Source of the DNA: a virus
Direction: 5' to 3' (one strand)
Length of the DNA stretch: 64,000 nucleotides
Virus record (IMG/VR): IMGVR_UViG_3300035698_023197
Coordinates: 1 to 64,000 of that record
Shown here: one piece after another, positions 1 to 64,000 of the stretch
How positions within the stretch are numbered: position 1 is the stretch's first letter
Layout: every line of letters begins with the position of its first letter
The notes under the pieces: generated by a model
Databases searched by the model: none
What the model was told of the DNA's origin: nothing
The model's input: the letters and a program-made list of their open reading frames with translations, nothing else
Position numbers and translations under genes: made by a program

Positions 1-2072
1 CTCGACCCCGAAGAAACGTCGCTGATAGATGATTCTGACGATAGGTCGCCGATTATGCAGCAGTCATAAAACTGACAATCCGGATAAAACGTCTCGACTT
101 CTGGACAAAAATCGTGTCCCATCCCGGAAATTGTGGTGTACAAGGATTCTCCTCGCAGGTCTATCCGAATCTGATAATAAATGGCTGTCTCGTCCTCTGG
201 AAGCGTCACGCTCAGAGATAAAACGGGAGCCGTGGTGATACTTCCCGAATCGACTTGGCCGACGTCGACAGTCTCTGCAGCCTCGCCGCAAAACCTGACG
301 TACGAAAGGTGGGCGGTCCATGTTTCTCCCGGTACGGTGATAAAGTCCCCAGATGATGAACTCGAATCAGAGTATTCCTCGTAAGGGTCGAGTAATGTGA
401 GTATCGAGTCTTCGCTTGGAAGGTATCCCACGCGTTGTCTGTACCGCAAGTTTGGTACGGTGAAATCGATAGTGACGACTTTTCCAGCATACGAAAAGCG
501 TGGTCTGGCATCGATGGCCGTCGGGTGCAATCCGTCGAGGGTAACGAGAGTTTCGGCATCAGGCGGGAGACACAGTACCAGGTCGTGTACCGCACCGACG
601 ACTTGGAAACTGGCAGTCTCTGGTACGCAGTCTTGCTCGTACCAGTAGTTGAACCTGTTGAGGCTGAATAATCCTCCCTGTCGCCAACATCTGCAGTCCA
701 CCTGCATGGCGCAAGGCCCTGTGAGTTCCGGGTACGTGATGGCTTCGATGACGTATATGTTGGACCACGCGTACTCCCCGCAAAATTCCAATTCTATCGT
801 ATTGGCTCCAGTCTTTACGTAATGCGTAACGTCGACGATGGTCGAAGGTGCCGTGACCATTCGGTTTCCGTTAAAAGTAGCCTTTACCTTTGGCGATATG
901 TGGTACTCGAACGAGGACGAACAAGACGCATAGTCGATGTTTGGTGGGCAAGTCTCTGGTGCTCCGTCGCTGGTGAGTGTCTCGTCTGATGTAGGCGAGG
1001 ATAAAGATGAGGAGGACGAAGGGTCTGTCGGGAGTGTGTAGCCTCGCAGTGGGTACGTACACTCCGATGTTGATGAGGATGATCGCGAACTTGTCGACGA
1101 AGTGGATGACGTCTCGTCTCTGCTCGAGGAGCTTGTATTCCCTCCCCCTCCATTCGGTCCGTCCACTCCTGGGCTTGGGATGCCGAGATCGTCGGCGCAG
1201 GCGTCCATGGTGTCGGCGCAAGCCAGTATGTACCGGTAGTTGCAGTGCTTCTCGTCTCTAGCGGAAGGGTTGAGGGCCGACATTTGCCAAGTAATGGTCC
1301 TTCTCACCAATCCTTCTTGTACTCCGCTCTCGGCTGGTAGTACCAATAAACCACCACCGCACGAGGGGTATACGAGCTTTTCGGGATTTGGCTCCGTTGG
1401 CGCAATCACAGACCCGTCTCGCTGGGCATATACGACTCTTCGCGTGTATGGGTGTTTCGCCCCCAAGCGGATACTGCCACGGCTGTACGCATGCCCGTCT
1501 ACGAGTTCATACCCCACGATAGTCTTTTCATCTATCGTCCGTGGCAGAATCCAGGACAAGGGACTGAAGTTGTCGACACCGAGCCTGTCTGGTACGGAAG
1601 CGAAAGACTCATCGACATCTAAAATGACTTGTCTACGCAGGTGCAAAGATTGTAGCGCTAGCCTCAAAGGGCCGATACCGTCTGGCCATCCCATATCTGG
1701 GTCGATACCGTACCCCCGAAGTTGTGCCTCAGTGACTTCTGATAAGTCTGCGTTTACAAACAGCGTAGCTAGATCGAGTACCGCTTGTTGCAACTGTTTT
1801 ACGATGTCATGAACCGATCCGGTAGATCCTTGCAACTTTGCCGCGAACTTGCAAGGGTCACCATCTGGATTCCACGTGATTCCGTGAGTGCTTATTACCG
1901 GATGTGGGAGCGATACAAGGTCGTATCGCTCTTTGACAGCGCAAAGGATGTCTGGTAGACCGAACTGAACACCTTCCGAAGCCCATGCACGGGTCCTTGT
2001 CGATGGTAAATACAGGGCGGGAGCGATGTTTAGTCGCCCCCGCCCGCCTGAACTGTCGGATAATAATGACAC
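1..2072 (-). CDS. Large Ser-linker virion or adhesin-like protein (partial, runs off the left edge)
   Basis: An uninterrupted minus-strand frame runs from GTG at 2072 to the window edge, about 690 codons with no stop; its C-terminus lies outside. It starts 9 bases after the stop of the UvsX gene, so it probably belongs to the same transcript. The first ~300 residues look globular. Then come a Gly-rich turn and Ser/Thr-rich linkers (about residues 315-345 and 355-380), followed by Cys-containing, beta-rich sequence with short Ser runs (DSSSSS near residue 560). The same linker style occurs in the LamG-like protein at 47457-48575, which suggests both are modular virion surface proteins; that role is inference. 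The GTG start has no obvious Shine-Dalgarno. No family was recognised. Confidence 0.7.
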   Translation of the reverse strand, partial: MSLLSDSSGGRGRLNIAPALYLPSTRTRAWASEGVQFGLPDILCAVKERYDLVSLPHPVISTHGITWNPDGDPCKFAAKLQGSTGSVHDIVKQLQQAVLDLATLFVNADLSEVTEAQLRGYGIDPDMGWPDGIGPLRLALQSLHLRRQVILDVDESFASVPDRLGVDNFSPLSWILPRTIDEKTIVGYELVDGHAYSRGSIRLGAKHPYTRRVVYAQRDGSVIAPTEPNPEKLVYPSCGGGLLVLPAESGVQEGLVRRTITWQMSALNPSARDEKHCNYRYILACADTMDACADDLGIPSPGVDGPNGGGGNTSSSSRDETSSTSSTSSRSSSSTSECTYPLRGYTLPTDPSSSSSLSSPTSDETLTSDGAPETCPPNIDYASCSSSFEYHISPKVKATFNGNRMVTAPSTIVDVTHYVKTGANTIELEFCGEYAWSNIYVIEAITYPELTGPCAMQVDCRCWRQGGLFSLNRFNYWYEQDCVPETASFQVVGAVHDLVLCLPPDAETLVTLDGLHPTAIDARPRFSYAGKVVTIDFTVPNLRYRQRVGYLPSEDSILTLLDPYEEYSDSSSSSGDFITVPGETWTAHLSYVRFCGEAAETVDVGQVDSGSITTAPVLSLSVTLPEDETAIYYQIRIDLRGESLYTTISGMGHDFCPEVETFYPDCQFYDCCIIGDLSSESSISDVSSGS

Positions 2073-2080
2073 AGTAATAC

Positions 2081-3295
2081 CTAATCGAGATCGGCAGTCA
2101 TATCCTCTAGGAGGTCGTCCTCCGGATCTCCTGCGAGGTCCATGTCCTCCGCCATTGGGTCCATGATCCACGCCATCCACTTTCGAAACGCTTCTGCAAG
2201 CGGATTGTCGAGTGCTAGTCTGTCCTTCAGCGACACATCTGGAGTGAACCCCCAGGAAGCAAGCTGAGCATACCAACCACTGCGGTCGAATTTCTCCTCT
2301 TTGTATCCTTTGATGTGGTACTTCCCACCAGCGGATACAATATACCCTCTGGCCTTCAGAGTGTAGAAGATGGACCAGGCGTCTGAAAGACCAGAAGCCC
2401 GGCCTCCGTGTGGTGTGTAAACCAGTGGTATCTCGATCACCCGGTCGGGAGATGCGAGTTTGTTTTTAACCGTCTTAAACCCGATCATGATACCAGACTG
2501 TGGTATACCCTTCTCGCTGACACGAGGTCCCTTTTTCAAGGAAAATCCGCCGTTGAAAGCGGTCATGATGCGATAAGACGCATAGAACTTGAGGGCTTCT
2601 CCACCGGGACTTTCGTCGTCGACGAAGATTGGCCTGTTTGGGTCCTTTCGAATCTGGTTGAGGAAGACCAACGCCGTGTTGGTCTTAGACAACAGCGGGT
2701 TGAGCTTCGGGATAGCCTTCGACAAGATCCGTGCCATGGGTGCCATAGCGTTGTTCTTGGTAAGCTCCGTCTTGGCTTCTTCTTCCGTCTCAAGCGCTTT
2801 GAGCGAGTCGACGATGATCAAAATGGGACGGGTGATTTTTTGCTCGCGGATCGCCGTCAGCATCTTGAGAATGCTGCCGAGGAGTCTTTCGAGTGTAGGT
2901 TTGACTTGAATAGTCCATCGGCCTCTCGCTGCCACCAAAGCCGGAGAGGCGTTGATTTTTGCGTGGTCCATGGCATACTCTTGGTCGTACACGATGCAAA
3001 TACCGTCATCGTGATCTGCGACAAATGCCTCGAGAGTTTTGAATACCAGTTCAGACTTGGCCGTCTTGTTTGGTCCGTAAATCTCGGTGATTCGTCCGGT
3101 GCCGATACCATCGTTGCCGATTACAGCGTCAAGAACGCTTATCCCCGTGCGAAGGTGGAACTTCGGGGTGAGGTGGTCCAACTCGTCGCCGTCAACACCA
3201 GGTGTGTATGACAACTCATCTACCTTTGGAGCTTCAATAATGCCCGCCAGCACCTCTTGGGCGCTGGCGGGTGGCTCTTTCTTTTTAGCCGCCAT
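2081..3295 (-). CDS. uvsX: UvsX/RecA-like recombinase
   Basis: Strand-exchange ATPase of the RecA/UvsX family, 404 aa, close to T4 UvsX in length. The Walker A is GPNKTAKS (residues 74-81); like T4 UvsX it lacks the canonical Gly before Lys. Walker B is ILIIVDS (158-164). The L2 region has NQIRKD (213-218) and GGEALKFYAS (231-240), matching RecA. The C-terminus is acidic. The ATG overlaps the TAA of the upstream SSB gene (TAATG), so the two are translationally coupled. With SSB and the UvsY-like gene it forms a T4-style recombination-replication module loading recombinase on ssDNA in the host cytoplasm. Confidence 0.93.
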   Translation of the reverse strand: MAAKKKEPPASAQEVLAGIIEAPKVDELSYTPGVDGDELDHLTPKFHLRTGISVLDAVIGNDGIGTGRITEIYGPNKTAKSELVFKTLEAFVADHDDGICIVYDQEYAMDHAKINASPALVAARGRWTIQVKPTLERLLGSILKMLTAIREQKITRPILIIVDSLKALETEEEAKTELTKNNAMAPMARILSKAIPKLNPLLSKTNTALVFLNQIRKDPNRPIFVDDESPGGEALKFYASYRIMTAFNGGFSLKKGPRVSEKGIPQSGIMIGFKTVKNKLASPDRVIEIPLVYTPHGGRASGLSDAWSIFYTLKARGYIVSAGGKYHIKGYKEEKFDRSGWYAQLASWGFTPDVSLKDRLALDNPLAEAFRKWMAWIMDPMAEDMDLAGDPEDDLLEDMTADLD

Positions 3296-4398
3296 TAGAG
3301 GTCCATGTCAGCCTCCATGGCAGCAAGCTCGTCGAGCACGCTGGCGTCAGTGGCCGTGGCTGGCTTTGCAGCTGGCTTGGCCTTCGGTTCAGCGGCAGGT
3401 GGCTCATCTCCGGGTTGCTCGTCGAGGCTCACCTCTGGTGCGGCTCCGAGTCCTGGGATTTCGTCATCGTCATCCGCAAATGGGGCGCGCTCTTCTCCCT
3501 GTGCGATGTCGTCGGCGTCTGGGATGCCGTCGGCAGTGGTCGTCACTGGTGGTGGAAGGTCCTTTTCAGGGGCGGGCTTGGCCTTCTTTTCTTGAGGTCC
3601 CTTCGTGCCGCCTCCGCCAGTACCTTCTTCGAGGAGTTCCTTGATCAACATGTCACACGACGTGGTGAGGTCCTCTGCAGTCCGCCAGATGATCTCTTTA
3701 TCGAGATTGCGGCGATTGGCGAGCAACCGGTCAATTTCGTCCTCATCTTTCGAGAGAGGGCGTGCTTTCATGTCCGGATCGACCGTATACTTGGTCTGAT
3801 TCTTCTCCTTCTTCCGGGTAATGTCGAAGTAGTGACCTTCTGGTCCAGTACTGAACACGCTTGGGTGTTTAGCGAAGGCCCGGAGGATGGGTTCGAAAAC
3901 CGTCTTCGGTGCATAAAACACTTTGGTAGTGAGTGGCTTCTCGGCGGGAACCACGTTGAGGATGAACGACTGACGGTAGTTCAACGCGCTGATGATCTTG
4001 GCGACGAGCTTGAGTTTGCGCTCAATTTTGCGACGAGCTTCATCATCTCCTGCCTGTTTGAGATCGTCGTTGAAGTCACTCTCCTTCTGTCTCCAGTGGT
4101 CCCGCTTTTCGCAAAAGGGGCAAGGCTTGCCCGCTTTATCTTGACCGTTGGGACAGGTGAATGAGAGGTTGAACTTGCTCTTGCCCCTGGGGTCGGGTCC
4201 CCAGTGCTGAACGTGCTTCCTGTACGGAGCTTTCCCCGACTTTCCGAACTTTCCGGGAAGGACTCTGATTGCGTGCGGGTCCCCGTCTTCAGGAACTTTA
4301 AAGACAACCTTGTCTCCAGCTCCCATGTCGCCCAACTCCGCGAGAAGTTCAGCGGCCAAGTCTTCGTCCATGTCTTCGTCTATTGTTATCTTCGCCAT
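3295..4398 (-). CDS. gp32-like single-stranded DNA-binding protein
   Basis: 367 aa. Residues 62-96 contain a zinc-binding pattern of the T4 gp32 type: a His (62 or 65), Cys82, then C-P-F-C (Cys93, Cys96) in a region rich in basic and aromatic residues, as expected for an OB-fold DNA-binding core. A Pro/Ala/Asp/Glu-rich tail (from about residue 275) ends in a strongly acidic segment, the usual protein-interaction tip of phage SSBs. It lies directly upstream of, and overlaps, the UvsX-like gene, the expected partner. Family assignment rests on motif and context; the start is a clear ATG. Confidence 0.85.
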   Translation of the reverse strand: MAKITIDEDMDEDLAAELLAELGDMGAGDKVVFKVPEDGDPHAIRVLPGKFGKSGKAPYRKHVQHWGPDPRGKSKFNLSFTCPNGQDKAGKPCPFCEKRDHWRQKESDFNDDLKQAGDDEARRKIERKLKLVAKIISALNYRQSFILNVVPAEKPLTTKVFYAPKTVFEPILRAFAKHPSVFSTGPEGHYFDITRKKEKNQTKYTVDPDMKARPLSKDEDEIDRLLANRRNLDKEIIWRTAEDLTTSCDMLIKELLEEGTGGGGTKGPQEKKAKPAPEKDLPPPVTTTADGIPDADDIAQGEERAPFADDDDEIPGLGAAPEVSLDEQPGDEPPAAEPKAKPAAKPATATDASVLDELAAMEADMDL

Positions 4399-4481
4399 GT
4401 GTCAGTGTATTGTGTTTGGTGTTTGGTTTGTTGGGCTCAATTTAAGGTTGGCTTGCCCAAGGCCGAGATGTTACTAGAAAT

Positions 4482-4946
4482 CTAAGTGTTGAGCTTGCGG
4501 TCCAACCGTGTCTCAGCACCCATCGAGATGATCATTTCTCTACGGGCATATAAAGCAAATCGCGCAGATTCCAGAGCATCTGACAGACCCACTAGATCGA
4601 AATACTCGTCCCACAATCTGTCGATAGTTGGGTCAGCACGGACGTTATGATCAACAAGGTCATTCGAGGGTGCCTTGCCTATCTTATCCTCGATAACTTC
4701 GCGCAGTGCGAGGAACCGTTTGGATTCCTCCTTCTTGATGTGCCGCTTCATGCGTTCCACCTTCAGTTTCGCAACCGATGCGGCATACGCCACGGATGCT
4801 TGCCAGCCAGCTGCCCACTCGATGTCGTTTCGTACGGCATCGGGATCTATGTGAAGTAGAGCGTATAACGGGATCTCGTTTCCGTCAATTCCCCGTATAA
4901 CAGGGATGCTCGCTTTATCAGGTGCGTCTTGGAAGTCAGTGCTCAT
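4482..4946 (-). CDS. UvsY-like recombination mediator (probable)
   Basis: 154 aa, highly charged and helical, close in size to T4 UvsY (137 aa). The C-terminal third resembles UvsY in layout: an acidic Asp-containing strand, an aromatic helix (DRLWDEYFDLVGL), then an Ala/Arg helix ending near a Met-rich tail. The middle is very Lys/Arg/Glu rich (KRHIKKEESKRF). Position supports the call: it is immediately upstream of SSB and UvsX on the same strand, and UvsY loads UvsX onto SSB-coated DNA. There is no diagnostic catalytic motif, so this is a context-led assignment. Confidence 0.45.
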   Translation of the reverse strand: MSTDFQDAPDKASIPVIRGIDGNEIPLYALLHIDPDAVRNDIEWAAGWQASVAYAASVAKLKVERMKRHIKKEESKRFLALREVIEDKIGKAPSNDLVDHNVRADPTIDRLWDEYFDLVGLSDALESARFALYARREMIISMGAETRLDRKLNT

Positions 4947-4969
4947 TTGTATAACATGTTAGGAGTTCG

Positions 4970-6598
4970 TTATAAACCACCAGTCCAGTGAATTGAGTCT
5001 CGCCACCATTTAGGGAACGACATGGCTGCGCGATTATAAAACTGGCGGAATCCGCCGTCTAGAATGTAAGTCACGCCAACATCCTTGGTGCTGCGGACTA
5101 TTCGGCCTGATCCCTGCACGAATGTCTGGGCAACCTGCTCGTTGTACCAGTTGGTATCAACCTCTTTGCGTCTCTTGACCCACGAATCACCGAGATACGG
5201 GTACGGCACTTTGGGGAAGATTGCGAATCGCCCAAGATCACCGGGAAGGTCAACACCTTCAGTCATGCTTGGTGATAGCAGGATAGTCGGTTCTGGGCTA
5301 GCAGCGTGCTCGGCGAGGAGTTCGGCTTGATTCTTCCCGCGACGGTGGCAAATAAAGCGCTTCTTGTGGCGGCTCAGCTGTTCGATCATGCGGCAGATCT
5401 TGAAGCTATGAGCGTGGATGATCCCCTTCCGGGTCGATGCGTAACTGCCGTCAAGGATGTCGTCCATGGCGTCGATGATCCTGGGCATCTGCATGGTGAT
5501 GTTTCCCATGTTGACCGGGGCAGTCCCGCATCCTTTGTAGATGATTCGCCGCTGATCCTTGTGAAAGGGTGACTCAAGCCGCAGCAGGTCGTAGTCCTCG
5601 TCCCAGCCAAACCAGCTGGCCATGCTCTCCGGGTTGAGCAGCGTCGCGGACGTCACAAGCACTCTGGTGTTCAATGGGGATATGAGCCGCTGAAATATGC
5701 CCTTGGCGTAAAGGGGACGCCAGAGGACGTGAGCCTTGGTATCTCCGTCAGCGTCAACCGCATCAACCACCCACTCGTTGACTTCTCTGGTCCCACCTTC
5801 GGTGTCGAAGGAGTCCCACAGCACGTGACCAATCTGGCCGACTTTGGGCTCGAGCGAGCGGAGCTGGTGCATTTCGTCCTTCGACATCGACTTGGCATCC
5901 TTCGAGAATCGGGATTTCAAGATGCCGACCCGCGCCGAGGCGGCAGCAAAAAATCGGTCGAGAAGCTGCTCCGAGTCGTCAAGGCTATCCGGTAGATAAA
6001 ACGAGATGTCGAGGCTGCTGCAATCCGCTGCAGTGATCTCTAATTGGGCGGCTCCCACGAGGGCGGGCTCCAACTGGTGTCCCTCATCCATGAGGAGCCA
6101 GCGGTGCGTGCCTTGCCACTCGGCGTGACCGAGGGTTGCCAGAAGCCATGCGTAGTTGGCAATTCCACATTTGCTATTCACCATGACATCCGAGCAAGCT
6201 TGGCGGTATGGACAAGGGTTTTGGGCTCCCTGCTTCCGTCGACTACACTGGCCCGATCCCATGCCGCAGTCATTGTAGACCCCCGCTGTTTTTCTGCGAA
6301 CTTCATCGCAACCGTAGTTGGACGCCCCTTTTACGAGGGGAATCTCTGGCCAGTCTCGGGCGTACTGATCTTGAAGAAGCTTTTGAGGCGTAAGAATGAC
6401 CCCTCCTTGGCTGTTTCCTATGCTGACACAGACAGGGCTCTTACCTGTCCCGGTCGGAGCGTCGATCATGAGGTGCCTGGAATCAGACTCGTTGACGAAG
6501 TCAATCATCTCGTCCTGCTGTGGGCGCGGAGACATGTCTTCCCCACAGTCCCACTTGATGGGTGGCAGGTCTACTTCGTCTTCTTCTATGGTCGGCAT
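4970..6598 (-). CDS. XPD/DinG-like superfamily 2 DNA helicase with Fe-S cysteines
   Basis: 542 aa from the ATG at 6598. The Walker A is APTGTGKS (47-54) and the motif II box is DEGH (171-174). Between them lie Cys97, Cys111, Cys118, Cys129 and Cys135, the arrangement of the 4Fe-4S domain of XPD/DinG/Rad3 helicases. The C-terminal half has helicase domain 2 features, including LVTSATLL and a QGSGRIVRS motif VI. An upstream in-frame start at 6697 is possible but would overlap the small zinc-ribbon ORF. I chose 6598 because that ORF's TAG ends one base before it (TAGTATG). Expected role: 5'-3' unwinding or R-loop removal in phage replication and repair. Confidence 0.85.
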   Translation of the reverse strand: MPTIEEDEVDLPPIKWDCGEDMSPRPQQDEMIDFVNESDSRHLMIDAPTGTGKSPVCVSIGNSQGGVILTPQKLLQDQYARDWPEIPLVKGASNYGCDEVRRKTAGVYNDCGMGSGQCSRRKQGAQNPCPYRQACSDVMVNSKCGIANYAWLLATLGHAEWQGTHRWLLMDEGHQLEPALVGAAQLEITAADCSSLDISFYLPDSLDDSEQLLDRFFAAASARVGILKSRFSKDAKSMSKDEMHQLRSLEPKVGQIGHVLWDSFDTEGGTREVNEWVVDAVDADGDTKAHVLWRPLYAKGIFQRLISPLNTRVLVTSATLLNPESMASWFGWDEDYDLLRLESPFHKDQRRIIYKGCGTAPVNMGNITMQMPRIIDAMDDILDGSYASTRKGIIHAHSFKICRMIEQLSRHKKRFICHRRGKNQAELLAEHAASPEPTILLSPSMTEGVDLPGDLGRFAIFPKVPYPYLGDSWVKRRKEVDTNWYNEQVAQTFVQGSGRIVRSTKDVGVTYILDGGFRQFYNRAAMSFPKWWRDSIHWTGGL

Positions 6599-6599
6599 A

Positions 6600-6830
6600 C
6601 TAGTGTTTGACTTTTGTGCGCATGTCGTCGATCTCTGCCATTGTGCGCATGTCGTCGATCTCTGCCATAGATGACAAATCTGGTATCTTGACGACACAGT
6701 TTAAGCAGACATCAGCAGTGGTCTTCATCGTTGACCCATTGTGCGGGTGTTCCCCGTCACGAAGTGTGACTTTGATAGAGTGGTGCGGGATGGGATTATC
6801 ACAGACGTCGCAAGTATTGTAGTTGCCATT
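6600..6830 (-). CDS. Small zinc-ribbon-like ORF with no usable start codon
   Basis: The frame is open from about 6830 to TAG at 6600-6602 and reads like a real small protein: CDVCDNP, then CLNC about 40 residues later, then a C-terminal nonapeptide MAEIDDMRT repeated exactly twice. No ATG, GTG or TTG precedes the first Cys pair. The upstream gene ends TAATG, but that ATG is in another frame and reaches TGA after 34 codons. Options are a frameshift, an assembly error, a non-standard start, or translation only from the internal ATG (42 aa, second Cys pair only). Confidence 0.4.
   Translation of the reverse strand, partial: NGNYNTCDVCDNPIPHHSIKVTLRDGEHPHNGSTMKTTADVCLNCVVKIPDLSSMAEIDDMRTMAEIDDMRTKVKH
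6615..6668 (-). repeat. Exact 27-bp tandem duplication
   Basis: Two identical 27-base units (6615-6641 and 6642-6668) lie in the 3' end of the small zinc-ribbon ORF and encode MAEIDDMRT twice. The unit is a multiple of three, so the frame is kept. The exact identity indicates a recent duplication. Confidence 0.95.
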
Positions 6831-7158
6831 AGATCGACGTTTTGCCCTTGAAGAGCCCTTTGACTACTTCGGAGATGTTATGCATGGCGGGTGCCACTTC
6901 AAAAATGAGGGCCAGCATGTACGAGACGATGCGATACCCCATGAACAGGAGGTGGAGTTGGATGCCGAGAATGAGGGAAACGGGCGACCAGACGAGCGCC
7001 CACCCATCAGCCCAGCCGACTCCATAAAGGACCCCGAAGGTGACGCACAAGGTCAGGCCCAGCAGTGAAAGAAAAAACTCCCATTTGACAACGATCCGGA
7101 GATTCATTTGTTGCTGCTGGGATGGCGGAGGTTGAGGCGGCGGCGGTTGACGGTCCAT
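6829..7158 (-). CDS. Small integral membrane protein
   Basis: 109 aa. It has a Pro/Gln-rich N-terminus (PPPPQPPP then a QQQQ run) followed by two or three hydrophobic segments (roughly residues 28-50, 55-75 and 77-95), and ends in a short basic tail. An internal ATG at residue 18 would remove the Pro/Gln segment without affecting the membrane helices. It lies between the DUF932-like gene and the replication block on the same strand. No catalytic motif or family was recognised. It could act in inner-membrane modification or superinfection exclusion, but nothing in the sequence proves that. Confidence 0.65.
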   Translation of the reverse strand: MDRQPPPPQPPPSQQQQMNLRIVVKWEFFLSLLGLTLCVTFGVLYGVGWADGWALVWSPVSLILGIQLHLLFMGYRIVSYMLALIFEVAPAMHNISEVVKGLFKGKTSI

Positions 7159-7176
7159 GCGTTACTAGAAAATACA

Positions 7177-7208
7177 AAGGCGAGGTCCCGCGTTTGGAAC
7201 CCCGCCTT
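7177..7208 (-). terminator. Rho-independent terminator after the DUF932-like gene
   Basis: Imperfect stem (AAGGCG-a-GGT pairing with ACC-c-CGCCTT) just downstream of the stop at 7231. On the minus strand it is followed by a T-rich stretch (TTTGTATTTTC). Confidence 0.6.
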
Positions 7209-7230
7209 GTGGTGTGCTGTGGTGTCTCGC

Positions 7231-8508
7231 TTAGTTGAGGGAAGCGAGAAGGTCGTTGGCGAACTCGTCGTTCTGTGCCTCGTGGAGTTCGTCCTTGATG
7301 TCCTCCTTGGCATCTGCGAAGAACTTGTCCTGATGGTCGGCGTCTTTCTTCTCGCCATCGAAGAGACCCTCAAGGTCGTAGGAATTGCTGATGGTGGCGC
7401 CGACGAAAGCGTGCAACTTCCTTGCGGTGCGACCATCCGTGTGGTGGGTCGCAACCTCCGTTGCAACGTTCACGAGGTCGTAGATCGAGCAATTCTCGAC
7501 GGGGACCCGGCTCCGCGCCTTCTGGTTCACTGCGTTGAGGCTGGTGAGACCGTAAGTGCGGAGGATGTCGCCGCCCAAGTCGTGGAAGGACTTCGCAACG
7601 TCGATGGTGTCATCGAGGAAGGTGTTGGTGTCCTCTTCGTCAGGATTACGAGCCGCGCTGATCAGCTGGAAGAGCTTGTAGAACTCGTCCAGCGAGGATG
7701 GGCTGTTCGTTGCAGCCTCGAGCCGCTCACGGAGGGCGGAGTATCCGTCCTCGTTGTTGTAAGTGGCGAAGAATCGATTCAGGATGGTGACTGGATCGGC
7801 GTCGTCACCTGCTCCGGTGCCGAGTTGGATCGAACTCTTGAAGGCCTTGTCTATGGTGATCATACTATTGGAGCAGACTTCACGGAGCATCCCGACGTAA
7901 GCTGAGGGGTTGCCGTAGCCGTCGATAGGAACTTCGGTGTAAAACTGAGGAGCGATGACGTCTCCACCGATGTCGAAGTTCGGGATCTCGACGGTCGGCT
8001 TGTGCCGAAGGGTGACGATTCCGTCACTGTAGCTGATTCCGGTCACTGCACCAGTGCCGGGACCTTCCTCGCTGTCGAAGCTGCCCTCGATGGTCCGCAT
8101 CAGGTCCTGGACGGCGACCCGCTGCTTGTCTGGCTTGGACACCGCCAGTGCTGACACCACGCCAGATTGGCGGTCAGTTGCCAGTGTCATGGTGATCTCT
8201 TTGAGCTTATCCTTCTTGATCGCTCTCTCACAAACCTCTTCAGCGGAGAAGAGATCGAAGATCGACTTGCCTTGACCCAGGAGTCCGAGGAGACTGGTTT
8301 GGAACCGTGGAGTGTAGGCGACAGCCTTGCCGTCAACCACCAGACTGTGAGTCCGACGATTTTCGTCGTTCCGGCCAATCTCAAGTTGGAGGTCACCGAG
8401 GGCGCAGGTGTGGCGGGTCACCGCTGGGGTGGTTTGGCGGATGATGGTTGGAACGTCAGCAGCAGTGAAAGACTTGCTGTTGGTGGATGATGGAATGAGA
8501 CTGAGCAT
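7231..8508 (-). CDS. DUF932-like phage/plasmid protein
   Basis: 425 aa soluble protein. The N-terminal two thirds resemble the DUF932 family of phage and plasmid proteins: an early GQGKSIFDLF segment, a beta-rich middle and a LREVCSNSMI stretch similar to the conserved CSNG region. The C-terminus is acidic. DUF932 proteins have no firmly established biochemical role. It has its own near-consensus sigma70 promoter (8564-8592) and its own terminator, so it is probably an early monocistronic gene expressed divergently from the SF2 helicase. The family call is by eye and moderate. Confidence 0.5.
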   Translation of the reverse strand: MLSLIPSSTNSKSFTAADVPTIIRQTTPAVTRHTCALGDLQLEIGRNDENRRTHSLVVDGKAVAYTPRFQTSLLGLLGQGKSIFDLFSAEEVCERAIKKDKLKEITMTLATDRQSGVVSALAVSKPDKQRVAVQDLMRTIEGSFDSEEGPGTGAVTGISYSDGIVTLRHKPTVEIPNFDIGGDVIAPQFYTEVPIDGYGNPSAYVGMLREVCSNSMITIDKAFKSSIQLGTGAGDDADPVTILNRFFATYNNEDGYSALRERLEAATNSPSSLDEFYKLFQLISAARNPDEEDTNTFLDDTIDVAKSFHDLGGDILRTYGLTSLNAVNQKARSRVPVENCSIYDLVNVATEVATHHTDGRTARKLHAFVGATISNSYDLEGLFDGEKKDADHQDKFFADAKEDIKDELHEAQNDEFANDLLASLN

Positions 8509-8563
8509 GGTAGTAAGTGGTAGTAGTTTGTCATTAGCGGGCTGATTGCCTCACTGTGGAACA

Positions 8564-8592
8564 ATTTTACCACACATTGGGGTGTCTGTCAA
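8564..8592 (-). promoter_or_regulatory. Sigma70-type promoter for the DUF932-like gene
   Basis: On the minus strand: TTGACA (8587-8592), 17-base spacer ending ATGTGTGG, then TAAAAT (8564-8569). The leader to the ATG at 8508 is about 50 bases, the only clearly non-leaderless member of the promoter family. Confidence 0.85.
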
Positions 8593-8695
8593 GTGTCGAG
8601 TATACCGGGATTATCTCGGACAATCCGGGGGGTATTTTTTGGGTAATAGAAAGGGAAAAGCCGAGGGGTTGAGGACCCAAAGAGCAATTCGACAC

Positions 8696-8724
8696 TTGAC
8701 AACCACCTTCGGCTGTGTTATACT
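8696..8724 (+). promoter_or_regulatory. Consensus sigma70 promoter abutting the SF2 helicase ATG
   Basis: TTGACA (8696-8701), 17-base spacer ending CTGTGT, TATACT (8719-8724). Only 6 bases separate the -10 box from the ATG at 8731, so the predicted transcript starts at or next to the initiation codon. No Shine-Dalgarno fits in that space. Confidence 0.9.
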
Positions 8725-8730
8725 CTTGGC

Positions 8731-9951
8731 ATGACGAAACGAGAGAAATTTGAAGTAATACTCCACGAGGTGGCAAACACCAAGCAGGTGGAAACACGGA
8801 CCTTTCAAGGGAGAATCCGGACCAAGGTGAACGATGGGTGGGATGTTGGGATGATCTCCCAACTGATCGTCTCCCCCACCGGGTCTGGCAAGACCGTAAT
8901 GGCACTGATTGCCGCCAAGGATTTCGTGATGGAAATCGGACCGAAACTCTACGGCTGCAAGCCAGAGGAGATCGGGGTATGCTGGGTTGCGATGCGACGA
9001 AACCTTCTCGCACAGACGGAGAAGGCCAACTGGCAACTGCAGTTCGAAGAGGACGTCAAACTCGACAACGACAATGTGCTTTGCCCGAATATCGAGTACG
9101 TCTCAATGTTCGATAAGGATGCGAAAGAGCGGATGGCGAAATACAAGTACGTTTTCCTCGTCATTGACGAAGCCCAGCACGATGCGGCGTCAACGATGGT
9201 GACACTCCATTCGGAAGTCAAGCCAGATGTGGTGCTTGGCCTCTCCGCCACCCCGATGCGGTCCGACAACCTCAAGATCTGCTTTCAGCGAGAGATCCGA
9301 GATGCGGGCTATCACTTCCTGATCCAGGACGGTTATCTCAGCCAGTTCAATCATTGGGTGATGCGGGAATGGACACCGAAGAGTGTCGCCAAGCTTTACT
9401 TGAAGACGAGCCAATGGGGCAAGTCGCTCGCCTTCTTCCTGACCCGCGCTGAGTGTGAGGAATTCGCTTCCTACGTCAGGGACCCTTCTCTGATCGGCCT
9501 CGCCGTCGAGGCTCGCAAGGTGGAGATCGTCCACGGCGGCTCCAACAAGGTTGCACAACTGGACATGTTTGAGCGCGGCGAAGTCGACGTTCTAGCATCA
9601 ATGGCGGTCCTCACGGAAGGTTTCGATTGCCCGTCGTTGGAATCAGTCTTCGTTCGGGACACTCGGTCAAAGGGACCATGCATCCAAATGAGCGGTCGAG
9701 TCCTCCGCCTCTGGGAGGGCGTCACCAAGAACATCATCCAGTCGGGCGGGACGACTTATCCCTTCACCCGGTTTGCCCACGCCAAGACCCAATTCGTGGA
9801 AGAGGAGACTGGCAAGTGGACTTCGATCGGGTCGAATGACCGGGTCGACCACGTTGTCAAAGACATGATGCACCGGATGGTGTTGGCAGTGCCACCGAAG
9901 CTCCCCGACTTCCTGAGCGGCAAGAAGAAGGTGGTCCCGGTTCCTAAATGA
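8731..9951 (+). CDS. Superfamily 2 DEAD/DEAH-type helicase (UvsW/RadD-like)
   Basis: 406 aa. Motif I is SPTGSGKT (48-55), motif II DEAQH (146-150), motif III SATPMR (172-177), and helicase domain 2 ends with motif VI QMSGRVLR. Motif pattern and size fit phage SF2 helicases such as T4 UvsW, which unwind R-loops and branched DNA. It is read alone on the plus strand, divergent from the DUF932-like gene, from a consensus promoter placed 6 bases before the ATG (predicted leaderless). Its 3' end overlaps the convergent tape-measure gene by 8 bases. Confidence 0.88.
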   Translation: MTKREKFEVILHEVANTKQVETRTFQGRIRTKVNDGWDVGMISQLIVSPTGSGKTVMALIAAKDFVMEIGPKLYGCKPEEIGVCWVAMRRNLLAQTEKANWQLQFEEDVKLDNDNVLCPNIEYVSMFDKDAKERMAKYKYVFLVIDEAQHDAASTMVTLHSEVKPDVVLGLSATPMRSDNLKICFQREIRDAGYHFLIQDGYLSQFNHWVMREWTPKSVAKLYLKTSQWGKSLAFFLTRAECEEFASYVRDPSLIGLAVEARKVEIVHGGSNKVAQLDMFERGEVDVLASMAVLTEGFDCPSLESVFVRDTRSKGPCIQMSGRVLRLWEGVTKNIIQSGGTTYPFTRFAHAKTQFVEEETGKWTSIGSNDRVDHVVKDMMHRMVLAVPPKLPDFLSGKKKVVPVPK

Positions 9952-12400
9952 CCGCAGTTCCTCTCTCTTGGGCGATGTCGCCCAAGAGAGCAACGATCTG
10001 GGAGAGCTTGCCTTCCATCACTCTCGTCGCCGATTCGGATGTGGTCTTCTCGTCCACTTTCTTCTTGCGCTCGGCGTGAACCTCTGGCAACGCCCTTTCC
10101 GCGATCGGCACCTTATTGTTGAGTGGAGTTAGCTCGGCGTTCACTGAATCTGCTGATGCACCCGGTACCGTCATACGCCGCCGTGTCAGTTCAGAAGTGT
10201 CCAGCCCAGTTCCTTTATTCGACTCCGACCACCACTGGCTTGTTTCCGCCATAGACGCTTGCCACTTCGTATCGGCCCGCTCCATGCCTCCGAATTCTGC
10301 GAGGTTTTTGACCCGCGAATCTCTGGATAGTTGGCCAAGATCAACCGCTTCTCCCCTTGCGTACGCGCTCCGCACCGATTCGAGCAAGAAATCGTAGCTG
10401 CCGTACATGCCCTGGTCTGTCAGAGCGATATGCAACTGTGACGCGAGCCTGTGCTGCGTCTGAATGGGGATGGCTTGTTTGGCGATGTTTGCCATACCGC
10501 CAATGTCGCCAGACTTGAGCGCATTCACATATGACCCCGAATCGACATTTTTGCCCTGCTTGGCGAACATCTCCTTGAAACTGGATCGCTCGGCAGCTGT
10601 ACCCAGCATCTTTTCGGTACGTCGCTCCTCATCCTTGGCATCTTTCATAGCAGACACCATATCCACGTATCCAACACCGACTTTCGCGATGTTTTGCCCA
10701 GGTTTTATCCAGTTGCTGGCAGTGTTTTTAATTCCCCCTACCAAGTTTCCATCTCGCTTGAGCCTCTCTATGTCTTCCGCTCCAGAGGCTCGTGTCTCGT
10801 TCCTACCTTTTTCAGTGATCGTACCATCAAGTAATTGGTACCCTCCGACGGCAACCGCGCCGACAGTAGCCGCCCCCACCAACGTAGCACCACCAGCTAG
10901 TCCAGCAATACGAGACCCCGCAGCACCTGCTAATCCGGCAGTACCGCGACCAGCGGCAGCGCCCCCGAGTCCCGCAAGTCGTCCAAGCCCCATAGCTCCC
11001 GACGCCAGCGTGGAAGCGACAGTAAGGAGACCGATGGCAGGGAGAAGGTAGTCCATAGCGAGCTTGACGTTCCTCACAATTGACTCTAGGTCGAAAAAGG
11101 TGTCGTTGAGTTCTATCATGGTCGAAGAAATGCGAGCCGTCGCGGCCATGTGTCCCTCGACTGTAGTGGATAAAGCGTCGGCGGCACTATCTCCAAACCC
11201 GGCTGCTCCTACATCCGCTCCTACAGTCGCTTTCAACGCTCCCTTGTTGAGCTTGTCCATGAGTGCGTCTCCCGAAAATCCTTGAGATCGCAGCTTCTTG
11301 ATTTCCCCTGCGGCTGCAGCCATGACGGTCATGTCGTGACCCATGGTGTCTCCAACTGTACGTAAGGCCACTTCCTGTGCCACGGAGAGTATCTTGGCGT
11401 CTTGAGGCGATATTTGGCCTAGCGTCGCTTCTTGCTGCAAGTTGAGCAACATCGGGGAAATCTTGTTGAGGGCGGCGATCTCGGCTTCCAACACCCGCAA
11501 TGTGGCACCAGCATCATCCTTGGCTTGCATATCAGCAAGCATTTTCCCTGCGTCCTCTCCGCTGAATGCGGCTAGCTTAGCAGCTTTCGTATATTGATCT
11601 GTGCCGCTCGTGCCTTGGAGTTGCCCGACATACTTGCCAAAATCGACCATCGCCCGCTCCTCGATGCCGACGTAATTCATCATCTTTTGGATCTGCTTCT
11701 CACGTGCATTCACGTCGAGCGACATAATGGTATCCATCCGATCCCCTATGGCACGTATCGCATCTGTTCCTTCGAGCCCATATTCAATTGCCGAGGCGGA
11801 GATGTTCTGGGTGATCTTCTCGGCGTTTTTGAGCGACTGCTCACCTTGGACCATGAGTTGCTTTTGCAACTTCGCCATGTCTTGACTGCCGATATTGGCC
11901 AGCTTCTGGGCGGCGGCGACCGACTCCATGTACGACTCGAGCTCCCTGCTGGGCTCCGTCCAGTTCATCTCCTTCTTGAGAGACTTCATACCCTCCATGA
12001 AAGCTCGGGTGATGCCCGTGGCTTCTTCGACCGTCTGCCCTGTGAGAATGGAATACTTGGTGGCAAACTGTGCCATGTCATTCTGCGTCTTCTCGATGCC
12101 TTTACGGCTATCAGAGAGGAGACGGGAACCACGAAGGGAGACGCGAGCGGCGTCTTTCCACTGAATGATGTACTTGTCGACGCCAGATGAGAAAGCCTTC
12201 AGTCCAATCCCAAGCTTGCCCATACTCACACCAAAAGAGTCTATCTTCTTCCGTGTGGCCACACTATCATCGCCAAGACTATTGATAGTGTCCTCAAGAC
12301 TGCCAACCTTCTTCGAGCTCTTGTCGGATGTGGTGCCAAGACGTTCAACTCCAGCGGTAGCCTTACCGATTTGGTCGCTGAATGATCTGAGTCCCGCCAT
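9944..12400 (-). CDS. Tail tape-measure protein (probable)
   Basis: 818 aa, largely helical and Ala/Lys/Met rich, with one long hydrophobic Gly/Ala-rich region (about residues 450-525) typical of tape-measure proteins, whose membrane segment is ejected into the host. The N-terminal half has coiled-coil-like heptads; the C-terminus is helical. It sits in a minus-strand block of virion genes, directly downstream of a small gene (12403-12708) in the position tail-assembly chaperones often take. Length and composition fit; no sequence motif proves it. A virion-associated protein or tail lysin scaffold is the alternative. Confidence 0.6.
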   Translation of the reverse strand: MAGLRSFSDQIGKATAGVERLGTTSDKSSKKVGSLEDTINSLGDDSVATRKKIDSFGVSMGKLGIGLKAFSSGVDKYIIQWKDAARVSLRGSRLLSDSRKGIEKTQNDMAQFATKYSILTGQTVEEATGITRAFMEGMKSLKKEMNWTEPSRELESYMESVAAAQKLANIGSQDMAKLQKQLMVQGEQSLKNAEKITQNISASAIEYGLEGTDAIRAIGDRMDTIMSLDVNAREKQIQKMMNYVGIEERAMVDFGKYVGQLQGTSGTDQYTKAAKLAAFSGEDAGKMLADMQAKDDAGATLRVLEAEIAALNKISPMLLNLQQEATLGQISPQDAKILSVAQEVALRTVGDTMGHDMTVMAAAAGEIKKLRSQGFSGDALMDKLNKGALKATVGADVGAAGFGDSAADALSTTVEGHMAATARISSTMIELNDTFFDLESIVRNVKLAMDYLLPAIGLLTVASTLASGAMGLGRLAGLGGAAAGRGTAGLAGAAGSRIAGLAGGATLVGAATVGAVAVGGYQLLDGTITEKGRNETRASGAEDIERLKRDGNLVGGIKNTASNWIKPGQNIAKVGVGYVDMVSAMKDAKDEERRTEKMLGTAAERSSFKEMFAKQGKNVDSGSYVNALKSGDIGGMANIAKQAIPIQTQHRLASQLHIALTDQGMYGSYDFLLESVRSAYARGEAVDLGQLSRDSRVKNLAEFGGMERADTKWQASMAETSQWWSESNKGTGLDTSELTRRRMTVPGASADSVNAELTPLNNKVPIAERALPEVHAERKKKVDEKTTSESATRVMEGKLSQIVALLGDIAQERGTAVI
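9963..9990. other. Perfect 13-bp inverted repeat in the tape-measure 3' end
   Basis: CTCTCTTGGGCGA and its exact complement are separated by TG. It begins 12 bases after the stop of the convergent helicase gene, within the last codons of the tape-measure gene. No clear U-tract follows on the plus strand, so it may be a terminator-like or pausing hairpin for helicase readthrough. Confidence 0.5.
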
Positions 12401-12402
12401 GT

Positions 12403-12708
12403 TTATATGTAGTCTTTTACACTATCGTCTAGCAAAGATAACAAGTGGTCTGTAAGCTCCTGCTCTACCGAGAACGCGGGCCATCGCGGCGAACCAACGC
12501 ACATCTCGAGCCACAAAACTTCCGCTTCATCGGTGGGGAATAGAAGTTTGCCCTCTTTGATCTCTATCTTGCGGGGTATCGATCGTAGTACAAGCAACTC
12601 TCCGACCGTGGTGTCTTTGCCCGTCACGATGTGGAGGTACTCCTTGAACTTCTCGCCCAGGAATTCGCGTATTTTCTCCGTCAACTCGCCGTCATCAACC
12701 CAGGCCAT
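12403..12708 (-). CDS. Small acidic protein preceding the tape measure (unknown)
   Basis: 101 aa from ATG 12708 (MAWVDDGELTEKIREF...). I prefer this start over longer readings because the upstream sequence belongs to the oppositely oriented HNH gene. The protein is acidic, hydrophilic and mixed alpha/beta with no motif. It ends 3 bases before the tape-measure ATG, where many tailed phages encode the tail-assembly chaperone; that role is only a positional inference. No frameshifted extension into the tape-measure frame is apparent. Confidence 0.6.
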   Translation of the reverse strand: MAWVDDGELTEKIREFLGEKFKEYLHIVTGKDTTVGELLVLRSIPRKIEIKEGKLLFPTDEAEVLWLEMCVGSPRWPAFSVEQELTDHLLSLLDDSVKDYI

Positions 12709-12784
12709 CAGCAGTACTCTACTTATTGGTGTGAAATCGATAATCAAACTGAAAACAGCCCAAAAGCTTGCGAAGGAAAGAAGG

Positions 12785-13378
12785 ATGTGCCATTCTTGTT
12801 TCAAGGTCCCTGTGACCACAACCTTGGTATGTGAAAAATGTACCACCAAGAAGCGTATGAGTAACACCGCGATGCGAAGAATGATGAGACATGTAGTACT
12901 CACATACTACAGTAAAACGAAACCACCATCGTGTGAAAACTGTGGGGAGTGTTGGAGTGGGTGTTTGAATGTAGATCATGTCAACGGTGGTGGGCACCAG
13001 CACAAAAAAGAGATCAAAGGTGACTTGTCAACGTGGTTGTATCGGCAAGGACTGCCAAGTGGGTATCGAATATTGTGCGCCAACTGCAATCAAAGTGTAG
13101 CCTCGTACGGGGGCGATTTGGGTGCGTTGAACGCAGCACGAGAAGATACTAGGCCTTGGTATGACGAGTTTAATTCAGAAGGTACAAAGCGCAATTGGGG
13201 TGTGGTGATAGCCATGCGAATAGATTTGTCTCGTGGTTTTACGTTTGTGCAACTAGCCGAAAAATATGGTGGCTCTCCTGGATCTGTGCACTGTGCTTTA
13301 AAGAAAAGATGGCAATGGCCTGATAGTATCAACAGTAAGGTAACTGTGGGGGAGGAAGGTCTACAAAAGGTGAAGTAG
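12785..13378 (+). CDS. HNH homing endonuclease (free-standing)
   Basis: 197 aa from ATG 12785, preceded by a purine-rich AAGGAAAG Shine-Dalgarno; a GTG at 12731 is an alternative start. Two N-terminal Cys pairs (CHSC, CEKC) and a second zinc knuckle (CENCGEC) surround the HNH core: LNVDHVNGGG, then YRILCANCNQ. The C-terminal part has a helix-turn-helix-like segment (TFVQLAEKYGGSPGSV) of the kind used for site recognition. It is transcribed against the flanking virion genes and inserted between them, overlapping the 3' end of the 13329 gene by 50 bases, as expected of a mobile homing endonuclease. Its C-terminal domain resembles the remnant at 14099-14346. Confidence 0.75.
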   Translation: MCHSCFKVPVTTTLVCEKCTTKKRMSNTAMRRMMRHVVLTYYSKTKPPSCENCGECWSGCLNVDHVNGGGHQHKKEIKGDLSTWLYRQGLPSGYRILCANCNQSVASYGGDLGALNAAREDTRPWYDEFNSEGTKRNWGVVIAMRIDLSRGFTFVQLAEKYGGSPGSVHCALKKRWQWPDSINSKVTVGEEGLQKVK

Positions 13379-14102
13379 GTGCGTCGCCATCCTCTGGGCC
13401 ATCGCCTCCTGTTTGTCCCGGTCCCGGGTTGTTCGATGGGGTCCCCGGTGCACCGCCCGCGCTGACTGGTGCTTCTGCTGCAGGTGATCCGTCGTACGGC
13501 AACGCCCCTGCTCCGGTGTCTGTCAGCGACTCGTGTGGCTTTTGACTGAGTGGCCAGTCCCCAAGCTGAACCTGCTTGGAAGTTATGGAAATGTGGAGTG
13601 GGAATGTAGACTGCTGCCACATGTCTGCGGGGTCGACATGGGCGAGGGTGATCTCGTACAACACGTTGCGAAAAGTGAACTCGTCTCCGACCCTAGGCCA
13701 GTAATCCTGATTCATCAAATGAGCTACCCCAACCCACAACCGAATACCTTGCATTCTGACTGGACCTGCCTCATTGCGCTTCAAGTTTGTTTTATCCTGC
13801 TCAATTTTGACTGGTATGTCCAAAAGTCTGAGGAATGTCTTGTGTCGGGCGACAGGCTCATTGTAGAGCGTATCCATTGCCGTATCTTGGGGGTCCTCCA
13901 ACTCTTTAAACGTTAACTTTGGGTAGCAAGATTCGTACCACTCCTCCGTAATAAACATCGCTTCTCGATAATCGGCAAGTCCCGACATAGCGAATCGATC
14001 TATCGTACCATCATTTTTCCAACTAAGGAAAGCGGCAAGTTGATCTTTACTGCGGAACAAGCCCTTCTCGTAGGCCAGTGCTGGGTATTTGTTGAATCTC
14101 AT
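13329..14102 (-). CDS. Virion protein, possibly neck/gp14-like
   Basis: 257 aa from ATG 14102; the ATG overlaps the TGA of the small HTH ORF upstream. A beta-rich core contains VGDEFTFRNVLYEI followed by a Trp/Gln-rich stretch and a basic strand, loosely like T4 neck protein gp14 (a GD...LFEI...PFYQ arrangement). The last ~70 residues are a Gly/Pro/Ala-rich disordered tail ending in PPPQLPYC. It lies upstream of the tape-measure block. The gp14 comparison is from memory of the pattern and is weak; another connector or minor tail protein is equally possible. Confidence 0.5.
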   Translation of the reverse strand: MRFNKYPALAYEKGLFRSKDQLAAFLSWKNDGTIDRFAMSGLADYREAMFITEEWYESCYPKLTFKELEDPQDTAMDTLYNEPVARHKTFLRLLDIPVKIEQDKTNLKRNEAGPVRMQGIRLWVGVAHLMNQDYWPRVGDEFTFRNVLYEITLAHVDPADMWQQSTFPLHISITSKQVQLGDWPLSQKPHESLTDTGAGALPYDGSPAAEAPVSAGGAPGTPSNNPGPGQTGGDGPEDGDAPTSPFVDLPPPQLPYC

Positions 14103-14346
14103 AGACGAACTAGTTTCCCTTCGAGGATACCTAGTTTGTCTTGTACTGTGACTGGTAACTTCCAATTTCCTTCTTGCAGCAACTTGAACATCGTCCCCCT
14201 ATTCATGTCGTGCTGTTCTGCAAGCTGCTGCGTGGTCTTCCCTTTTGCGTGCTCTTCTCGCAATTTCCACACGGTTGCCCAATTCCTTTTTCACCGCCGT
14301 GAAATTGCTTATCTTCCCACCAGGGTATTTTCGCTTTCCGTCCGTA
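14099..14346 (-). pseudogene. Frameshifted remnant of an HNH-associated HTH protein
   Basis: Two adjacent frames join into one protein-like sequence if a single base is added at an A5 run on the minus strand (14287-14291): YGRKAKIPWWEDKQFHGGE, then KRNWATVWKLREEH and TTQQLAEQHDMNRGTMF. The second part, readable from GTG 14272 as 57 aa, is a helix-turn-helix and ends in an ATGA overlap with the next gene. The joined sequence closely parallels the C-terminal domain of the HNH endonuclease at 12785 (WYDEF..., KRNW, QLAEKYGGSPGSV). It is probably the tail of a decayed homing endonuclease; the HTH piece may still be translated. Confidence 0.55.
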
Positions 14347-14355
14347 TTACATAGA

Positions 14356-14383
14356 AAGGGCCACACCTTTCGATGCGGCCCTT
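14356..14383 (-). terminator. Terminator hairpin after the 14434 gene
   Basis: AAGGGCC-stem with one mismatch, followed on the minus strand by TTTCTAT. It belongs to the same AAGGGCC hairpin family as 15185-15212 and 58228-58255. Confidence 0.6.
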
Positions 14384-14407
14384 AATATGCGAACTGTTGC
14401 TGATCGT

Positions 14408-14424
14408 TAAACTTCACAAGGATA
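14408..14424. repeat. 17-bp direct repeat, copy A
   Basis: TAAACTTCACAAGGATA, identical to 15162-15178. The two copies flank the 14434-15171 gene, each near an AAGGGCC terminator. Confidence 0.85.
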
Positions 14425-14433
14425 CGTACTGGC

Positions 14434-15171
14434 CTACAACAGCTCGTTGAAAGAATCGGGCGTCATCGCTCGGACCCGGGTATCGACAGGTGGTGGGTCG
14501 ACAGCATCCTTGACGCTGTCTGACGCGGCCATCCATATCTCTCTCGGAGACGCATTAACCCGCCAGTCCAAAAAGGATACGATCCACACTTCATCCATGT
14601 AGTCAGTGATCCCACCGCCATGATGTGCCAGCCCAAGTATGCGGTCTACATCCAAGATCTTGCTCTTCATGGAGTTGTGGTGAAGCATATTCCTCCACGT
14701 ATCGAGTAAGCCGCGCCACACCCCATCCTTTGCAGTGAACCACTGGTAATGTCCTTGCCCAGATTCCTCAGGCCAGTTTATGAAATGCTCTATAGCAGCT
14801 GGGAGTTCCTGCAAAGAAATATCGTGGGTGGCCACGTTTTCCCACTCGTCATTCCACTCTACCCATCCTGCGTCTTTGGCCTGCGCCATCAGTTTCCCAT
14901 GCAACTCCTGTCCTTGTTGTATACGAGCGATATATCGTATTTCGTTTGGGTGGGTAGGCGGCGGCGCACCATTCACTTTTACAGGGTCTTGGGGGCGGTC
15001 TGGTAGTATGCGATTCAACACCATCCGCCCCAATTGCCTCATTAAGTCATCCCACACATACTCGACATGATCTACTGCAACGCGATTGCGCGTACCAGCA
15101 TATTCGATTGCGTAGAACGACGCCAAGTCCCTACGGGTTATAGATTCTAGTAACCGACTGCTAAACTTCAC
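14434..15171 (-). CDS. Unknown protein, 245 aa
   Basis: Frame from GTG 15171 (VKFSSRLLESITRRDL...). A longer reading from 15195 would start inside the upstream terminator hairpin, so I prefer 15171. The protein is hydrophilic, alpha/beta, Trp-rich in the centre and contains a HHGGGITDY segment; no family was recognised. It is bracketed by two AAGGGCC terminators and by exact 17-bp direct repeats, and its start lies inside one repeat, so it looks like a self-contained expression cassette. The start codon has no good Shine-Dalgarno. Confidence 0.6.
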   Translation of the reverse strand: MKFSSRLLESITRRDLASFYAIEYAGTRNRVAVDHVEYVWDDLMRQLGRMVLNRILPDRPQDPVKVNGAPPPTHPNEIRYIARIQQGQELHGKLMAQAKDAGWVEWNDEWENVATHDISLQELPAAIEHFINWPEESGQGHYQWFTAKDGVWRGLLDTWRNMLHHNSMKSKILDVDRILGLAHHGGGITDYMDEVWIVSFLDWRVNASPREIWMAASDSVKDAVDPPPVDTRVRAMTPDSFNELL

Positions 15172-15178
15172 AAGGATA
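15162..15178. repeat. 17-bp direct repeat, copy B
   Basis: Identical to 14408-14424. It overlaps the proposed GTG start at 15171. Confidence 0.85.
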
Positions 15179-15184
15179 TATAGA

Positions 15185-15212
15185 AAGGGCCGCATCTTTC
15201 GATGCGGCCCTT
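15185..15212 (-). terminator. Terminator hairpin after the 15241 gene
   Basis: Perfect 12-bp stem AAGGGCCGCATC with a GAAA loop on the minus strand, followed by TCTATATATCC. Confidence 0.7.
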
Positions 15213-15240
15213 AACACTAAAGGTTGGAATAGAAGGGGTC

Positions 15241-15705
15241 CTATTCGGGCCAAGTGTTCGGAAGACCACCGATTGGAGTAGAGCCAAGGCCAACTCCGAA
15301 GTCTTTTCCGTAGCCGGATTTGCCGATGATGCCCAGTTCGGCCTGCCCAAAATAAGGTTTTCCATTAAGCGACATATCCATCCGGACTTTGCCACCACCA
15401 GCGGTAGTGACGCGTCCTTGGATTTTGAGCAGGAGCTTGTTCGACTGAACCGTTGCACGCTGTTGTCCACCAGCAGCAAGAGCAATAACGGATGCGCCGG
15501 AAATCTTGGTCCAGGTGGATGCGTCGTCGGACTCGTAGACTTCGAACTCAAAAGCACGGCCAGTTTGTGGCTCGCCAGCGAAGTTGAGTTCGGTCTGGTC
15601 TTGGAAGTTGAGGTCAATCTTACCGACCTTCTCGCGAAGTTGGAAGAGTTGGATGTCAGTCAGCGTGGTGCTATTGACGCCGAGATAGGAGGAAGTTGCG
15701 ATCAT
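15241..15705 (-). CDS. Small beta-rich probable virion protein
   Basis: 154 aa, starting MIATSSYLGVNSTTLTD. Its composition is that of phage structural proteins: Gly/Thr/Ser-rich, alternating strands, no Cys. The middle (YESDDASTWTKISGASV) resembles carbohydrate-binding or coiled-strand modules but is not diagnostic. It is directly followed by a strong terminator and lies at the start of a minus-strand block with 15718-16892. It could be a minor tail, decoration or tube-associated protein. No family was recognised. Confidence 0.6.
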   Translation of the reverse strand: MIATSSYLGVNSTTLTDIQLFQLREKVGKIDLNFQDQTELNFAGEPQTGRAFEFEVYESDDASTWTKISGASVIALAAGGQQRATVQSNKLLLKIQGRVTTAGGGKVRMDMSLNGKPYFGQAELGIIGKSGYGKDFGVGLGSTPIGGLPNTWPE

Positions 15706-15717
15706 GGTAGTGGTAGT

Positions 15718-16014
15718 TTAGTTATTGTCTGGTGCAAGTTTGAAAAAGATGTTGCGTCTCCCATTCACCATCCACTGCCTAGCAGTAGCGATAAAGGGAT
15801 TTTCGTAGGACTCCTGCCGAAGCTTGTCAACAGCTACTTCACGTAGCGTCTCGAAGTGATCTTCGCCGGGAGGCTCCAGCCGCACTAACAAGGATTTGTC
15901 GTTTTCGTCCCACACCATACCAATTACGGCCTGGTGTGTGAAAACCTCTCTTTCGAAGACTCGCGCAATGCGGTCAACAAAAGGGTTCTTGTCTTTTTTC
16001 AATGCTGCTGCCAT
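15718..16014 (-). CDS. Small unknown protein, 98 aa
   Basis: Basic and acidic patches with a beta-rich centre (AVIGMVWDENDKSLLVRLEPPG) and a C-terminal helix and strand. Clear ATG start; it ends 13 bases before the next gene. Nothing in it identifies a function. Its position within a run of small virion-type genes suggests a structural or assembly role. Confidence 0.6.
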   Translation of the reverse strand: MAAALKKDKNPFVDRIARVFEREVFTHQAVIGMVWDENDKSLLVRLEPPGEDHFETLREVAVDKLRQESYENPFIATARQWMVNGRRNIFFKLAPDNN

Positions 16015-16086
16015 CTTTGGACTTATACTTATGCCAGATATTGGCTATTAAACAAACCGATACCAAAATCTTGGTATTCTCCTGTA

Positions 16087-16455
16087 CTACGCCTGGGTAT
16101 TCGCCACTTGCTTCATGGCGTCGTCAAATTCTCCGAGAACCTGCTTCACTTCCAACGCAGCACACATCATCAACTGTTGGTGCTCGAGGGACTGCCCACC
16201 AAATGCGCCTTTTTCGTTGGCGTGGACGTACGCCGCGTACAAGTTACGCGCTGCAGCTGAGGAAACTCCAACCTTCATAGAACCAGGATTTATTGACGGT
16301 GCGGGCGGTGGGGTTTGGGCCTCGTTGTTTGATATGTCGGAACTGGTGGGTGTCTCTGCGGCGTCTGTACTATCTAGTGATTTCATGGTTCTTTGGGATC
16401 TATATTCTCTCAGCGCGTTCCAGGGCTTGTGTCCCCACTCATCTTCAACGCTCAT
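16087..16455 (-). CDS. Small unknown protein, 122 aa
   Basis: A hydrophilic Thr/Ser/Pro-rich N-terminal half (a TPPPAPS stretch) precedes a helical, Ala-rich C-terminal half (AARNLYAAYVHANEKG, then EHQQLMMCAALEVKQVL). The ATG lies inside the last codons of the upstream gene (4-base overlap), so the two are likely coupled. No family was recognised. Confidence 0.6.
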   Translation of the reverse strand: MSVEDEWGHKPWNALREYRSQRTMKSLDSTDAAETPTSSDISNNEAQTPPPAPSINPGSMKVGVSSAAARNLYAAYVHANEKGAFGGQSLEHQQLMMCAALEVKQVLGEFDDAMKQVANTQA

Positions 16456-16892
16456 GATGTTGTAGAATGTAAACGGAAGAAATCAAAAAGCGCCTCGCAA
16501 GACCTCACCCACGAACTGAGTTCGTCGATATCGACGCAAATCTCCATAGTGACGGCCTTCTCATAGATGTTGTTGAACACATTCTCAAGCTCTGTTGGAT
16601 CTGCAAACATATCCTCGATCCGTATCTTGATCTTCTCATTGCGGAGCCGATAATCATCTAGGTCGTTTGCGATTACAGTGTCACACCCGATGTCCATCTG
16701 GTCGATCAGGTCTTGCTGGGTGTCGCCGAAAAAGAGCGTCACATTACCGAGCCTCGCCGGGTCGATCTCCATGTTGGCGAGGTCGATTGTGACCACTCCG
16801 CCTGTCGACAACGAGTCGATGTCCTTTTCGTTTATCCCGACCGCCAAAATCTGGCTGTCGCCATCCGTTTCCTCTAATGTGCAGCGTATCAC
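16452..16892 (-). CDS. Small acidic unknown protein, 146 aa
   Basis: GTG start 6 bases after the stop of the lysozyme gene. It is acidic, with alternating strands and helices and Asp/Glu/Ile-rich segments (DLANMEIDPARLGNVTLFFG). No motif. It is co-transcribed between the lysis cassette and the small virion genes. Function unknown. Confidence 0.6.
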   Translation of the reverse strand: MIRCTLEETDGDSQILAVGINEKDIDSLSTGGVVTIDLANMEIDPARLGNVTLFFGDTQQDLIDQMDIGCDTVIANDLDDYRLRNEKIKIRIEDMFADPTELENVFNNIYEKAVTMEICVDIDELSSWVRSCEALFDFFRLHSTTS

Positions 16893-16898
16893 GCTTAC

Positions 16899-17693
16899 TT
16901 AGAAGCTCAAAAGACCTCTGTTGGCCAACTCTTTCAAAATGACAGCAGCACCCACTTGTTTGCTGACTGCCGAGCTGCTCCACTTGCCATCCGAGACGTA
17001 CTTGCCCTTGACATAGTGCTGGGACCCACTCCAAAGGTACGGAGTCGGAACGTTTTTGTGGTATCGCAGATACCCTGTACCGTTGTATCGCTCGATGGTG
17101 TACAACATGTGGTGGACGTTCCAGTCTTTGACGAGGTGGAGTTTGTCGTATCGGAGAGCGTCTGCCGCGCTGTACTCCCAAGTAAATGGGGGCTTGCCCG
17201 TTTTGGGCCTTCCTTTCGGTACCCAGTAGGTGCGCTTGGTCAGTGGGTTGCCATTGTGCAGGTGCTTATCGAACCGCAGGCTTGCTTCCATATTGTGAAG
17301 CACGGAAATAACGTACCACGGCACTCCGACATTATTCTGAACCTTGGTATACCGGGGTATATTTCCCTTGATCTTGTTGGCAGACCAGTTGACTTTTCCT
17401 TGCCAATTGCTCCGGACTTTCAGTGTGCGCCACCGTCTCTCATAGTCGCTTTCCCGGATAGGGACCTTTGGCGACTTGACGACGATTGGTGGGTTGACGT
17501 GCGTAGGTACAAACCAGGGGGTCGGCTCTGTCTTTGGTTGACCCGGCTCTGGGAGCACGTCGTCGAACAAATTCGGAGTTGTTACTCTGGGCGTCGACCC
17601 TGGGATATCCGCGTCTGTCTTCGGCGGATCGAACGTCGGGTCATCTTTACACCCAACTGAAAGCAAGATTATAAGAAGCGCGAGCGTTTTCAT
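16899..17693 (-). CDS. Lipoprotein lysozyme-family endolysin
   Basis: 264 aa. The N-terminus is a short hydrophobic signal with a lipobox ending in Cys15 (LLSVGC), then a Pro-rich linker to about residue 95. The C-terminal domain matches the COG5526 lysozyme-family pattern: VPWYVISVLHNMEASLRF with Glu136 as probable catalytic acid, LHNGNPLTKRT, a Pro/Lys-rich loop, an ERYNGTGY segment and a terminal Ser/Ala helix (AVSKQVGAAVIL). It cleaves peptidoglycan in the periplasm. Lipid anchoring of a phage endolysin is unusual and would tether it to a membrane. Its ATG overlaps the TAA of the putative holin, and the u-spanin precedes that, forming a lysis cassette. Confidence 0.85.
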   Translation of the reverse strand: MKTLALLIILLSVGCKDDPTFDPPKTDADIPGSTPRVTTPNLFDDVLPEPGQPKTEPTPWFVPTHVNPPIVVKSPKVPIRESDYERRWRTLKVRSNWQGKVNWSANKIKGNIPRYTKVQNNVGVPWYVISVLHNMEASLRFDKHLHNGNPLTKRTYWVPKGRPKTGKPPFTWEYSAADALRYDKLHLVKDWNVHHMLYTIERYNGTGYLRYHKNVPTPYLWSGSQHYVKGKYVSDGKWSSSAVSKQVGAAVILKELANRGLLSF

Positions 17694-18088
17694 TACTTGT
17701 TGAGTATCCAGATGAGAAAAATGAAGACACCGAGGAAGGTGAGGAGGCGTGCTGTCGGAGTTAGCGCTTGAAAATCATCGACAAACTGCTTTTTCACTCT
17801 CGGATCGTCTTTGCTGGTGTAGGCTTCCAATGTCGGAAAAGCGGCGTGGATGAGAGCCCAGACAGCCAGTACGCTTCCGGTCAATCCGAGAATCCTCATA
17901 ATGAGCATGTGGACGAAGCTGAAATCGACGGAACGCGCAGACGGGTCAATGAACCCGATGACGAGTGGGTAAGCCCAGAATAGGGCTAGCACGACTATCG
18001 CTAGCAATGCCTCCTTTGAGTTACGGAAGAAGAGCCAAATAGCCTTGACGCTATCTCCGAGTTTGCAATCTTTATCGTCGTCTGACAT
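17693..18088 (-). CDS. Putative holin (three-TM membrane protein)
   Basis: 131 aa with three hydrophobic segments (about residues 26-47, 58-82 and 110-129), short charged loops and a Lys-ending C-terminus. Topology and size fit a class I-type holin. It lies between the u-spanin and the lipoprotein endolysin with overlapping or nearly abutting ends, which is the main support. Holins cannot be recognised by sequence alone, so an antiholin or other membrane protein is possible. Confidence 0.6.
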   Translation of the reverse strand: MSDDDKDCKLGDSVKAIWLFFRNSKEALLAIVVLALFWAYPLVIGFIDPSARSVDFSFVHMLIMRILGLTGSVLAVWALIHAAFPTLEAYTSKDDPRVKKQFVDDFQALTPTARLLTFLGVFIFLIWILNK

Positions 18089-18094
18089 GGTTAT

Positions 18095-18607
18095 TTAGAG
18101 TGGTAAGATTGATTTTTTCAGCATGAGTGCACCTGCACCCACCATAACGATATTTAGGATACCGGAGCCCCAAAGCCATTTGCTCTTCCGTTTCGCGCTA
18201 GCTTCTGCCTTGACGCGCTTCTCGAATTCCTTGTTGTACCAAGATTGCCAGTGCTTCAGCTTCTCGGTAGCAGCGAGCAATTCGCCTTGTGCCTTCTCGA
18301 CTTTGAGTTTTAGAGCACTGAAGGCTTCTTCGAGTACCTTGGTTTGCTCCTGGGCAGCTGCTGCTTGTTTTTGCAGATCTTTGACGAGACCGTCCTCAGG
18401 ATACTTTTCAACGACCTTTTCGACGGTACGGTATACCGTGTTGGTCTTAATAGTGGTCGCTTTAACGGCCTCTTCAGCTTTTTTGAGTTCAAGCTTGACA
18501 ACAGTTGGTTTTGCTACCGGCCCTCGTGGGTCCACTGCCTTCCTGCAAGCGGACAGTCCACTGAATGCGAGTACCATTACGATGGCGTATAGGATGTTCG
18601 TTTTCAT
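18095..18607 (-). CDS. Unimolecular spanin (u-spanin) candidate
   Basis: 170 aa. An N-terminal signal ends in lipobox LSAC (Cys21), followed by a long Lys/Glu/Ala coiled-coil-like region (about residues 38-140) and one C-terminal transmembrane helix (about 146-165, GSGILNIVMVGAGALML) with a short Lys-containing tail. Outer-membrane lipoprotein plus inner-membrane anchor in one chain is the defining layout of u-spanins such as T1 gp11, which fuse the two membranes at lysis. It precedes the putative holin and endolysin genes. Assignment is by architecture. Confidence 0.75.
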   Translation of the reverse strand: MKTNILYAIVMVLAFSGLSACRKAVDPRGPVAKPTVVKLELKKAEEAVKATTIKTNTVYRTVEKVVEKYPEDGLVKDLQKQAAAAQEQTKVLEEAFSALKLKVEKAQGELLAATEKLKHWQSWYNKEFEKRVKAEASAKRKSKWLWGSGILNIVMVGAGALMLKKSILPL

Positions 18608-18661
18608 CCCACATAACTAGAGAATCCGGCCAATCTGACATCAATCCATGTGGTGTCAAGT

Positions 18662-18940
18662 CTATTGGGGAGGCGTCTCGGTCCATGCGGCCTGTGTGAC
18701 CTTGTTGAACTCATCGATGCCGCCGAGTGCTGCCTTCATCACAACCGCTCTACGTTGGCGAGTGTTGCCTTCGACGTGTTCAGCGGCAAAGTTACCCAGC
18801 GATATGTGCGCACCGTATCCGTTGACTGCCCATGCGGTGCTTGCCCCAACCGATACGGTGTACCTACCCATGTGGTATTCGGTTTTGACGTTTGGGGCTC
18901 GGGATTTCTCGAGCAATCGGACGAACTGGTGCGTGTTCAT
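18662..18940 (-). CDS. Small probable early protein, 92 aa
   Basis: Begins MNTHQFVRLLEKSRAP; mixed alpha/beta, mildly basic, no Cys motif, no family recognised. It is preceded by its own consensus sigma70 promoter with 11 bases between the -10 box and the ATG, so the leader is very short and lacks a Shine-Dalgarno. The dedicated promoter marks it as an early, host-RNA-polymerase-read gene, typical of host take-over or accessory functions. Confidence 0.65.
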   Translation of the reverse strand: MNTHQFVRLLEKSRAPNVKTEYHMGRYTVSVGASTAWAVNGYGAHISLGNFAAEHVEGNTRQRRAVVMKAALGGIDEFNKVTQAAWTETPPQ

Positions 18941-18951
18941 GCGTTACTTTT

Positions 18952-18980
18952 AGTATAACACAGGGTTGCGACTTTGTCAA
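18952..18980 (-). promoter_or_regulatory. Consensus sigma70 promoter for the 92-aa gene
   Basis: Minus strand: TTGACA (18975-18980), 17-base spacer ending CTGTGT, TATACT (18952-18957). It lies immediately after the stop region of the upstream gene. Confidence 0.9.
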
Positions 18981-19697
18981 TTACTGCAAGAAGCTCTTCG
19001 CGTCGAAAGCGTCCGATTCTGGCTCGTTGTCGTCGTGGTTGTATTCTGGCTCCTCAGGTTCGTCGCCCGGTTGGGTTTCAAACTCCGCACCGGGGACGTC
19101 TGGGATGTCTCCAATACCAGATAGGCCCATTGCCTGTCCGAGTGGTTGGGAACCGACGCCGTCGAAGAAAGACATCCACGTGATGTTATCTGGGTCCCAA
19201 GCGACCGTGCCGAACATGTGGGCAGCGTCAATGTCTTCGCCATCCCAAGCATGCAAAATGGCTTGCATGGCGGTCTTGGACTCCTTGGATTGCAACATCG
19301 GGTCTTCACCCATGTAAGCTTTGTGCAGCGTAATGAGGTGCTTCAAGACAGGGCGATTGGTCTTGGCCAAGTTCCGGAGACTGTCTGATGCGGCTTCCGT
19401 GGCGGCTTCTCGGAGTTGAGTCTCAAGGTCAGCCGGTATCTCTTCAGTGAGCCTGTCGAGGATGGTAGTATAGGCTTCCACGAGAGGGTTGCCGCTCGGG
19501 TAGCTAAACACTGAACCCTGTTGCAAGTCCGCAATACGGACTGGTTCGAATGCAGTGTTCATGGCCAACCCACCGTCTTCGAGGATCAAAAGACCCTCAT
19601 CTGGCGTGCAGTGTCCCGGAGTTCCGTGGCCAGCGGCCCAGTGCTCCAGAAAAGCGCGTTCAATTGAGTTGACTCGGAAAGTGTCAAGCGTATTCAT
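18981..19697 (-). CDS. Acidic unknown protein, 238 aa
   Basis: Helical protein with a mid-section rich in Glu/Ala/Leu and a disordered, highly acidic Pro/Glu/Asp C-terminal tail (about residue 200 on). The N-terminal part includes GHGTPGHCTPDEG. No family was recognised. It follows the 348-aa gene by 9 bases on the same strand and its stop abuts the -35 box of the next promoter. Function unknown. Confidence 0.6.
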   Translation of the reverse strand: MNTLDTFRVNSIERAFLEHWAAGHGTPGHCTPDEGLLILEDGGLAMNTAFEPVRIADLQQGSVFSYPSGNPLVEAYTTILDRLTEEIPADLETQLREAATEAASDSLRNLAKTNRPVLKHLITLHKAYMGEDPMLQSKESKTAMQAILHAWDGEDIDAAHMFGTVAWDPDNITWMSFFDGVGSQPLGQAMGLSGIGDIPDVPGAEFETQPGDEPEEPEYNHDDNEPESDAFDAKSFLQ

Positions 19698-19706
19698 CGA
19701 GAATAC

Positions 19707-20753
19707 CTAGTCATCTTGGGAGGTCTCCAACATTTTCTGCAAGATGGAATCAACCGCCAGGTCCTGATAGATGGCGGGAGCCTTCACTTCGTCGAGTGGC
19801 CTGATAGGCTTGAAAACCTTCCCCTGCTTTACGAGGATGATGCGGGCTGCGTCGAAAAGTATGTGGTCCCGGTCGATGAGTGGTTTGGTCACTCTCAATA
19901 GGGCGGGCTCCAGTGGAGAGCTTGGCATGTGCGCCATGTGACCGAAGTCGTCGTAGTAGAATTTGATGAGGTTCTTTTGGCTGGCCCAGGATTGGGCCGT
20001 CTCGAGTAGCGCTTCCTTTGCTGCCCCGATTATCACCATCCGACGATCTTTATCCCCCTTGATCTTCTTGCGCTCAGCAGAGCGGGCTTCCCCAAAAGGT
20101 CTGCGAGTTCCGTTGTACATGACAGGTGATTGATCCCACGATCCAGTCGGAAGTTTGGCAAAACGCCCCAGAAGCTCGCAGGATATCGCCCAGAACACTG
20201 ATGGTACCATGAGCGCCCAATCGAAAGGTTTGCCGGAAAAGCGGTAGTGGCTGGCGAGCGCAAGGTAATCCTTCTCAGACTGGGCAATGTCAGCTCGCAC
20301 TCTCCGGGTGAAGTGGGTTGGATCAGTCGCGTCTCCGTACATCTTGGAGAGCCACTCGCGGTGTTCCCGCAAGTATTCCAATGCTGATTCGGCGAACAAG
20401 ATGGTGTTGACGAAAAAGGGCGTCCGAGACTTCTTGGTGCGATGGAGGTGAGCACAAACAGCCATCTGCAGGAAGCGAATTACCGCATACTTTCCCTTCA
20501 GAGACTCATACTGTTGCAGCCTCTCGCACACCTCCTCATTAGGCATCCACCCCCCACCCTCTGGCTTATCACCGACGACGGTGATGTGGACCTGGATAAG
20601 CCGGTCATAAGTTTGTTTCGCGTATTCTGATGGTGGTGTCACTAACGCAATAGAACGCAATGACTGCAACCCCCCGAGCGCTAACCCCGCGTAGTCCCGA
20701 CCGAGACGGTGCGAAGCATCGTCGACGGAGGGAGCTTTAGGTGCTTCGCCCAC
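19707..20753 (-). CDS. Unknown soluble protein, 348 aa
   Basis: GTG start at 20753 with an AGAGAGGG Shine-Dalgarno about 6 bases upstream. The protein is helical and rich in Arg, Lys and aromatic residues, with no catalytic motif recognised and a C-terminal region of short helices (DHILFDAARIILVKQGKVF). It is the first gene of the minus-strand unit leading left from the non-coding region at 20754-21117, so its promoter probably lies in that region, though no consensus box was seen. Function unknown. Confidence 0.6.
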   Translation of the reverse strand: MGEAPKAPSVDDASHRLGRDYAGLALGGLQSLRSIALVTPPSEYAKQTYDRLIQVHITVVGDKPEGGGWMPNEEVCERLQQYESLKGKYAVIRFLQMAVCAHLHRTKKSRTPFFVNTILFAESALEYLREHREWLSKMYGDATDPTHFTRRVRADIAQSEKDYLALASHYRFSGKPFDWALMVPSVFWAISCELLGRFAKLPTGSWDQSPVMYNGTRRPFGEARSAERKKIKGDKDRRMVIIGAAKEALLETAQSWASQKNLIKFYYDDFGHMAHMPSSPLEPALLRVTKPLIDRDHILFDAARIILVKQGKVFKPIRPLDEVKAPAIYQDLAVDSILQKMLETSQDD

Positions 20754-20780
20754 CGCCCTCTCTCCCAGAGAGGGTGTTAC

Positions 20781-20801
20781 ATTACTGTTGAAAACAGTAA
20801 T
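20781..20801. other. Perfect 9-bp stem-loop
   Basis: ATTACTGTT, loop GAA, AACAGTAAT. No U-tract follows in either direction, so it is more operator- or RNA-structure-like than a classical terminator. Confidence 0.7.
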
Positions 20802-21004
20802 TCAGTCCGCCTTTTACGTGTGCGTACGCGTTTTCCGCGAGCATGAAATGGTCATTACGCAAAATGAGTGTACTAAGAACGTAAAGGGAAACATAAAAAA
20901 AGGGAAAAAAGGGAGACGCGACTACAAGCAGTCGACTTCGTCATAAATGAGAAGTCGTGTGGTCAACACCAACAGGTCCGTAAGGACCTTTGTAAGGCCC
21001 TTAC

Positions 21005-21043
21005 CGCGCGCGCGCGCGCCCGCGCCCGCGCTCGCTCGCTCGC
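21005..21043. repeat. CG dinucleotide tract followed by CTCG repeats
   Basis: Fifteen bases of strictly alternating CG (21005-21019) run into CCCGCGCCCGCG and three CTCG-type units. Alternating CG of this length can adopt Z-DNA under supercoiling (known property). Slippage-prone. Confidence 0.9.
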
Positions 21044-21117
21044 ATACGTTTCCTTTCAGCAGCAGATTCGAAATATTGGTGGCTGGTCATGTTATACGGC
21101 TTGTTTTCTAGCCTGTC

Positions 21118-22008
21118 ATGGACCCAAACAACATCACGGCCAGGATCATTGCCGACAGCCAGAACACTCACGGCCAACGACTTACCAGCTTTCTTCTCCG
21201 ATATCCGAGGTTCATCCATTCGGAATTGATGACGCACCGGATGCTGAGCCGCAATGCGGCGTCGAGCAGAGCTATCCCAGTCAAGCGGATGATCGCCACT
21301 ATCAGAGCCAACCCGGCGCTTCCTGAATGGTGGGGAGCCACACAGCGCGGCATGCAAGCCAAGGCCCAGGTCGACGAGGCGGCACTGGCCATCTGCAAGG
21401 ATTTGTGGATGCAACAACGAGACCTAACCGTCGAAACTGTCTCGCAGCTTTTGGACGCCGGGTTGCACAAGCAGATCGCTAACCGACTCCTTGAACCGTG
21501 GAGCCACATCACGGTACTCGTCACTGCTACCTGTTTCAGCAATTTTTTCTCGCTGAGAGCCCACCCCGATGCCCAACCCGAATTTCAAGTACTGGCCTAC
21601 AAGATGCTCCAACGATTTTTGGGGCAGTCTCCAGAGGATGTCGCTGAGGGTGAGTGGCATATGCCGTTCGGCGATCAGATGGACGACAGCATGGACCTCC
21701 AGCAGCGGCTCAAAGTCGCCACGGCTCGCTCCGCCCGACTGAGCTACAACACATTCGACGGCGTCATCGACCCACTCAAGGACTACGAGTTGCATGACGA
21801 TCTGGCAGCTTCTGGCCACTGGTCCCCCTTCGAACATTGTGCCATGGCCGACCCTGTCGTCGTTAGTTCCGGCAACTTCCGTGGCGGCTGGCGTCAGTAC
21901 CGTGCCACCTTCGAACGGGAGAACAGGACAGCAGTCGACCTCGACAGAATCCTTGCCGACAAGCCCGACTGGATCGACACTGCAGAGCCCGTGGAGGTTG
22001 CGGCGTGA
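21118..22008 (+). CDS. thyX: Flavin-dependent thymidylate synthase ThyX
   Basis: 296 aa. The ThyX signature is present as THRMLSRNAASSR (residues 39-51), fitting the RHR-x2-S-x-N-x2-S-x-R pattern with Thr in place of the first Arg. The C-terminal half contains the conserved HWSPFEHCA segment and an RQYRATFERE stretch. The enzyme makes dTMP from dUMP using FADH2 and methylene-tetrahydrofolate, supporting phage DNA synthesis. Its TGA overlaps the GTG start of the DNA polymerase gene, so the two are coupled. The length is above the ~230 aa of compact ThyX proteins but common among phage versions. Confidence 0.92.
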   Translation: MDPNNITARIIADSQNTHGQRLTSFLLRYPRFIHSELMTHRMLSRNAASSRAIPVKRMIATIRANPALPEWWGATQRGMQAKAQVDEAALAICKDLWMQQRDLTVETVSQLLDAGLHKQIANRLLEPWSHITVLVTATCFSNFFSLRAHPDAQPEFQVLAYKMLQRFLGQSPEDVAEGEWHMPFGDQMDDSMDLQQRLKVATARSARLSYNTFDGVIDPLKDYELHDDLAASGHWSPFEHCAMADPVVVSSGNFRGGWRQYRATFERENRTAVDLDRILADKPDWIDTAEPVEVAA

Positions 22009-25000
22009 GCGAAGATGATGGCCCAAAGCCGGGGACAACCAACCCGCTATGCGAAAAGTGTGGCTTCCACAAGCTCTGCAAGAGTCCCTTCCAGACGGTA
22101 GCGTGGATCGACAAGAATGGGTCGCCCCACAAGGGCATGCCGCCCGAGGATGAGAAACCTGAAGAGGGGTGGCTCGCCGTGGTCGGAGACGCCCCGGACG
22201 TGCGGGCTGACAATAATAACGACATCCGAGCCAGTGAATCCGTCCGGTTCATGGCGAAACTCGCCCAGCAGTCTCTCGGTATCTCGGGTCGGGTCGTCTA
22301 CTTCCCAACTCTGCGTTGCATGCCCCGCAAGCTGCAGGAGAACGAGCTAAAAGACGCCAAGCCGACCAAGACTGAGCTTGCTCGTTGCTTCGATAACTTC
22401 ACGAAGCCATTAATTGAAAAGCTCAAGCCGAAAGGCGTCATCGCATCCGGCTACCTCGCGTCAAACCGAGTCATCGGGCGGATGGACTTTCAGAACCTCG
22501 TCGGGCGGACCTATAGCTTTGCGGGTGCTCCATCCCGCGCTGTGTGGCCAGTCGACTATCTGCTGCGCGACACGGCGGGCCAGAAGCAGGAGTTCATGAG
22601 CATCTGGCGCGATGCCTTGGATCGGATCGACAATCCGGACCTGAAAAACGTCTGGAGCGACACGATCGATTATGACTTGGTCACGACGCCCGAAGGGTTG
22701 TTGGCCTGGTTTCGCCCGCTCCTCGCTTATTTCAAGGAGCAGCGAGCAAATGGCGAGCGGGTTGTACCTGTGGCGTGGGACTTGGAGACCTCGTCACTGC
22801 ACGTCTTCCAGCGAGCGTACTACACAGGTCTGATCTCCTTCGACCACAAAACTCAGGCCAATCCGCTGGTCGTCCCGCTCAAATATCCTGGGGCAGACAA
22901 GATCTACCGCCGAGAAAATCCGGACGATCCGCGCTCTTGGGAAGAGTGCCTGACGCAAATCGACGCGATTTTGAAGAAGCTGCTGGAGTCTCCAGCCATC
23001 CCGAAGACAGGCCACAACTTGATGTACGATGAGGCGGGAATCTTCGCCGACTACGGGTACGAGCCCAAAGGCTTCTACGCCGACACGATGTTGCTGAACT
23101 TCATTCTCCACCCAGAGGAGAAGGGCTTGAACTCGTTGGACGACATGTGTCGCAAGCTGCTACCAAACATTCCTCATTACTGGGAGAGGTTGTACGCGTA
23201 TCGGCAAGAACATGAGATCGAGACTTACATGGACATACCAGAGGCGACTCTGTTTCCGTATGCTGCGTACGATACTCGTGTCACGTCCATGATTCTAGCC
23301 GAACTCGAGAAGCAGCTCGACAACGACGAACATGGCGGCTGGTTCATGCGGACCACAGAGCCTCCAGAGACGCCGACTTATTCGATGCGGGACTATGCGA
23401 TCCATGGCAGGAGCGTGCACCACAAACTTTGCGGACACCTGCAGCGGTTTGGCCAGCACTATGACGAGGATCTCGTCGAGCAGATTTACACCCACTACGA
23501 CGCCCTGCGCAAAGACTGGGGAGGACAGCTGGCCGAAGATGAGGACTTGATCCGGTTTGAGACCGAGATGCTGGGACCCACGGCTGGTCCATCCACCGAC
23601 GCCCACAAGTTGTGGAAGAAGTGGCGCGAGGCTGGTATGCACCGTGCCATGGACGAGGCTTTAGATACCCAGAAGCGTGAGCACAAGATCGCTAACGAGA
23701 AGTACAAGGAAGATGCCAAGGCGTGGCGTTCTCGGTGTGCCGTCTTCGTCAATGGGAAAGTCGCAGAGATGCGAGCAATGCGGAAGGCATCTGGAAAAGA
23801 AGATCCCGGCGCGGAAAAATGGAAAGAAGTCCGCACTAAGATGAAGAGCATGTTCGAGAGGCTGATAGAAGAGCCACCACCGAAAGCCGTCGGACCGAAA
23901 GTCGGCGACTTCAAGAAGAATTTCAAAGCGACGTTCGACCTCCCCGAGGGCCACATGCCTGAGCACCTGCGCCCTCGCATCTCGTGGTCCAGTGTGCCGC
24001 AACAGAAGATGTTCTTCATCGACTTCCTCAAGCTGCCCATCCTCAAAAAGACCGAGAATGGCGGTCCAAGCCTCGATGCTGACGTGCTGCTCAAGTATTC
24101 GAATCACCCACATGGCAACGACACCGCAAAGAAGCTACTAAGCTGGCGCGGCATGGACAAGTTCATCGTCAGTTTCCTGGACCCGATCATAAACTCTGCC
24201 GAGACGGAGCCGAAAAAGAAGATCGTGCACGACGATGGGTTGATTCACTGTTCCTTCGGTGCGGGAGATACGACCACTGGCAGACTGTCATGCGTCGCCC
24301 CTTACACTGAACTTAAGACACCTTACGGTAGAATTAGAATTGACGCGGCACAACCTGGTATTTTGGTGGACTCAGGGAACGGTAATTACAAGCGTGTCAA
24401 AGAAGTTTATTATAAAGGTATCTCCCCGATGTTCCGTGTTACCAACGGGAGGGGTGACCATCTCGACTGCACCATCGATCACAAACTCCTTACCCCAACG
24501 GGGTGGCGGCGAGTTGGAGATCTCTGTGAAGGAGATCTGCTGTTACCAGCAAATAACAACGTGGAAGTTGGAACACCCAGTGATCTTGAGCGGTCAAAGG
24601 AGGTATCAAATATTGTCCCCGGAGAGCTACCAGACGTTGTACCTTGCTCAAGCCTTACCCCGCAAATGGTTTGTCGAGAGGGGGGTAAAAACCAACATAC
24701 TAGTAGTGTCTCAAGCTTTGTACGGGGGGAAAGCGAGCGCAAGGAAAAGAGAATTGTGCAGTTCGACTCCGTGGAATCGAGGGTCAAAGAATCCGCCGTC
24801 GGTTCTACTGGGGAAAGAAGACCTGGAGAAGATGATACTTTTGGGGCTTCCTCCAGAAGGGATGGCGAAGATGATGAAAGTGTCTCCGTTTTTGTTGAGT
24901 CGCAACTTACAATGGCACGGCTTGGCGGAAGGAGTGGGGAGGCGTCTGGGCAACTTGACAGACGCAGACTGGGTGATGATGGGAAAACTGGAAAATTTCG

Positions 25001-27641
25001 CCCCAGGGTTGATGGATACAGCGAGAGATTACTTCTGCAACCCGGGTCCTTACTTCGACAAGTTGTACGAGGCGCATTTGGCATGGATGGACATGCGGTT
25101 ACTAATACTAAAGGCCAAGTCTTCGCATTCCTATCACTGCGGGAGGGGAAATGTACCGAAAAACCAGATTTGTTGGTCTATCAACCAGGCAGAAGCGTTG
25201 CTATCCACGGAATTGTCGAGGCGCGGGATTCAGCACGTGAGGGAATGGCCGATGGACAGCGGTCCATCCTCCCGGATGGTAGATTTTCTAATCAACAATG
25301 TCGTGGTGGAAATAGATGGAACACAGCACTTAGAGAAGAAAGAAGCGGACGATCAAAGAGACGAGGAGTTGCGTTCGAGGGGGTTGGTGGTGGTGAGAGT
25401 CCTGGAAACGACGATCAGGAAATCTTCCACCAATTGGGTGGGGGAGACGTTACTGCCGTTGTTAGTATTGCCCCGATAGGGGAGCAAGAGGTGTGGGATA
25501 TTCAAGTAGAACAGGATCACTCGTACGCATCCGGCTCGTTCGTTTCTCACAATAGCAAGCGGCCCAATATGCAAGCCATCCCACGAGATGGTCTGGTCAA
25601 GAAAATCTACGGCTCACGATACGGCAAGCAAGGTTGGATCATGACGCGAGATTATAGCGGGCTGGAAGTTCGGATCATGGCCTTGATGGCGCGGGATGAG
25701 GCGTTGCTTCATTCTTTCCGGACTGGTGGCGATCCGCACTTCGACATCACTCAGAAACACTTCTTCGGGGAGAAGGCCAACGCCAAGGACAAGACCCAAC
25801 GGTCGATCTGCAAACGAACCCTGTTCGGCAACATTTATGGGCAAGGCGACAAGGGGCTTTTCGAGATGCTCACGGGTGAGGCCATTATCTCGCCAAACAC
25901 CGGAGAGCCTGTCACTCTCGAGGAGTGCGCAGAGTTCAACAAGATGTTGTATGAGGCATTGCCGGGTGTTGGTGTGTGGACGGACCTTGCACATGAACAG
26001 GGTATTCGCCACCACTGGGCGTGTTCGGCCTTCGGGTTTGTGCGACCGCTCCCAGATCTCAAAAGTTACAAGGCCATGAAGGCCCAGGAAGCAAACAAGT
26101 CGTGGGACGAGAGGCAAAACGACCGCCGATTGAGGATGTTGAGCATGGACGTTTCAAAGGACTTACGCAGGTCCCAAAACATGCCAATTCAGTCCTGTGC
26201 ATCTGACCTCACAGTATTTGCCGCATACTGGATCAACCGCCAATTTGAGCAAGAAGGACTCGACACCCGCGTCTTCAATGTTGTACACGATGATATATGG
26301 TGTATGACAGAGGATGTACACGTCCTCAAGTGGGGTGATGGGTGGGTGACCCACGACAAGTTAGTCGAGGGAGACAAAATCCTCACAAAAAATCCTGAGA
26401 CAAAGTCTTTAGAATGGCAACCAGTACTGCGCAAAACTTACTTCGGAAAACAGCCAGTAAAAAGAATAAAGCACAGAACCATTGACGTTACCACAACCTC
26501 AAATCACCGATGGCTCGCCGACAATAAAAGCGGGAATACTCGCACACTTCTGACATCGGAGTTGGAAAAGCTGTCCGATAGTTCTGGGAGGGTGCACAGA
26601 ACTGGGGTCAATGGGAATGCGGATAGCGATTACTCCGACGACTTCCTTTCCCTGGTGGGTTGGGTCATTACTGATGGGTCAATGACGCAACCAAAAAGAG
26701 GGGGGCCTCGTGGCTATGTGTGCCAAACCAAAGAGGAGGTGCTGAGTGACATGTTAACCACAATAAATCACAATGGTTGGGGCACGGGTAACGTCTCTAC
26801 AGGCGGTAGCGGATGTTCGAAGATCCACCTTAACGCAGCCACTAGTTTGCGTTTGTCCTCTATTTTGGAACCGGGATTCAAAACTCTCGACCCTTTATTC
26901 ATTTGGTCATTATCACAACGTCAGGCCAACGTAGTGTTTAATGCATCGATGCAAGGGGATGGTACGACCAGAGGAAATGCCAGGTTATTGTATTGCGAGA
27001 ACGAAAAGGAGGCGCTATCAATACAACAACTTGTGGTGGCTATGGGGTCGTCGTCTCATGCTTACAAAAGAAAAGGCGAAACAAAACCGCGATCTCTCAA
27101 GTGCGGCAGAGAGATCAAAACAAATTTGGGATGGATTGTTCACGTTTACTACTCTCCTTACTTCACCAAAGGACGCCTTAACAATTTCGAAAATAGTGTG
27201 GAAAATGTGTGGTGTCCATCGGTCGAAAATAGATTCTTTGTGGCGCGTAGTAAAGGCTTCACATTCATTACCGGCAACTCAGACGTGCCGTGCGACGACG
27301 AAGTTATCCCCGTGACATGCATCTACAAAGACACAATGGACCACGTCACCAAGTGGTTGCCAGATCTGCTCCCCGGGTACGATGCCAGCTGGATCGACAT
27401 ACCAATCATCGGGGAAGCCGAACTCGGCGTCAACCCGAAGGATGCCCTCGCGTTAGTGGAGGAACCCACAAAATACGACGATACGAAGACTCTTAAACTG
27501 CAGATTACTCTGGATGACAACACAGATGACACATATGACGTGTTTTCTAAAGACGAAGAAAAGGGATCTGCTATACTGGAGTTTGCGGGGAATGAGAGAG
27601 CCATCAAGGAGGCTCTGACGCTCAAACGGATGGTTTTTTAG
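22005..27641 (+). CDS. polA: DNA polymerase I-type replicase with N-terminal UDG-like domain and two inteins
   Basis: 1878 aa precursor; 1131 aa after removal of both inteins. The GTG start has GGAGG 9 bases upstream and overlaps the thyX stop. Residues 1-215 resemble family-4 uracil-DNA glycosylases (C16-x2-C19, C25, GDAPD near 61-65, C105, C128), as in SPO1-type phage polymerases. The 3'-5' exonuclease domain starts at WDLETSSL (D259, E261). The polymerase domain has TTGRLS at the first intein junction, motif A RDYSGLEVR, motif B KRTLFGNIYG and motif C VVHDDIW at the second junction. Splicing would give TTGRLS-SKRPNMQ and VVHDDIW-SDVPCDDE, both matching intact PolA motifs. It replicates the phage genome in the cytoplasm. 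Confidence 0.93.
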   Translation: MSEDDGPKPGTTNPLCEKCGFHKLCKSPFQTVAWIDKNGSPHKGMPPEDEKPEEGWLAVVGDAPDVRADNNNDIRASESVRFMAKLAQQSLGISGRVVYFPTLRCMPRKLQENELKDAKPTKTELARCFDNFTKPLIEKLKPKGVIASGYLASNRVIGRMDFQNLVGRTYSFAGAPSRAVWPVDYLLRDTAGQKQEFMSIWRDALDRIDNPDLKNVWSDTIDYDLVTTPEGLLAWFRPLLAYFKEQRANGERVVPVAWDLETSSLHVFQRAYYTGLISFDHKTQANPLVVPLKYPGADKIYRRENPDDPRSWEECLTQIDAILKKLLESPAIPKTGHNLMYDEAGIFADYGYEPKGFYADTMLLNFILHPEEKGLNSLDDMCRKLLPNIPHYWERLYAYRQEHEIETYMDIPEATLFPYAAYDTRVTSMILAELEKQLDNDEHGGWFMRTTEPPETPTYSMRDYAIHGRSVHHKLCGHLQRFGQHYDEDLVEQIYTHYDALRKDWGGQLAEDEDLIRFETEMLGPTAGPSTDAHKLWKKWREAGMHRAMDEALDTQKREHKIANEKYKEDAKAWRSRCAVFVNGKVAEMRAMRKASGKEDPGAEKWKEVRTKMKSMFERLIEEPPPKAVGPKVGDFKKNFKATFDLPEGHMPEHLRPRISWSSVPQQKMFFIDFLKLPILKKTENGGPSLDADVLLKYSNHPHGNDTAKKLLSWRGMDKFIVSFLDPIINSAETEPKKKIVHDDGLIHCSFGAGDTTTGRLSCVAPYTELKTPYGRIRIDAAQPGILVDSGNGNYKRVKEVYYKGISPMFRVTNGRGDHLDCTIDHKLLTPTGWRRVGDLCEGDLLLPANNNVEVGTPSDLERSKEVSNIVPGELPDVVPCSSLTPQMVCREGGKNQHTSSVSSFVRGESERKEKRIVQFDSVESRVKESAVGSTGERRPGEDDTFGASSRRDGEDDESVSVFVESQLTMARLGGRSGEASGQLDRRRLGDDGKTGKFRPRVDGYSERLLLQPGSLLRQVVRGAFGMDGHAVTNTKGQVFAFLSLREGKCTEKPDLLVYQPGRSVAIHGIVEARDSAREGMADGQRSILPDGRFSNQQCRGGNRWNTALREERSGRSKRRGVAFEGVGGGESPGNDDQEIFHQLGGGDVTAVVSIAPIGEQEVWDIQVEQDHSYASGSFVSHNSKRPNMQAIPRDGLVKKIYGSRYGKQGWIMTRDYSGLEVRIMALMARDEALLHSFRTGGDPHFDITQKHFFGEKANAKDKTQRSICKRTLFGNIYGQGDKGLFEMLTGEAIISPNTGEPVTLEECAEFNKMLYEALPGVGVWTDLAHEQGIRHHWACSAFGFVRPLPDLKSYKAMKAQEANKSWDERQNDRRLRMLSMDVSKDLRRSQNMPIQSCASDLTVFAAYWINRQFEQEGLDTRVFNVVHDDIWCMTEDVHVLKWGDGWVTHDKLVEGDKILTKNPETKSLEWQPVLRKTYFGKQPVKRIKHRTIDVTTTSNHRWLADNKSGNTRTLLTSELEKLSDSSGRVHRTGVNGNADSDYSDDFLSLVGWVITDGSMTQPKRGGPRGYVCQTKEEVLSDMLTTINHNGWGTGNVSTGGSGCSKIHLNAATSLRLSSILEPGFKTLDPLFIWSLSQRQANVVFNASMQGDGTTRGNARLLYCENEKEALSIQQLVVAMGSSSHAYKRKGETKPRSLKCGREIKTNLGWIVHVYYSPYFTKGRLNNFENSVENVWCPSVENRFFVARSKGFTFITGNSDVPCDDEVIPVTCIYKDTMDHVTKWLPDLLPGYDASWIDIPIIGEAELGVNPKDALALVEEPTKYDDTKTLKLQITLDDNTDDTYDVFSKDEEKGSAILEFAGNERAIKEALTLKRMVF
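24596..24604 (+). promoter_or_regulatory. Strong internal Shine-Dalgarno for the nested endonuclease
   Basis: AAAGGAGGT lies inside intein-coding sequence, with 9 bases from the GGAGG core to a TTG at 24613 in the +1 frame. It is one of the strongest ribosome-binding sites in the window and has no purpose for the intein frame. Confidence 0.8.
24613..25479 (+). CDS. EDxHD/Vsr-like (DUF559-like) homing endonuclease nested out of frame in intein 1
   Basis: 288 aa from TTG 24613, in the +1 frame relative to the polymerase-intein ORF. Residues 1-180 are helical and may bind DNA (SPESYQTLYLAQALPRKWFV; LPPEGMAKMMKVSPFLL). The C-terminal domain carries the restriction-fold signature of EDxHD/Vsr-type nucleases: Glu194 in the first helix, Asp224 (RMVDFL), Glu233 and Asp235 with His239 (VEIDGTQH), an Asp cluster 246-250, and a closing LVVVRVLE strand. 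The family includes I-Bth0305I and endonucleases seen between split-intein halves. It ends with TAG 74 bases before the intein end. Independent translation is inferred from the dedicated Shine-Dalgarno and the motif-bearing frame. Confidence 0.8.
   Translation: MSPESYQTLYLAQALPRKWFVERGVKTNILVVSQALYGGKASARKRELCSSTPWNRGSKNPPSVLLGKEDLEKMILLGLPPEGMAKMMKVSPFLLSRNLQWHGLAEGVGRRLGNLTDADWVMMGKLENFAPGLMDTARDYFCNPGPYFDKLYEAHLAWMDMRLLILKAKSSHSYHCGRGNVPKNQICWSINQAEALLSTELSRRGIQHVREWPMDSGPSSRMVDFLINNVVVEIDGTQHLEKKEADDQRDEELRSRGLVVVRVLETTIRKSSTNWVGETLLPLLVLPR
26301..27278 (+). mobile_element. Intein 2 with LAGLIDADG endonuclease domain (326 aa)
   Basis: Precursor residues 1433-1758. It starts with Cys (C-M-T-E-D-V); block B has TTTSNHRWLA (TxxH). 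The endonuclease domain carries two diverged dodecapeptide motifs, SLVGWVITDG and FNASMQGDG, with the acidic residue kept in each. The C-terminal block is ENRFFVARSKGFTFITGN followed by extein Ser. The penultimate residue is Gly instead of His, a known but less common variant that can slow Asn cyclisation. Insertion is directly after VVHDDIW, the catalytic motif C of the polymerase, so the enzyme is inactive until spliced. Confidence 0.9.
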
Positions 27642-27669
27642 ATCACCAAACCATTCACAAAGCTTTACC

Positions 27670-28218
27670 ATGAATCCGCAACCCACAAAATTACAAACAA
27701 TCGAGCCCATCACTTTTGATGCCCCCACCACGAAGCGCATTCTTACAGACGCCCAGCTAGGCAGCGACTTCCGTAGCGTAAAAGACAAGATCCGGTTCCT
27801 CTCAGCGAGAGAGATGCTGAAGTATATTCCGTCTACAGGGAAATACGGGGGGCTTCGAGCCCGAATCGCTCGCGAAGTAGGAAAGAGCCCTCAGTACGTG
27901 CACCAAGTGCTTTTCCCCAAAGACAAAAGCAAGACATTCTCCAACACAGGTACGGTCGGGTTTGCATACTGGCAAATCTGGCAAGCGCTGGCCGACATCC
28001 TCGACAAAGATGATAACGCCGCCACATGGAGAGAATGGAAAGAGATCATCGACGATATACGAATAGGGAGCGTCCCTGTTATCGTGAAGGAGCCAGGTAC
28101 GGCAGTCTTCAAGATCTTGTGTAGCCGACTGAAGGACCAAGGGGTCTTGTACAAAGTGAAGACACACCAGAAATGGCCTCACTCCTACACGTTCACTGGT
28201 CCTTGCTGCAAAAAGTAG
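27670..28218 (+). CDS. Unknown protein with a possible helix-turn-helix
   Basis: 182 aa. After a flexible N-terminus, residues ~55-80 read GGLRARIAREVGKSPQYVHQVL, which fits a helix-turn-helix of the repressor type. The C-terminal half is aromatic and basic, ending in a Cys-Cys-Lys-Lys tail. It is read downstream of the polymerase gene on the same strand, 28 bases after its stop. It could be a DNA-binding regulator; no family was recognised. Confidence 0.55.
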   Translation: MNPQPTKLQTIEPITFDAPTTKRILTDAQLGSDFRSVKDKIRFLSAREMLKYIPSTGKYGGLRARIAREVGKSPQYVHQVLFPKDKSKTFSNTGTVGFAYWQIWQALADILDKDDNAATWREWKEIIDDIRIGSVPVIVKEPGTAVFKILCSRLKDQGVLYKVKTHQKWPHSYTFTGPCCKK

Positions 28219-28226
28219 CTATCCTT

Positions 28227-28487
28227 ATGGGACAAGCAATTCGACTCGGTGACAGTCTTGACGACGGCGGTGCTGCTATGCAGACGCCAAATCAAAACGT
28301 CATCATAAATGGGAAGCGGGCCGTAGTGGTCGGCGGATACGTCGCCTCCGCGAAGGATGGCCCGCTTCCCGTGGTAACTGGCAGTTCGGACGTGTTTATC
28401 GGTGGTAAAGCCGCCGCAAGGACTGGTGACACCGACGTGTGTGGCAATGTGTTTGACGGTGGCAGTCATGATGTCTCGATAAACTGA
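28227..28487 (+). CDS. PAAR-repeat tail spike tip protein
   Basis: 86 aa from ATG 28227. A run of short Gly-rich turns and strands with the PAAR pattern: MGQAIRLGDSLDDGG at the N-terminus, VFIGGKAAARTGDTDVCG in the second half and a final Gly/Ser/His segment. PAAR proteins form the sharp conical tip of contractile-tail spikes (T4 gp5.4 type) that pierces the outer membrane. The next gene encodes a baseplate hub protein, consistent with that role. The start was chosen because it opens the conserved domain; longer readings run back into the upstream gene. Confidence 0.85.
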   Translation: MGQAIRLGDSLDDGGAAMQTPNQNVIINGKRAVVVGGYVASAKDGPLPVVTGSSDVFIGGKAAARTGDTDVCGNVFDGGSHDVSIN

Positions 28488-28526
28488 GTACTCTCAACGG
28501 TGTCTATATTTGTTTTCTAAGTCATC

Positions 28527-29532
28527 ATGGCCATTCAGACCAACCTAGATAACGCAAAAGTAGCACCCATCACCACCGAATTCAAACTGCCCAGCTGTGG
28601 TTTGATGTACAAAGAAAAGTTTGGCCCGCTGGTGAAAATCAAGCCATACTCCTTTGGTACCGAGCAGATCTTGATGACGAATCTCACGAGTGCCGAGAAG
28701 ATGGCCAGCGTTGTCGGAGATTGCGTAGACCTTCCAAACGGAATGGTACCCAATGATCTTTTGTTTTACGACATTCTCACTGTCCTCGCTATCGCTCGTG
28801 GCCTCACATATGGTGAGGTCTATTCTTTCAAGTCCGAATGCCCCGAGTGTGCGTTTAAGGAGACACACCAAGTCAAGGTGCCTCACGAGCTTCCCATCAA
28901 GACATGGGAGAAATATAAAAATAGAGAAGAATTGGATGCGGCCATGGAGTTCGTACTCCCTCACGCCACGGACAAGATCCGGATTAGACATTTTACGGTG
29001 GCTGATGAAGCCGAACTCAACCGGATAGCTGCGATGTCTGCAGCTGCCTCGAAGACGCCAATCGATGAAGAGCGGTACATCACGCGGCTTGCCATGCACC
29101 TGGTCACGGTAAACGGAGGGTCTCCGGACACCGTCGGAGAGGCGAAAACATACGTCAAGCGGTTGAGAGGCCCGGACATGGTTGCGTACGAGGACGGAAT
29201 CAACGAGAACCGTTGCGGTGTGGTCTTCGCGTGGGATGTCTTGTGTGGCGGATCGGCGTGCGGTCACCAATACGAGGCTGTCGTACCGATGGCCAGTTCC
29301 TTTTTTCGTCGAGATTGATCCGGGTGACCCTGCGGGTCGCACCCCCACTTCTGCCGCGCTAGAAAGGCATATCCATAACCGGTCGATGATAACGCAGATC
29401 GCGATGAATCTTCCTGGGTCAAGCCTTAAAGATCTGGAAGCCGCACCTCTCACGACTGTTTTCGCATACTATACCGAGGTCGCCGACATCCTCAAGAAAC
29501 AACAACCTGCCCATACAGGGAAACTGTTTTAA
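28527..29532 (+). CDS. T4_baseplate-family hub protein, split by a frame change at a T6 run
   Basis: Frame 0 (28527-29318) gives 263 aa with the T4_baseplate family (T4 gp26-like) pattern: LPSCGLMYKEKFG near the N-terminus, GDCVDLP, an IARGLTYGEVYSF segment and a zinc-like CPEC. It ends 12 bases after TTTTTT (29301-29306). The +1 frame then stays open to 29532 and encodes 76 residues (VEIDPGDPAG... to the ADILKKQQ helix) that look like the normal helical C-terminus of this family. The full protein (about 334 aa) therefore needs a +1 shift or one fewer T. Whether this is programmed recoding, a mutation or a homopolymer error cannot be told here. It follows the PAAR gene on the same strand. Confidence 0.75.
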
Positions 29533-29540
29533 CTTGAGAC

Positions 29541-29572
29541 TTGACAAACGTCCCCATGTGTGGTGGTATACT
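29541..29572 (+). promoter_or_regulatory. Sigma70-like promoter with 20-base spacer and extended -10
   Basis: TTGACA (29541-29546), 20-base spacer ending TGTGGTGG, TATACT (29567-29572) preceded by an extended -10 TGG. Six bases separate the -10 from the ATG at 29579, as in other leaderless members. The extra 3 bases look like a TGG duplication. Confidence 0.7.
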
Positions 29573-29578
29573 ATTGGT

Positions 29579-29878
29579 ATGACGAACGCAAAAAATAAGA
29601 TGAGAGTCCACCGGTACGCCCTAACTCTTGGAATTGACAACGCTAAGAATTTCAAAGACGACAGGTTCGGGGGTGGGGCATGGAAAATCACGGTGAAACT
29701 TGACGACGGCAACAGAGTCTGGGGGACGCTCCCACGGGCGTTCGAGGATGAAGTGGGCCGAGGCGATCGCATCCAGTTTGAAGCTGGACTGAAGATCTCC
29801 CATGACGACACTCACTTCGGGTTCTTCAAGCGGCCAACCAAGATGAAAGTCCTGGGATTGGCGACCGCAACAGCGTAA
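29579..29878 (+). CDS. Small probable early protein, 99 aa (leaderless)
   Basis: Starts MTNAKNKMRVHRYAL; basic, beta-rich (WKITVKLDDGNRVWG), no Cys motif, no family recognised. I chose ATG 29579 over upstream starts because the promoter -10 box ends 6 bases before it. It is convergent with the tube-like gene that ends at 29883. A dedicated host-type promoter suggests early expression. Confidence 0.65.
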   Translation: MTNAKNKMRVHRYALTLGIDNAKNFKDDRFGGGAWKITVKLDDGNRVWGTLPRAFEDEVGRGDRIQFEAGLKISHDDTHFGFFKRPTKMKVLGLATATA

Positions 29879-29882
29879 TCGC

Positions 29883-30449
29883 CTAAGGGGCGGAGACGAT
29901 GTAGGCGTCGGTGACAGCGAAGATCACCTGAAACGACACGTGAGTCCCGTCCGCGTCCATATCGAAGGCGTTGTATTTGACATCAACAGGCCATATGCCC
30001 TCAAGGCGTATGGCCTGTTTTGCGTTTATAGGTGTATCCACGCAACCGTTGCTCCTTCTGCCGGGAGCGTAAAGAACGACAGAGGCCGATCCGATAATCC
30101 GGTTGTATAGCCCGACCGTGTCGGAGAAGGGGTTGTAGACCGCTCCCCGCCACCGTGTGAAGAAACGTAGCGCCGTTGTGCTTGTGGTTGCACGGAAAAC
30201 CAAAGGGACTTGGCCCGCGTGTTCCTTGAGCCCAGGCACCGGAAAATAACTGTTCACCATCGCATACTGAGCGACCTGGACCGGGTTTGAAATCTCGGGG
30301 ATGCTTTGGATGGCATATTGGCCCAGATCCGGCATGTGGTTGCCTTCGTTATCCGTTACGGCCAATTCGAAATGGCTTTGGCGGAGGGGCTCGAGCCCTA
30401 GATCGTTGCCCTCACCGAGCCAGACGTCGCTTGCTGATTTGAGTAGCAT
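29883..30449 (-). CDS. Tail-tube-like protein (baseplate tube initiator candidate)
   Basis: 188 aa. It shares size and a C-terminal pattern with the tail tube at 43578-44147: RLEGIWPVDVKYNAFDMDADGT here against RLDGVFPSTLDYDDLDHDDEGT there, both followed by a final strand ending in D-x-A-Y. In T4 the gp54 and gp48 tube-like baseplate proteins start the tube, so a second tube-fold protein next to fibre and wedge genes may be such an initiator. The homology of the two proteins was judged by eye. Its ATG overlaps the stop of the fibre gene. Confidence 0.6.
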   Translation of the reverse strand: MLLKSASDVWLGEGNDLGLEPLRQSHFELAVTDNEGNHMPDLGQYAIQSIPEISNPVQVAQYAMVNSYFPVPGLKEHAGQVPLVFRATTSTTALRFFTRWRGAVYNPFSDTVGLYNRIIGSASVVLYAPGRRSNGCVDTPINAKQAIRLEGIWPVDVKYNAFDMDADGTHVSFQVIFAVTDAYIVSAP

Positions 30450-33310
30450 TAGTAGGAGAGTCGGAGGAAAGGAGCAGCGGCACAGACACCAGTTCCACTT
30501 CCTCCACCGTTGAGAATGGTGGTGTTGTCGTACGTAGAACGTGTCACGATCTGCGTCGAGGATATTATCCGGTCTACCACTGCGTCATGTTCTCCCAAAG
30601 CGTTAAGGAAGGTCACTCCTGTGAAGTAGAGACCCTCGTTGAGTTGCAGATTCGTGGTGCGGGTCATGGTGACTAGAGCAGCCCGGGAGCTCGTGGCGGT
30701 GCCAGTGTCTGTGGCGACGAATGTTGCGGTGACGATAACCCGGTCAGTGCTGGTCGAAACGACGGTGTGATCCCCGTTGTAGTTGGTCGATCCTGTGACT
30801 GTAAAGACGTCCCCTGCTTGCCAGACCGGGTGAACGTTGGTCGCCATGTCAAAGGCGATGTTGCCGAGACCGACGTCGATCACTGCTGTGAACGCCTCGC
30901 CGAAGGCCGACGCTGCTGTTACGTTCTCGGCTTGCCCACGCAAGGAGCCAAGACCAGAACCACCTGGGACACAATGCAAGAAAATGTCGATGTCTGATGT
31001 CGATCTGACTCGGAGAGTGGCAAGCGCCGTGTGAAGGCTTTGAAGGGTAATGCTACGATCGCCGACGCCAGAAGCGAGTAGTTGCCCCGCCGAGATAGAT
31101 GGGATGGAAACGTTGGCAGCAGGGGCGTCTCCGGGCCGTGGGGTGGAAGATACCAAGAAAGTGAGCTTTCGGGGCTGGGACACCAGAGAGCGAGAGACGC
31201 CAGCGATGACGGCTGTCACATCAGAAGAAAAAGTTTCCGTGATTTGTACGACGTTCGCTGATGTACCCACCACCTCGTATGTGCCATCATAGACACCACT
31301 AGTCTCGGAAATGGTGACGACATTCACTTTGTTGGTGCTACCGGCGAAAGCGTCGCCACCTGCCAATTCGCCGAAGTTGCCCACTGTCGTAGTCAGACCC
31401 AAGGTGCCACCACCATCATCAGCGATAGAAGCAACAGCATAAGCCCGTGTCTCCCGTTGCATCAGAGCGATTTGAACATCGAAGTTGTCGGTATCGACGG
31501 TAGAAATAACTGCCCAATCGATCTCGTGCTGAATGTTGGTGACTTCACCCCGTGAATGGCTGATGATATCCCACCCGGTGGAGTACGGAAACAACGTGAT
31601 AGACTCGTTTGGTCGTACGAGATTGAGAGCATCTCTATTGATCGACATCCCCTGCGGGTTGACGAGAATAGACTGTGACCCTTCGGAATTGTCTCGTTTG
31701 ATAACAACTTCTGACTTCGGATAAGTTGCCGGATCGCCCAGTGTAATAACAAGATTATTAGCAGAAGCGGCGGCGAAAATAACACCATCTCCAGGTAACA
31801 CAGTGTAGTCTGTGGCCACAGTAACCTCAACACCTCGTGTGAGTACCCCACCTTTGTCTTTGTAAGCCAGTGTGTCTTGCACCGAACTATGGAACAGGCC
31901 TCCAGCGTCCGACGCGAGTACCGCTAGGTCGAGTCCAGCACCCATGACGACGGAGCCGTCGACGGGGAGCAAGCCATGCAACCCAAGGATGGCTCCGGTC
32001 ATTGTGCCACCCGTAAGCGGAAGGCCTCCCCCGCTGCCCGTGAATAGGTTGTCTACATACTCCTTTGTTGCAGCATGTCCGTTGGCCGTTGGCGCATCGG
32101 AGAGGGTAAGGAGACCCGTCATGATACCACCAGACAATGATACCTGCAACGCCAATTGCGTTTCAACCCAAGATTTGGTCGTAGCCTGGGTGGCCACCAC
32201 AGGATCGCCGCTGAGGTTGAGACTTCCGGTCATCGTGCCGCCCGTAAGAGGAAGCATCAAGTCGGCGTAAGCCTTGTTAGCAGCCATACCAGCCGCCGTC
32301 GGCGTTCCGAACAGCGTCAAGTTGCCCGTCATCTGGCCTCCAGCGAGAGCTTGTTGGTCCACGTAAGTCTTGGTCGAGGCGTGTAAACCGCTGGTGGGAG
32401 CTCCGGAGAGGGTAAGAAGACCCGTCATCGTGCCGCCGAGTAGCGGCACCATAATATCCGTGTAGGCCTTGGTCGCTGCTTGGAGGGGCTGAGAAGGGCT
32501 GGCGTGGAGCAACAAGGCTCCGGTCATCGTGCCGCCAGAGAGTGGCACACCCGCTGCGGCGTCGACGTATTGTTTGGTCGCCGCCTGAAGAGACGCCGTC
32601 GGATCTGATGCCAGCAGCAACGATCCGGAGAGCGTACCACCTGTGAGAGCGAGTTTGCGGTCGGCATACTGTTTTGGTACAGCGTGCAGGGCAGATGTCG
32701 GGTTGGTGTGCAGGCTCAGGAAGCCAGTCATCGTATCACCAGCAACGGTGACTCGTGCTGTCAAAGCATCTGTCAAGCCGGTAATCTTTCCTTGGGAGAT
32801 GCTGTCGACGTTGGCGTCTTTAATAAGACTCCCAACCCACACCCCAGACTCTTTGACGAAAAGTCCACCTTCAGGGACCGAGGCAAGATCTACTCCAAGG
32901 AAAGCCGTCGGTTCAAGAATCGAAAGAACGGTCCATTTTGTGGTGTCGATCCCTGGCCGAGTTGCGGAGTTGACGGAGTTGACGATACAGACGTATGTGA
33001 GACCTGCGTCAGATACAACCCAACCCGACTGATAGATGGCCTCCGAAACCCAATCGCCGCCCCAAATGAGACCCTTTCCTCGGAAAGTTGGGAGTGTCTC
33101 GTCGACTATCTGCGCCAGCTTTACAGCAGACACCGTAGATGAGATTATCCCTTTTTGAGCTTGTGAGACAGCAGTTGGGTGGAGAGAAAGGCCGTCGATG
33201 ACGACGCTAGCTTCCGATGAGATGTCAACTACCTGTTCCTTGCCCGCAAGGTCGTAGTACTGGACGGAAACAATCTGCTCGAGATTGTTTGTGATATTGA
33301 ACGTAGGCAT
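30449..33310 (-). CDS. Tail fibre protein with GGTMTG repeats
   Basis: 953 aa from ATG 33310; a TTG two codons upstream is a less likely start. The N-terminal ~180 residues are globular. Then seven full and one partial ~30-residue repeats follow the pattern GGTMTG-x-L-x-L-x-x-x-PT...AATK-x-YVD (about residues 190-420), as in T4 long-tail-fibre subunits and many other phage fibres. The C-terminal half is beta-rich with several Gly/Thr/Val repeats and presumably contains the receptor-binding tip. It lies between the portal and a tube-like gene and overlaps the latter by one base. It determines host attachment. Confidence 0.88.
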   Translation of the reverse strand: MPTFNITNNLEQIVSVQYYDLAGKEQVVDISSEASVVIDGLSLHPTAVSQAQKGIISSTVSAVKLAQIVDETLPTFRGKGLIWGGDWVSEAIYQSGWVVSDAGLTYVCIVNSVNSATRPGIDTTKWTVLSILEPTAFLGVDLASVPEGGLFVKESGVWVGSLIKDANVDSISQGKITGLTDALTARVTVAGDTMTGFLSLHTNPTSALHAVPKQYADRKLALTGGTLSGSLLLASDPTASLQAATKQYVDAAAGVPLSGGTMTGALLLHASPSQPLQAATKAYTDIMVPLLGGTMTGLLTLSGAPTSGLHASTKTYVDQQALAGGQMTGNLTLFGTPTAAGMAANKAYADLMLPLTGGTMTGSLNLSGDPVVATQATTKSWVETQLALQVSLSGGIMTGLLTLSDAPTANGHAATKEYVDNLFTGSGGGLPLTGGTMTGAILGLHGLLPVDGSVVMGAGLDLAVLASDAGGLFHSSVQDTLAYKDKGGVLTRGVEVTVATDYTVLPGDGVIFAAASANNLVITLGDPATYPKSEVVIKRDNSEGSQSILVNPQGMSINRDALNLVRPNESITLFPYSTGWDIISHSRGEVTNIQHEIDWAVISTVDTDNFDVQIALMQRETRAYAVASIADDGGGTLGLTTTVGNFGELAGGDAFAGSTNKVNVVTISETSGVYDGTYEVVGTSANVVQITETFSSDVTAVIAGVSRSLVSQPRKLTFLVSSTPRPGDAPAANVSIPSISAGQLLASGVGDRSITLQSLHTALATLRVRSTSDIDIFLHCVPGGSGLGSLRGQAENVTAASAFGEAFTAVIDVGLGNIAFDMATNVHPVWQAGDVFTVTGSTNYNGDHTVVSTSTDRVIVTATFVATDTGTATSSRAALVTMTRTTNLQLNEGLYFTGVTFLNALGEHDAVVDRIISSTQIVTRSTYDNTTILNGGGSGTGVCAAAPFLRLSY

Positions 33311-33335
33311 CGGCAATAAATACCGCCCTCGTCAC

Positions 33336-35327
33336 TTAGCTCGCTTGTTCGCGTGCTCGCTGGGCGATCCGCACGGACGGATGGCTTGCCGCTTCCGTTA
33401 TGGGGGCCATTGACTCGAGGACGCCAGAGTCCATGGCCTCCTGAAGCGCTGCCTTATGATCAGCGAAGTCGATGACACCATCATTAGCTGGAGGGGGGCA
33501 GCTTTCGTCGAGTTTGTACTTGGACATGTTGTACTCGTCAGCCTCGACCAGTGAGACCTTCCCGGAAGAGTGAATGCGAGAAGCGTTTTCAAGAATCAAG
33601 CTGATGTTGTACTGGATGCCTGCAACTTTTTCGTCCAACTTATCATCAGCCTTTGAGTCTTCGTCGTCTGATTCAAGCAAGTTTGCCCGGCGCGTTTTGT
33701 GCGATTTGATTCCCTCGACCAGTTGATTGAGAGCCCTGTTGGCGCGAGTCGTAGAAGCTAACTCCTCTGGCGGCTCACCACCTTCGGGTCCTCCCAATCC
33801 ATCGTCACCAAGTCCAAGGTCGTCGCCGAGAGCGCCAAGATCATCGCCCGGGGGCATACCACCTGGTCCCATTCCGCCCGGTCCCATTCCGCCCGGTCCC
33901 ATCTCATCTTCACCATCGTTGCCAATAGCCTTGTTTATCGAAACAGCGAGCTTTGCGACATCAATGAACTTGCGCGGCAAGTGGAGGTATTCCTTGAAGA
34001 CGAGTTCGATGATCTCGCGATTTGGGATTTCCAGGGCCTGGCAAATGTCGACCAGCGAACGGGAAAGGTTGACCTGAGTCTCCATCGCGGCTGCATTGAC
34101 TTCTTCTTCGATCGATGAGATCTTGGACATCCGCACAGTGATCTTGTATTGTTCGGGGTCAACACCCTGGAACAGTAAGTGGAGTTGCGCCATACGGTGG
34201 AAGCCGGAAATGAGAGGCCGTCGCAGCACCCGCACCATCCGAGCAAACCGGATATCTTGCGATACCAAAGACCCTTGAGCGAGTCCGCCTCCGTCATCTC
34301 CGTGGCCAACATACGCTTTCGGCACACGGGCTCCACCAAAGAAACTCTTCGTCAGGTACTCCAAGTCGTGGACGTCCGGGACGTCGCGGTCTCCGTCCAT
34401 CTTCTGAACCTTGGTGTTGGTCTCCTCCGACCGGACTGGCAACCACAAGATCGAGTCGAGTGCCGGAACGTCGAAGCGAGATTGGAACGTGCCCTGTTCC
34501 GGGTTTACCATGATATTGTGGCGCATCAGCTGTTTGAAGTTGTTAATGGTCTCCATGGCCTCCATGACCGTCTGGTTTCCAACATCAACAAACACCACGT
34601 GCCGGTTGGGCATCGTGTGAAGACGGTACATCACCATTTGGTCAGTAGCCATCTTGATTTTCCGATACAGGGAAAACAAGTGATCGATGATACTCTTGCC
34701 GTACTCGGTGTCGGTATCTGCAATGCGGCGGAAGTGAAGGAACTCCCATGGTGCGAAAACACCCTCGTCGGACTCGAAGATAATGTCCTCTTCTTTCGGT
34801 GTGCCACCTTCCCACTTGAAGCCCAGGAGGCGACGGGTCGTCGGGTCCCACAGTCGCTTCATCGTGTGGTTTTTGACACCGACAACCTGTTGGATACCTT
34901 TGTCATTGCGGAGGATGCGCCGGAAGTCGTTGCCCGTGCCGCAGGTGTTGAACGCGATGGAGTAAATGTAATCCTCAGAGCGGATTCGCTCGAGCATTTC
35001 GTTGAGATCTTCCTCAACTTTCGGGTCGTTGCATTCGTACCAAAGAGACTTGCCGCTGCTGATGTCCGGTTGAGTGGACTCTTCCGCGTAAAGGTCGATG
35101 ATAGGCTGAACCAAGTCATGGTGCGACATCTCCTCCATTTCCTGGATGTGAGCGCTAGGGTCCTTCGACCCAAGAATGTATCGTTCCTCGAAGTCGTTGA
35201 GTTGGGACATTTGCCCCACATCGGTATGGTTGTACCGATCGACTTCTTGCCGCGTAAGGTTGACAGGGCTGGCCTCGTACCAGCCGAATGTCTTCCAAAG
35301 ATTGTATCTGATGCCGTTGTTAGCCAT
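33336..35327 (-). CDS. Portal protein (T4 gp20-like)
   Basis: 663 aa, in the range of gp20-type portals. The body has a portal stem and wing pattern: SLWYECNDPKVEEDLNEML, MVMYRLHTMPNRHVVFVD, then the SFFGGARVPKAYVGHGDDGG segment and a long helix with ARMVRVLRRPLI. The C-terminus adds a Gly/Pro/Met-rich low-complexity stretch (about residues 475-520, GPGGM units) and a helical, acidic tail. The portal forms the dodecameric DNA channel at the capsid vertex. The gene starts after a short region with repeated mini-ORFs. Terminase genes are not in the window. Confidence 0.85.
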   Translation of the reverse strand: MANNGIRYNLWKTFGWYEASPVNLTRQEVDRYNHTDVGQMSQLNDFEERYILGSKDPSAHIQEMEEMSHHDLVQPIIDLYAEESTQPDISSGKSLWYECNDPKVEEDLNEMLERIRSEDYIYSIAFNTCGTGNDFRRILRNDKGIQQVVGVKNHTMKRLWDPTTRRLLGFKWEGGTPKEEDIIFESDEGVFAPWEFLHFRRIADTDTEYGKSIIDHLFSLYRKIKMATDQMVMYRLHTMPNRHVVFVDVGNQTVMEAMETINNFKQLMRHNIMVNPEQGTFQSRFDVPALDSILWLPVRSEETNTKVQKMDGDRDVPDVHDLEYLTKSFFGGARVPKAYVGHGDDGGGLAQGSLVSQDIRFARMVRVLRRPLISGFHRMAQLHLLFQGVDPEQYKITVRMSKISSIEEEVNAAAMETQVNLSRSLVDICQALEIPNREIIELVFKEYLHLPRKFIDVAKLAVSINKAIGNDGEDEMGPGGMGPGGMGPGGMPPGDDLGALGDDLGLGDDGLGGPEGGEPPEELASTTRANRALNQLVEGIKSHKTRRANLLESDDEDSKADDKLDEKVAGIQYNISLILENASRIHSSGKVSLVEADEYNMSKYKLDESCPPPANDGVIDFADHKAALQEAMDSGVLESMAPITEAASHPSVRIAQRAREQAS

Positions 35328-35383
35328 AATTATCCAAAGTCAAAAAGAACGCGGTTGCCTGTGCTGTCCACAGTCATTAGCTA

Positions 35384-35598
35384 TTTAGCTTTAAAGCTAA
35401 AAGAATTTTTGGCTTTTAACGCGTTTATGGTTGAATTGTCGGGTTTCGTATACGCTGCAAGTAACCAGGGTTCTTCTGTAAGGGTTTCTTGAAACCATTT
35501 GATGTGTTCAGCGTCTTCATAGTCATGCTGGTCTTGTACCTGTTGAGGTACCTTGTTGCCAGTTTTCCAGCAGCTTATCGAAAGTATCCACAGTCATT
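35384..35598 (-). other. Mini-ORF region between baseplate wedge and portal
   Basis: The wedge gene's TAA overlaps an ATG (TAATG) starting MTVDTFDKLLENWQQG, which stops after 24 codons. In the +1 frame the sequence continues protein-like (QDQHDYEDAEHIKWFQETL... to KAKNSFSFKAK) until TAG near 35384. The 15-base start GCTAATGACTGTGGA is repeated at about 35370-35384 and opens a 15-codon ORF ending just before the portal ATG. It may be a frameshifted ~70-aa gene plus a start-site duplication. Confidence 0.35.
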
Positions 35599-37978
35599 AG
35601 CAGCGCTTCGTTGCAGCCACTTTCACGTCGCCGTTGATAGTCAGTGTTCGTACGGTCACCTTTTCACGGGAACTCGCTTGGATGCGTTCAATGTCGGAGT
35701 CGACGGAGGAAAAATGGACGCTATATTCGGTGACGCCATTCGTCGATGCCACGATGCGTTCGATTTCGGACCGGAGCAAATCTTGCTCGGGAAGCAACAC
35801 ATAATCCATGTAGCGAATAATGCGGCGGACGATGTTATCAGAAACGATGGCGTTGGCCTCGCGGAACTCGATATAAATGTCGGTGGCTGCTTCTAGTTGC
35901 CAAGCGATCGGATAAAAGTCAGAACTGAGTACCTCAGCCTTATCAACGTCGTATGAAGCTTTTGCTCCCATATCGCTGCGTACGGTGACGAGGTTGCTCG
36001 AGATGGTGGTGATGATGCCGACCGTGGGAGTCTTCCCGTCTTGGACGATCATGATCAAACCGCCGACGCACAGGATAGAGACGTTGGTGACGGTGAAAGA
36101 GACGGCACCTATCACCACCTCCGTGGCGAGTGTGGTCTTGAAAGGCTGTTGAACAGTATTTACGAAAAGTTCATGCTCGTCGGTTGGGTGGACGTCCGAT
36201 GGTGGCTCCAAGAGAACGTGTTCGACACCTTCGACGTCTGCAACTGCATCGTAAGCACCGCCGATCCGGTAAGGACAACCTGGAGTGAATGCGGTAAAAT
36301 ACGCGCTCACGGCAGTGGCGATACGCTCTTCCATGGTACGCTCGTCGATATCGAGAGCATACCGGTACCGGATGATGAAAGGCAAGTGGGTGCTGATGCC
36401 GTCGACGATGAGCACTTCATCTGTAATCATCTTGCGCTTATTGAGGTATTCCAGCAAGGCCCGCTTGAGGGGGAGCGACGGTGGAGCAAGTTGACCGTTG
36501 ACACCTTCAGCCCAAGCGTATACCCAAACCAGGTTGTTTTCTCGTGGCACCGCATTTCGGTGAAGAACCCCGGTAGCGAGCTTGATCCGGCCCGCTGTGC
36601 GGTCCACAAAATTCGAGGCCAGATAAGCGTAGTCGTCGACGGTGACGGCACGGTCATTAGACCGAATAAACGCCGGGATGTTTTTCTTGGCTGTCGTGAC
36701 GCTTTCACGGTCTTGACCGCCTTTGCCCGTCGTATAATCGTTGCGGATGAAGACGTTGCCTACGGAGGTCGGGAGAGTAGTGTTGAATGCACCTTGCGCC
36801 ACGTTTCCGTCTGCGCCTCCGCCGACCCTGTACGACACGGTGACGACGGCATTACTCGGTACCAAAGACCCGAAGATACCATCGCCGAATGTGACCACCA
36901 GACGATCAATCTCATCAAAATCAGTCGAGTATGCAAGGGAGGTCGAGGTTTCAAAGAGCAAGGAAAGCGTCTCGGTCCAGGCAATGCCATTTACGGTGAC
37001 ATCAACACCAGACTCGGCGATGTCACTGAGAAGGCCGGGCTGTTGAGAGGCGATAAAAGCTTCCGATGGTCCAGACGTGACGGGGTAAAAACTGGCCTTT
37101 ATTTCCCAGTTTTTCCGGTCGTCGGTGTCTAGAGGTGCTGCGAACGACTCTTGCCGGGACTCGCCTTGAGTAAGTTTGATGTTCCGGTTCTCGATGGTCC
37201 ACTTTCCTTGCCAAGTCTCGGTGCCAAGCCAAGGTCTATCCAGATAGAGTACCGCCCTATCTGCGGCGTCGTCTGGAAACTTGCTAATACCGACGATAGC
37301 GTATTCGTCCAGAGATTGTCCCGGGGAAGCTCCGAACACACCTGCAGCATACTGAGCGCCAAGCTTCAGGATGTGGCCTTCTGAAGTCGTGGTACCGAAG
37401 TTGAACGTACTATTGAACCGGACACCGTCAGTATTCACCAGCACCACGTAAGCTTGGTTTGGTACAAGTTGGACCTGTGCTTTTACTGATTCCAGTTGCC
37501 CGGTTGTGTCGAGGTTCCGCGCCAAAATGTCGCCGTAGCTGGAGATAGCTTCGACGGGAGTGAATCTACCTGGTTCGATGCGGTAATCACCCGCCACCTC
37601 CCAAGTGAGACCATTTGCGGACCGGATCTTGGTGCCCGACGGGATATTAATTTCCTCTGGGTAGATGGGTGGGCTGGCTGCTTCGGCATATACCTCGATG
37701 CTGGCCGAAGTAGACCTGCGAAGGCTGTACCCGGTTAGGCGGACGAAGTGGAGCAAAGACTCTCTGTGTACCAGGGTCTCTAAGAAGGATTCTTGCGTTT
37801 GCGCGTCCAACAAGAAAGACATCATCGTCGCATCGTACGCGATGAGTTCCAGCAGCACCGTGCCGAGGTCTCCAGCGAATAACGAATTCCAGACGTCGGG
37901 AGCAACGCGCTTGACGTGTTCTTGAAGCGCGATGACGTTCGAATCAAAGTCGCGGGCTGTATAGTCGATCTTTGGCAT
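35597..37978 (-). CDS. Baseplate wedge protein (T4 gp6 / P2 gpJ-like)
   Basis: 793 aa. The N-terminus (MPKIDYTARDFDSNVIALQEHV) and following AYDATMMSFLLDAQTQESFL helix are the classic opening of gp6/J-type baseplate proteins. The middle has VTFGDGIFGSLVPSNAVVTVSYRVG, the conserved GDG...G segment of the family, and NDYTTGKGGQDRESVTTAKKN. A C-terminal helical region dimerises wedges in T4. It forms the inner baseplate ring. The gene is divergent from the 38013 gene, separated by only 34 bases, so promoters there must overlap or lie within coding sequence. Confidence 0.88.
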   Translation of the reverse strand: MPKIDYTARDFDSNVIALQEHVKRVAPDVWNSLFAGDLGTVLLELIAYDATMMSFLLDAQTQESFLETLVHRESLLHFVRLTGYSLRRSTSASIEVYAEAASPPIYPEEINIPSGTKIRSANGLTWEVAGDYRIEPGRFTPVEAISSYGDILARNLDTTGQLESVKAQVQLVPNQAYVVLVNTDGVRFNSTFNFGTTTSEGHILKLGAQYAAGVFGASPGQSLDEYAIVGISKFPDDAADRAVLYLDRPWLGTETWQGKWTIENRNIKLTQGESRQESFAAPLDTDDRKNWEIKASFYPVTSGPSEAFIASQQPGLLSDIAESGVDVTVNGIAWTETLSLLFETSTSLAYSTDFDEIDRLVVTFGDGIFGSLVPSNAVVTVSYRVGGGADGNVAQGAFNTTLPTSVGNVFIRNDYTTGKGGQDRESVTTAKKNIPAFIRSNDRAVTVDDYAYLASNFVDRTAGRIKLATGVLHRNAVPRENNLVWVYAWAEGVNGQLAPPSLPLKRALLEYLNKRKMITDEVLIVDGISTHLPFIIRYRYALDIDERTMEERIATAVSAYFTAFTPGCPYRIGGAYDAVADVEGVEHVLLEPPSDVHPTDEHELFVNTVQQPFKTTLATEVVIGAVSFTVTNVSILCVGGLIMIVQDGKTPTVGIITTISSNLVTVRSDMGAKASYDVDKAEVLSSDFYPIAWQLEAATDIYIEFREANAIVSDNIVRRIIRYMDYVLLPEQDLLRSEIERIVASTNGVTEYSVHFSSVDSDIERIQASSREKVTVRTLTINGDVKVAATKRC

Positions 37979-38012
37979 AATGATCTCAGATATTTAGCGT
38001 TCTTTATACCTG

Positions 38013-38432
38013 ATGGATAACTTTGTCATTACACAAAAGGACTGGGAGATCGAACGCGATCGTCTGGTATCGGACCTAAAAAGCGGTGAGTATGCTAACA
38101 CAAGGGCTGCTGAGTATGGAATCTTAGTCCCGATGGAGAGTTTCTTCCGGATGTATTACTGTTGCTTGGCCTTGGGTATGCGCAAGTCTCCTGAGCATCG
38201 GGGCGATATAGTGAGAGGGGGACACAAGTTCTTGCAGGACCTAGCATTGTGGGTTGAACGCAGTCTCGACGACGGCGATCATTCTGACAACGATGAGCAC
38301 GAAGCTTCTGTCAGAAACGATATGAAAGGTCTCAACGCCGTGTTGGACGTCCTCACCTGCCAGCTTCCTCCCGAAGGCACAGTAGAAACCCCCAAAGACG
38401 ATGGTAACGCTAAAGACACTGAAACTGCATAA
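38013..38432 (+). CDS. Small unknown protein upstream of the gp46-like gene
   Basis: 139 aa, helical with a Cys-Cys pair in FRMYYCCLALGM and a Glu/Asp/Thr-rich C-terminal tail. It overlaps the start of the SbcC-like gene by 32 bases, so the two are co-transcribed and probably coupled. No family was recognised. Its place suggests a recombination or repair accessory, but there is no motif to support that. Confidence 0.6.
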   Translation: MDNFVITQKDWEIERDRLVSDLKSGEYANTRAAEYGILVPMESFFRMYYCCLALGMRKSPEHRGDIVRGGHKFLQDLALWVERSLDDGDHSDNDEHEASVRNDMKGLNAVLDVLTCQLPPEGTVETPKDDGNAKDTETA

Positions 38433-40272
38433 CCTCTTCGGTATCAAAGACGCCGAAGTCCAACTGGATAACCAAGGTCTAGTCGTCGTGTGCGGCGAGA
38501 ATGGTTCTGGTAAGTCTTCCATCTTCATGGAAGGCGTCTTTTATACTCTATACGGCCAGAGTTTCCTGTACGGCAAATCGCCCGGGGCTTCGGTCGTCAA
38601 CCGCCACGGCGGGAAAGGGGGATATGGCATCATGACTCTCGAAGTCGACGAGGTGGAGTACACCATCGTGCGAGCCAGAAACCATAAGCCCTACCGCACG
38701 GGCGTCTCCCTGTTTCAGGGGGAGATATCGAGGGACAACGACCTTACGGACGTCAAAAACCCGCAAGGAGCTATCACGAAGCTTCTGGGATTACCCGCCC
38801 GAACCTTCGCCATGTCGGTGATGTTCCCTGCCGAAATCACGCGGTTTCCAAGTATGGGAGATGGTGAGAGAAAGGCCGTACTCGACGACTTGCTCGAAAC
38901 CACGGCTCTAGATATGGCTCTGGAGATCACAAAAGGGAAGGTGACACTCCTCAAGGAGAAAGTCCGACAAACCGATTCCAAGCTTGATTCGGCGCAGACC
39001 TTGTTTAATACCTTGCAAAATGAGCTTGTCGAAACCGAGCAGTCTGCCAAAGGGTGGGCGGGAGAGCATAAAGCCCGGGTTGCTGGGGCTATGGGAGAAG
39101 TAAAAGCGCTCAAAGTCGAACTTGTGGACCTCAAAGAGAGTGTCGAGGGAGTGGAAGCGGCTGCGGCAGAAGACACCGCCCGATATTCTGACCTTCTGGA
39201 GCGCTCAAAGCGCGTCGGAGATGCCGTCCGTGACAAGAAAGGGGTCCTCCGCGAAGATATGAGCAGGTTGGAAACTGAGTACAACGCTCTCGAAAGGGAG
39301 CGGAGGGCGGCGGAGAGTCGGAAAAGAAAAGTCGAAGGCCTCATCGCGGCTGACAAGTGTCCAACCTGCGGCAACGACACGGACTGCACCCATTTGCACC
39401 AAGAAGTCTCGGACGCCGAATCCGAAATCGAAAAAGCCACAAAGGCATCGACGGAGACAGCAAAGCATCACAGCGAAGCCTTGGCACATTATCAAGGCGA
39501 CTTCCAAAAGCAGGTTACAGACGCAGATGATCTAGACATGGAAGCCCGTATGGCGGGCCGGGATGCGACAGACTCCGCGACTGCTGCGAGTGATGTGACC
39601 CGAGAGGTCGACACCATCAAAGCCCGCCTGAAAGCGAAAATCGAAGGAGCTAAAACGACGGCTCAAGAGACCAACCCACACACTGGTGGTGTCGAACGCC
39701 TGAGCGAAAGACTCAAAGAAGCCGAAAAAAACTGTGTTGTCCTGCACAACGCTTTGGGCGAGTTTGCTGCCGAGTTATCAGATGAGGAAATCCTGCAAAA
39801 GGTTTTCGGTCCGAAGGGTGCACGCCTTGCCATGATGGAACGGGCGATCCCGATGCTCAACTCAGAAGCTGCCCGAATCGCGGCGGTTATGGGAACGTCA
39901 ATCAAGGTTCAATTTGCCCTACGGAAGGATGGGGAGGCCTTCGCCGGATCTCTGCAAGTGGATGTCGACAACCCAGACGGGGCGGCAATTTACAAAGGGC
40001 AATCTAGGGGCGAGAAGCGAAGGGCGGACTTACTCATCTTGCTCTCTCTGCTGCAGTTGGCCATCTCTCGGGGTCGGCGATCTTTCCGGCAGGTATTTTT
40101 TGATGAAGCCTTCGAGAGCATAGACGAAGCTGGGGAAGAAGCCGTTATGCAAGTCATGAGGGATATTTCCAGACACTGTACCAGTGTCTTCACTATCAAC
40201 CACACTGCCGACCGAATTTCTTCGATGGCCGATAAAGTGTGGACTGTCAAAGACGGAACCATAGCAGCATGA
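38401..40272 (+). CDS. gp46/SbcC/Rad50-like recombination ATPase
   Basis: 623 aa. Walker A is GENGSGKS (32-39). Two long coiled-coil stretches flank a zinc-hook-like CPTC at about residue 320. The C-terminal half has the ABC signature-like QSRGEKRRADLL (about 534) and Walker B VFFDEAFESID (about 565). T4 gp46 has the same layout and works with the Mre11-like nuclease gp47 to resect DNA ends for recombination-dependent replication. No gp47 homologue was found in the window. Its TGA overlaps the ATG of the next gene. Confidence 0.88.
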   Translation: MVTLKTLKLHNLFGIKDAEVQLDNQGLVVVCGENGSGKSSIFMEGVFYTLYGQSFLYGKSPGASVVNRHGGKGGYGIMTLEVDEVEYTIVRARNHKPYRTGVSLFQGEISRDNDLTDVKNPQGAITKLLGLPARTFAMSVMFPAEITRFPSMGDGERKAVLDDLLETTALDMALEITKGKVTLLKEKVRQTDSKLDSAQTLFNTLQNELVETEQSAKGWAGEHKARVAGAMGEVKALKVELVDLKESVEGVEAAAAEDTARYSDLLERSKRVGDAVRDKKGVLREDMSRLETEYNALERERRAAESRKRKVEGLIAADKCPTCGNDTDCTHLHQEVSDAESEIEKATKASTETAKHHSEALAHYQGDFQKQVTDADDLDMEARMAGRDATDSATAASDVTREVDTIKARLKAKIEGAKTTAQETNPHTGGVERLSERLKEAEKNCVVLHNALGEFAAELSDEEILQKVFGPKGARLAMMERAIPMLNSEAARIAAVMGTSIKVQFALRKDGEAFAGSLQVDVDNPDGAAIYKGQSRGEKRRADLLILLSLLQLAISRGRRSFRQVFFDEAFESIDEAGEEAVMQVMRDISRHCTSVFTINHTADRISSMADKVWTVKDGTIAA

Positions 40273-40862
40273 TACATCACGAAATGCGGAAGCGACTGTA
40301 CGAAAGGGCCGGAATCTCGCCTATTCAAGACATGACGTTGAAAGATGTCGAACATGCGCAATGGTCCCCGGAGTTTGAGCGGCTGATGGATAAGCGGTGG
40401 GCGGGCCAATACCACAAGGGAAAAGTGAAATCATGCCCCACATTTATCCGGTTGATGAAGAATCGACTCACGATGGGTGCACTGCGTTATGGATTATCCG
40501 ACGATCCGCACAAGAAGCATTACGCTTGCCTCAAGTCAATGAACGAGCGGTTGTTGATGTGGCGCAAACTCGGAGATAATGAACTCCTCGTGGACGTGGC
40601 CAATATGGCTCTTTTGACTTTCGTTGAGGGCGATCACCCAGAAGCCCATATACCAAGAGATTTTGCTACCAGGGTCTATTACACGAATTTCTTGATCAGG
40701 GCTACGTTCCATAATCCGGGGTCGTACTATACCAACCACGGTGATAAAGGCGAACTCGTGGATATCGCGTGCAAAGCGATGGGTGTCTTCCTGAAGAATA
40801 ACCATCCGAAGGCCCACTTTGGGTCGGTTGGCGAGAATAGTCCTAAGGCGACTCTTCGGTAG
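40269..40862 (+). CDS. Unknown all-alpha protein (weakly MazG-like)
   Basis: 197 aa from ATG 40269, overlapping the gp46-like TGA (ATGA). It is predicted mostly helical. The segments ALRYGL, RLLMWRKLGDNELLVDVANMALLTF and HNPGSYYTNHGDKGELVDIACKAM recall all-alpha NTP pyrophosphohydrolase-like phage proteins in which an E-L-V-D-V-A-N helix lines the site. The usual ExxE metal motifs were not clearly seen, so the resemblance is weak. It is convergent with the 57-aa gene on the other strand, overlapping by 20 bases. Confidence 0.5.
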   Translation: MIHHEMRKRLYERAGISPIQDMTLKDVEHAQWSPEFERLMDKRWAGQYHKGKVKSCPTFIRLMKNRLTMGALRYGLSDDPHKKHYACLKSMNERLLMWRKLGDNELLVDVANMALLTFVEGDHPEAHIPRDFATRVYYTNFLIRATFHNPGSYYTNHGDKGELVDIACKAMGVFLKNNHPKAHFGSVGENSPKATLR

Positions 40863-41016
40863 CCTCTTCCTCTTCCGTTGAAAAGGCAAGGTCTTTCTTT
40901 TTGAGCCCACGTCGACGTACCACTCGGTCATCAACGATCTCACCAGATGCGGTGATGTGTTGGGGTCTGCCCTTGCGGTGGGCGAGGCGTTCAGCCTTCC
41001 TCTTGGCACTAGCCAT
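40843..41016 (-). CDS. Small basic/acidic protein, 57 aa
   Basis: Begins MASAKRKAERLAHRKG from ATG 41016, whose first base overlaps the TAA of the Cys-rich protein gene (TAATG). The N-terminus is strongly basic, the C-terminus a run of Glu. It could bind nucleic acid or act as a small virion protein. No family was recognised. Confidence 0.55.
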   Translation of the reverse strand: MASAKRKAERLAHRKGRPQHITASGEIVDDRVVRRRGLKKKDLAFSTEEEEATEESP

Positions 41017-42692
41017 TAGGCGCAATCAGGACACTGACACTTGCCAGAATTACCGCAGTCATTGCAAAAACGCTCACTATCATTTTTGCCGTGGCAACTG
41101 TAGCACTCGATTTCTCGTGCACCGTTGCAAGATCCGCAGCGCTCTTCGCTATCACGAGGACCTCCGGACTCGTTCACCATGAGAGCGCCATTGGCCATCT
41201 CTTGTTCGATCACGGAGTCACGGACGATGGCAATACGACCTTCATCATTCTCGGAGAAAGAGGGATAGTACATTATGACAGCCTCTTCACCGTCTTTGCC
41301 GTCCCGTGCTTCTTTCACCATCCCAGGATACTGCTTCTGTAGACCGTCAGGAAGTTCACGGGGGCGAACAGATTCGAAAAATTCTTCATCGCCTTCATTG
41401 CAATCAATGCAAAGTCCAGCCTCGCCACAACTGTCGCATATTGAACGTTCACACCTTTCGCAATGGTCCATCTCGTCTTCGAACCCCTCGTTTCCGCAAG
41501 GGCATCCAATAAACTCTCCTTCCAGCATGGCGTTGAACGCATCAGCAGACTCCCCAAAGTGGAGGTACTCGTCCTCACTCTTTACACCAGCTTTCTTTTT
41601 CAGCTGTTGGACGCGCTTGTAAAGCTTGTCGTGCGTCTTGTTGGAAGCGGACTGCATCTGCCGATTGAGCTTGCGAAGTAGTTTCAGCGTATCTTCTCGG
41701 GATGCTTCTTCTATGTCGTCGTCATCGTCTTCTTCACCGGAGAAGTGGAACAGGATCTGCTCGATGTCGGTAAGGTACTCGTGTGTGATCTCCTCTTTTT
41801 CGATAGACATCTGCAGCCACTCGATGGACCAAATGCCGGTGCCGCGAATCTCGTCGTTGGATGATCTCGCACGAAAGTGGATGTCGCCGGGACGATTCAT
41901 CGCCTGTTCGTCGGTGTAGTTACCCTCCCAAGCTTGGAAAATCAGCGTGTCCCCGGTTTTATTGAATTGGTCCTGATCAGCAGTGATCGTGATACGATCT
42001 TTTTGGAGGAATGCCTCCAAGTCTTCGAGATACTCTTTGTCGTTCTCAAATTCCGGCTCGTCGTGGTGGTCGCCTTTCTCGCCCCAACTCTCGCCGACGG
42101 TGTAAGGATCTTCGTCTTCTTCGACGACTTCTTCAGGAACAGTGTAAACGGTTTTACCTTCGAGGAGCATACCACCAATATAACACGGATTCGACGGTTT
42201 GTCAAGTTTCCGTACAATACCAAGCCAGTTCTGCCGCTCTACGCCTTCACCATAAACGCCAGGAAGTCCCCGTGTCGTTTCCTTCTCGCTGCCATATGCA
42301 CTGGGGTTCTCATCTTCTTCCTCATCTCCAAGCGCAACGTCGTCCTTCGGGATGCTGGTGATGCGGTTCGGATTTTCCGGGTCCACAACGTCAACTTCGC
42401 GACCGTCGCTGCGGACAACCTGAAGCTTTTGGATCTCACCATCAGTGACGCGAGCGACCTCTTGGCCGGGTTGATGCTCATCGTCTACCCCGTAGGCCTC
42501 AGACTGAAGGCCGATGATCGGGTTTGACTCTAGTTGCTTGCGCTTGCGCGATTCAACGTAGTAAAAACCGTTGTGGGTGTTGGATACTAGGAAACCAGTA
42601 CTGACAGCCTCATTGATCTGAGCGTCATTGTATCCGTGAGATAAGAGGCGGGCACGAGACCACGCTCCGTTGATAGTGATGAGAGGTTTCAT
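41016..42692 (-). CDS. Cys-rich zinc-finger protein, 558 aa, with an internal promoter and start
   Basis: One frame of 558 codons; the ATG overlaps the upstream TGA. Residues 1-174 form a winged-helix-like start (INGAWSRARLLSHGYNDAQINEAVSTGFLV) and a basic/acidic linker. Residues 175-400 are very acidic (runs of Glu and Asp). The C-terminal 160 residues carry clustered Cys pairs: CPCG, CERCE, CDSCGEAG, CIDC and a final DnaJ-like series CGSCNG, CYSCHGK, CNDCGNSG, CQCPDC. A consensus sigma70 promoter lies in the coding sequence with its -10 six bases before Met175 (42170), so a separate 384-aa product is predicted. Function unknown. Confidence 0.65.
   Translation of the reverse strand: MKPLITINGAWSRARLLSHGYNDAQINEAVSTGFLVSNTHNGFYYVESRKRKQLESNPIIGLQSEAYGVDDEHQPGQEVARVTDGEIQKLQVVRSDGREVDVVDPENPNRITSIPKDDVALGDEEEDENPSAYGSEKETTRGLPGVYGEGVERQNWLGIVRKLDKPSNPCYIGGMLLEGKTVYTVPEEVVEEDEDPYTVGESWGEKGDHHDEPEFENDKEYLEDLEAFLQKDRITITADQDQFNKTGDTLIFQAWEGNYTDEQAMNRPGDIHFRARSSNDEIRGTGIWSIEWLQMSIEKEEITHEYLTDIEQILFHFSGEEDDDDDIEEASREDTLKLLRKLNRQMQSASNKTHDKLYKRVQQLKKKAGVKSEDEYLHFGESADAFNAMLEGEFIGCPCGNEGFEDEMDHCERCERSICDSCGEAGLCIDCNEGDEEFFESVRPRELPDGLQKQYPGMVKEARDGKDGEEAVIMYYPSFSENDEGRIAIVRDSVIEQEMANGALMVNESGGPRDSEERCGSCNGAREIECYSCHGKNDSERFCNDCGNSGKCQCPDCA
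42177..42205 (-). promoter_or_regulatory. Intragenic consensus sigma70 promoter
   Basis: Minus strand: TTGACA (42200-42205), 17-base spacer ending CCGTGT, TATATT (42177-42182). Six bases to an in-frame ATG at 42170, fully inside the 558-aa ORF. Confidence 0.85.
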
Positions 42693-43255
42693 TGTCCTAG
42701 ACCTAAAGCGTCCGCAACATCTTCCGGATTTTCGGGCTCCGGTGGGTTCATTTCGTCTTCTTCCTCCTCCTCAGGCTCCTCCTCTGCAGGGGGCTCCTCC
42801 GGAGCAGGTTCTTCAACTTCCTCTTCGTCTCCAAAGTCCGTTTCAGCCCCTTCCGGGTCGATGCGGTTGTGGAGTTCTCTCATACCAGAAATAAGCTTGT
42901 CAACGTACGTCCTCAGAGCTTCAGATGCTCCTTCTCGTACGTCTTCCAAGGATGATGCCACGCGTTGGGCTTCAGCCCGCACATCATCGTTAGTGATCGA
43001 TGTGTTGCCAGCGTCAAGTTCGTGTTGCTTCAGGATGCCGAGCATACCCTCAACGAACATACGTTCGCTAGACTCCGGGGGGAGTTCCACGAGTTCATCG
43101 CGCTCTTGAGTGAAAAACTCAACGGCGGAGATCCAGACCTCGTTGTACGCTTGAATAGCCTCGCCAGCCTCCTCATGGAGAGGACGACGCGCCTTGTACT
43201 TATAGCCGAGAGTGTAATTCTGGCTCTTTTTCCAATAAGCTTCTGAGATGCCCAT
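42689..43255 (-). CDS. Unknown protein with highly acidic tail, 188 aa
   Basis: Helical N-terminal 130 residues (MGISEAYWKKSQNYTLGYKY..., VEFFTQERDELVEL) followed by a Glu/Pro run (about 140-175). It is followed by an ATGA overlap with the Cys-rich gene. It lies in the operon with sheath and tube, so it may be a tail-assembly or scaffold factor. No family was recognised. Confidence 0.6.
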   Translation of the reverse strand: MGISEAYWKKSQNYTLGYKYKARRPLHEEAGEAIQAYNEVWISAVEFFTQERDELVELPPESSERMFVEGMLGILKQHELDAGNTSITNDDVRAEAQRVASSLEDVREGASEALRTYVDKLISGMRELHNRIDPEGAETDFGDEEEVEEPAPEEPPAEEEPEEEEEDEMNPPEPENPEDVADALGLGQ

Positions 43256-43276
43256 ATGCTTTTGGGGGAACCTAAA

Positions 43277-43543
43277 TTAGGACGTTTCCTGCTCGATCAT
43301 CTTGATGAGCTTGGATGAATCCTCAATGAGATTGGCTCCGTCTTCCAAGCTGCGATAGACGAGTCCCAAACGCGTGGTCGGGAAAGCGTACTTGCTTTTT
43401 GGAGAAGCGTGGTGCTCGGCGGCTCCAGCAAACTTGTTACCTTTAACAGGTTTCCACCCAGCCCCAGCAAGTGGGTTCTTGATGGGCTTGGAGTCAAGTG
43501 GATTGACGGACGGATGAGCTTCTTTGAGTGATTTCTTGGCCAT
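43277..43543 (-). CDS. Small unknown protein, 88 aa
   Basis: Basic N-terminus (MAKKSLKEAHPSVNPLDSK), a Gly-rich centre and a helical C-terminus ending in Glu-Thr-Ser. It lies between the tail tube and the acidic 188-aa gene on the same strand. No family was recognised. Confidence 0.6.
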   Translation of the reverse strand: MAKKSLKEAHPSVNPLDSKPIKNPLAGAGWKPVKGNKFAGAAEHHASPKSKYAFPTTRLGLVYRSLEDGANLIEDSSKLIKMIEQETS

Positions 43544-43577
43544 GATGGAAAAAATACGTAGTTCTGAAAAGTAAGAC

Positions 43578-44147
43578 TTAGCTTACCATCTGCGCGGGAT
43601 AAGCCCGATCAACGGACAGGGTCATGGTAACGAGAGCGTTAGTGCCCTCGTCATCGTGATCAAGATCGTCGTAGTCGAGAGTACTTGGAAAAACACCGTC
43701 GAGACGCCAGACCCGGTTGCGGAACGACTGAGCGTCTACCGTACCGGGGCAAGAGGAGTTGGCCATTCCAGGAGGAAGGAGGAAGATGTCAGCCTGACGC
43801 TTGTAATCCTTGGCATAACCAATAGCGCCAGTGTCTGGGCACCAGACCTGCTTGAACCAGCTTGATAGCACCGGGATGACTTGTCTGTCGATGTAGTCGT
43901 GATAGACTGCCGTCTGATCCGCGAACGGAGTCACAGAACCAGCGTACTTCATTGTCTCGTTGAAGTATTTGATTCCTTGGACGTTAATCGAAGGTGGCGG
44001 CACCGTGGCGCTTTTCAGCGAGAGCACCAACGTCTCGGAGTCACCAAGGCCGTAGATGACGAGAGCGTAGTTACTCTTGCGCTGAGGTTCAAAAGAACCC
44101 CCTTGGTGAAGGAGGACGGACCCTGCGAATTCGCTTAGCGTAGTCAT
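43578..44147 (-). CDS. Tail tube protein (gp19-like)
   Basis: 189 aa, right downstream of the sheath gene as in T4 (gp18-gp19). It has a beta-rich core (NYALVIYGLGDSETLVLSLKSA), a central helix and a C-terminal RLDGVFPSTLDYDDLDHDDEGT segment with a final strand VTMTLSVDRAY, as expected for T4-type tube monomers. Assignment rests on position, size and pattern. It is similar to the protein at 29883-30449, which I take for a tube initiator. Confidence 0.8.
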   Translation of the reverse strand: MTTLSEFAGSVLLHQGGSFEPQRKSNYALVIYGLGDSETLVLSLKSATVPPPSINVQGIKYFNETMKYAGSVTPFADQTAVYHDYIDRQVIPVLSSWFKQVWCPDTGAIGYAKDYKRQADIFLLPPGMANSSCPGTVDAQSFRNRVWRLDGVFPSTLDYDDLDHDDEGTNALVTMTLSVDRAYPAQMVS

Positions 44148-44181
44148 GTGTTAATACGTAGTGTGTGGCAGACTGTGAGTC

Positions 44182-46590
44182 TTACTGGGTGTCGACCGCA
44201 AGGCCGTTGTTGTCGAGGGCAATGAACTCGTCAACGTTTGCACCAGAGGCGAGCAACGTGAAGTCGAGGATGATCTTCTCTGCAGATTTCACCGGGATGA
44301 GGTAGATCTTGGCGACCATCTCATTGTTGTTCCGGCGACTTGGCGTGTTCGTGGTTTCGTCGCAAACGACCTTGTACCACTCGAGTGCTCGGCGTCCCTT
44401 GAGTCCCTTGAGGAACGGGTCGACGAGGTTGATGAACTGACCCCAAAGAATGGCGTCATTCTGTTCGAAGACCAGTTTGCGGGAAGCGGTCGAAACGGAC
44501 TTCTCGATGAAGAACAGGAGACGGCGTACGTTGACCCGGTCCAGTGCGGACGGGTGGCGTTGCAGTGTACGTTGACCGTAAACCACAATGCCGTCGTTGC
44601 TGAATTTCTGGATCGGATTGATCGCGTTACCGTTTCCGGGACCGTAGAAGTAGTCGACGTCGCCCTGGGTGACCTCGTACTCGACGCCGATAGCGTTGGG
44701 GACCTGGCCTCGGATGATACCGGCAGGGGCAAACCAGGTCTCACCAACTTCGTCGTTGTAGGCGATGATACCAGGCACCACGCTCGATGGTGGCAACCAA
44801 AGCTCGCGGCGAGTGTAAGGATCGTACTGCTTCACCCAAGGGTAGTAGAGCGCGGCCCGGTTGGTAACAAAAGCAGCATGCAACCCGGTGTAGTCGCCTT
44901 GGCCGTTGTGCCAGTCGGTGACTTCCTGAGGTGTGAGGCCGAAAGGAGGATCGAAAATACCAAGGCAATCATTCCGTTCGTCGAGGATGGCGATTTCTTC
45001 CACCAACACTCCGGCCAAGGAAATACCCGGCACGGTCAGCATGTTGATATCGTATCGATCTGAACGGCGGAAGTTTTGCAGTCCCTTGTACTGGCCAGTG
45101 ATGGCGTTGATGGTGCCGATGTACTCAGCGCTTGAAGGATTGGCTCCGTTGTACCCAAGAGGATTTTCGAAGGTAAGAGCAGCGGAAGTGTCGCTATCTT
45201 CGATCTTGACCTGAGTTTCCAGCCCCATGATGAGACGTGGGTTATTCGGGAATTTGAGGCGATCGTAGGTCGACATCGGCTGTTCACCGCTAGCACCAAG
45301 GTACTCAGCGTGCACGTAATTCGAGATCTCGGTAGTCGCGGTGCCAACCACCTTATCCCAGTAATTGGCGCTCGAAGGATCGTAGGCGATGAGGTTTTCG
45401 AACACTTCCACCTGACGGCTCTGATAGAGGACGACGAGGCGTTTGGTGTGAACTCCAGAAGCGGCCCAAGTTGAGCCAGTAGCGTCAACGAAAGTACACT
45501 TGTAAACGACACCGAAATGATTGCCAGAGTTGTTGTCGATGTAACCAAGTTCTGCACCTGTAGTGATCACCCCGGCGTAACCGGAAACCACGACGTTGGT
45601 AGAATCTGTGACAGTGTCGACGGTGTAGTTTCCATCGTAAGCCGAAGTGCCGTTGATAGTGACACTGTCGCCAACGTTGAAACCAACAGTAGACCCAACC
45701 GTCAAGGAGAGGTCGCCGCTGACGTCAGCAGTAGCAGAAATGGCAGAGGCAGCAGAATCAAAGTTGACGCCGCGAGTGTCTCCAACTCGGGTACCTTCCA
45801 CGGTGGAAAGAGCGAGCAGGTCAATCTTGGTGTCTACCGAAGTCTTGCTTGGTGCCACGCCCTGAAGGGGGACACCATTGGTGCTCTCGATTGGGTCGCC
45901 AGTGGCCGGATTGAGGTTCTGGAATTGGCCTCCATCCTCGATCCTGACTTGAATACCTTGGCTGGTACCGAAGTTGGCGTGTTCACCAGGGTCTTTGGCG
46001 GTAAATTTGACGATACCGTTGACCAGTCCGTTGCGGCGGTTGTAAGCGAAGACTTCACCGGGAGTGGCTGCACCAGACTCGGCGGAATGATCCACTTTAG
46101 AGTCGCTGGTGTTGGAATCGTCGTACACCGAAAGAAGAGGAATGTTGACGGTGATGACATTTCCGGTGACGTCCAACGCTTCAGCGTTGGCTGTAGAAGG
46201 CTTGCCCGTCTGAGTAAGGCGAACAAAGTCTCCTGCTTGGATTGGGTGACCGGATGCAACGGTGAAGCTGTAGATGCGACCTTGGACGTCGGCAGCGCCG
46301 AGTGACTCAATAGTGGTGACACCGACGTCGTACTCTTTTGCTACCCGAACGTACCACAGCTGATTGCCACGGCGGAGGTAGTTGAGTGCGGCGTGAGGAC
46401 CGTACATGTTGACATCGGGCTCGCCAAACGTTTCGAGGAAACGCTCTGGAGTGGTGATGAGGGTGGGCTCGTTGAGAGGACCGCGCTTAGCCGCTCCTAC
46501 CATACCCACAGAGGTCTGGATTAGGGCTGCGACGTAATCGCTAAAATCTCTCTCAAGAACGTAGACACCGGGAGCAATGAACTGGGGCAT
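44182..46590 (-). CDS. Contractile tail sheath protein (gp18-like)
   Basis: 802 aa. The N-terminus PGVYVLERDFSDYVAAL and the following SVGMVGAAKRGP are typical of sheath proteins. The middle has an insertion of beta-rich repeats (IQAGDFVRLTQTG, VGFNVGDSVTI). The C-terminal third contains AAFVTNRAALYYPWVKQYDP, conserved in sheath domains, and ends in strands that interlock neighbouring rings. It is longer than T4 gp18 (659 aa) because of the inserted decoration domains. Together with the tube gene it defines the contractile tail. Confidence 0.93.
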   Translation of the reverse strand: MPQFIAPGVYVLERDFSDYVAALIQTSVGMVGAAKRGPLNEPTLITTPERFLETFGEPDVNMYGPHAALNYLRRGNQLWYVRVAKEYDVGVTTIESLGAADVQGRIYSFTVASGHPIQAGDFVRLTQTGKPSTANAEALDVTGNVITVNIPLLSVYDDSNTSDSKVDHSAESGAATPGEVFAYNRRNGLVNGIVKFTAKDPGEHANFGTSQGIQVRIEDGGQFQNLNPATGDPIESTNGVPLQGVAPSKTSVDTKIDLLALSTVEGTRVGDTRGVNFDSAASAISATADVSGDLSLTVGSTVGFNVGDSVTINGTSAYDGNYTVDTVTDSTNVVVSGYAGVITTGAELGYIDNNSGNHFGVVYKCTFVDATGSTWAASGVHTKRLVVLYQSRQVEVFENLIAYDPSSANYWDKVVGTATTEISNYVHAEYLGASGEQPMSTYDRLKFPNNPRLIMGLETQVKIEDSDTSAALTFENPLGYNGANPSSAEYIGTINAITGQYKGLQNFRRSDRYDINMLTVPGISLAGVLVEEIAILDERNDCLGIFDPPFGLTPQEVTDWHNGQGDYTGLHAAFVTNRAALYYPWVKQYDPYTRRELWLPPSSVVPGIIAYNDEVGETWFAPAGIIRGQVPNAIGVEYEVTQGDVDYFYGPGNGNAINPIQKFSNDGIVVYGQRTLQRHPSALDRVNVRRLLFFIEKSVSTASRKLVFEQNDAILWGQFINLVDPFLKGLKGRRALEWYKVVCDETTNTPSRRNNNEMVAKIYLIPVKSAEKIILDFTLLASGANVDEFIALDNNGLAVDTQ

Positions 46591-46663
46591 AACAAATTAT
46601 GATTTTAGGTAGTTGTGTTGCTTTCTATAACAGAACCAATCAACTTCACGAAATACTTAAAAT

Positions 46664-47428
46664 ATGAACAAATCGAAAATCAAAGACTTTGTAGAAAAAT
46701 GGGAACCGTGCCCTTACCAAGGGTTTAGTTTGTATGTTATTAGTAACCTTGGTAAAGTGTGCCGCGTTAAAAACAATGTAAGGCTTGCGCCCTTGACGCC
46801 GCAAGAGGGTGGAGGGAAAACTGAATGATCTCGACGATATCTCGTTGTCACTTTATATGGCGTCAAAAAACGGAAAATGTTCAAACTTCATCGTCTTGTG
46901 TACGCTGCTTTCAATGGGATGATAACCCCGGAAGACGTTGTAGATCACAAGGATCGGAACAAACGCAACAATCATCTTTCCAATATAAGATTAGTAGATA
47001 ATAGGGGCATACAAAAGAACAATTCATCAGGGTATAGGGGTGTCGCCAAGAAGAATGGCCTGTGGGGTGCTGTTATTGGTAAACTCAAAAAGACTGTGTA
47101 TTTGGGTCAATATGGCAACCCTATTGATGCGGCTTTGGCTTATGACTGGGAAGCTAGAAAACTGTGGGGGAATGAGGCAGCACTGAATTTTCCCGATAAA
47201 ATCCCAGACAATCATATTGAAAATCCAACCCCCACTTCAAAAGTAACACTCAGCACAAATTCGACAGGTTATCGTGGTGTAACTTGTCGATATCGGGCCA
47301 CAATTTATCACGAAGGTAAACAACGCCATTTGGGGTACTTCGACTCCCCCCAAGAAGCTGCTCTAGCTTATAACGAAGCAGCATTAAGGTTGAAAGGAGA
47401 TAAAGCCGTATTAAACGACATCGACTAG
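46664..47428 (+). pseudogene. NUMOD4-HNH-AP2 homing endonuclease interrupted by in-frame TGA
   Basis: One frame of 255 codons from ATG 46664 with a TGA at 46826-46828 (codon 55). Before it: a NUMOD4-like opening (KWEPCPYQGFSLYVISNLGKVC). After it, in the same frame: RRYLVVTLYGVKKRK, the HNH core FKLHRLVYAAFNG, DVVDHKDRNKRNNHLSNIRLV, then two AP2-like repeats (SGYRGVAKKNGLWGAVI, TGYRGVTCRYRATIYHEGKQ, each with a YLGQY/HLGYF turn). The context matches a full homing endonuclease disrupted by a nonsense codon. ATG 46877 could start a 183-aa remainder that keeps HNH and AP2. It sits between late gene blocks with no other function there. Confidence 0.75.
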
Positions 47429-47456
47429 ACGGTCGACGGGGATGGAATTAGACGGG

Positions 47457-48575
47457 TTAAACCGAAAGGGAAGAGCTCGACGACGCGGAAGATTCAGAAC
47501 TGGAAGAAACAGACGATAGAGAAGACAAGGACGAGGCCGACGATACTGACGACGCCGACGAGGTAGATTGTGAGGATGAAGAGGAGGAGAGGCTGGAAAG
47601 AGAACTCAAACTCGAAGAAGATGAACTCAAACTCGAAGAAGATGAACTCACACTGGATGAGCTGGAAGAAGAAATGGACGAAGAGGACGAGTTGGAAGAA
47701 GACGAATTGGACGAAGAAGACGATGAAGTTACGCTCTCACTAGAGGAAGACGATGAGGAATTAGCATCTGCTTCTTGATATTGGCGTCTGTTACCATCGT
47801 TGTATAACCACCGTATGTTTGCAGAGGTAAGCGCTGTGCTCCAGAAAGTGCCTTCATCCACTTTTCCTTTCATGTAGGTTGTCCCGACACGGCCAATGTC
47901 TAAAGACGGTGCCACAATTTCTGTACCACCAAAAGTGGCCACACTCTGAAAGACTCCATCGACGTATAACTTTAAAAGGTTTCCATCACGAACGCCTACG
48001 ACAAAGTGCCAGTCGTCATCAGCGTACGCGGCAACCGAAGACGCTTGATACGATGGACTTTCCATCCTGAATCTGAATACATCATCGGGTGTCTTCATCA
48101 GCGTCCACGCCCTCTGAGATGAGGTCCACTGGGATATGATACCACCAGAAGTTCCGAGGTTGTGATTGACCCATATACCAACGGTAAAGTCGGCCTGGTG
48201 TATTATGTTCGGAAACGATAATCTGTGAAGACGTGCGGTTGATGATACGAGTTCTGCAACACCGCCAATACCATCTGTAACACTATTAACGGTTCCATCC
48301 TTCAGCAGGGGTTGCGCCCCGAAGGCACCAACGTGAGAGTCTACCCATGTACTCGGGCTCCCCACATCATCCAAAGCCCACCACGCCTTGAGTTCTACTG
48401 TACCAGGACTAATGATAGAAGATAACGAGGATGACGAACTATTACTAGAAGAACTGCTACTATATGAACTGCTACTCGAATCTGATGAGGAAGAGGAGGA
48501 CGAAGAATATACCACACCCGCCTGACCCTCTTGCCAGTGGGCTCCGAGTAATGGTCTTACGCGTCGATAACTCAT
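47457..48575 (-). CDS. LamG-like lectin domain protein between poly-Ser tracts
   Basis: 372 aa. Residues 24-55 are almost pure Ser with occasional Asp, Tyr, Asn. Residues ~60-270 form a LamG/concanavalin-like jelly roll: FTVGIWVNHN, WTLMKTPDDVFRFRM, DDWHFVVGVRDGNLLKLYVDG, then VDEGTFWSTALTSANIRWLYND. Residues ~275-372 are another Ser-rich tract with Ser-Leu repeats. It is likely a secreted-type surface or adhesin module on the virion, binding a glycan; the poly-Ser linkers also occur in the protein at 1-2072. Its ATG overlaps the stop of the 48572 gene. Confidence 0.75.
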   Translation of the reverse strand: MSYRRVRPLLGAHWQEGQAGVVYSSSSSSSSDSSSSSYSSSSSSNSSSSSLSSIISPGTVELKAWWALDDVGSPSTWVDSHVGAFGAQPLLKDGTVNSVTDGIGGVAELVSSTARLHRLSFPNIIHQADFTVGIWVNHNLGTSGGIISQWTSSQRAWTLMKTPDDVFRFRMESPSYQASSVAAYADDDWHFVVGVRDGNLLKLYVDGVFQSVATFGGTEIVAPSLDIGRVGTTYMKGKVDEGTFWSTALTSANIRWLYNDGNRRQYQEADANSSSSSSSESVTSSSSSSNSSSSNSSSSSISSSSSSSVSSSSSSLSSSSSSLSSLSSLSSSSSSQSTSSASSVSSASSLSSLSSVSSSSESSASSSSSLSV

Positions 48576-49003
48576 CCTCCTATAGTAGCCCCCGGAAAGA
48601 GTATGGCAACCTGAATGTTGGCGTCATCCTCTGCTTCAGATTGGGTGAACCCGGAGCCAGTGACATCCCACTCGAAACTCCAGTCGTCGCTGTTGATACG
48701 GGGATAAGTCACGTTGAAAGTAAAGATCCAAGATTTTTCGGGGCTACCATCCTCAACCAAAATGAAGATACCATCCTCGGTCAGTAGCGGGATGTCATTT
48801 TCGCCGTCTAAAGTGACTGGGGCTGCAGCTTTGATAGCTTTTGCCAGTATCTCACCCGCAATAGTCAATTCGTATGTGTAAACGTCGACTCGCTCTAGTG
48901 TTCCGTCCTGAACGAGCGGGAACGAGGAGACGAAGTCACGAATCACTACCGTACCATTCTGGTACGCGAGCAAAACGTACGTGTTCTGTTGATCAGTCAG
49001 CAT
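48572..49003 (-). CDS. Beta-rich unknown virion-type protein, 143 aa
   Basis: Starts MLTDQQNTYVLLAYQNG; alternating strands, Ser/Thr/Val rich, with a domain like phage decoration or capping proteins (WIFTFNVTYPRINSDDWSFEW). It lies in the same transcript as the lectin-like gene and overlaps it by 4 bases (ATGA). No family was recognised; a tail-tip or decoration role is inferred from position only. Confidence 0.55.
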   Translation of the reverse strand: MLTDQQNTYVLLAYQNGTVVIRDFVSSFPLVQDGTLERVDVYTYELTIAGEILAKAIKAAAPVTLDGENDIPLLTEDGIFILVEDGSPEKSWIFTFNVTYPRINSDDWSFEWDVTGSGFTQSEAEDDANIQVAILFPGATIGG

Positions 49004-49355
49004 TCAACATTTTCGCAAAGTGTTCCACGGACTCGTCATACGGCATATCCACGGCTTTTGCCCAGTCTGGACCGCGCCGAGACAACTCTGCCCGAGTGTT
49101 TGCAATCTCTGCCGAACGGTCGATGGCGAGATCGTCATTGTCAAACCGGAAACCGTCTGCAAGGCTCATTAGTTGTTCCAAGTTGTAGACAACCGTGCCG
49201 TCATCCCCGTACAGTGTAGGACCCATACCATCCTCCTCTGTGAAAAAAGCCTGTATGAAAGTACCACCACCTCTGGAACCGTTGCGCCGAGCGAGGGGTG
49301 CCCCTTGCCAGTCTGGGTTGTCAAAAAACTCAGTGCTTTCATTTACGTTTTTCAT
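48993..49355 (-). CDS. Unknown protein, 120 aa
   Basis: Soluble, mixed composition, with an Arg/Gly-rich stretch (ARRNGSRGGGTF) and a helical C-terminus. Its ATG is preceded by CTATAGGAG, a good Shine-Dalgarno. It overlaps the next gene by 11 bases and is divergent from the exonuclease, only 26 bases away. Function unknown. Confidence 0.6.
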   Translation of the reverse strand: MKNVNESTEFFDNPDWQGAPLARRNGSRGGGTFIQAFFTEEDGMGPTLYGDDGTVVYNLEQLMSLADGFRFDNDDLAIDRSAEIANTRAELSRRGPDWAKAVDMPYDESVEHFAKMLNAD

Positions 49356-49381
49356 CTCCTATAGCTACTTTCTTTAGAAGG

Positions 49382-50011
49382 ATGAGCATCAAGATTGCCT
49401 ACATAGACACCGAAACTAGTGGCACTGACCCCAACATCCATGGTATCACGCAGATCAGCGGAGAAATCGTCGTAGACGGAGTGATCAAGGAGGATTTCGA
49501 CCTGCGACCACATCTCTTTCACGGTGACAAGGTGGAGCAAGAGGCTATGGATGTGACGGGTATGACGGAAGTTGCTATCAGGCAAAGGCCGATGACTCCT
49601 GTTGACGCGCATGACGCGATGGTGGAAGTCTTGAAACGGCACGTCAATCCATTCGACAAGAAAGACAAGTTCGTCTTTGTGGCATACAACGCGAAGTTCG
49701 ATTGGGATTTTTTGCAATCGTTCTTCACGAAATGCGAAGACGAGTATTTTGGATCGTGGTTCTGGTGGCCCCCAGTATGCGTCGCTGTGCTTACCATGAA
49801 CAAACTGTTTCCATGGCAACGAGCAGGTCTAACAGATATGAAGTTGGCGACGCTGGCAGATGCTTTGGGGCTCGAGGTCGACCCGGAGAAGCTTCACGAG
49901 GCCGGATACGACCGGTACTTGACCCGTCTCTTGCACGAGTTGGTTGGCCACAAGGTGCCTAAAGCGATCTTAGACGTGGTCGAGCCAGCAGCGGGAACAA
50001 AACTGCTCTGA
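49382..50011 (+). CDS. DnaQ-like 3'-5' exonuclease
   Basis: 209 aa from ATG 49382. Exo I is IAYIDTETSG (DxE), exo II is AYNAKFDWDFL (N-x3-D), and exo III is HEAGYDRYL, matching the HxxxxD of the DnaQ/DEDDh type. This is the fold of epsilon-type proofreading and RNase T-like exonucleases. It is read alone on the plus strand and could act in replication proofreading, repair or nucleotide recycling. Its 3' end overlaps the convergent 143-aa gene by 42 bases. An upstream in-frame start was rejected because it lies in the divergent gene's coding region. Confidence 0.85.
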   Translation: MSIKIAYIDTETSGTDPNIHGITQISGEIVVDGVIKEDFDLRPHLFHGDKVEQEAMDVTGMTEVAIRQRPMTPVDAHDAMVEVLKRHVNPFDKKDKFVFVAYNAKFDWDFLQSFFTKCEDEYFGSWFWWPPVCVAVLTMNKLFPWQRAGLTDMKLATLADALGLEVDPEKLHEAGYDRYLTRLLHELVGHKVPKAILDVVEPAAGTKLL

Positions 50012-50401
50012 CCCCGCGTGAGATACGACTTCTCCGGTCAACGTGCAGTCGTCGCACCGTCCGAGAGGTTGATCGGGGTTGACTCCAGCCCACCAGTCGT
50101 TGATGCGGTCCGGGGCACGCCTCATGATCTCCCTTTCGGCAGCTTCGGTGTCGGGTCCCCGGTTGGTGGTCGGCGTGACCTCCACAGGATTACCCTCTTT
50201 GTCGGTGGCCTTCAGCAGGGAAAGGGAAATCCAGCCGCGAGCTTCGCCGTGTTCGCTATCCTGGGCGTATCCTTCAGCACGGCCTTTGAACACCATCGTG
50301 ATCTTATAGAGCGTACCAGACTTCGTCGACCGAGCGTATCCGTACGGGAAAAGTTCGGAGACCGGAGATTCGACCAGCAAGAGGAAATGGTTAAGATTCA
50401 T
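49970..50401 (-). CDS. Small zinc-finger-containing protein, 143 aa
   Basis: N-terminal beta-rich half (TLYKITMVFKGRAEG) and a C-terminal zinc-knuckle pattern CDDC...CSRCW with 17 residues between pairs. No family was recognised. It is part of a series of small genes on the minus strand and converges on the exonuclease gene. Confidence 0.6.
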   Translation of the reverse strand: MNLNHFLLLVESPVSELFPYGYARSTKSGTLYKITMVFKGRAEGYAQDSEHGEARGWISLSLLKATDKEGNPVEVTPTTNRGPDTEAAEREIMRRAPDRINDWWAGVNPDQPLGRCDDCTLTGEVVSHAGSEQFCSRCWLDHV

Positions 50402-50416
50402 TCTTCGATACGTAGG

Positions 50417-50668
50417 CTACTGGTTCATGCAGCACTTTTTGAACTTCTTGCCCGACTTGCATGGGCAGGGACTGTTCCGGCCAGCTTCTGACTTCGATGA
50501 TCCGCTCATCAATGCGTTTTGGATGTAGATACCATCCGGGGAGAGCCAGTTCTTCAGGAACCTGTTTGGTTTCCGGATCTTGGACAGTGGCCTTTCGGCG
50601 CTAAACCAGACCAACAACTCCCCGAGTTCCGGGTCTTCGACTTCAAACGGTATCGGTGCGTCGGGCAT
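50417..50668 (-). CDS. SEC-C motif protein, small
   Basis: 83 aa from ATG 50668; a TTG start at 50701 is possible. It ends in the SEC-C zinc-binding motif (GRNSPCPCKSGKKFKKCC), as at the C-terminus of bacterial SecA and of assorted small proteins. The N-terminal part is a Glu/Pro-rich strand-helix with Trp. SEC-C motifs bind zinc and mediate contacts with other proteins or the ribosome. In a phage the target is unknown. Confidence 0.75.
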   Translation of the reverse strand: MPDAPIPFEVEDPELGELLVWFSAERPLSKIRKPNRFLKNWLSPDGIYIQNALMSGSSKSEAGRNSPCPCKSGKKFKKCCMNQ

Positions 50669-50750
50669 TTCGTGGGTGGGGTAGGTCGATGTTGTCGTCA
50701 AGGTGTGGAGTGCTCACGATGGTGAACCGTACTGCGGGGGTGACGGAATC

Positions 50751-51179
50751 TCATACTCTGGTAAGGTGCTTCGGAATCGATGCCATAAGAGCATCAAATT
50801 GAGCGTGCTCGGTACGGATTCGGTCAACTTCGGGGAAGTCAGCGGGAAAGTTGTCCGGGTTGGACCATGTATTCACCCATTTCTTCTCTGGGGAGACTTT
50901 GATTTCTTCTTGCCCGTCGTAGCAGTAAGAGGGTTTGCCCAAAGTCTTGGCCATCCAGATGCAAAAAGTATGCGCTGGATCGTAGCTCCCATAATCGCAG
51001 CCAGCGTAGGTACCATCAACGTCGTTACAATCTGTATAAGACAACTCTTCCATGCGCGGATTGACACTATATTGCCACGGATCACCCGGAGTAACGGGGT
51101 CCTTTTCCAAGGCCTCCAAGAATCGAGCCACCACCGGGCGCTCGCTCGTTGTCAGGCGGACGTAGACGCTATACCCCAC
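50751..51179 (-). CDS. Unknown protein, 142 aa
   Basis: GTG start at 51179 with AAAGGG upstream, overlapping the stop of the 81-aa gene; longer readings run through that gene in another frame. Composition is soluble with an Asp/Tyr-rich loop (DCNDVDGTYAGCDYGSYD) and a Trp-rich centre. No family was recognised. It is probably co-translated with the leaderless 81-aa gene. Confidence 0.6.
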   Translation of the reverse strand: MGYSVYVRLTTSERPVVARFLEALEKDPVTPGDPWQYSVNPRMEELSYTDCNDVDGTYAGCDYGSYDPAHTFCIWMAKTLGKPSYCYDGQEEIKVSPEKKWVNTWSNPDNFPADFPEVDRIRTEHAQFDALMASIPKHLTRV

Positions 51180-51414
51180 AACATGCCCTTTCGTGCGAGT
51201 CTTCAATTTCACGGGCAATCTCAAACGCGGCTTGAGACTCTTCGGATGCCGGGGCGATCCTTCCGATGACGTTTTGCGGGGCTCTCTTGAGGGGTCTGTT
51301 GGAGGCCTTGGCCTCAAATTCGGCGGCGAATGCCGCGTCGTCCATCAGGTCGCTCGTGTCTTGGTGGGTCGGGAAAGCTTCCCGCATGTCTTGTTTGGTT
51401 GCTGCTGCTATCAT
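51169..51414 (-). CDS. Small acidic protein, 81 aa (leaderless)
   Basis: Begins MIAAATKQDMREAFP; helical, acidic, with a Cys-Cys near the C-terminus (RACCGV). The ATG is 6 bases from the -10 box of a consensus promoter, so the transcript is predicted leaderless. It heads a short unit with the 142-aa gene. The early-type promoter suggests a host-interaction or accessory role; nothing more can be said. Confidence 0.65.
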   Translation of the reverse strand: MIAAATKQDMREAFPTHQDTSDLMDDAAFAAEFEAKASNRPLKRAPQNVIGRIAPASEESQAAFEIAREIEDSHERACCGV

Positions 51415-51420
51415 AATAAT

Positions 51421-51449
51421 AGTATAACACAGACTTGAGGGTTTGTCAA
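51421..51449 (-). promoter_or_regulatory. Consensus sigma70 promoter for the 81-aa gene
   Basis: Minus strand: TTGACA (51444-51449), 17-base spacer ending CTGTGT, TATACT (51421-51426). Six bases to the ATG at 51414. Confidence 0.9.
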
Positions 51450-51455
51450 GTCCTC

Positions 51456-54212
51456 TTATGACAACAATTTGAAAAACGACTCGACAGTTGTCATAGGCTT
51501 GATAGGCTTGAAAACATGTTTCTTACCGAGCGCACTATCAGGGATCTCATCCACGCTGGCGACAACCGGGCCACCAAGAAATTTGGCGGCGTAATCTGCC
51601 CACACAGCTTGTTGGCGGCTGTTACCCTCGTTGGCAAGCTCTTCTTTGGCAAAAGCTTCTATACCTGAGGGTAATCTTTTGGTAAGATTCGGAAGGATGT
51701 CAACGAGGCGGTCGTCTAGCTCGTCATCCGAAAACATGAAAGCATCTCGCTCCTCTTCTGTGAACGTCTTGCACAAAGCATTCTTGAAAGCCGCGAAAAT
51801 GGAGCGCATTCTGGTTATTCTATCGCGTATCTCCGGTACCTTGCCACAATCATCAGCAGTGGGACCCTCATTTCTTAAGACTATGAGCATTCTCTTGGCC
51901 ACATCCTCGATCTCTTCACGTCCTGACTCATCGGCTTCAAGGTATGCACGCATGAAGGGGATTGTCGCCCCGAATCCAACTATTTTTGCAGAACCTGTGG
52001 CCTTTTCCAGTATACCTCGCACTGCGGCGGCGGCTTGCCACGCGGTCATTCTAGATGGACTATCCACATCCTCACTATCTTCGTCAGACACTTCGTCTTC
52101 ATCTTCGTAGGAAAACTCGTTCAGCCCCTTCATCACCTGTGCAGCCCAATCTTCAGGGACGTCTTCGTATACGTTTTCATATACAACAAACAAGCGATCC
52201 AAGGGAACACGGACTCCTGTGAAATCGGGATCAGTCGATGCATTTACGTACTTGTAATCGTCTCGAATCAGGTACATGGCGACGAGAGACTCCTCATTTT
52301 GTACCGGAATCAGTCCCTCAGAAGCAGCTTTGTGCATATCTGAGGATACTATAGCGTCCTCCTCGTAGTAAGCTAGATACTTTTCCGCTAACGCTCGCGC
52401 CATCGGAAAATTGGCAAACTTCGCCATACCACGCAATAAGGGCTCAGAGTAACTTGGTAAATCAGCTGCAGTAATCCCGGGAAGGTGACTACCGCCTTGC
52501 AGCCGTATATCTGGTTCGCCGTTCTTGAAAAGGACGCTGATACCAACCGTGGCTTTCGCGCCTTTTCTTTTGTTGGCTGGATCGCCTTTGTATACCAACA
52601 CGTAATCCGCCACGTGCACCCCTTGCATGCCGCAATATTCTGAACTCCGAGAGAATAATCCTGCACTGCGGGCTTTTTTGTGCTGAGATTTCGCGATTTT
52701 CGACCACGCATTGTGTCGGGGATTAATAGTCCAGCGGTCGCCATTATACTTGTGCTGGATCTCTTCAGCGTAATCATACTCTGGCGAGGGGGACTCGTCG
52801 TCGCCCCCGTGCCATGGGGCCGGAATACTTTTAAGAAAGTCCATGTCGACCTCCAGTTGTGCGGGATCTAATTCGGGCTTGAAAGCGGACATCTCATAAA
52901 CTCGCCATTCGTTGTCTTGCCATAGTATGGTTGGAGATGTATTTGAACTACCCAGCTGACTGAATCTAGTTGCGATTTTAGTTGTTTGGTGATAGTCTTT
53001 ACTTACTGCAAATTCGGCGTCCTTTGCGGCCATCAGAGCAACCTGGTTTTTCTCCCAATCATCAGTGTCGAAGATAATTTGGGCCAGGGCAGCAGACGCT
53101 GGTTTATATTCTCCGAGCGCCTCACGCGTGTGGCTGTTCAGTATCTTGTCAGATTTTCCTTTACCACCTTTACCCCATTTGTCAATAGTCTCGTCGCGAA
53201 CGGCTACAGCTTCCATTTCGGGCCAAAATTTGATAATACCAGCGGCCTGTGCTTGTCTCGCCCATTCCATCGCGTACGACCCACCACCCACCAAAATTCG
53301 GTGACCGACTTGGGGTGGTAAGTTTTCTTTTTTCGCTAGGCAATACTTGACAGCCTCCTCGTTGTCTGTCATCCACCATTCTTTATCGATGCGGTTGAAC
53401 ATCACCTTCGGACTTCTATATACCGTTGCGAAGTATTTGTCGCGCTTCGGTGAAGTGAACATCGCCTTCGTGTTTTCTAGTTTTCTCGGTAGTTTCTCTT
53501 TCAAGATGATCGACCGATCAATGGCAATAGCAAAGTGTCGGTATGCAACAGCAGGGTCCATCACTGACGATAACGCAGTCAAAAGCACGTTTCTCGGAGT
53601 GCCCCCAATGGGTGTATCTGAGGGGTTGCGGATTTCGATGCGGCCATTGTCAATGTGCGCCAAAGCTACTCTTTCACCGCCTTGCATGAACATGTACAAT
53701 GGTCCACCTGAAAGATAGCCACGAGAATAGTGGGGGTCCTTCACACACCAGTTAGTGCCCTTGCAAGCTGCCGTCGCCGCTTGCGTCGTTGTGATTTCGA
53801 AGATCTGTTGGTCGTCAGTGGACAGGATCTTTTTGATGCCCGATGACGTAAGGTCTTTTTCGATTTCCTTCCTGGACCGAAAATCAGCAGCAAGAGTCTC
53901 CACAGCACGCCACAACGCAGGGAAAGTCTTGAATGCGGCGATGCTACGCTCGATATTAGCGTCACCCGTAACAAGTCGCTGGTAATCGGTGAGTGTTTCC
54001 TTCGACTTCGGCCCATCCTCTGGGAGTCGCAGGTGGCCTTTCTTGACCTGACCGACAAGCCACTGCGCGTACGCACCGTTGGGGGTCGGATCTGTCTGAT
54101 CTATGACGTCGATAACCTTCTCGACAGTCCAATCGAGTTGCTTCGCCAGCACTTCGGCTTTTTTCTGGGAGATGCCCTCCGAGAGCATTCCTGTGAATGT
54201 GTCTGTATCCAT
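51456..54212 (-). CDS. Large unknown protein, 918 aa
   Basis: Multi-domain soluble protein. Near residues 148-205 it has a TAACKGTNWCVKDPHY stretch, a GGPLYMFM strand and then EIRNPSDTPIG, resembling the T-x-W-C/plus-strand/D-x-x-D pattern seen in several phage proteins of unknown function. A helical N-terminus and an acidic helix near residue 700 (DEDEVSDEDSEDVDS) flank it. No known catalytic motif was recognised. Its ATG overlaps the TAA of the next-upstream 280-aa gene (TAATG). The large size is unusual for an accessory gene; it may be a virion-internal or defence-related protein. Confidence 0.6.
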   Translation of the reverse strand: MDTDTFTGMLSEGISQKKAEVLAKQLDWTVEKVIDVIDQTDPTPNGAYAQWLVGQVKKGHLRLPEDGPKSKETLTDYQRLVTGDANIERSIAAFKTFPALWRAVETLAADFRSRKEIEKDLTSSGIKKILSTDDQQIFEITTTQAATAACKGTNWCVKDPHYSRGYLSGGPLYMFMQGGERVALAHIDNGRIEIRNPSDTPIGGTPRNVLLTALSSVMDPAVAYRHFAIAIDRSIILKEKLPRKLENTKAMFTSPKRDKYFATVYRSPKVMFNRIDKEWWMTDNEEAVKYCLAKKENLPPQVGHRILVGGGSYAMEWARQAQAAGIIKFWPEMEAVAVRDETIDKWGKGGKGKSDKILNSHTREALGEYKPASAALAQIIFDTDDWEKNQVALMAAKDAEFAVSKDYHQTTKIATRFSQLGSSNTSPTILWQDNEWRVYEMSAFKPELDPAQLEVDMDFLKSIPAPWHGGDDESPSPEYDYAEEIQHKYNGDRWTINPRHNAWSKIAKSQHKKARSAGLFSRSSEYCGMQGVHVADYVLVYKGDPANKRKGAKATVGISVLFKNGEPDIRLQGGSHLPGITAADLPSYSEPLLRGMAKFANFPMARALAEKYLAYYEEDAIVSSDMHKAASEGLIPVQNEESLVAMYLIRDDYKYVNASTDPDFTGVRVPLDRLFVVYENVYEDVPEDWAAQVMKGLNEFSYEDEDEVSDEDSEDVDSPSRMTAWQAAAAVRGILEKATGSAKIVGFGATIPFMRAYLEADESGREEIEDVAKRMLIVLRNEGPTADDCGKVPEIRDRITRMRSIFAAFKNALCKTFTEEERDAFMFSDDELDDRLVDILPNLTKRLPSGIEAFAKEELANEGNSRQQAVWADYAAKFLGGPVVASVDEIPDSALGKKHVFKPIKPMTTVESFFKLLS

Positions 54213-55054
54213 TAGTTCAGTGTTGAGTCAAAGAGTGCAACCGCACTTGCAGCGCGGATCATTGGGATGAAGGTTTCGTCGTAGCTCGGAAGCTCGTTGG
54301 TACTGGCCTTGATGATGCGGGCCACCTGGGGTGAGACCACTGGCAAGAAGTCTGCGGCGGACTTCATCGCGGCACGGCGGTCGAGGTCGGATTTGGTGAC
54401 TTCCATCTTCTCAAGCTTTTCTCCGAGTGTTGCCGAATTGTGCTCAAGGTCGTAAAACTTGTCGATGGCACCGAGTAATGGAACGAGATTACCTGCGTCG
54501 AGCTTCCTCTGTAGTTCCCTCGCGGCGTAGCATATGGTAGACCATGGTTGGCCCCCAAATCGTTGCCCCAATGACTCTCCGGCTTCGTCGGCGTATCCTG
54601 TGGTCTGCCACATCGGGTCTTCGAAGAGGTCGCCGAGTTCTTCCCAACTCGTAAGTTCCTCAGCAGCGTCCCCGCGAGCCCGAACACCATCAGCGCTCCA
54701 ATCGTGGGCATTTTGGAGCAAAACTTGCCCGAGTTTCATCCGGGACTGAGATTGTTTGAACCACTTCCACGCTTCCACGTCAGGAATGACAAAGTGTTCG
54801 ACTGAGTGGGTTGCCTCCGCGATCCCAGCATCCCACGTATCACTGAGAAGCCCAGCCGCCACTTCCTTGGCTGATTCTTCTAGCATCCAGTCGATGCGCT
54901 GGGACCGTCCATGGGAGGAGATCTGGTCGATTCGATAACCGTAGGTCTCCCGACCAGAACCAAGGTCCCACCACAGCGCGTACAGCGCGTAAAAGTCCAT
55001 CATGGCCGTTGCCCCGTCGGCTGGAAGGGTGTAGGTAGCTTCTCTTAAGTCCAT
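54212..55054 (-). CDS. Unknown protein, 280 aa
   Basis: Helical, Trp-rich N-terminus (MMDFYALYALWWDLGSGRE) and a long helical middle with HSVEHFVIPDVEAWKWF. The C-terminal Ala/Ile-rich helices look soluble. No family was recognised. It overlaps the large protein by one base and the sulfotransferase by 10 bases, so all three share a transcript. Confidence 0.6.
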   Translation of the reverse strand: MDLREATYTLPADGATAMMDFYALYALWWDLGSGRETYGYRIDQISSHGRSQRIDWMLEESAKEVAAGLLSDTWDAGIAEATHSVEHFVIPDVEAWKWFKQSQSRMKLGQVLLQNAHDWSADGVRARGDAAEELTSWEELGDLFEDPMWQTTGYADEAGESLGQRFGGQPWSTICYAARELQRKLDAGNLVPLLGAIDKFYDLEHNSATLGEKLEKMEVTKSDLDRRAAMKSAADFLPVVSPQVARIIKASTNELPSYDETFIPMIRAASAVALFDSTLN

Positions 55055-55881
55055 TTTGTATAATTAGCTGATGACTGGGGTGTACGCCAGAATTCCAGAC
55101 CTGGGTCGGACCACTTTTTGGCGAGGGCTGTTCCCAGTACGCTGCTTGCGTCGGTAGGGACACGTTCGACAACCCGCCGAATGGTGTGGAGGTCAACAGA
55201 ACCGTGGACGGAATCATCCTCATGGGTGTACTGCTCCACATTAGTCCAGTCCCAGTCGATTTTTTTCTCGATGTCTAGGAACTTGTAGACCTTCTTCATG
55301 GTGTTTGTTGGGAACTTCGTCAATGCATCGAAATCGACGAAGTGGAGCCTATTCCCATACCTCTTGTGCATGGCGTCTTTGAGCCTATTATATGCTAGAC
55401 CGAAAGGGCTTTCTAGTCGCATCCAGTCGTCGATACGACCTTCGATTGTCTGGCCCTTCATGTAGTCGCCGTTATGCTCTCCGATGGCGACTTGCCTACG
55501 GTGGATCTTCTCGAAACTAGAGAAGATCTGGGCGATACAACGAACGGGGACTAGGATTTTGGCCTGATGCCCCAGAGCGAACTCCAGCATTTCCAGCAAG
55601 GAAATCCACCCACGACCTTTGTCGATGATGATATGGCGGTCAGTGTCATGGTAGTCATGCAAGATTCCCCAAAGCACCCGCTGCAGGTTCTTGGGATCAG
55701 CCAGAGACTTGGCGGCTTTGTGTTCCGTCAGCTTTGCCCAGTGGTTCTTGACGCCAAACATGACGTCGTGACACCCACTGGTTGGCGTGGTGTGGATGTT
55801 GGGATCTTGCGCCAGCATGTTGGCCAGCAAAGTGGAGCCCGAACGCGGCAAGCCGCAGATGAAGTAGATTTGTTTTGGCAT
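55045..55881 (-). CDS. Sulfotransferase family protein
   Basis: 278 aa. The N-terminal PAPS-binding loop is GLPRSGST (residues 10-17) and the 3'-phosphate-binding strand is VPVRCIAQIFSSF (111-123), the two signature blocks of the sulfotransferase fold. Cys115 replaces the residue often found there. The rest of the chain is alpha/beta without a clear acceptor-site motif. It would transfer sulfate from PAPS to a sugar, lipid or protein, possibly a host surface glycan or a virion decoration; the acceptor is unknown. It is embedded in the accessory run between the 280-aa and 125-aa genes. Confidence 0.75.
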   Translation of the reverse strand: MPKQIYFICGLPRSGSTLLANMLAQDPNIHTTPTSGCHDVMFGVKNHWAKLTEHKAAKSLADPKNLQRVLWGILHDYHDTDRHIIIDKGRGWISLLEMLEFALGHQAKILVPVRCIAQIFSSFEKIHRRQVAIGEHNGDYMKGQTIEGRIDDWMRLESPFGLAYNRLKDAMHKRYGNRLHFVDFDALTKFPTNTMKKVYKFLDIEKKIDWDWTNVEQYTHEDDSVHGSVDLHTIRRVVERVPTDASSVLGTALAKKWSDPGLEFWRTPQSSANYTKWT

Positions 55882-56258
55882 TACCGTTTGAGTGCACGTT
55901 GGCGGCGGACTTCTCCGAGTGAGACGTTGCGGCGGGAGGCTTCAGCCTTCACCGTTTCGCTCTGGTGGGTGGAACTGAGAGGAGCGATGCGAGGTTGTGT
56001 CTCCGTCCATCCCGTGTGATATTTCTTGTAAGCAGGGCAGATTACTCCACGGTGGTCGAGGAGAGCGGGACAGCCGTTGCAAGCATTTTGGGCGGATGCA
56101 GCCATGACAGCGTTGAACGTCTCACCATGCGCTTCATACGCTTCGGAGAGTTCCTTCAGATTATCGGCCCGGGTTTGGATGCACCCGGCAGTGTGGAGTT
56201 CTTGGAAAGTGCCTCTGAGTTTTCCGTTTAAGTTAGGCTGTGGAGATGTGTCTTTCAT
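55881..56258 (-). CDS. Small Cys-containing protein, 125 aa
   Basis: Hydrophilic and helical, with a CNGC pair and later CPAY, which could bind zinc. The C-terminus is Arg-rich (EVRRQRALKR). It overlaps the sulfotransferase start by one base. No family was recognised; possibly a nucleic-acid-binding accessory. Confidence 0.6.
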   Translation of the reverse strand: MKDTSPQPNLNGKLRGTFQELHTAGCIQTRADNLKELSEAYEAHGETFNAVMAASAQNACNGCPALLDHRGVICPAYKKYHTGWTETQPRIAPLSSTHQSETVKAEASRRNVSLGEVRRQRALKR

Positions 56259-56467
56259 ATTTTTGTGTCAGTTGCGGTTGAAAACAACCATTTTCCTGTG
56301 TTACAAAATTCGATAAGCAAGGGATCGTTATTATCGACTTCGGTGGGGTTCATGGCGGGGCTGCAAACGCAACCATCCATTCTCGTGACGACGCCGTCAG
56401 ACACTCGGAGCTTTCCGAGCATCGTGCAGTTGACGCCATCCCATTTTACAATCTTTTCGTTTTCCAT
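56255..56467 (-). CDS. Small protein, 70 aa (leaderless)
   Basis: Begins MENEKIVKWDGVNCTMLG; small beta-rich fold with a CVC pair. The ATG is 5 bases from the -10 box of a consensus promoter, so a leaderless transcript is predicted. It overlaps the next gene by 4 bases (ATGA). Early accessory function inferred from the promoter only. Confidence 0.6.
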   Translation of the reverse strand: MENEKIVKWDGVNCTMLGKLRVSDGVVTRMDGCVCSPAMNPTEVDNNDPLLIEFCNTGKWLFSTATDTKI

Positions 56468-56472
56468 ACCCT

Positions 56473-56501
56473 ATTATAACACAGACTTGGGCACCTGTCA
56501 A
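56473..56501 (-). promoter_or_regulatory. Consensus sigma70 promoter for the 70-aa gene
   Basis: Minus strand: TTGACA (56496-56501), 17-base spacer ending CTGTGT, TATAAT (56473-56478). Five bases to the ATG at 56467. It lies just downstream of the terminator at 56512-56539. Confidence 0.9.
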
Positions 56502-56511
56502 GTATACAAAA

Positions 56512-56539
56512 AAGGGCGCACTCGCCCGAGTGCGCCCTT
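56512..56539 (-). terminator. Rho-independent terminator after the OMP-like gene
   Basis: Perfect 13-bp stem AAGGGCGCACTCG with a CC loop. On the minus strand it is followed by TTTTTTG. It separates the OMP-like gene from the promoter of the 70-aa gene. Confidence 0.85.
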
Positions 56540-56561
56540 CGTCTTTGTTGATTGACGGAAA

Positions 56562-57125
56562 CTAGAACGTCAATCGGACACCAGCACGGAAAGAGTGGGA
56601 GTCATTGTTGGCGTCCGTGTCGAGCCAAGTATAACGATAATCTGCGAAGAGACCGAGCAGGGATGTCATCCGCCAGTCAATACCAACACCAGCGTGCGGG
56701 CCGAAATCGTCGGTATTGAAGTCGTCAACGTCTGCGAAGGTACCACCGTAACCCGCGAAGGCGTACGGAGCGATTCTTGCGCTTTCAATGGGGTACCGGA
56801 GGATGACAAAGGCGGAAGCCGTGTAGACGTCGTCTCCGTCGCCTTCTTCGGTGTAGTATCCGCCATCAACCCCAACACCAAAGTTGTTCGTGAAAAACTT
56901 CGTGAAGCCGATTCCTCCGCCATACGCTGCCGGGGCTCCGCTCTTGGAACCGCGAAGGTAGCCAGCAAAGCCGTCGATTTGAAATTCTCCAGCGAGGAAA
57001 ACAGGGTCAGAGACGACACCGACGGGCTGCGTTACGTCAGCCCCAGTGATGGAAGAATCTCCTGCAGAAGCAGGGAGAACGGCGGCGAGAAGCAGCAAAG
57101 CTGCCAGGTGTAGTGGTGATTTCAT
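56562..57125 (-). CDS. Outer-membrane beta-barrel-like protein with signal peptide
   Basis: 187 aa from ATG 57125, which has TATAGGAG upstream. Signal peptide: MKSPLHLAALLLLAAVLPASAG, cleaved after ASA (about residue 21). The mature part is a series of amphipathic beta strands with aromatic girdles (FGVGVDGGYYTEE, RIAPYAFAGYGG, GLFADYRYTWLD) and ends in RAGVRLTF, the C-terminal Phe signature of BAM-inserted outer membrane proteins. It resembles OmpA-like or OmpW-like eight-stranded barrels. A phage-encoded barrel could mask receptors (superinfection exclusion) or alter host surface properties; that is inference. A strong terminator follows, so it is expressed as a defined unit. Confidence 0.8.
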   Translation of the reverse strand: MKSPLHLAALLLLAAVLPASAGDSSITGADVTQPVGVVSDPVFLAGEFQIDGFAGYLRGSKSGAPAAYGGGIGFTKFFTNNFGVGVDGGYYTEEGDGDDVYTASAFVILRYPIESARIAPYAFAGYGGTFADVDDFNTDDFGPHAGVGIDWRMTSLLGLFADYRYTWLDTDANNDSHSFRAGVRLTF

Positions 57126-57161
57126 AACTCCTATAGAAAGTTGCAAAATAGGTGAGGAAAT

Positions 57162-57611
57162 CTAAAAGTCTCCGTCAGCCACCTGGACGCAGGTATACCC
57201 CAACTCTCGCCACTTGGCTGTCATAGAGTTCCGATCTTCGAAGATAAGATCGGGGATTACGTCGGATTTGGCCAATAGGTCAGGCTTCATGACGATATCG
57301 TGACGGCGGTCTCCATCACCTCTCATGAACAAGACAGTGTCAACGTAGTGATCGTCCATGCCCAAATGCAAAGTGAGCCAGGCTACAGTTTTTTCACGCA
57401 CTGACTCTCTGCGACCAGTGAGAAAGAGGATGTTGGACGTGAGGCCCATTTGCTTGCAGACATTCACAATTGGGGTGTTCGGCGTATCCTCGTCGCAACG
57501 GTCGTAAAACTCATCCCAATCGGGGGGTGTGCGCGATAAGCAGTCTACTCTATTGCTCACCTTAGTGAGGGTTCCGTCGATATCAAAGACGATGTTCATT
57601 GATTTTGGCAT
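57162..57611 (-). CDS. HAD-family 3'-phosphatase (PseT/PNKP phosphatase-like)
   Basis: 149 aa. The HAD motif I is DIDGT (Asp10, Asp12); motif II lies in LFLTGRRE; the C-terminal part has KPD and DLIFEDRNS, giving motifs III/IV. The order and sequence (PPDWDEFYDRC, FLTGRRESVREKT, MRGDGDRRHD) resemble the phosphatase domain of T4 polynucleotide kinase, which removes 3'-phosphates from nucleic acid ends in RNA or DNA repair. No kinase domain is attached. ATG 57611 follows the upstream stop directly (TAGTATG). Confidence 0.8.
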   Translation of the reverse strand: MPKSMNIVFDIDGTLTKVSNRVDCLSRTPPDWDEFYDRCDEDTPNTPIVNVCKQMGLTSNILFLTGRRESVREKTVAWLTLHLGMDDHYVDTVLFMRGDGDRRHDIVMKPDLLAKSDVIPDLIFEDRNSMTAKWRELGYTCVQVADGDF

Positions 57612-57612
57612 A

Positions 57613-57864
57613 CTAGGTTCTGAGGGTATGTTTCATTATGATGACTTCCCGGTCTATTTCCTTTTGCAACTCGATAGCCTTTTGTTTGGGTATATCGAAA
57701 ATCAACGGGAGATCTTCCGTGGCTTTCGCTAAGTCCGCGAGAATCTGCGTGGCGTCTGACCCCTTCCAGGACGGAAGGCACACCGGAGGCGCAGGGAGAG
57801 GCAAAGGAGATACCAAGGCGGCGGCAGCGCCGAGTGTGGTATGAAAGAAGCTGCGCCGTTTCAT
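57613..57864 (-). CDS. Small secreted-type protein with Tat-like signal, 83 aa
   Basis: MKRRSFFHTTLGAAAALVSP at the N-terminus has a twin-arginine (RR-x-F-F) motif, a hydrophobic core and Ala-rich c-region, so export by the Tat pathway is likely. The mature part is helical, about 55 residues, no motif. Shine-Dalgarno GGAGGG precedes the ATG. It overlaps the neighbouring gene by 4 bases. Tat signals are unusual on phage proteins. Confidence 0.65.
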   Translation of the reverse strand: MKRRSFFHTTLGAAAALVSPLPLPAPPVCLPSWKGSDATQILADLAKATEDLPLIFDIPKQKAIELQKEIDREVIIMKHTLRT

Positions 57865-58046
57865 CCCTCCTTTTCGGGGTGTCCGTCCAATTCCGTTCTT
57901 TTCGTCGAAGTCAACCCTTCCATGAACTCCATAGTTTCACTATCGACGAGTGCTTTAACATGAAGATGACAGTTATCATTCATCCACTGCTGCAAAGGCC
58001 TGGCAAGGGCCTGAAGCTCAAGTCGTTGTTCGTTTGTTATTTTCAT
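57861..58046 (-). CDS. Small unknown protein, 61 aa
   Basis: From ATG 58046 (MKITNEQRLELQALARPL). A longer reading from 58073 is possible. Helical, with a histidine pair and acidic C-terminus. It overlaps the 83-aa gene by 4 bases (ATGA). No family recognised. Confidence 0.55.
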   Translation of the reverse strand: MKITNEQRLELQALARPLQQWMNDNCHLHVKALVDSETMEFMEGLTSTKRTELDGHPEKEG

Positions 58047-58059
58047 AAGGATGTAGAAA

Positions 58060-58155
58060 CTATGAGGATTCAAATTTGGAAACCCGCCCTTCTTCTAGCA
58101 TTCTCCGCGCTTCCTCATGTCTAGCAGCAGCGTCCAAAGCATTGCAATTGGCGCA
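58060..58155 (-). CDS. Tiny Cys-containing ORF, 31 aa
   Basis: MCANCNALDAAARHEEARRML... from ATG 58155 to TAG 58060. The CANC pair followed by a His is the kind seen in small zinc-binding peptides. It is below usual length limits, so support is only its compact, gene-like sequence and its place in a gap between coding units. Confidence 0.35.
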   Translation of the reverse strand, partial: CANCNALDAAARHEEARRMLEEGRVSKFESS

Positions 58156-58227
58156 CATTAGAACGCAAAAGAGAATGCTTATTGATCACCAAATATCCCA
58201 ATACGGTGAACTGGAGGTGAATACAGA

Positions 58228-58255
58228 AAGGGCCGACTCGCGAGAGTCGGCCCTT
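58228..58255 (-). terminator. Terminator hairpin after the major capsid gene
   Basis: 12-bp perfect stem AAGGGCCGACTC with a 4-base loop. On the minus strand it is followed by TTTCTGT. It lies just beyond the capsid stop. Confidence 0.75.
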
Positions 58256-58284
58256 AAAGTGAATTGAGATTCAGGCTGCGGAGC

Positions 58285-59721
58285 TTAGGAACCGAAGCTG
58301 GCGCTCATGTTGGTGAGCGTGATGCGCGAGTAAAACTTCGTATTCACGGACTTTTTCCCATACTGGGACGCGAAGCCTTTCCGCGAGATGAAGTCGTCAA
58401 GCGTAATCAGCGGAGTGCTGAAGAGCAAGATCCAAGGCGCGAAGATGTATCCGGTACGAACGAAGTCGTTACCCTTGTAACCGAGCAGGGCTTCTGCAAT
58501 CGGGTAGTGAGGATCGGAGTAGATCTTCATGCGGCCAAGCGAACCAGTCTGCGCGACACCTTCGATCTCGGCTTTGTCACCTGCGGTAGGCTCAAACTGA
58601 GGAAGGGTCTCGATGATGTTGGACGCCTGGATGCCTGCGAGCATCCAGTTGGCTTTCACGCGGTTTGTCGCACGCTGAATGAAGCTCGAAGCAGTAACCA
58701 TCGCGTCAACGAAGGAAAGCTTGTGCTCAGTGTACGAGATGGTCGAACCGGCAGGAATGTTTGCCGACCAGTTAACCACACCAGCCCCAGCCTGACGGCG
58801 AAGGTCTTCGATGATTTCCCGGTCAATTTCCCACTGGAGGTGGTTCGCGATGGCGGTAGAAACGATGTTCTCTGCGTTGACCTTGTGAAGAGCCTCGAGA
58901 GCCTGTGCGGCCTCTGTGCTCCAACGTCCACGCAACTTACGTTCCTGAGTGAAGATAGGCGAACTGGAGATCTCGAAATCGACCTGCTGTGCGTCCTGGT
59001 TCAGTTCAGGATTGTAGTTGTAAGTAACTTCGATGGTCTTGGAAGCTCCAAGACCCGTTCCGTTGCTCAATTCACCCGTGTTGTAGTTGATGTTTCCAAC
59101 AACTGCAGAGGCGGATGTGAGGATGTTGCCGTTGGCGTCATCAGAGAGAACTGCGGGAGTTCCACCAGAATCGACGGTAATCGTCAACGTGCCCGGCATA
59201 ACCGGGGTGTAGGAGAGGGCTTGGCCAGAAACAAAAGCTCCACCGCCAGTCGTACTTCCGACGAACTCATTCTGAACGCGGTCGGACGAATCCAGCATGC
59301 GGTCAGCGTGTCCGGTACGAGCATCCCAGATGTGGGCACCGCGAGCGGTGTCACCTTTCTGTTGGCCAGTAACGAAGTTCATGTAGAAGACGAGACCAGA
59401 AGGGCCTTCGAGAGGCTGAACAGAAACGAGGTCCTGTGCAATCAAGTTCTCCGAAACAATACTGAGGAGTGGGAAGGCGAACTTGTCAAAGTTGCCGACT
59501 TGCATCGTGGTGGTGGCCTCATCGAGGTCCATCCGGCTCAGCTTGTAGTTTTCAAGCATCAGGGTAACGAAGGCTCTCTTGGTATCGGACTTGATGCCCT
59601 CAACCATTTCCTTCCAACCTTTTGCTTCCAAGAGGCTCTGCTTCGAAGTCACTCCCATAGGGGTTTCAGCAAGCTGCATCCCCCGGGCGATCGTACGAGC
59701 GAGTTGTCGTGAATCAATCAT
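58285..59721 (-). CDS. Major capsid protein (gp23-like)
   Basis: 478 aa with the HK97-like fold signals of T4-type capsids: an N-terminal helical arm, the segment FAFPLLSIVSENLIAQDLVSVQPLEGPSGLVFYM (shortened here to its key part, LVSVQPLEGPSG), a beta-rich insertion with Gly/Asn/Thr loops, a spine helix (EIDREIIEDLRRQAG) and a C-terminal P-domain ending SRITLTNMSASF. It assembles the head with the protease-scaffold gene immediately upstream. A terminator follows. It probably matures by cleavage of its N-terminal arm, as in T4. Confidence 0.88.
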   Translation of the reverse strand: MIDSRQLARTIARGMQLAETPMGVTSKQSLLEAKGWKEMVEGIKSDTKRAFVTLMLENYKLSRMDLDEATTTMQVGNFDKFAFPLLSIVSENLIAQDLVSVQPLEGPSGLVFYMNFVTGQQKGDTARGAHIWDARTGHADRMLDSSDRVQNEFVGSTTGGGAFVSGQALSYTPVMPGTLTITVDSGGTPAVLSDDANGNILTSASAVVGNINYNTGELSNGTGLGASKTIEVTYNYNPELNQDAQQVDFEISSSPIFTQERKLRGRWSTEAAQALEALHKVNAENIVSTAIANHLQWEIDREIIEDLRRQAGAGVVNWSANIPAGSTISYTEHKLSFVDAMVTASSFIQRATNRVKANWMLAGIQASNIIETLPQFEPTAGDKAEIEGVAQTGSLGRMKIYSDPHYPIAEALLGYKGNDFVRTGYIFAPWILLFSTPLITLDDFISRKGFASQYGKKSVNTKFYSRITLTNMSASFGS

Positions 59722-59766
59722 TAGTTAGTTTGGTATAATTTGGTAATTTGGTGGTGCTGAAGAAAA

Positions 59767-61767
59767 TTAGCCTTTCTTCGCGTTATTGCGCATCCTGACT
59801 GCAGGGTGAACTGCTTCCTCGATGGCCTCCTTATGGGACCGTACGGGGCGTTTCTTCTGTGCTGGCTTGTTGCCTTCGGCCAAAGGTTTGCGGCGACGTG
59901 CACCCAGATTGCGGGATTCCATCTTCCTCTTACCCCTGGCAGGAGCGGCTTTCGACTTGGCTTCTTGGACGAGTTTTCCGAGTTGGGTCCAAGTCTTGAC
60001 TCGTGGGAGGCGACCTTTGATCGTCTCGTAAAGCCCAGGATCTTTTGCCCTCATCAGGTGAACGCCCAAAGACACCATGTCTTTGTTGTATTTCTCAGCC
60101 AGTTCCCGAGCAGCCGTCATCGCTTCCGATTCGTTGACGCTCGAGGCTTCACCAGCCCCTTCGGGCAAGTTACTTTTGAGTCTCTTGTGAGCTTCCAGCA
60201 TGCGAGCGGAAGTCAGTGAAAGTTTCTTGATGTTGCGGCGAAGCTTGACATTCTCACGAATGAGACGCTTCACGCGCTTCTTGGATTCGATGGGCATGTC
60301 GTCCGGCATGTCCATGTCAACGTCTTCGTCGCCGAATTCGCCTTCTGCATCCTCTTCAGGGCAGCACTTGTCAGCGAGAACTTCGAGTTCGTCGGCAATC
60401 CCCTGACACTCTTCGTCTTCGGGGCAAGCGTCGCGGAGTTTCTCAGCTGCGGTAGTCAGCGTAGCGCGGACTTCTTCAGGAGTGTCACCACCTGCACCAG
60501 GGTCTTCGCCACCAGCTTCGTCGGGTGCCGGGGGGCCTTTTGGAGGACCTTCCATTGCGTCGTCGGGACCAGCGGGAGGACCAGCGGGCATTTCGTCCAT
60601 CTCAGCGATGAATGTGTCGAGTCTGGCGTCGAGCGTTTCAGCGAGACCACCAACGGCGGGATCTTGAAGCTTGATTTCGTAGATCTCGCGCTTCAGTTGA
60701 TCAACAGAGTCGAAAAAGGCGGCTTTTTCTGAAGCCTTGAGGCCCGAGGTTTTCATCTGAGTCAGTTGGATGACTTCAGCCTGCTTCCGCTTCATTTCAG
60801 CGAGTTTGTTCATAGTGGTAGTGGTATGTGGTGCGTTCGGTGTGTTGGATTGGGCAGGCTTGCCTTCCTCCAGATTAGCAACGTGCTCTTCGATTGGGAG
60901 TCCGTTATGCCAGAGGGTTGCTGGGGTTTCCCCGAGTGTCCAACTGGCGAAAATTCCACGAGCATGACCTTCGTTGGTCCCCTCGTAAACTGTCTTCTCG
61001 TCGTCGCCTTTAGTGATCCGTACTTCGTACGTATTCTCTTTGACTTTGATTTTCTTGTTTTTGAGTGACGTACCCTTCTTCTTCTCGCCACCACCCTGAC
61101 CGTCGCCGCCAACTTCCTTTTCAGTAAGGCTGGCCCAATCGGAATTCTTGCCCGCTTCGATCATCTTGGAAACGTCGCCATTGTCGCGAGCTTCTTGGAC
61201 GAGAACGGGGAGGGCGCGAGCGACTGATGGAGAGAAAACAACATCCCAGGTCTCGCACTCGTAGTCTTCGTTGACTTCGTTGACGCCATTACCGATATCA
61301 GTAACAGTGCCATTACCACGGGAAGAGACGCCAAATTTGACGCGAGCTTCGATGAGTGCCTTGAGGACTTCTCCTTGTGGAGTGCCTTCGAGGACCTCAT
61401 AAGCGCCGATGATGTCACCTTCTTTCAGTTCACCACCGGACTCGGCGATTTCGATAGGAGATGCGAACCGTGCTTCAACCACAACGTGGGAGACTTGGTC
61501 CATCCGGGTTTGGCCGTCTTCAGGGTGCTCGATCATTCCGAGCATCGCACGCTCTGACAGCCGATTTTGGAAATCGGTAGCCTGACCGCTAAAAAGCCTT
61601 TCCCAAATTGTCTTCGGGTAGATCCGACCGTTCTGATTCTGGTCGATGTAGTTTTGAAAGACACCCTCGACTCGCATTGCGGAGGGCTTTCCAGAGCGCT
61701 CCACGAGTGATGGTTTCCCAAGCGGGCGAAAAGCGTAGTTTTCGACTAGAGAGATTGGCTTGTTCAT
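59767..61767 (-). CDS. Prohead protease fused to a scaffold-like domain
   Basis: 666 aa. Residues ~1-230 resemble the T4 gp21-type prohead protease: GVFQNYIDQNQNGRIYP, a catalytic His81 in IEHPED, and a Ser in GVSSRGNG (148-149), with acidic residues nearby that could complete the triad. The remaining ~430 residues are low-complexity and helical: an acidic Pro/Asp/Glu region, coiled coils (VKRLIRENVKLRRNIKKL) and a Lys/Arg-rich tail, as expected for a scaffolding/core protein (gp22-like) that the protease degrades. Fusion of both in one gene differs from T4, where they are separate. It lies directly upstream of the capsid gene. Confidence 0.8.
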   Translation of the reverse strand: MNKPISLVENYAFRPLGKPSLVERSGKPSAMRVEGVFQNYIDQNQNGRIYPKTIWERLFSGQATDFQNRLSERAMLGMIEHPEDGQTRMDQVSHVVVEARFASPIEIAESGGELKEGDIIGAYEVLEGTPQGEVLKALIEARVKFGVSSRGNGTVTDIGNGVNEVNEDYECETWDVVFSPSVARALPVLVQEARDNGDVSKMIEAGKNSDWASLTEKEVGGDGQGGGEKKKGTSLKNKKIKVKENTYEVRITKGDDEKTVYEGTNEGHARGIFASWTLGETPATLWHNGLPIEEHVANLEEGKPAQSNTPNAPHTTTTMNKLAEMKRKQAEVIQLTQMKTSGLKASEKAAFFDSVDQLKREIYEIKLQDPAVGGLAETLDARLDTFIAEMDEMPAGPPAGPDDAMEGPPKGPPAPDEAGGEDPGAGGDTPEEVRATLTTAAEKLRDACPEDEECQGIADELEVLADKCCPEEDAEGEFGDEDVDMDMPDDMPIESKKRVKRLIRENVKLRRNIKKLSLTSARMLEAHKRLKSNLPEGAGEASSVNESEAMTAARELAEKYNKDMVSLGVHLMRAKDPGLYETIKGRLPRVKTWTQLGKLVQEAKSKAAPARGKRKMESRNLGARRRKPLAEGNKPAQKKRPVRSHKEAIEEAVHPAVRMRNNAKKG

Positions 61768-61844
61768 TAAGTATAACTATACTCAAGCAATGAACTATCT
61801 TTCTCTAACTCAACAAACTCCCGGACGTTGGGAATTGTCTGTAT

Positions 61845-62201
61845 CTACACCAACGGCATATGGTTTACTGCCGTAGTTGCTGCAACCGTAACGGGGTTGA
61901 CTTTTATGAGAACTTGGTTGAAAGACCAAACGTAGTCGACGATACCATCGACTTTATCCTTTGGGACACCAAACTTGGACACCAGCATAGCGTTAGTGTC
62001 GGGACCGTGAAGGAATCTGTGTGACTCTTCGTTGGCAGTCGTCACTTTGAGAATGCGACTATGGGCCATTTTCTGCAGCAGAATCTGACCCGTGGGAGGG
62101 GTGCCGATAGGCTTAGAAGAAAGCTTGTAATAGTCAGCTTCCGGCTTCCCCATGATAGAGGGGAGAGAGCCAGAGTTTCCAATGCTTTCAGCGAATCCCA
62201 T
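61845..62201 (-). CDS. Small capsid-module protein, 118 aa (unknown)
   Basis: Starts MGFAESIGNSGSLPSIMG; mixed alpha/beta, soluble, no motif. Immediately upstream of the protease gene in the capsid unit, so a head-assembly role is likely but unproven. Confidence 0.6.
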   Translation of the reverse strand: MGFAESIGNSGSLPSIMGKPEADYYKLSSKPIGTPPTGQILLQKMAHSRILKVTTANEESHRFLHGPDTNAMLVSKFGVPKDKVDGIVDYVWSFNQVLIKVNPVTVAATTAVNHMPLV

Positions 62202-62209
62202 ACCGATAA

Positions 62210-62368
62210 TTAGTGGGGACGGTCCTTAAACCCCCGCAAGACGATTGTGGGAGACTCGAAGTCGTTCAGTATGAGGACGTGATCCATTTGATGCCCCATC
62301 CTCCTCACATCAGCGAGGAACGCGTCAACATTGGGACTTTCCAGAAGCTGACGAGCCAGCGCGTTCAT
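62210..62368 (-). CDS. Small capsid-module protein, 52 aa (unknown)
   Basis: From ATG 62368, which overlaps the TAA of the upstream gene (TAATG), to TAA 62210. Reads MNALARQLLESPNVDAFLAD...; two helices and a strand. It is shorter than the usual gene length limit, but its coupling to the neighbour and place between two capsid-module genes make it a likely real gene. Confidence 0.6.
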   Translation of the reverse strand: MNALARQLLESPNVDAFLADVRRMGHQMDHVLILNDFESPTIVLRGFKDRPH

Positions 62369-62769
62369 TACAGATCCGAAAGTTTTGACCTGCCTTTGGC
62401 GATCGACTCTTTGATCTGTTGGACCAGTTGGTAAGGCTGGTCTGCGCGAAATCCGATGCGGCCAAACTTGATCACGTAAGATCCGGCATCAAACCTGCCG
62501 TGTTTCCTCACATAAGCAACAATCTCTTCGTCTGCGCCTTCTGCGGCGGCGGCAAGGCGTGCGCGGCGTTCTCTGCGGCCTTCGGAGGGGACAGGGGCAG
62601 CGACAGGATCGGCAACGGGGGGAGCCTCAACAATCGGAGGAGCTTCAACAACTGGCGCAGGGGCTTCGACAATCGGAGGAGCCTCAACTGGTGCAGAGAC
62701 TTTCTTGGCGGCAGCGGTCTTTTTGGCTGCTGCTCTTTTCTTGGCGGCGGCGTTCTTTGGAGCGGTCAT
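62368..62769 (-). CDS. Histone-H1-like Lys/Ala-rich protein, 133 aa
   Basis: The first 25 residues are AAAKK repeats typical of histone-H1-like and Alba-like tails. Then a run of APPIVEA repeats forms a Pro-rich linker, and the last ~50 residues are a compact alpha/beta domain (YVRKHGRFDAGSYVIKFGRIGFRADQP). The basic tail would bind DNA or neutralise capsid-packed DNA. It may be an internal head protein. No exact family recognised. Confidence 0.6.
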   Translation of the reverse strand: MTAPKNAAAKKRAAAKKTAAAKKVSAPVEAPPIVEAPAPVVEAPPIVEAPPVADPVAAPVPSEGRRERRARLAAAAEGADEEIVAYVRKHGRFDAGSYVIKFGRIGFRADQPYQLVQQIKESIAKGRSKLSDL

Positions 62770-62773
62770 AAAG

Positions 62774-63490
62774 TTAGAAGGTTACGGTTTTGAAGAGTTC
62801 GGTGAGGCCATCTTGCACACTTTGTTCAGTGACCCGCAAGCTTCCATTTTGGGAGCAATATTCGGCGAAAGCATCCTCATATCGGTGGAGGCGCTTGCCA
62901 GAATAAGCACTGGAGAGAGGTTGGAGAGAGTACGGGCGTCGACCCTTGACGAAGTCAGCCGTTGGGGGATATGTCGTGAGGTCGAGTGTTCCGGCGACGA
63001 TATGGCTCACGGCGTTTGCCGTCAGGGCGTTCAACACGTGGATGGTTTGCAACCGTTCCGAGGCGTCGTGGAATCGGGCCAAAATCTCTTTGAACTTCAT
63101 CCGGCCATCCAGCAGTGCCATAACCTGATCCATGACAGACCGATTTGGATAGACGTACTTTTTGGCCCACTGGAGTTTCTGTTGAGAAGCCAAGTGTTTG
63201 TGGGCGTACCGCTGACCAAGACCGCGATAGACGAGGATGTCCGGCCTATCCCCAGACGTGAACGCCATCGGGTAGACGTAGATGACGTCTTCTGTGGGGT
63301 GATAATAGACAGGCTCCCCACCAACAGTCTTCTCAGTGAATCGGAGTCCTTTGAGACCTCGATGTGCCTTGGATAACTTGAGCGAGTCGAGCCGTCGGAA
63401 GACATCAGGGAGTGTGGACGCCAGTGCCGTCATACGGCGCATGAAGTCCGGACCCGATCCGACGAAAGTTGGTGTTACTGGTAATGCCAT
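62774..63490 (-). CDS. Capsid-module protein with degenerate metallopeptidase-like motif
   Basis: 238 aa from ATG 63490, whose first base overlaps the TAA of the upstream gene. The central DVIYVYPMAF, then DRPDILVYRGLGQRYAHKHL resembles an HExxH zinc-protease helix in position and flanking strands, but the metal ligands are missing (YRGLGQRY). It may be a pseudo-enzyme or an unrelated head protein. The surrounding genes belong to capsid assembly. Confidence 0.5.
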   Translation of the reverse strand: MALPVTPTFVGSGPDFMRRMTALASTLPDVFRRLDSLKLSKAHRGLKGLRFTEKTVGGEPVYYHPTEDVIYVYPMAFTSGDRPDILVYRGLGQRYAHKHLASQQKLQWAKKYVYPNRSVMDQVMALLDGRMKFKEILARFHDASERLQTIHVLNALTANAVSHIVAGTLDLTTYPPTADFVKGRRPYSLQPLSSAYSGKRLHRYEDAFAEYCSQNGSLRVTEQSVQDGLTELFKTVTF

Positions 63491-63927
63491 TAAACAAAGG
63501 GACCAGATTCTTTTAGCGGTTTTTTCTTCGCGGTTGCGTCGAGTTTCTTGAGCAGTCCCTTCGGAAGACAGGCGCTGGCAGTAGTGGAGCAATCTTCCTT
63601 GAGAGTGTTCGGCTGGAAATTGGGGCGTGATTCGGTGACGTGAGGTTGTGGTCCACCGTAAGGCTTGTTGGTCGTGATGTCAATGGTGGAGACTTTGAAT
63701 TTCTCCGGACCGTCTGCAATGCCTTCGCCACCGTGAGTGTCACCTTCTTCAGGGAGCTTATCCGCTTCCTGAATCGTGTCGTCGGCGCGGCCAGCATAAA
63801 GGTTGGTCGCAAGTTCAGTTTCGGTCAACCCCGTGTAGTCTTTCCCTCCGTGGGAAAGGTGGAACAGGTTGAATTGGCCATTCCACCTAGCTGCGTCGGC
63901 GAGATCTCGTGCTTCTTGTAAAGTCAT
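63490..63927 (-). CDS. Unknown capsid-module protein, 145 aa
   Basis: Begins MTLQEARDLADAARWNGQFNL; helical start, then a Gly/Asp-rich disordered middle and a Lys-rich C-terminus with a Cys pair (TASACLPKG). ATG overlaps the upstream gene's TGA (ATGA). No family recognised. Confidence 0.6.
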   Translation of the reverse strand: MTLQEARDLADAARWNGQFNLFHLSHGGKDYTGLTETELATNLYAGRADDTIQEADKLPEEGDTHGGEGIADGPEKFKVSTIDITTNKPYGGPQPHVTESRPNFQPNTLKEDCSTTASACLPKGLLKKLDATAKKKPLKESGPFV

Positions 63928-64000
63928 ATCGTGTCGTGTTTTTGAATGTCTGTCAATTCCTCGTCTTCGTCGTCATCTGCGTGATCGAGGGGAGCCTTGG
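63924..64000 (-). CDS. C-terminal end of a partial gene (runs off the right edge)
   Basis: Minus-strand frame enters from the right edge and ends at TGA 63924-63926 with the residues ...KAPLDHADDDEDEELTDIQKHDTI cut to its key part: an acidic DDDEDEE tail. It overlaps the ATG of the next gene, so it is translationally coupled to the capsid module. Only 25 codons are visible, so the product is unknown. Confidence 0.65.
   Translation of the reverse strand, partial: KAPLDHADDDEDEELTDIQKHDTI

Follow-up and report, generated by a model that had tools for sequence, protein, structure and literature searches.

The window, by which we mean the whole stretch of 64,000 bases analysed here out of the 64,952 of IMG/VR record IMGVR_UViG_3300035698_023197, encodes a sheath, a tube, a portal, a prohead protease, a major head protein, a baseplate wedge and a UvsX-like recombinase. 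Judging from this gene content, the phage is a myovirus distantly related to T4. Also present is an ORF for a Family A DNA polymerase (1878 codons; 22005-27641, plus strand), inside which an intein splicing domain is matched; no tRNA or Rfam matches were found in the window.

An earlier note on this DNA had listed seven promoter boxes of a single family, and all seven are indeed present at those positions. Every member described here contains TTGAC(A/G). We present them in the order, from first to seventh, in which they are ranked by the matrix described below, and call gap the number of bases between the -10 hexamer and the ATG; if the hexamer is taken to span -12 to -7, +1 coincides with the A of the start codon when the gap is 6. 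The first promoter (8696-8724, plus strand; ACTTGACA-N17-TATACT) lies 6 bases 5' of ATG 8731, which opens a predicted leaderless gene (8731-9951) for an SF2 helicase of 406 aa (ResIII/Helicase_C; phrog_16). The second (51421-51449, minus strand; ACTTGACA-N17-TATACT) is found 6 bases 5' of ATG 51414 and of a predicted leaderless gene of 81 aa with no known family (51169-51414). The third (42177-42205, minus strand; ACTTGACA-N17-TATATT) is intragenic, 6 bases 5' of the in-frame ATG 42170 of a structural-cluster gene of 558 codons (41016-42692, minus strand). Because residues 1-120 of this ORF match relatives, its full-length start is placed at 42692, and ATG 42170 is by the same alignment taken as an internal codon and not the ordinary start; the site may yield a C-terminal product of 384 aa, or may be neutral. 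The fourth (56473-56501, minus strand; ACTTGACA-N17-TATAAT) matches the consensus at 12 of 12 bases and lies 5 bases 5' of ATG 56467, the start of a predicted leaderless gene of 70 aa (56255-56467) heading a tightly packed minus-strand run that extends to 51456. This run includes a sulfotransferase-like gene (55045-55881, minus strand), and a terminator-like hairpin (56511-56540, minus strand) has its T-run adjoining the promoter end at 56501, as if insulating it from upstream transcription. The fifth (18952-18980, minus strand; TTGACA-N17-TATACT) is separated by 11 bases from ATG 18940, as had been noted, which would leave a near-leaderless message with a leader of about 5 bases for a gene of 92 aa with no known family (18662-18940). 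The sixth (8564-8592, minus strand) is divergent from the first and stands 55 bases 5' of ATG 8508, with a leader of about 49 bases and no Shine-Dalgarno (SD) sequence; it belongs to the same family, yet is not leaderless. The seventh (29541-29572, plus strand; ACTTGACA-N20-TATACT) lies 6 bases 5' of ATG 29579 and of a predicted leaderless gene of 99 aa that resembles the C-terminal part of phrog_4750, of unknown function (29579-29878).

The spacer, described earlier as mostly 17 bases, has that length in six of the seven, with 20 bases in 29541-29572, and the six 17-base sites match 11-12 of the 12 consensus bases, as expected of sigma70-type promoters. The short distance to the ATG was also correctly read: the gap is 6 at 8731, 29579, 42170 and 51414 and 5 at 56467, so that in five of seven cases the predicted +1 falls on the start codon. 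The expectation that every site would precede a short gene with its ATG at +1 holds only in part, since 8508 and 18940 depart from the spacing and 42170 lies inside the 558-codon gene.

A search of the full genome for the consensus, suggested in the earlier note, was carried out with a matrix built from 16 sites of three related phages; window sites and the ATG were both kept out of the training. The seven window promoters are exactly the top seven matches in the 64,952-base record, with scores from 20.7 to 11.3, while in simulated sequence of matched dinucleotide content 0.4 matches per record exceed a score of 9 and 0.05 exceed 12. Within this record alone, three of seven TTGACA-17-TAnnnT sites have an ATG at gap 6; one of these seven pattern sites, TTGACA...TACGGT near 63683, falls outside the promoter family. 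Among the proteins scanned, a subset of the ORFs, we saw neither a phage RNA polymerase nor a sigma factor.

The three related phages, G001 (61 kb), G002 (40 kb) and G003 (43 kb), were retrieved with the sheath protein at about 56% identity, and the proteins that they have in common with the window phage are mainly structural. They are close to one another: alignments of their orthologous proteins begin at residue 1, their promoters show a single difference in 210, and substitutions at orthologous gene starts proved too few to be informative. The leaderless genes of the window have no orthologues in G001-G003, so that conservation of single window sites is not demonstrable, and no relatives were found with the 8731 helicase as bait. 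The same box recurs in these phages as AC-TTGACA-N14-TGY-TAnnnT with a -10 that departs slightly from that of the window (often TAnnGT or TAnnCT), and the cassette is carried by non-orthologous genes. In G001, an ATG occurs at exactly +35 for 10 of 30 TTGACA words, and at gap 6-8 for all 12 TTGACA-17-TAnnnT sites. When the four phages are pooled and duplicates removed, 18 of 25 such sites have an ATG at gap 6 (binomial p ~7e-27, a guide more than an exact value given how close G001-G003 are to one another).

Most of these promoters in G001 drive the strand opposite to the structural genes, and one in G003 serves the DNA ligase LigA. The family probably serves non-structural genes, and early expression would fit both observations, with one window site lying inside a structural-cluster gene. 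A further relative, L482, was reached via the head protein; it lacks SD sequences and has several boxes of the same type at gap 6. L483 is SD-poor and has one, and L485, the most distant, has SD sequences in 19 of 26 genes and none of these promoters. From these three partial records, the retention of SD in L485, which is without the promoters, suggests that the trait follows the host.

The start-site signature was read from an alignment of 20 gap-6 sites, setting aside letters fixed by the search filter. With the A of ATG as +1, position -1 is a pyrimidine (C or T) in 20/20, as expected if transcription started at that A; bacterial transcripts usually start at a pyrimidine-purine pair, the motif also seen by Cappable-seq in Akkermansia muciniphila (PMC4782308). 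A at -37 and C at -36 are likewise invariant (20/20 each), the extended -10 has T in 19/20 and G in 20/20, and the start of the spacer is biased towards (A/G)nCGTTC, with C at -27 in 18/20. From the -10 to the ATG, the bases differ from site to site but their number does not, an argument for selection on the spacing itself.

Upstream of start codons, SD-like words stay at background level in each of the four phages (the window phage and G001-G003). Missing SD sequences at the seven genes are therefore a property of the whole phage, and it was misleading to regard them as setting these genes apart: they agree with leaderless expression and are not specific to it. In G001 and G003, CA-rich, G-poor leaders with CACACACCC repeats, as if kept unstructured, precede several SD-less genes (e.g. 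G003 11475).

We measured the TAnnnT-to-ATG distance in samples of bacterial genomes. In an Akkermansia genome, 29 of 376 genes fall at gap 6, a sharp peak given that most other distances have about 4, and TTG(AC) often stands 17 bases upstream; the SD frequency of this genome is at background (12% vs 13%). Akkermansia is the best match among the bacteria sampled, having both phage features, the lack of SD and the gap-6 peak. It is also listed as SD-scarce (PMC10783764), and 10% of the starts mapped by Cappable-seq in A. muciniphila are leaderless (PMC4782308). A gap-6 peak is also found in Saccharibacteria, another Patescibacterium and one Elusimicrobia genome, all of which keep some SD. The layout is marked in the Saccharibacteria genomes G011 and G105, and at 5074-5178 of Elusimicrobia L155 two divergent promoters are nearly identical to those of the phages.

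As to the host, no relative was found by a sheath profile search of a species-genome collection, no single lineage was singled out when the phage promoter matrix was run on bacterial lineages, and G003 LigA is 26-34% identical to LigA matches in every genome sampled, which gives no pointer. Exact-pattern scans of genome and virus collections return many phyla among the matches listed. Saccharibacteria were first favoured on motif rate (75 of 147 genomes); SD in 32-45% of their genes counts against them, and they are retained only for sharing the gene layout. Exact matches are few across Verrucomicrobiota as a whole (14 of 145 genomes), even though the layout is seen in the Akkermansia sample. 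Our best guess, through this resemblance and with no direct tie to the phage, is a host from a Verrucomicrobiota-like, SD-less lineage.

We consider it very probable, from the arrangement of these sites, that they are leaderless promoters of the host main sigma factor, adapted to an SD-less host, with transcription starting from the A of the ATG. These would be strong promoters combining an A-C pair, TTGACA, a 17-base spacer, an extended -10 TGY and TAnnnT, at which the layout would have the host RNA polymerase initiate on the A. Leaderless messages are in general known to be initiated by ribosomes on a 5'-terminal AUG, and ribosomes recognising this end would be the likely route here too. The phages belong to an uncultured clade of myoviruses distantly like T4, with genes that are SD-less throughout, presumably since their host does without SD; leaderless genes may then be the ordinary expression route for short, independently transcribed units. 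Strong support for leaderless initiation comes from the exact spacing, the pyrimidine/A signature, the presence of the promoters in related phages as well and a layout shared with leaderless bacteria. The original proposal of leaderless genes read from host-type sigma70 promoters stands on spacing, signature and recurrence, and has to be narrowed for 8508, which is leadered, and for 42170, which is intragenic. Counting against it are the two window sites of the seven that are leadered or near-leaderless (8508 and 18940), the 20-base spacer of another and the position of one inside a gene.

The invariant AC at -37/-36 and the C at -27 exceed what a plain sigma70 promoter calls for, and might instead form an operator for a phage regulator, in which case the fixed distance to the ATG would be a by-product of copying a promoter-operator cassette, as the presence of the same cassette on non-orthologous genes would allow. 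We regard this as rather doubtful, given that the stretch between the -10 and the ATG has not been copied, its sequence varying at constant length, and that a candidate regulator was not found; an operator can in any case coexist with leaderless starts. It is improbable that the promoters are real and the translated messages start elsewhere, from upstream promoters, from a start site a few bases off or at a later codon. Start-site choice can shift by a few bases, and 8508 and 18940 show that members of the family need not have the ATG at +1; against this stand the ATG at exactly gap 6 in 18/25 sites, the pyrimidine at -1 in 20/20 and the matching peak in bacterial genomes, including that of a relative of a species in which leaderless starts have been measured (PMC4782308). 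A chance set of consensus-like sites near ATGs chosen by eye is hardly credible: a loose consensus scan does give 31 promoter-like sites in two 20-kb stretches, little above shuffles, but near-perfect sites are far above shuffles, the layout recurs in independent phages, and the blind-matrix ranking and the 18/25 gap-6 count refute this reading.

Leaderless transcription from the start codon remains the preferred reading, and it resembles known systems to different degrees. The leaderless genes of Akkermansia, Bifidobacterium, Deinococcus and Mycobacterium likewise have a -10 at a fixed short distance from the ATG, +1 on its A, a pyrimidine-purine pair at -1/+1 and no SD. Here, by contrast, the genes are those of myoviruses, their -35, -10 and extended -10 elements are unusually strong, and SD is missing from the entire phage genome. 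In lambda, cI transcribed from PRM, like similar single phage genes, is leaderless with its start site at the AUG, as predicted here; that is a single gene in an SD-using phage, whereas we find a repeated promoter class in SD-less phages. The middle and late genes of Thermus phage phiYS40 are described as leaderless (summarised in PMC3594737). The likeness lies in a class of phage genes on leaderless messages made by host RNA polymerase, as the promoter type would imply for the present phages. The phiYS40 promoters, which serve middle and late genes, reportedly consist of a -10-like element only, with no -35; here, instead of a single -10-like element, both a full -35 and a -10 are present, probably before non-structural genes. 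The layout itself was already known in bacteria; to this the present SD-less phages add a clade with complete strong promoters for predicted leaderless genes.

A second motif, TACGTAT, has 11 occurrences in the four phages, 9 of which lie 4-10 bases 5' of an ATG, often of structural genes (window 50414, 44160 and 43560, minus strand; G001 13500, 15948 and 60508; G003 27609). It may be another promoter box, for late genes and likewise giving near-leaderless messages. In the window, 9 of 63 genes have TTATAC in the 30 bases upstream, where 0.23 would be expected; the word stands, for instance, before ATGs 4946, 55054, 61767 and 59721 (-). Some of the sites are the promoters already described and others precede genes without TTGACA. 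We put forward only tentatively, as a possibility that may well fail, that phages infecting SD-less bacteria have reorganised their gene control around the start codon, with one class of genes made leaderless by strong promoters of host type and another, late and near-leaderless, defined by TACGTAT (and, in the window, TTATAC), start usage tracking the loss of SD in the host. The family offers a clear and testable example of phage promoters fitted to leaderless translation in a lineage without SD use, and its signature of gap 6, a pyrimidine at -1 and no SD can be of help in linking uncultured phages to hosts and in correcting gene starts.

Follow-up and report, generated by a model that had tools for sequence, protein, structure and literature searches.

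A contiguous intein in a viral family A DNA polymerase very probably carries a separate nuclease gene in its +1 frame

The window analysed here is a stretch of 64,000 nucleotides (positions 1 to 64,000) of the IMG/VR virus record IMGVR_UViG_3300035698_023197, which is 64,952 bases long. It contains a family A DNA polymerase (PolA) ORF interrupted by two inteins. This ORF (22005-27641) is single and stop-free, indicating that the intein halves do not lie in separate ORFs as in a split intein. A gene for a ThyX-type thymidylate synthase (window 21118-22008) is found directly 5' of polA. The second intein (window 26301-27278) is in-frame and shares 31% identity over its own length with the PolA intein of phage DP SC_2_H4_2017; it is LAGLIDADG-like by motif only, with no Pfam match. 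The polymerase ORF and the features of its first intein (intein 1) are the following:

22005-27641, + strand: PolA, family A DNA polymerase ORF, the host gene (Pfam DNA_pol_A, E 8.5e-40; DNA_pol_A_exo1; PHROG DNA polymerase)
24291-25553, + strand: intein 1, contiguous in the polymerase frame (Cys1, TxxH, SHN|S; PF14890; HINT model)
24291-24563, + strand: N-terminal splicing block, intein residues 1-91 (pLDDT 84-98; 46% identity to the intein of locus L016)
24564-25448, + strand: intein-frame linker, residues 92-386, with no stop codon (predicted disordered, pLDDT <50 nearly throughout; stop statistics)
25449-25553, + strand: C-terminal splicing block, residues 387-421 (pLDDT mostly 81-98; 40% identity to L016)
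24596-24604, + strand: Shine-Dalgarno (SD) sequence AAAGGAGGT of the nested gene, 8 nt before TTG 24613 (pairing energy)
24613-25479, + strand: nested nuclease gene, TTG start, TAG stop, 288 aa, helix-turn-helix (HTH) and Vsr-like (Pfam DUF559; homologues nested in L024 and L035, free in L030)
24808-24915, + strand: HTH region, nuclease residues 66-101 (AlphaFold helices, pLDDT ~80; the aligned part of L035 matches HTH_23 weakly)
25177-25476, + strand: Vsr-like catalytic domain, residues 189-288, with D224, E233, D235 and H239 (structure matches; Foldseek)

In the polymerase frame (frame 0), intein 1 corresponds to codons 763-1183 of the PolA ORF and is inserted at the conserved site GRLS|SxxPNxQ. 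Its sequence is that of a class 1 cis-splicing intein, with Cys1, a block B TxxH (T61..H64) and a C-terminal SHN|S; C1, T61, H64, H420 and N421 are invariant or nearly so across 19 inteins. Frame 0 gives a match to the Pfam Intein_splicing model PF14890 that spans the linker (E 2.5e-9), with a score exceeding the model's own cut-off when intein 1 is scanned alone. AlphaFold, run with 19 related inteins, confidently folded residues 1-91 and 388-421 into a HINT domain (pLDDT mostly >90 in both blocks) and predicted disorder for nearly everything between them. This model matches the gp41-1, RecA and DnaB inteins, and its Foldseek list is filled by intein structures (best E 1.8e-6) led by the gp41-1 intein, a naturally split intein. 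Motifs, PF14890 and the HINT model thus bear out the original prediction of an intein at 24291-25553 with intact splicing blocks in the polymerase frame, coordinates included. The linker, described in that prediction as some 290 residues devoid of nuclease motif, is slightly longer (about 295 residues); none of the Pfam nuclease models matched frame 0 of intein 1, so this frame does not contain a canonical fused endonuclease.

In the +1 frame no stop occurs between position 24244, which precedes the TTG, and the TAG at 25477-25479, and this is the only frame matching DUF559 (PF04480, Pfam E 1.2e-8). The tail of the nuclease gene overlaps the first ~31 nt of the C-terminal splicing block. The AlphaFold model of the nuclease, built on a 4-sequence alignment (mean pLDDT 56.8), is confident in the HTH and catalytic domains only, residues 1-58 and most of 106-190 being modelled without reliability. 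The catalytic domain model resembles 3hrl (NGO0050, Z 12.3), I-Bth0305I (PDB 3r3p, Z 11.2, Foldseek probability 1.00) and Vsr (1cw0, Z 9.8). Predicted structure and sequence thus show a Vsr-like / EDxHD fold with the D..ExD..H residues, and in the DUF559-type nucleases aligned D224, D235 and H239 are invariant while E233 is present in 3/4. The catalytic domain fold is shared with I-Bth0305I, an EDxHD homing endonuclease, but the gene of the window nuclease lies out of frame (+1) within an intein, and identity over the aligned domain is only 14%. The DUF559 match, the four catalytic residues and the fold models agree with the 288-aa Vsr-like nuclease that had been predicted in this frame. Structure models of both frames, proposed at that time as a check, give a HINT domain with a disordered linker for frame 0 and HTH plus Vsr-like domains for the +1 frame.

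TTG is a weak start codon. The SD preceding it is near-consensus and ties for the strongest among nested genes. Its pairing energy is stronger than that of all 409 background +1-frame start codons taken from related loci, confirming that the nested gene has an SD of its own, as first claimed. Codon usage is atypical for the genome in both frames, in keeping with a recent acquisition of this DNA.

Chance does not account for two open frames. When the nuclease was resampled with synonymous codons, a mean of 13.7 stops appeared in the intein frame, and none of the samples (0/20,000) was free of them, as the observed sequence is. Permuting the nuclease's own synonymous codons gave a mean of 9.3 intein-frame stops, with P(0)=5e-5. 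The reverse test, in which the intein linker is fixed and the nuclease frame has to be open, gave P values of 0.0041 and 0.0002 in two computations. Nuclease codons placed before AA, AG or GA never end in T (0/79, versus 40/208 elsewhere), which shows how stops are avoided in the intein frame. In the window's 23 other coding sequences, stop-free +1 runs reach 180 codons at most.

Viral contigs were scanned for DNA encoding an intein end joined to the PolA junction (HN|SxxPNxQxIP), a procedure blind to linker layout. Of the 40 loci obtained, 39 are inteins at the PolA site. Layouts were assigned by inspection of all loci, the in-frame types being recognized by eye from sequence motifs. A contiguous intein with a +1-frame nuclease was found in 25/39 loci, about two thirds, and the others have an in-frame HNH (11), an in-frame LAGLIDADG (1) or a split intein (2). 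These 25 nested loci include near-duplicate contigs, and 20 distinct loci plus the window were analysed; the contigs of L017 and L024 end before the N block. Over 21 loci, at-risk codons ending in T number 0/1031 versus 599/2853 elsewhere, a zero that is partly definitional for a contiguous ORF, and the per-locus permutation gave P <=0.027.

Most of the nested genes are members of a single HNH_3 family (Pfam E 1.5e-11 for L034), and the +1 register of the window is shared by HNH nucleases in ~20 further contigs. Nested genes start ~240 nt into the intein and usually end 38-50 nt before its end. Most of the nested HNH genes share an M-S-x-S-K start, and the HNH residues are invariant in the HNH relatives. 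An SD-like core precedes 14/19 nested starts versus 48/409 background starts (p 6e-10), the nested starts having been chosen from the conserved N terminus and the one assumed for L035 possibly not being the true one. A scan with an HNH profile yielded further PolA cases, and no relative was found in GTDB genomes scanned with the HNH subset. In L058, a PolA intein located at another site (after PNLQQ) has a +1-frame HNH spanned by the open intein frame.

Homologues of the window nuclease are nested in 2 of the 25 loci, L024 (E 1e-13) and L035 (E 1e-13 over the HTH and nuclease parts); both are distant, at <30% identity. Their homology indicates that the nested nuclease is conserved in frame and position. 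L035 has a Trp at the position aligned with window Glu233, a difference that may reflect ongoing decay of some nested nucleases. Viral contigs scanned with single proteins gave no close relative of the window nuclease, intein or polymerase; phage records contained no nuclease relative at E 1e-5 and chance-level matches only at E 1, and a DNA pattern for ICWSxNxAE matched L024 alone. Fold models of both frames, homologous +1-frame nucleases at the PolA site of other phages and the ~20 HNH contigs together support the claim of a separate, overlapping nuclease gene in an uninterrupted intein. The claim was to fall if relatives conserved neither the +1 frame nor its SD, and both are conserved among them.

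Since the nested homologues of the window nuclease are <30% identical, substitution rates per codon position were measured in 17 HNH relatives instead of dN/dS. In the N block (0.47/0.39/0.67) the fastest position is the frame-0 third position, and in the nested gene (0.42/0.36/0.57) it is the third position of the nuclease. In the overlap of the nuclease tail with the C block (0.43/0.29/0.41) rates are reduced in both frames, and downstream of the nuclease stop (0.34/0.27/0.62) the frame-0 third position is again the fastest. Amino-acid identity in the HNH relatives is 48% in the nuclease frame versus 27% in the intein frame.

One of the two split inteins at the PolA site, L030, serves as a natural control, with a free-standing DUF559 nuclease related to that of the window and lying in the same +1 register. 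Its N and C halves share one frame, which contains 55 stops, many of them expected from its AT-rich sequence, and an ATG stands at the start of its C block. The other, L043, is split without a nuclease. The suggestion that the window intein is an intermediate between fused and split inteins becomes more plausible through L030, though not as to the direction of change. In a tree of splicing domains, in which long branches make fine placement unsure, the in-frame-HNH inteins stand apart from a group (86/81) with all nested PolA inteins tested, L030 and the mini-intein of Microcystis phage Mvi-JY20. The window intein is in a set of 11 rows (95/88) made mostly of nested-HNH inteins, so that one type of nuclease was probably swapped for another without any change of the +1 layout.

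The HNH profile scan also found ~15 inteins of TerL in viral contigs with an HNH in the +2 frame. TerL inteins with an unannotated +2-frame HNH are present in three named phages, Tetrasphaera phage TJE1, Acinetobacter phage Highwayman and Rhodobacteraceae phage LS06-2018-MD07 (L127, L128, L129); stop statistics of single TerL loci are weaker (P0 0 to 0.31). Moreover, phage polA introns inserted no more than a few codons away from the intein site hold related HNH genes in Providencia phage PS3, Phormidium phage Pf-WMP3 and Escherichia phage PhAPEC7 (L130, L131, L132). Splicing elements of both kinds, RNA and protein, may thus have acquired nucleases aimed at the PolA site sequence. In Pectobacterium phage Ymer (L005), a helicase gene is split by a LAGLIDADG gene overlapping both parts, which are in one frame with stops across the nuclease.

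We conclude that intein 1 is, with high probability, a contiguous intein that splices in cis and whose linker harbours, in the +1 frame, a free-standing gene for a homing endonuclease. With its endonuclease in an overlapping frame, it would represent a third layout next to the fused and the split one. Translation of the full polymerase frame would give a precursor from which the intein, with its disordered linker, would splice out. A second initiation at the internal SD/TTG (24596-24615) would produce the Vsr-like nuclease as a separate protein. The presumed target of this protein, suggested by location only, is the conserved GRLS|SxxPN region in PolA genes that lack the intein; repair of the cut would copy the whole intein into them. 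The intein frame would be kept stop-free by selection on an essential polymerase, and the nuclease frame by selection or recent homing. Such an element may have originated by invasion of the linker of a mini-intein by a free-standing homing endonuclease gene.

Other readings of the locus were weighed against this one. Homing endonucleases commonly decay after fixation, and the nuclease frame could be a relic that is no longer expressed, its DNA surviving only as an intein linker; this general tendency and the L035 protein, devoid of the residue aligned with Glu233, speak for it. We nevertheless consider a relic improbable, as the window copy keeps an intact ORF, an intact catalytic pattern and a near-consensus SD, and as the nuclease frame is the constrained one in the HNH relatives with their invariant HNH residues. 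Programmed frameshifting from the N block into the +1 frame would yield an N-intein-nuclease fusion and no separate protein, and a shifted ribosome could reach the nuclease because the +1 frame is already open upstream of the TTG. A strong SD and a start exactly at the nuclease boundary, SD enrichment in the nested family and the M-S-x-S-K start shared by most nested HNH genes make frameshifting quite unlikely.

The intein might also be split and act in trans, its frame-0 readthrough being incidental, as the PolA site also hosts the true split inteins L030 and L043 and the best structural match is the gp41-1 intein. This is very unlikely given that frame 0 is open against ~14 expected stops and that, by eye, the C block of the window has no ATG at its start, where L030 has one together with its 55 stops. 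Finally, metagenomic contigs can carry indels, and assembly or sequencing indels could have broken an ordinary in-frame fused endonuclease, leaving an apparent change of frame; beyond this general possibility, no tool result is in favour of it. Such an origin would take a pair of indels compensating each other, and it would leave stops in the intein frame. The layout recurs in >20 contigs from different metagenomes, and its +2 version in the three named phage genomes. An error cannot recur across independent metagenomes, so that an indel, named originally as what would overturn the claim, has a negligible probability. The separate +1-frame gene in a contiguous intein is thus the reading we retain.

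The window intein resembles canonical inteins with an in-frame HNH or LAGLIDADG (11 + 1 at the PolA site, and intein 2 of the window) in insertion site and intein type at the PolA site. It differs from them in that their endonuclease is part of the intein polypeptide, whereas the nuclease of intein 1 is separate. Fractured genes, reportedly described by Dassa et al. in 2009, are split inteins with a free-standing Vsr-like endonuclease between their halves. The window shares with them the nuclease superfamily and a free-standing gene between splicing blocks, and L030 is such a case at the PolA site; their intein halves are separate genes, whereas the window nuclease is crossed by one uninterrupted ORF.

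The closest published case, although without an intein, is the ShiLan domain, a hidden out-of-frame HNH in an insertion of a phage DNA methylase (Arsenault, Gosselin, Gogarten 2025, PMC11855218); its authors argue that it lacks an SD and belongs neither to the inteins nor to the introns. In both cases a phage gene has an insertion through which the host frame stays open, and a homing-type endonuclease with a start and a stop of its own is encoded there out of frame. They differ in that the ShiLan domain is an HNH in a methylase without splicing domain or detectable SD, while the window has an intein, a strong SD and a Vsr-like nuclease. Two of our loci (L061, L085) resemble the ShiLan element: they are DNA methylase genes devoid of intein motifs, with an HNH hidden in another frame. 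A preprint on actinobacteriophage inteins (Gosselin et al. 2025, 10.1101/2025.01.02.630785) announces a 'non-canonical architecture' in its title and is cited in PMC11855218 for overlapping frames; judged by these two elements, it may describe something similar, and priority is uncertain. The original view needs adjusting in two respects: the arrangement is common at the PolA site (25/39 loci) and not unique, and an out-of-frame endonuclease has a precedent in a non-intein phage insertion (PMC11855218).

It is possible, and we propose it tentatively, that inteins with a homing endonuclease in an overlapping frame form a general third architecture, neither fused nor split. It might have two or more origins (PolA +1, TerL +2) involving two nuclease families, be dominant at the phage PolA GRLS|S site, and be a missing link to split inteins once stops accumulate in the intein frame. 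At this locus one DNA stretch serves both a polymerase that is essential and a nuclease that is selfish, two proteins with opposed interests, giving an intein a way to carry a nuclease under independent translational control. The arrangement could also connect fused or mini inteins with split inteins, the origin of which is unsettled. Because standard annotation misses the second gene, which is unlabelled inside TerL in the three named phages, the nuclease content of phage inteins is undercounted. The idea is directly testable with the named TerL phages and with the PolA site common to introns with related HNH enzymes.
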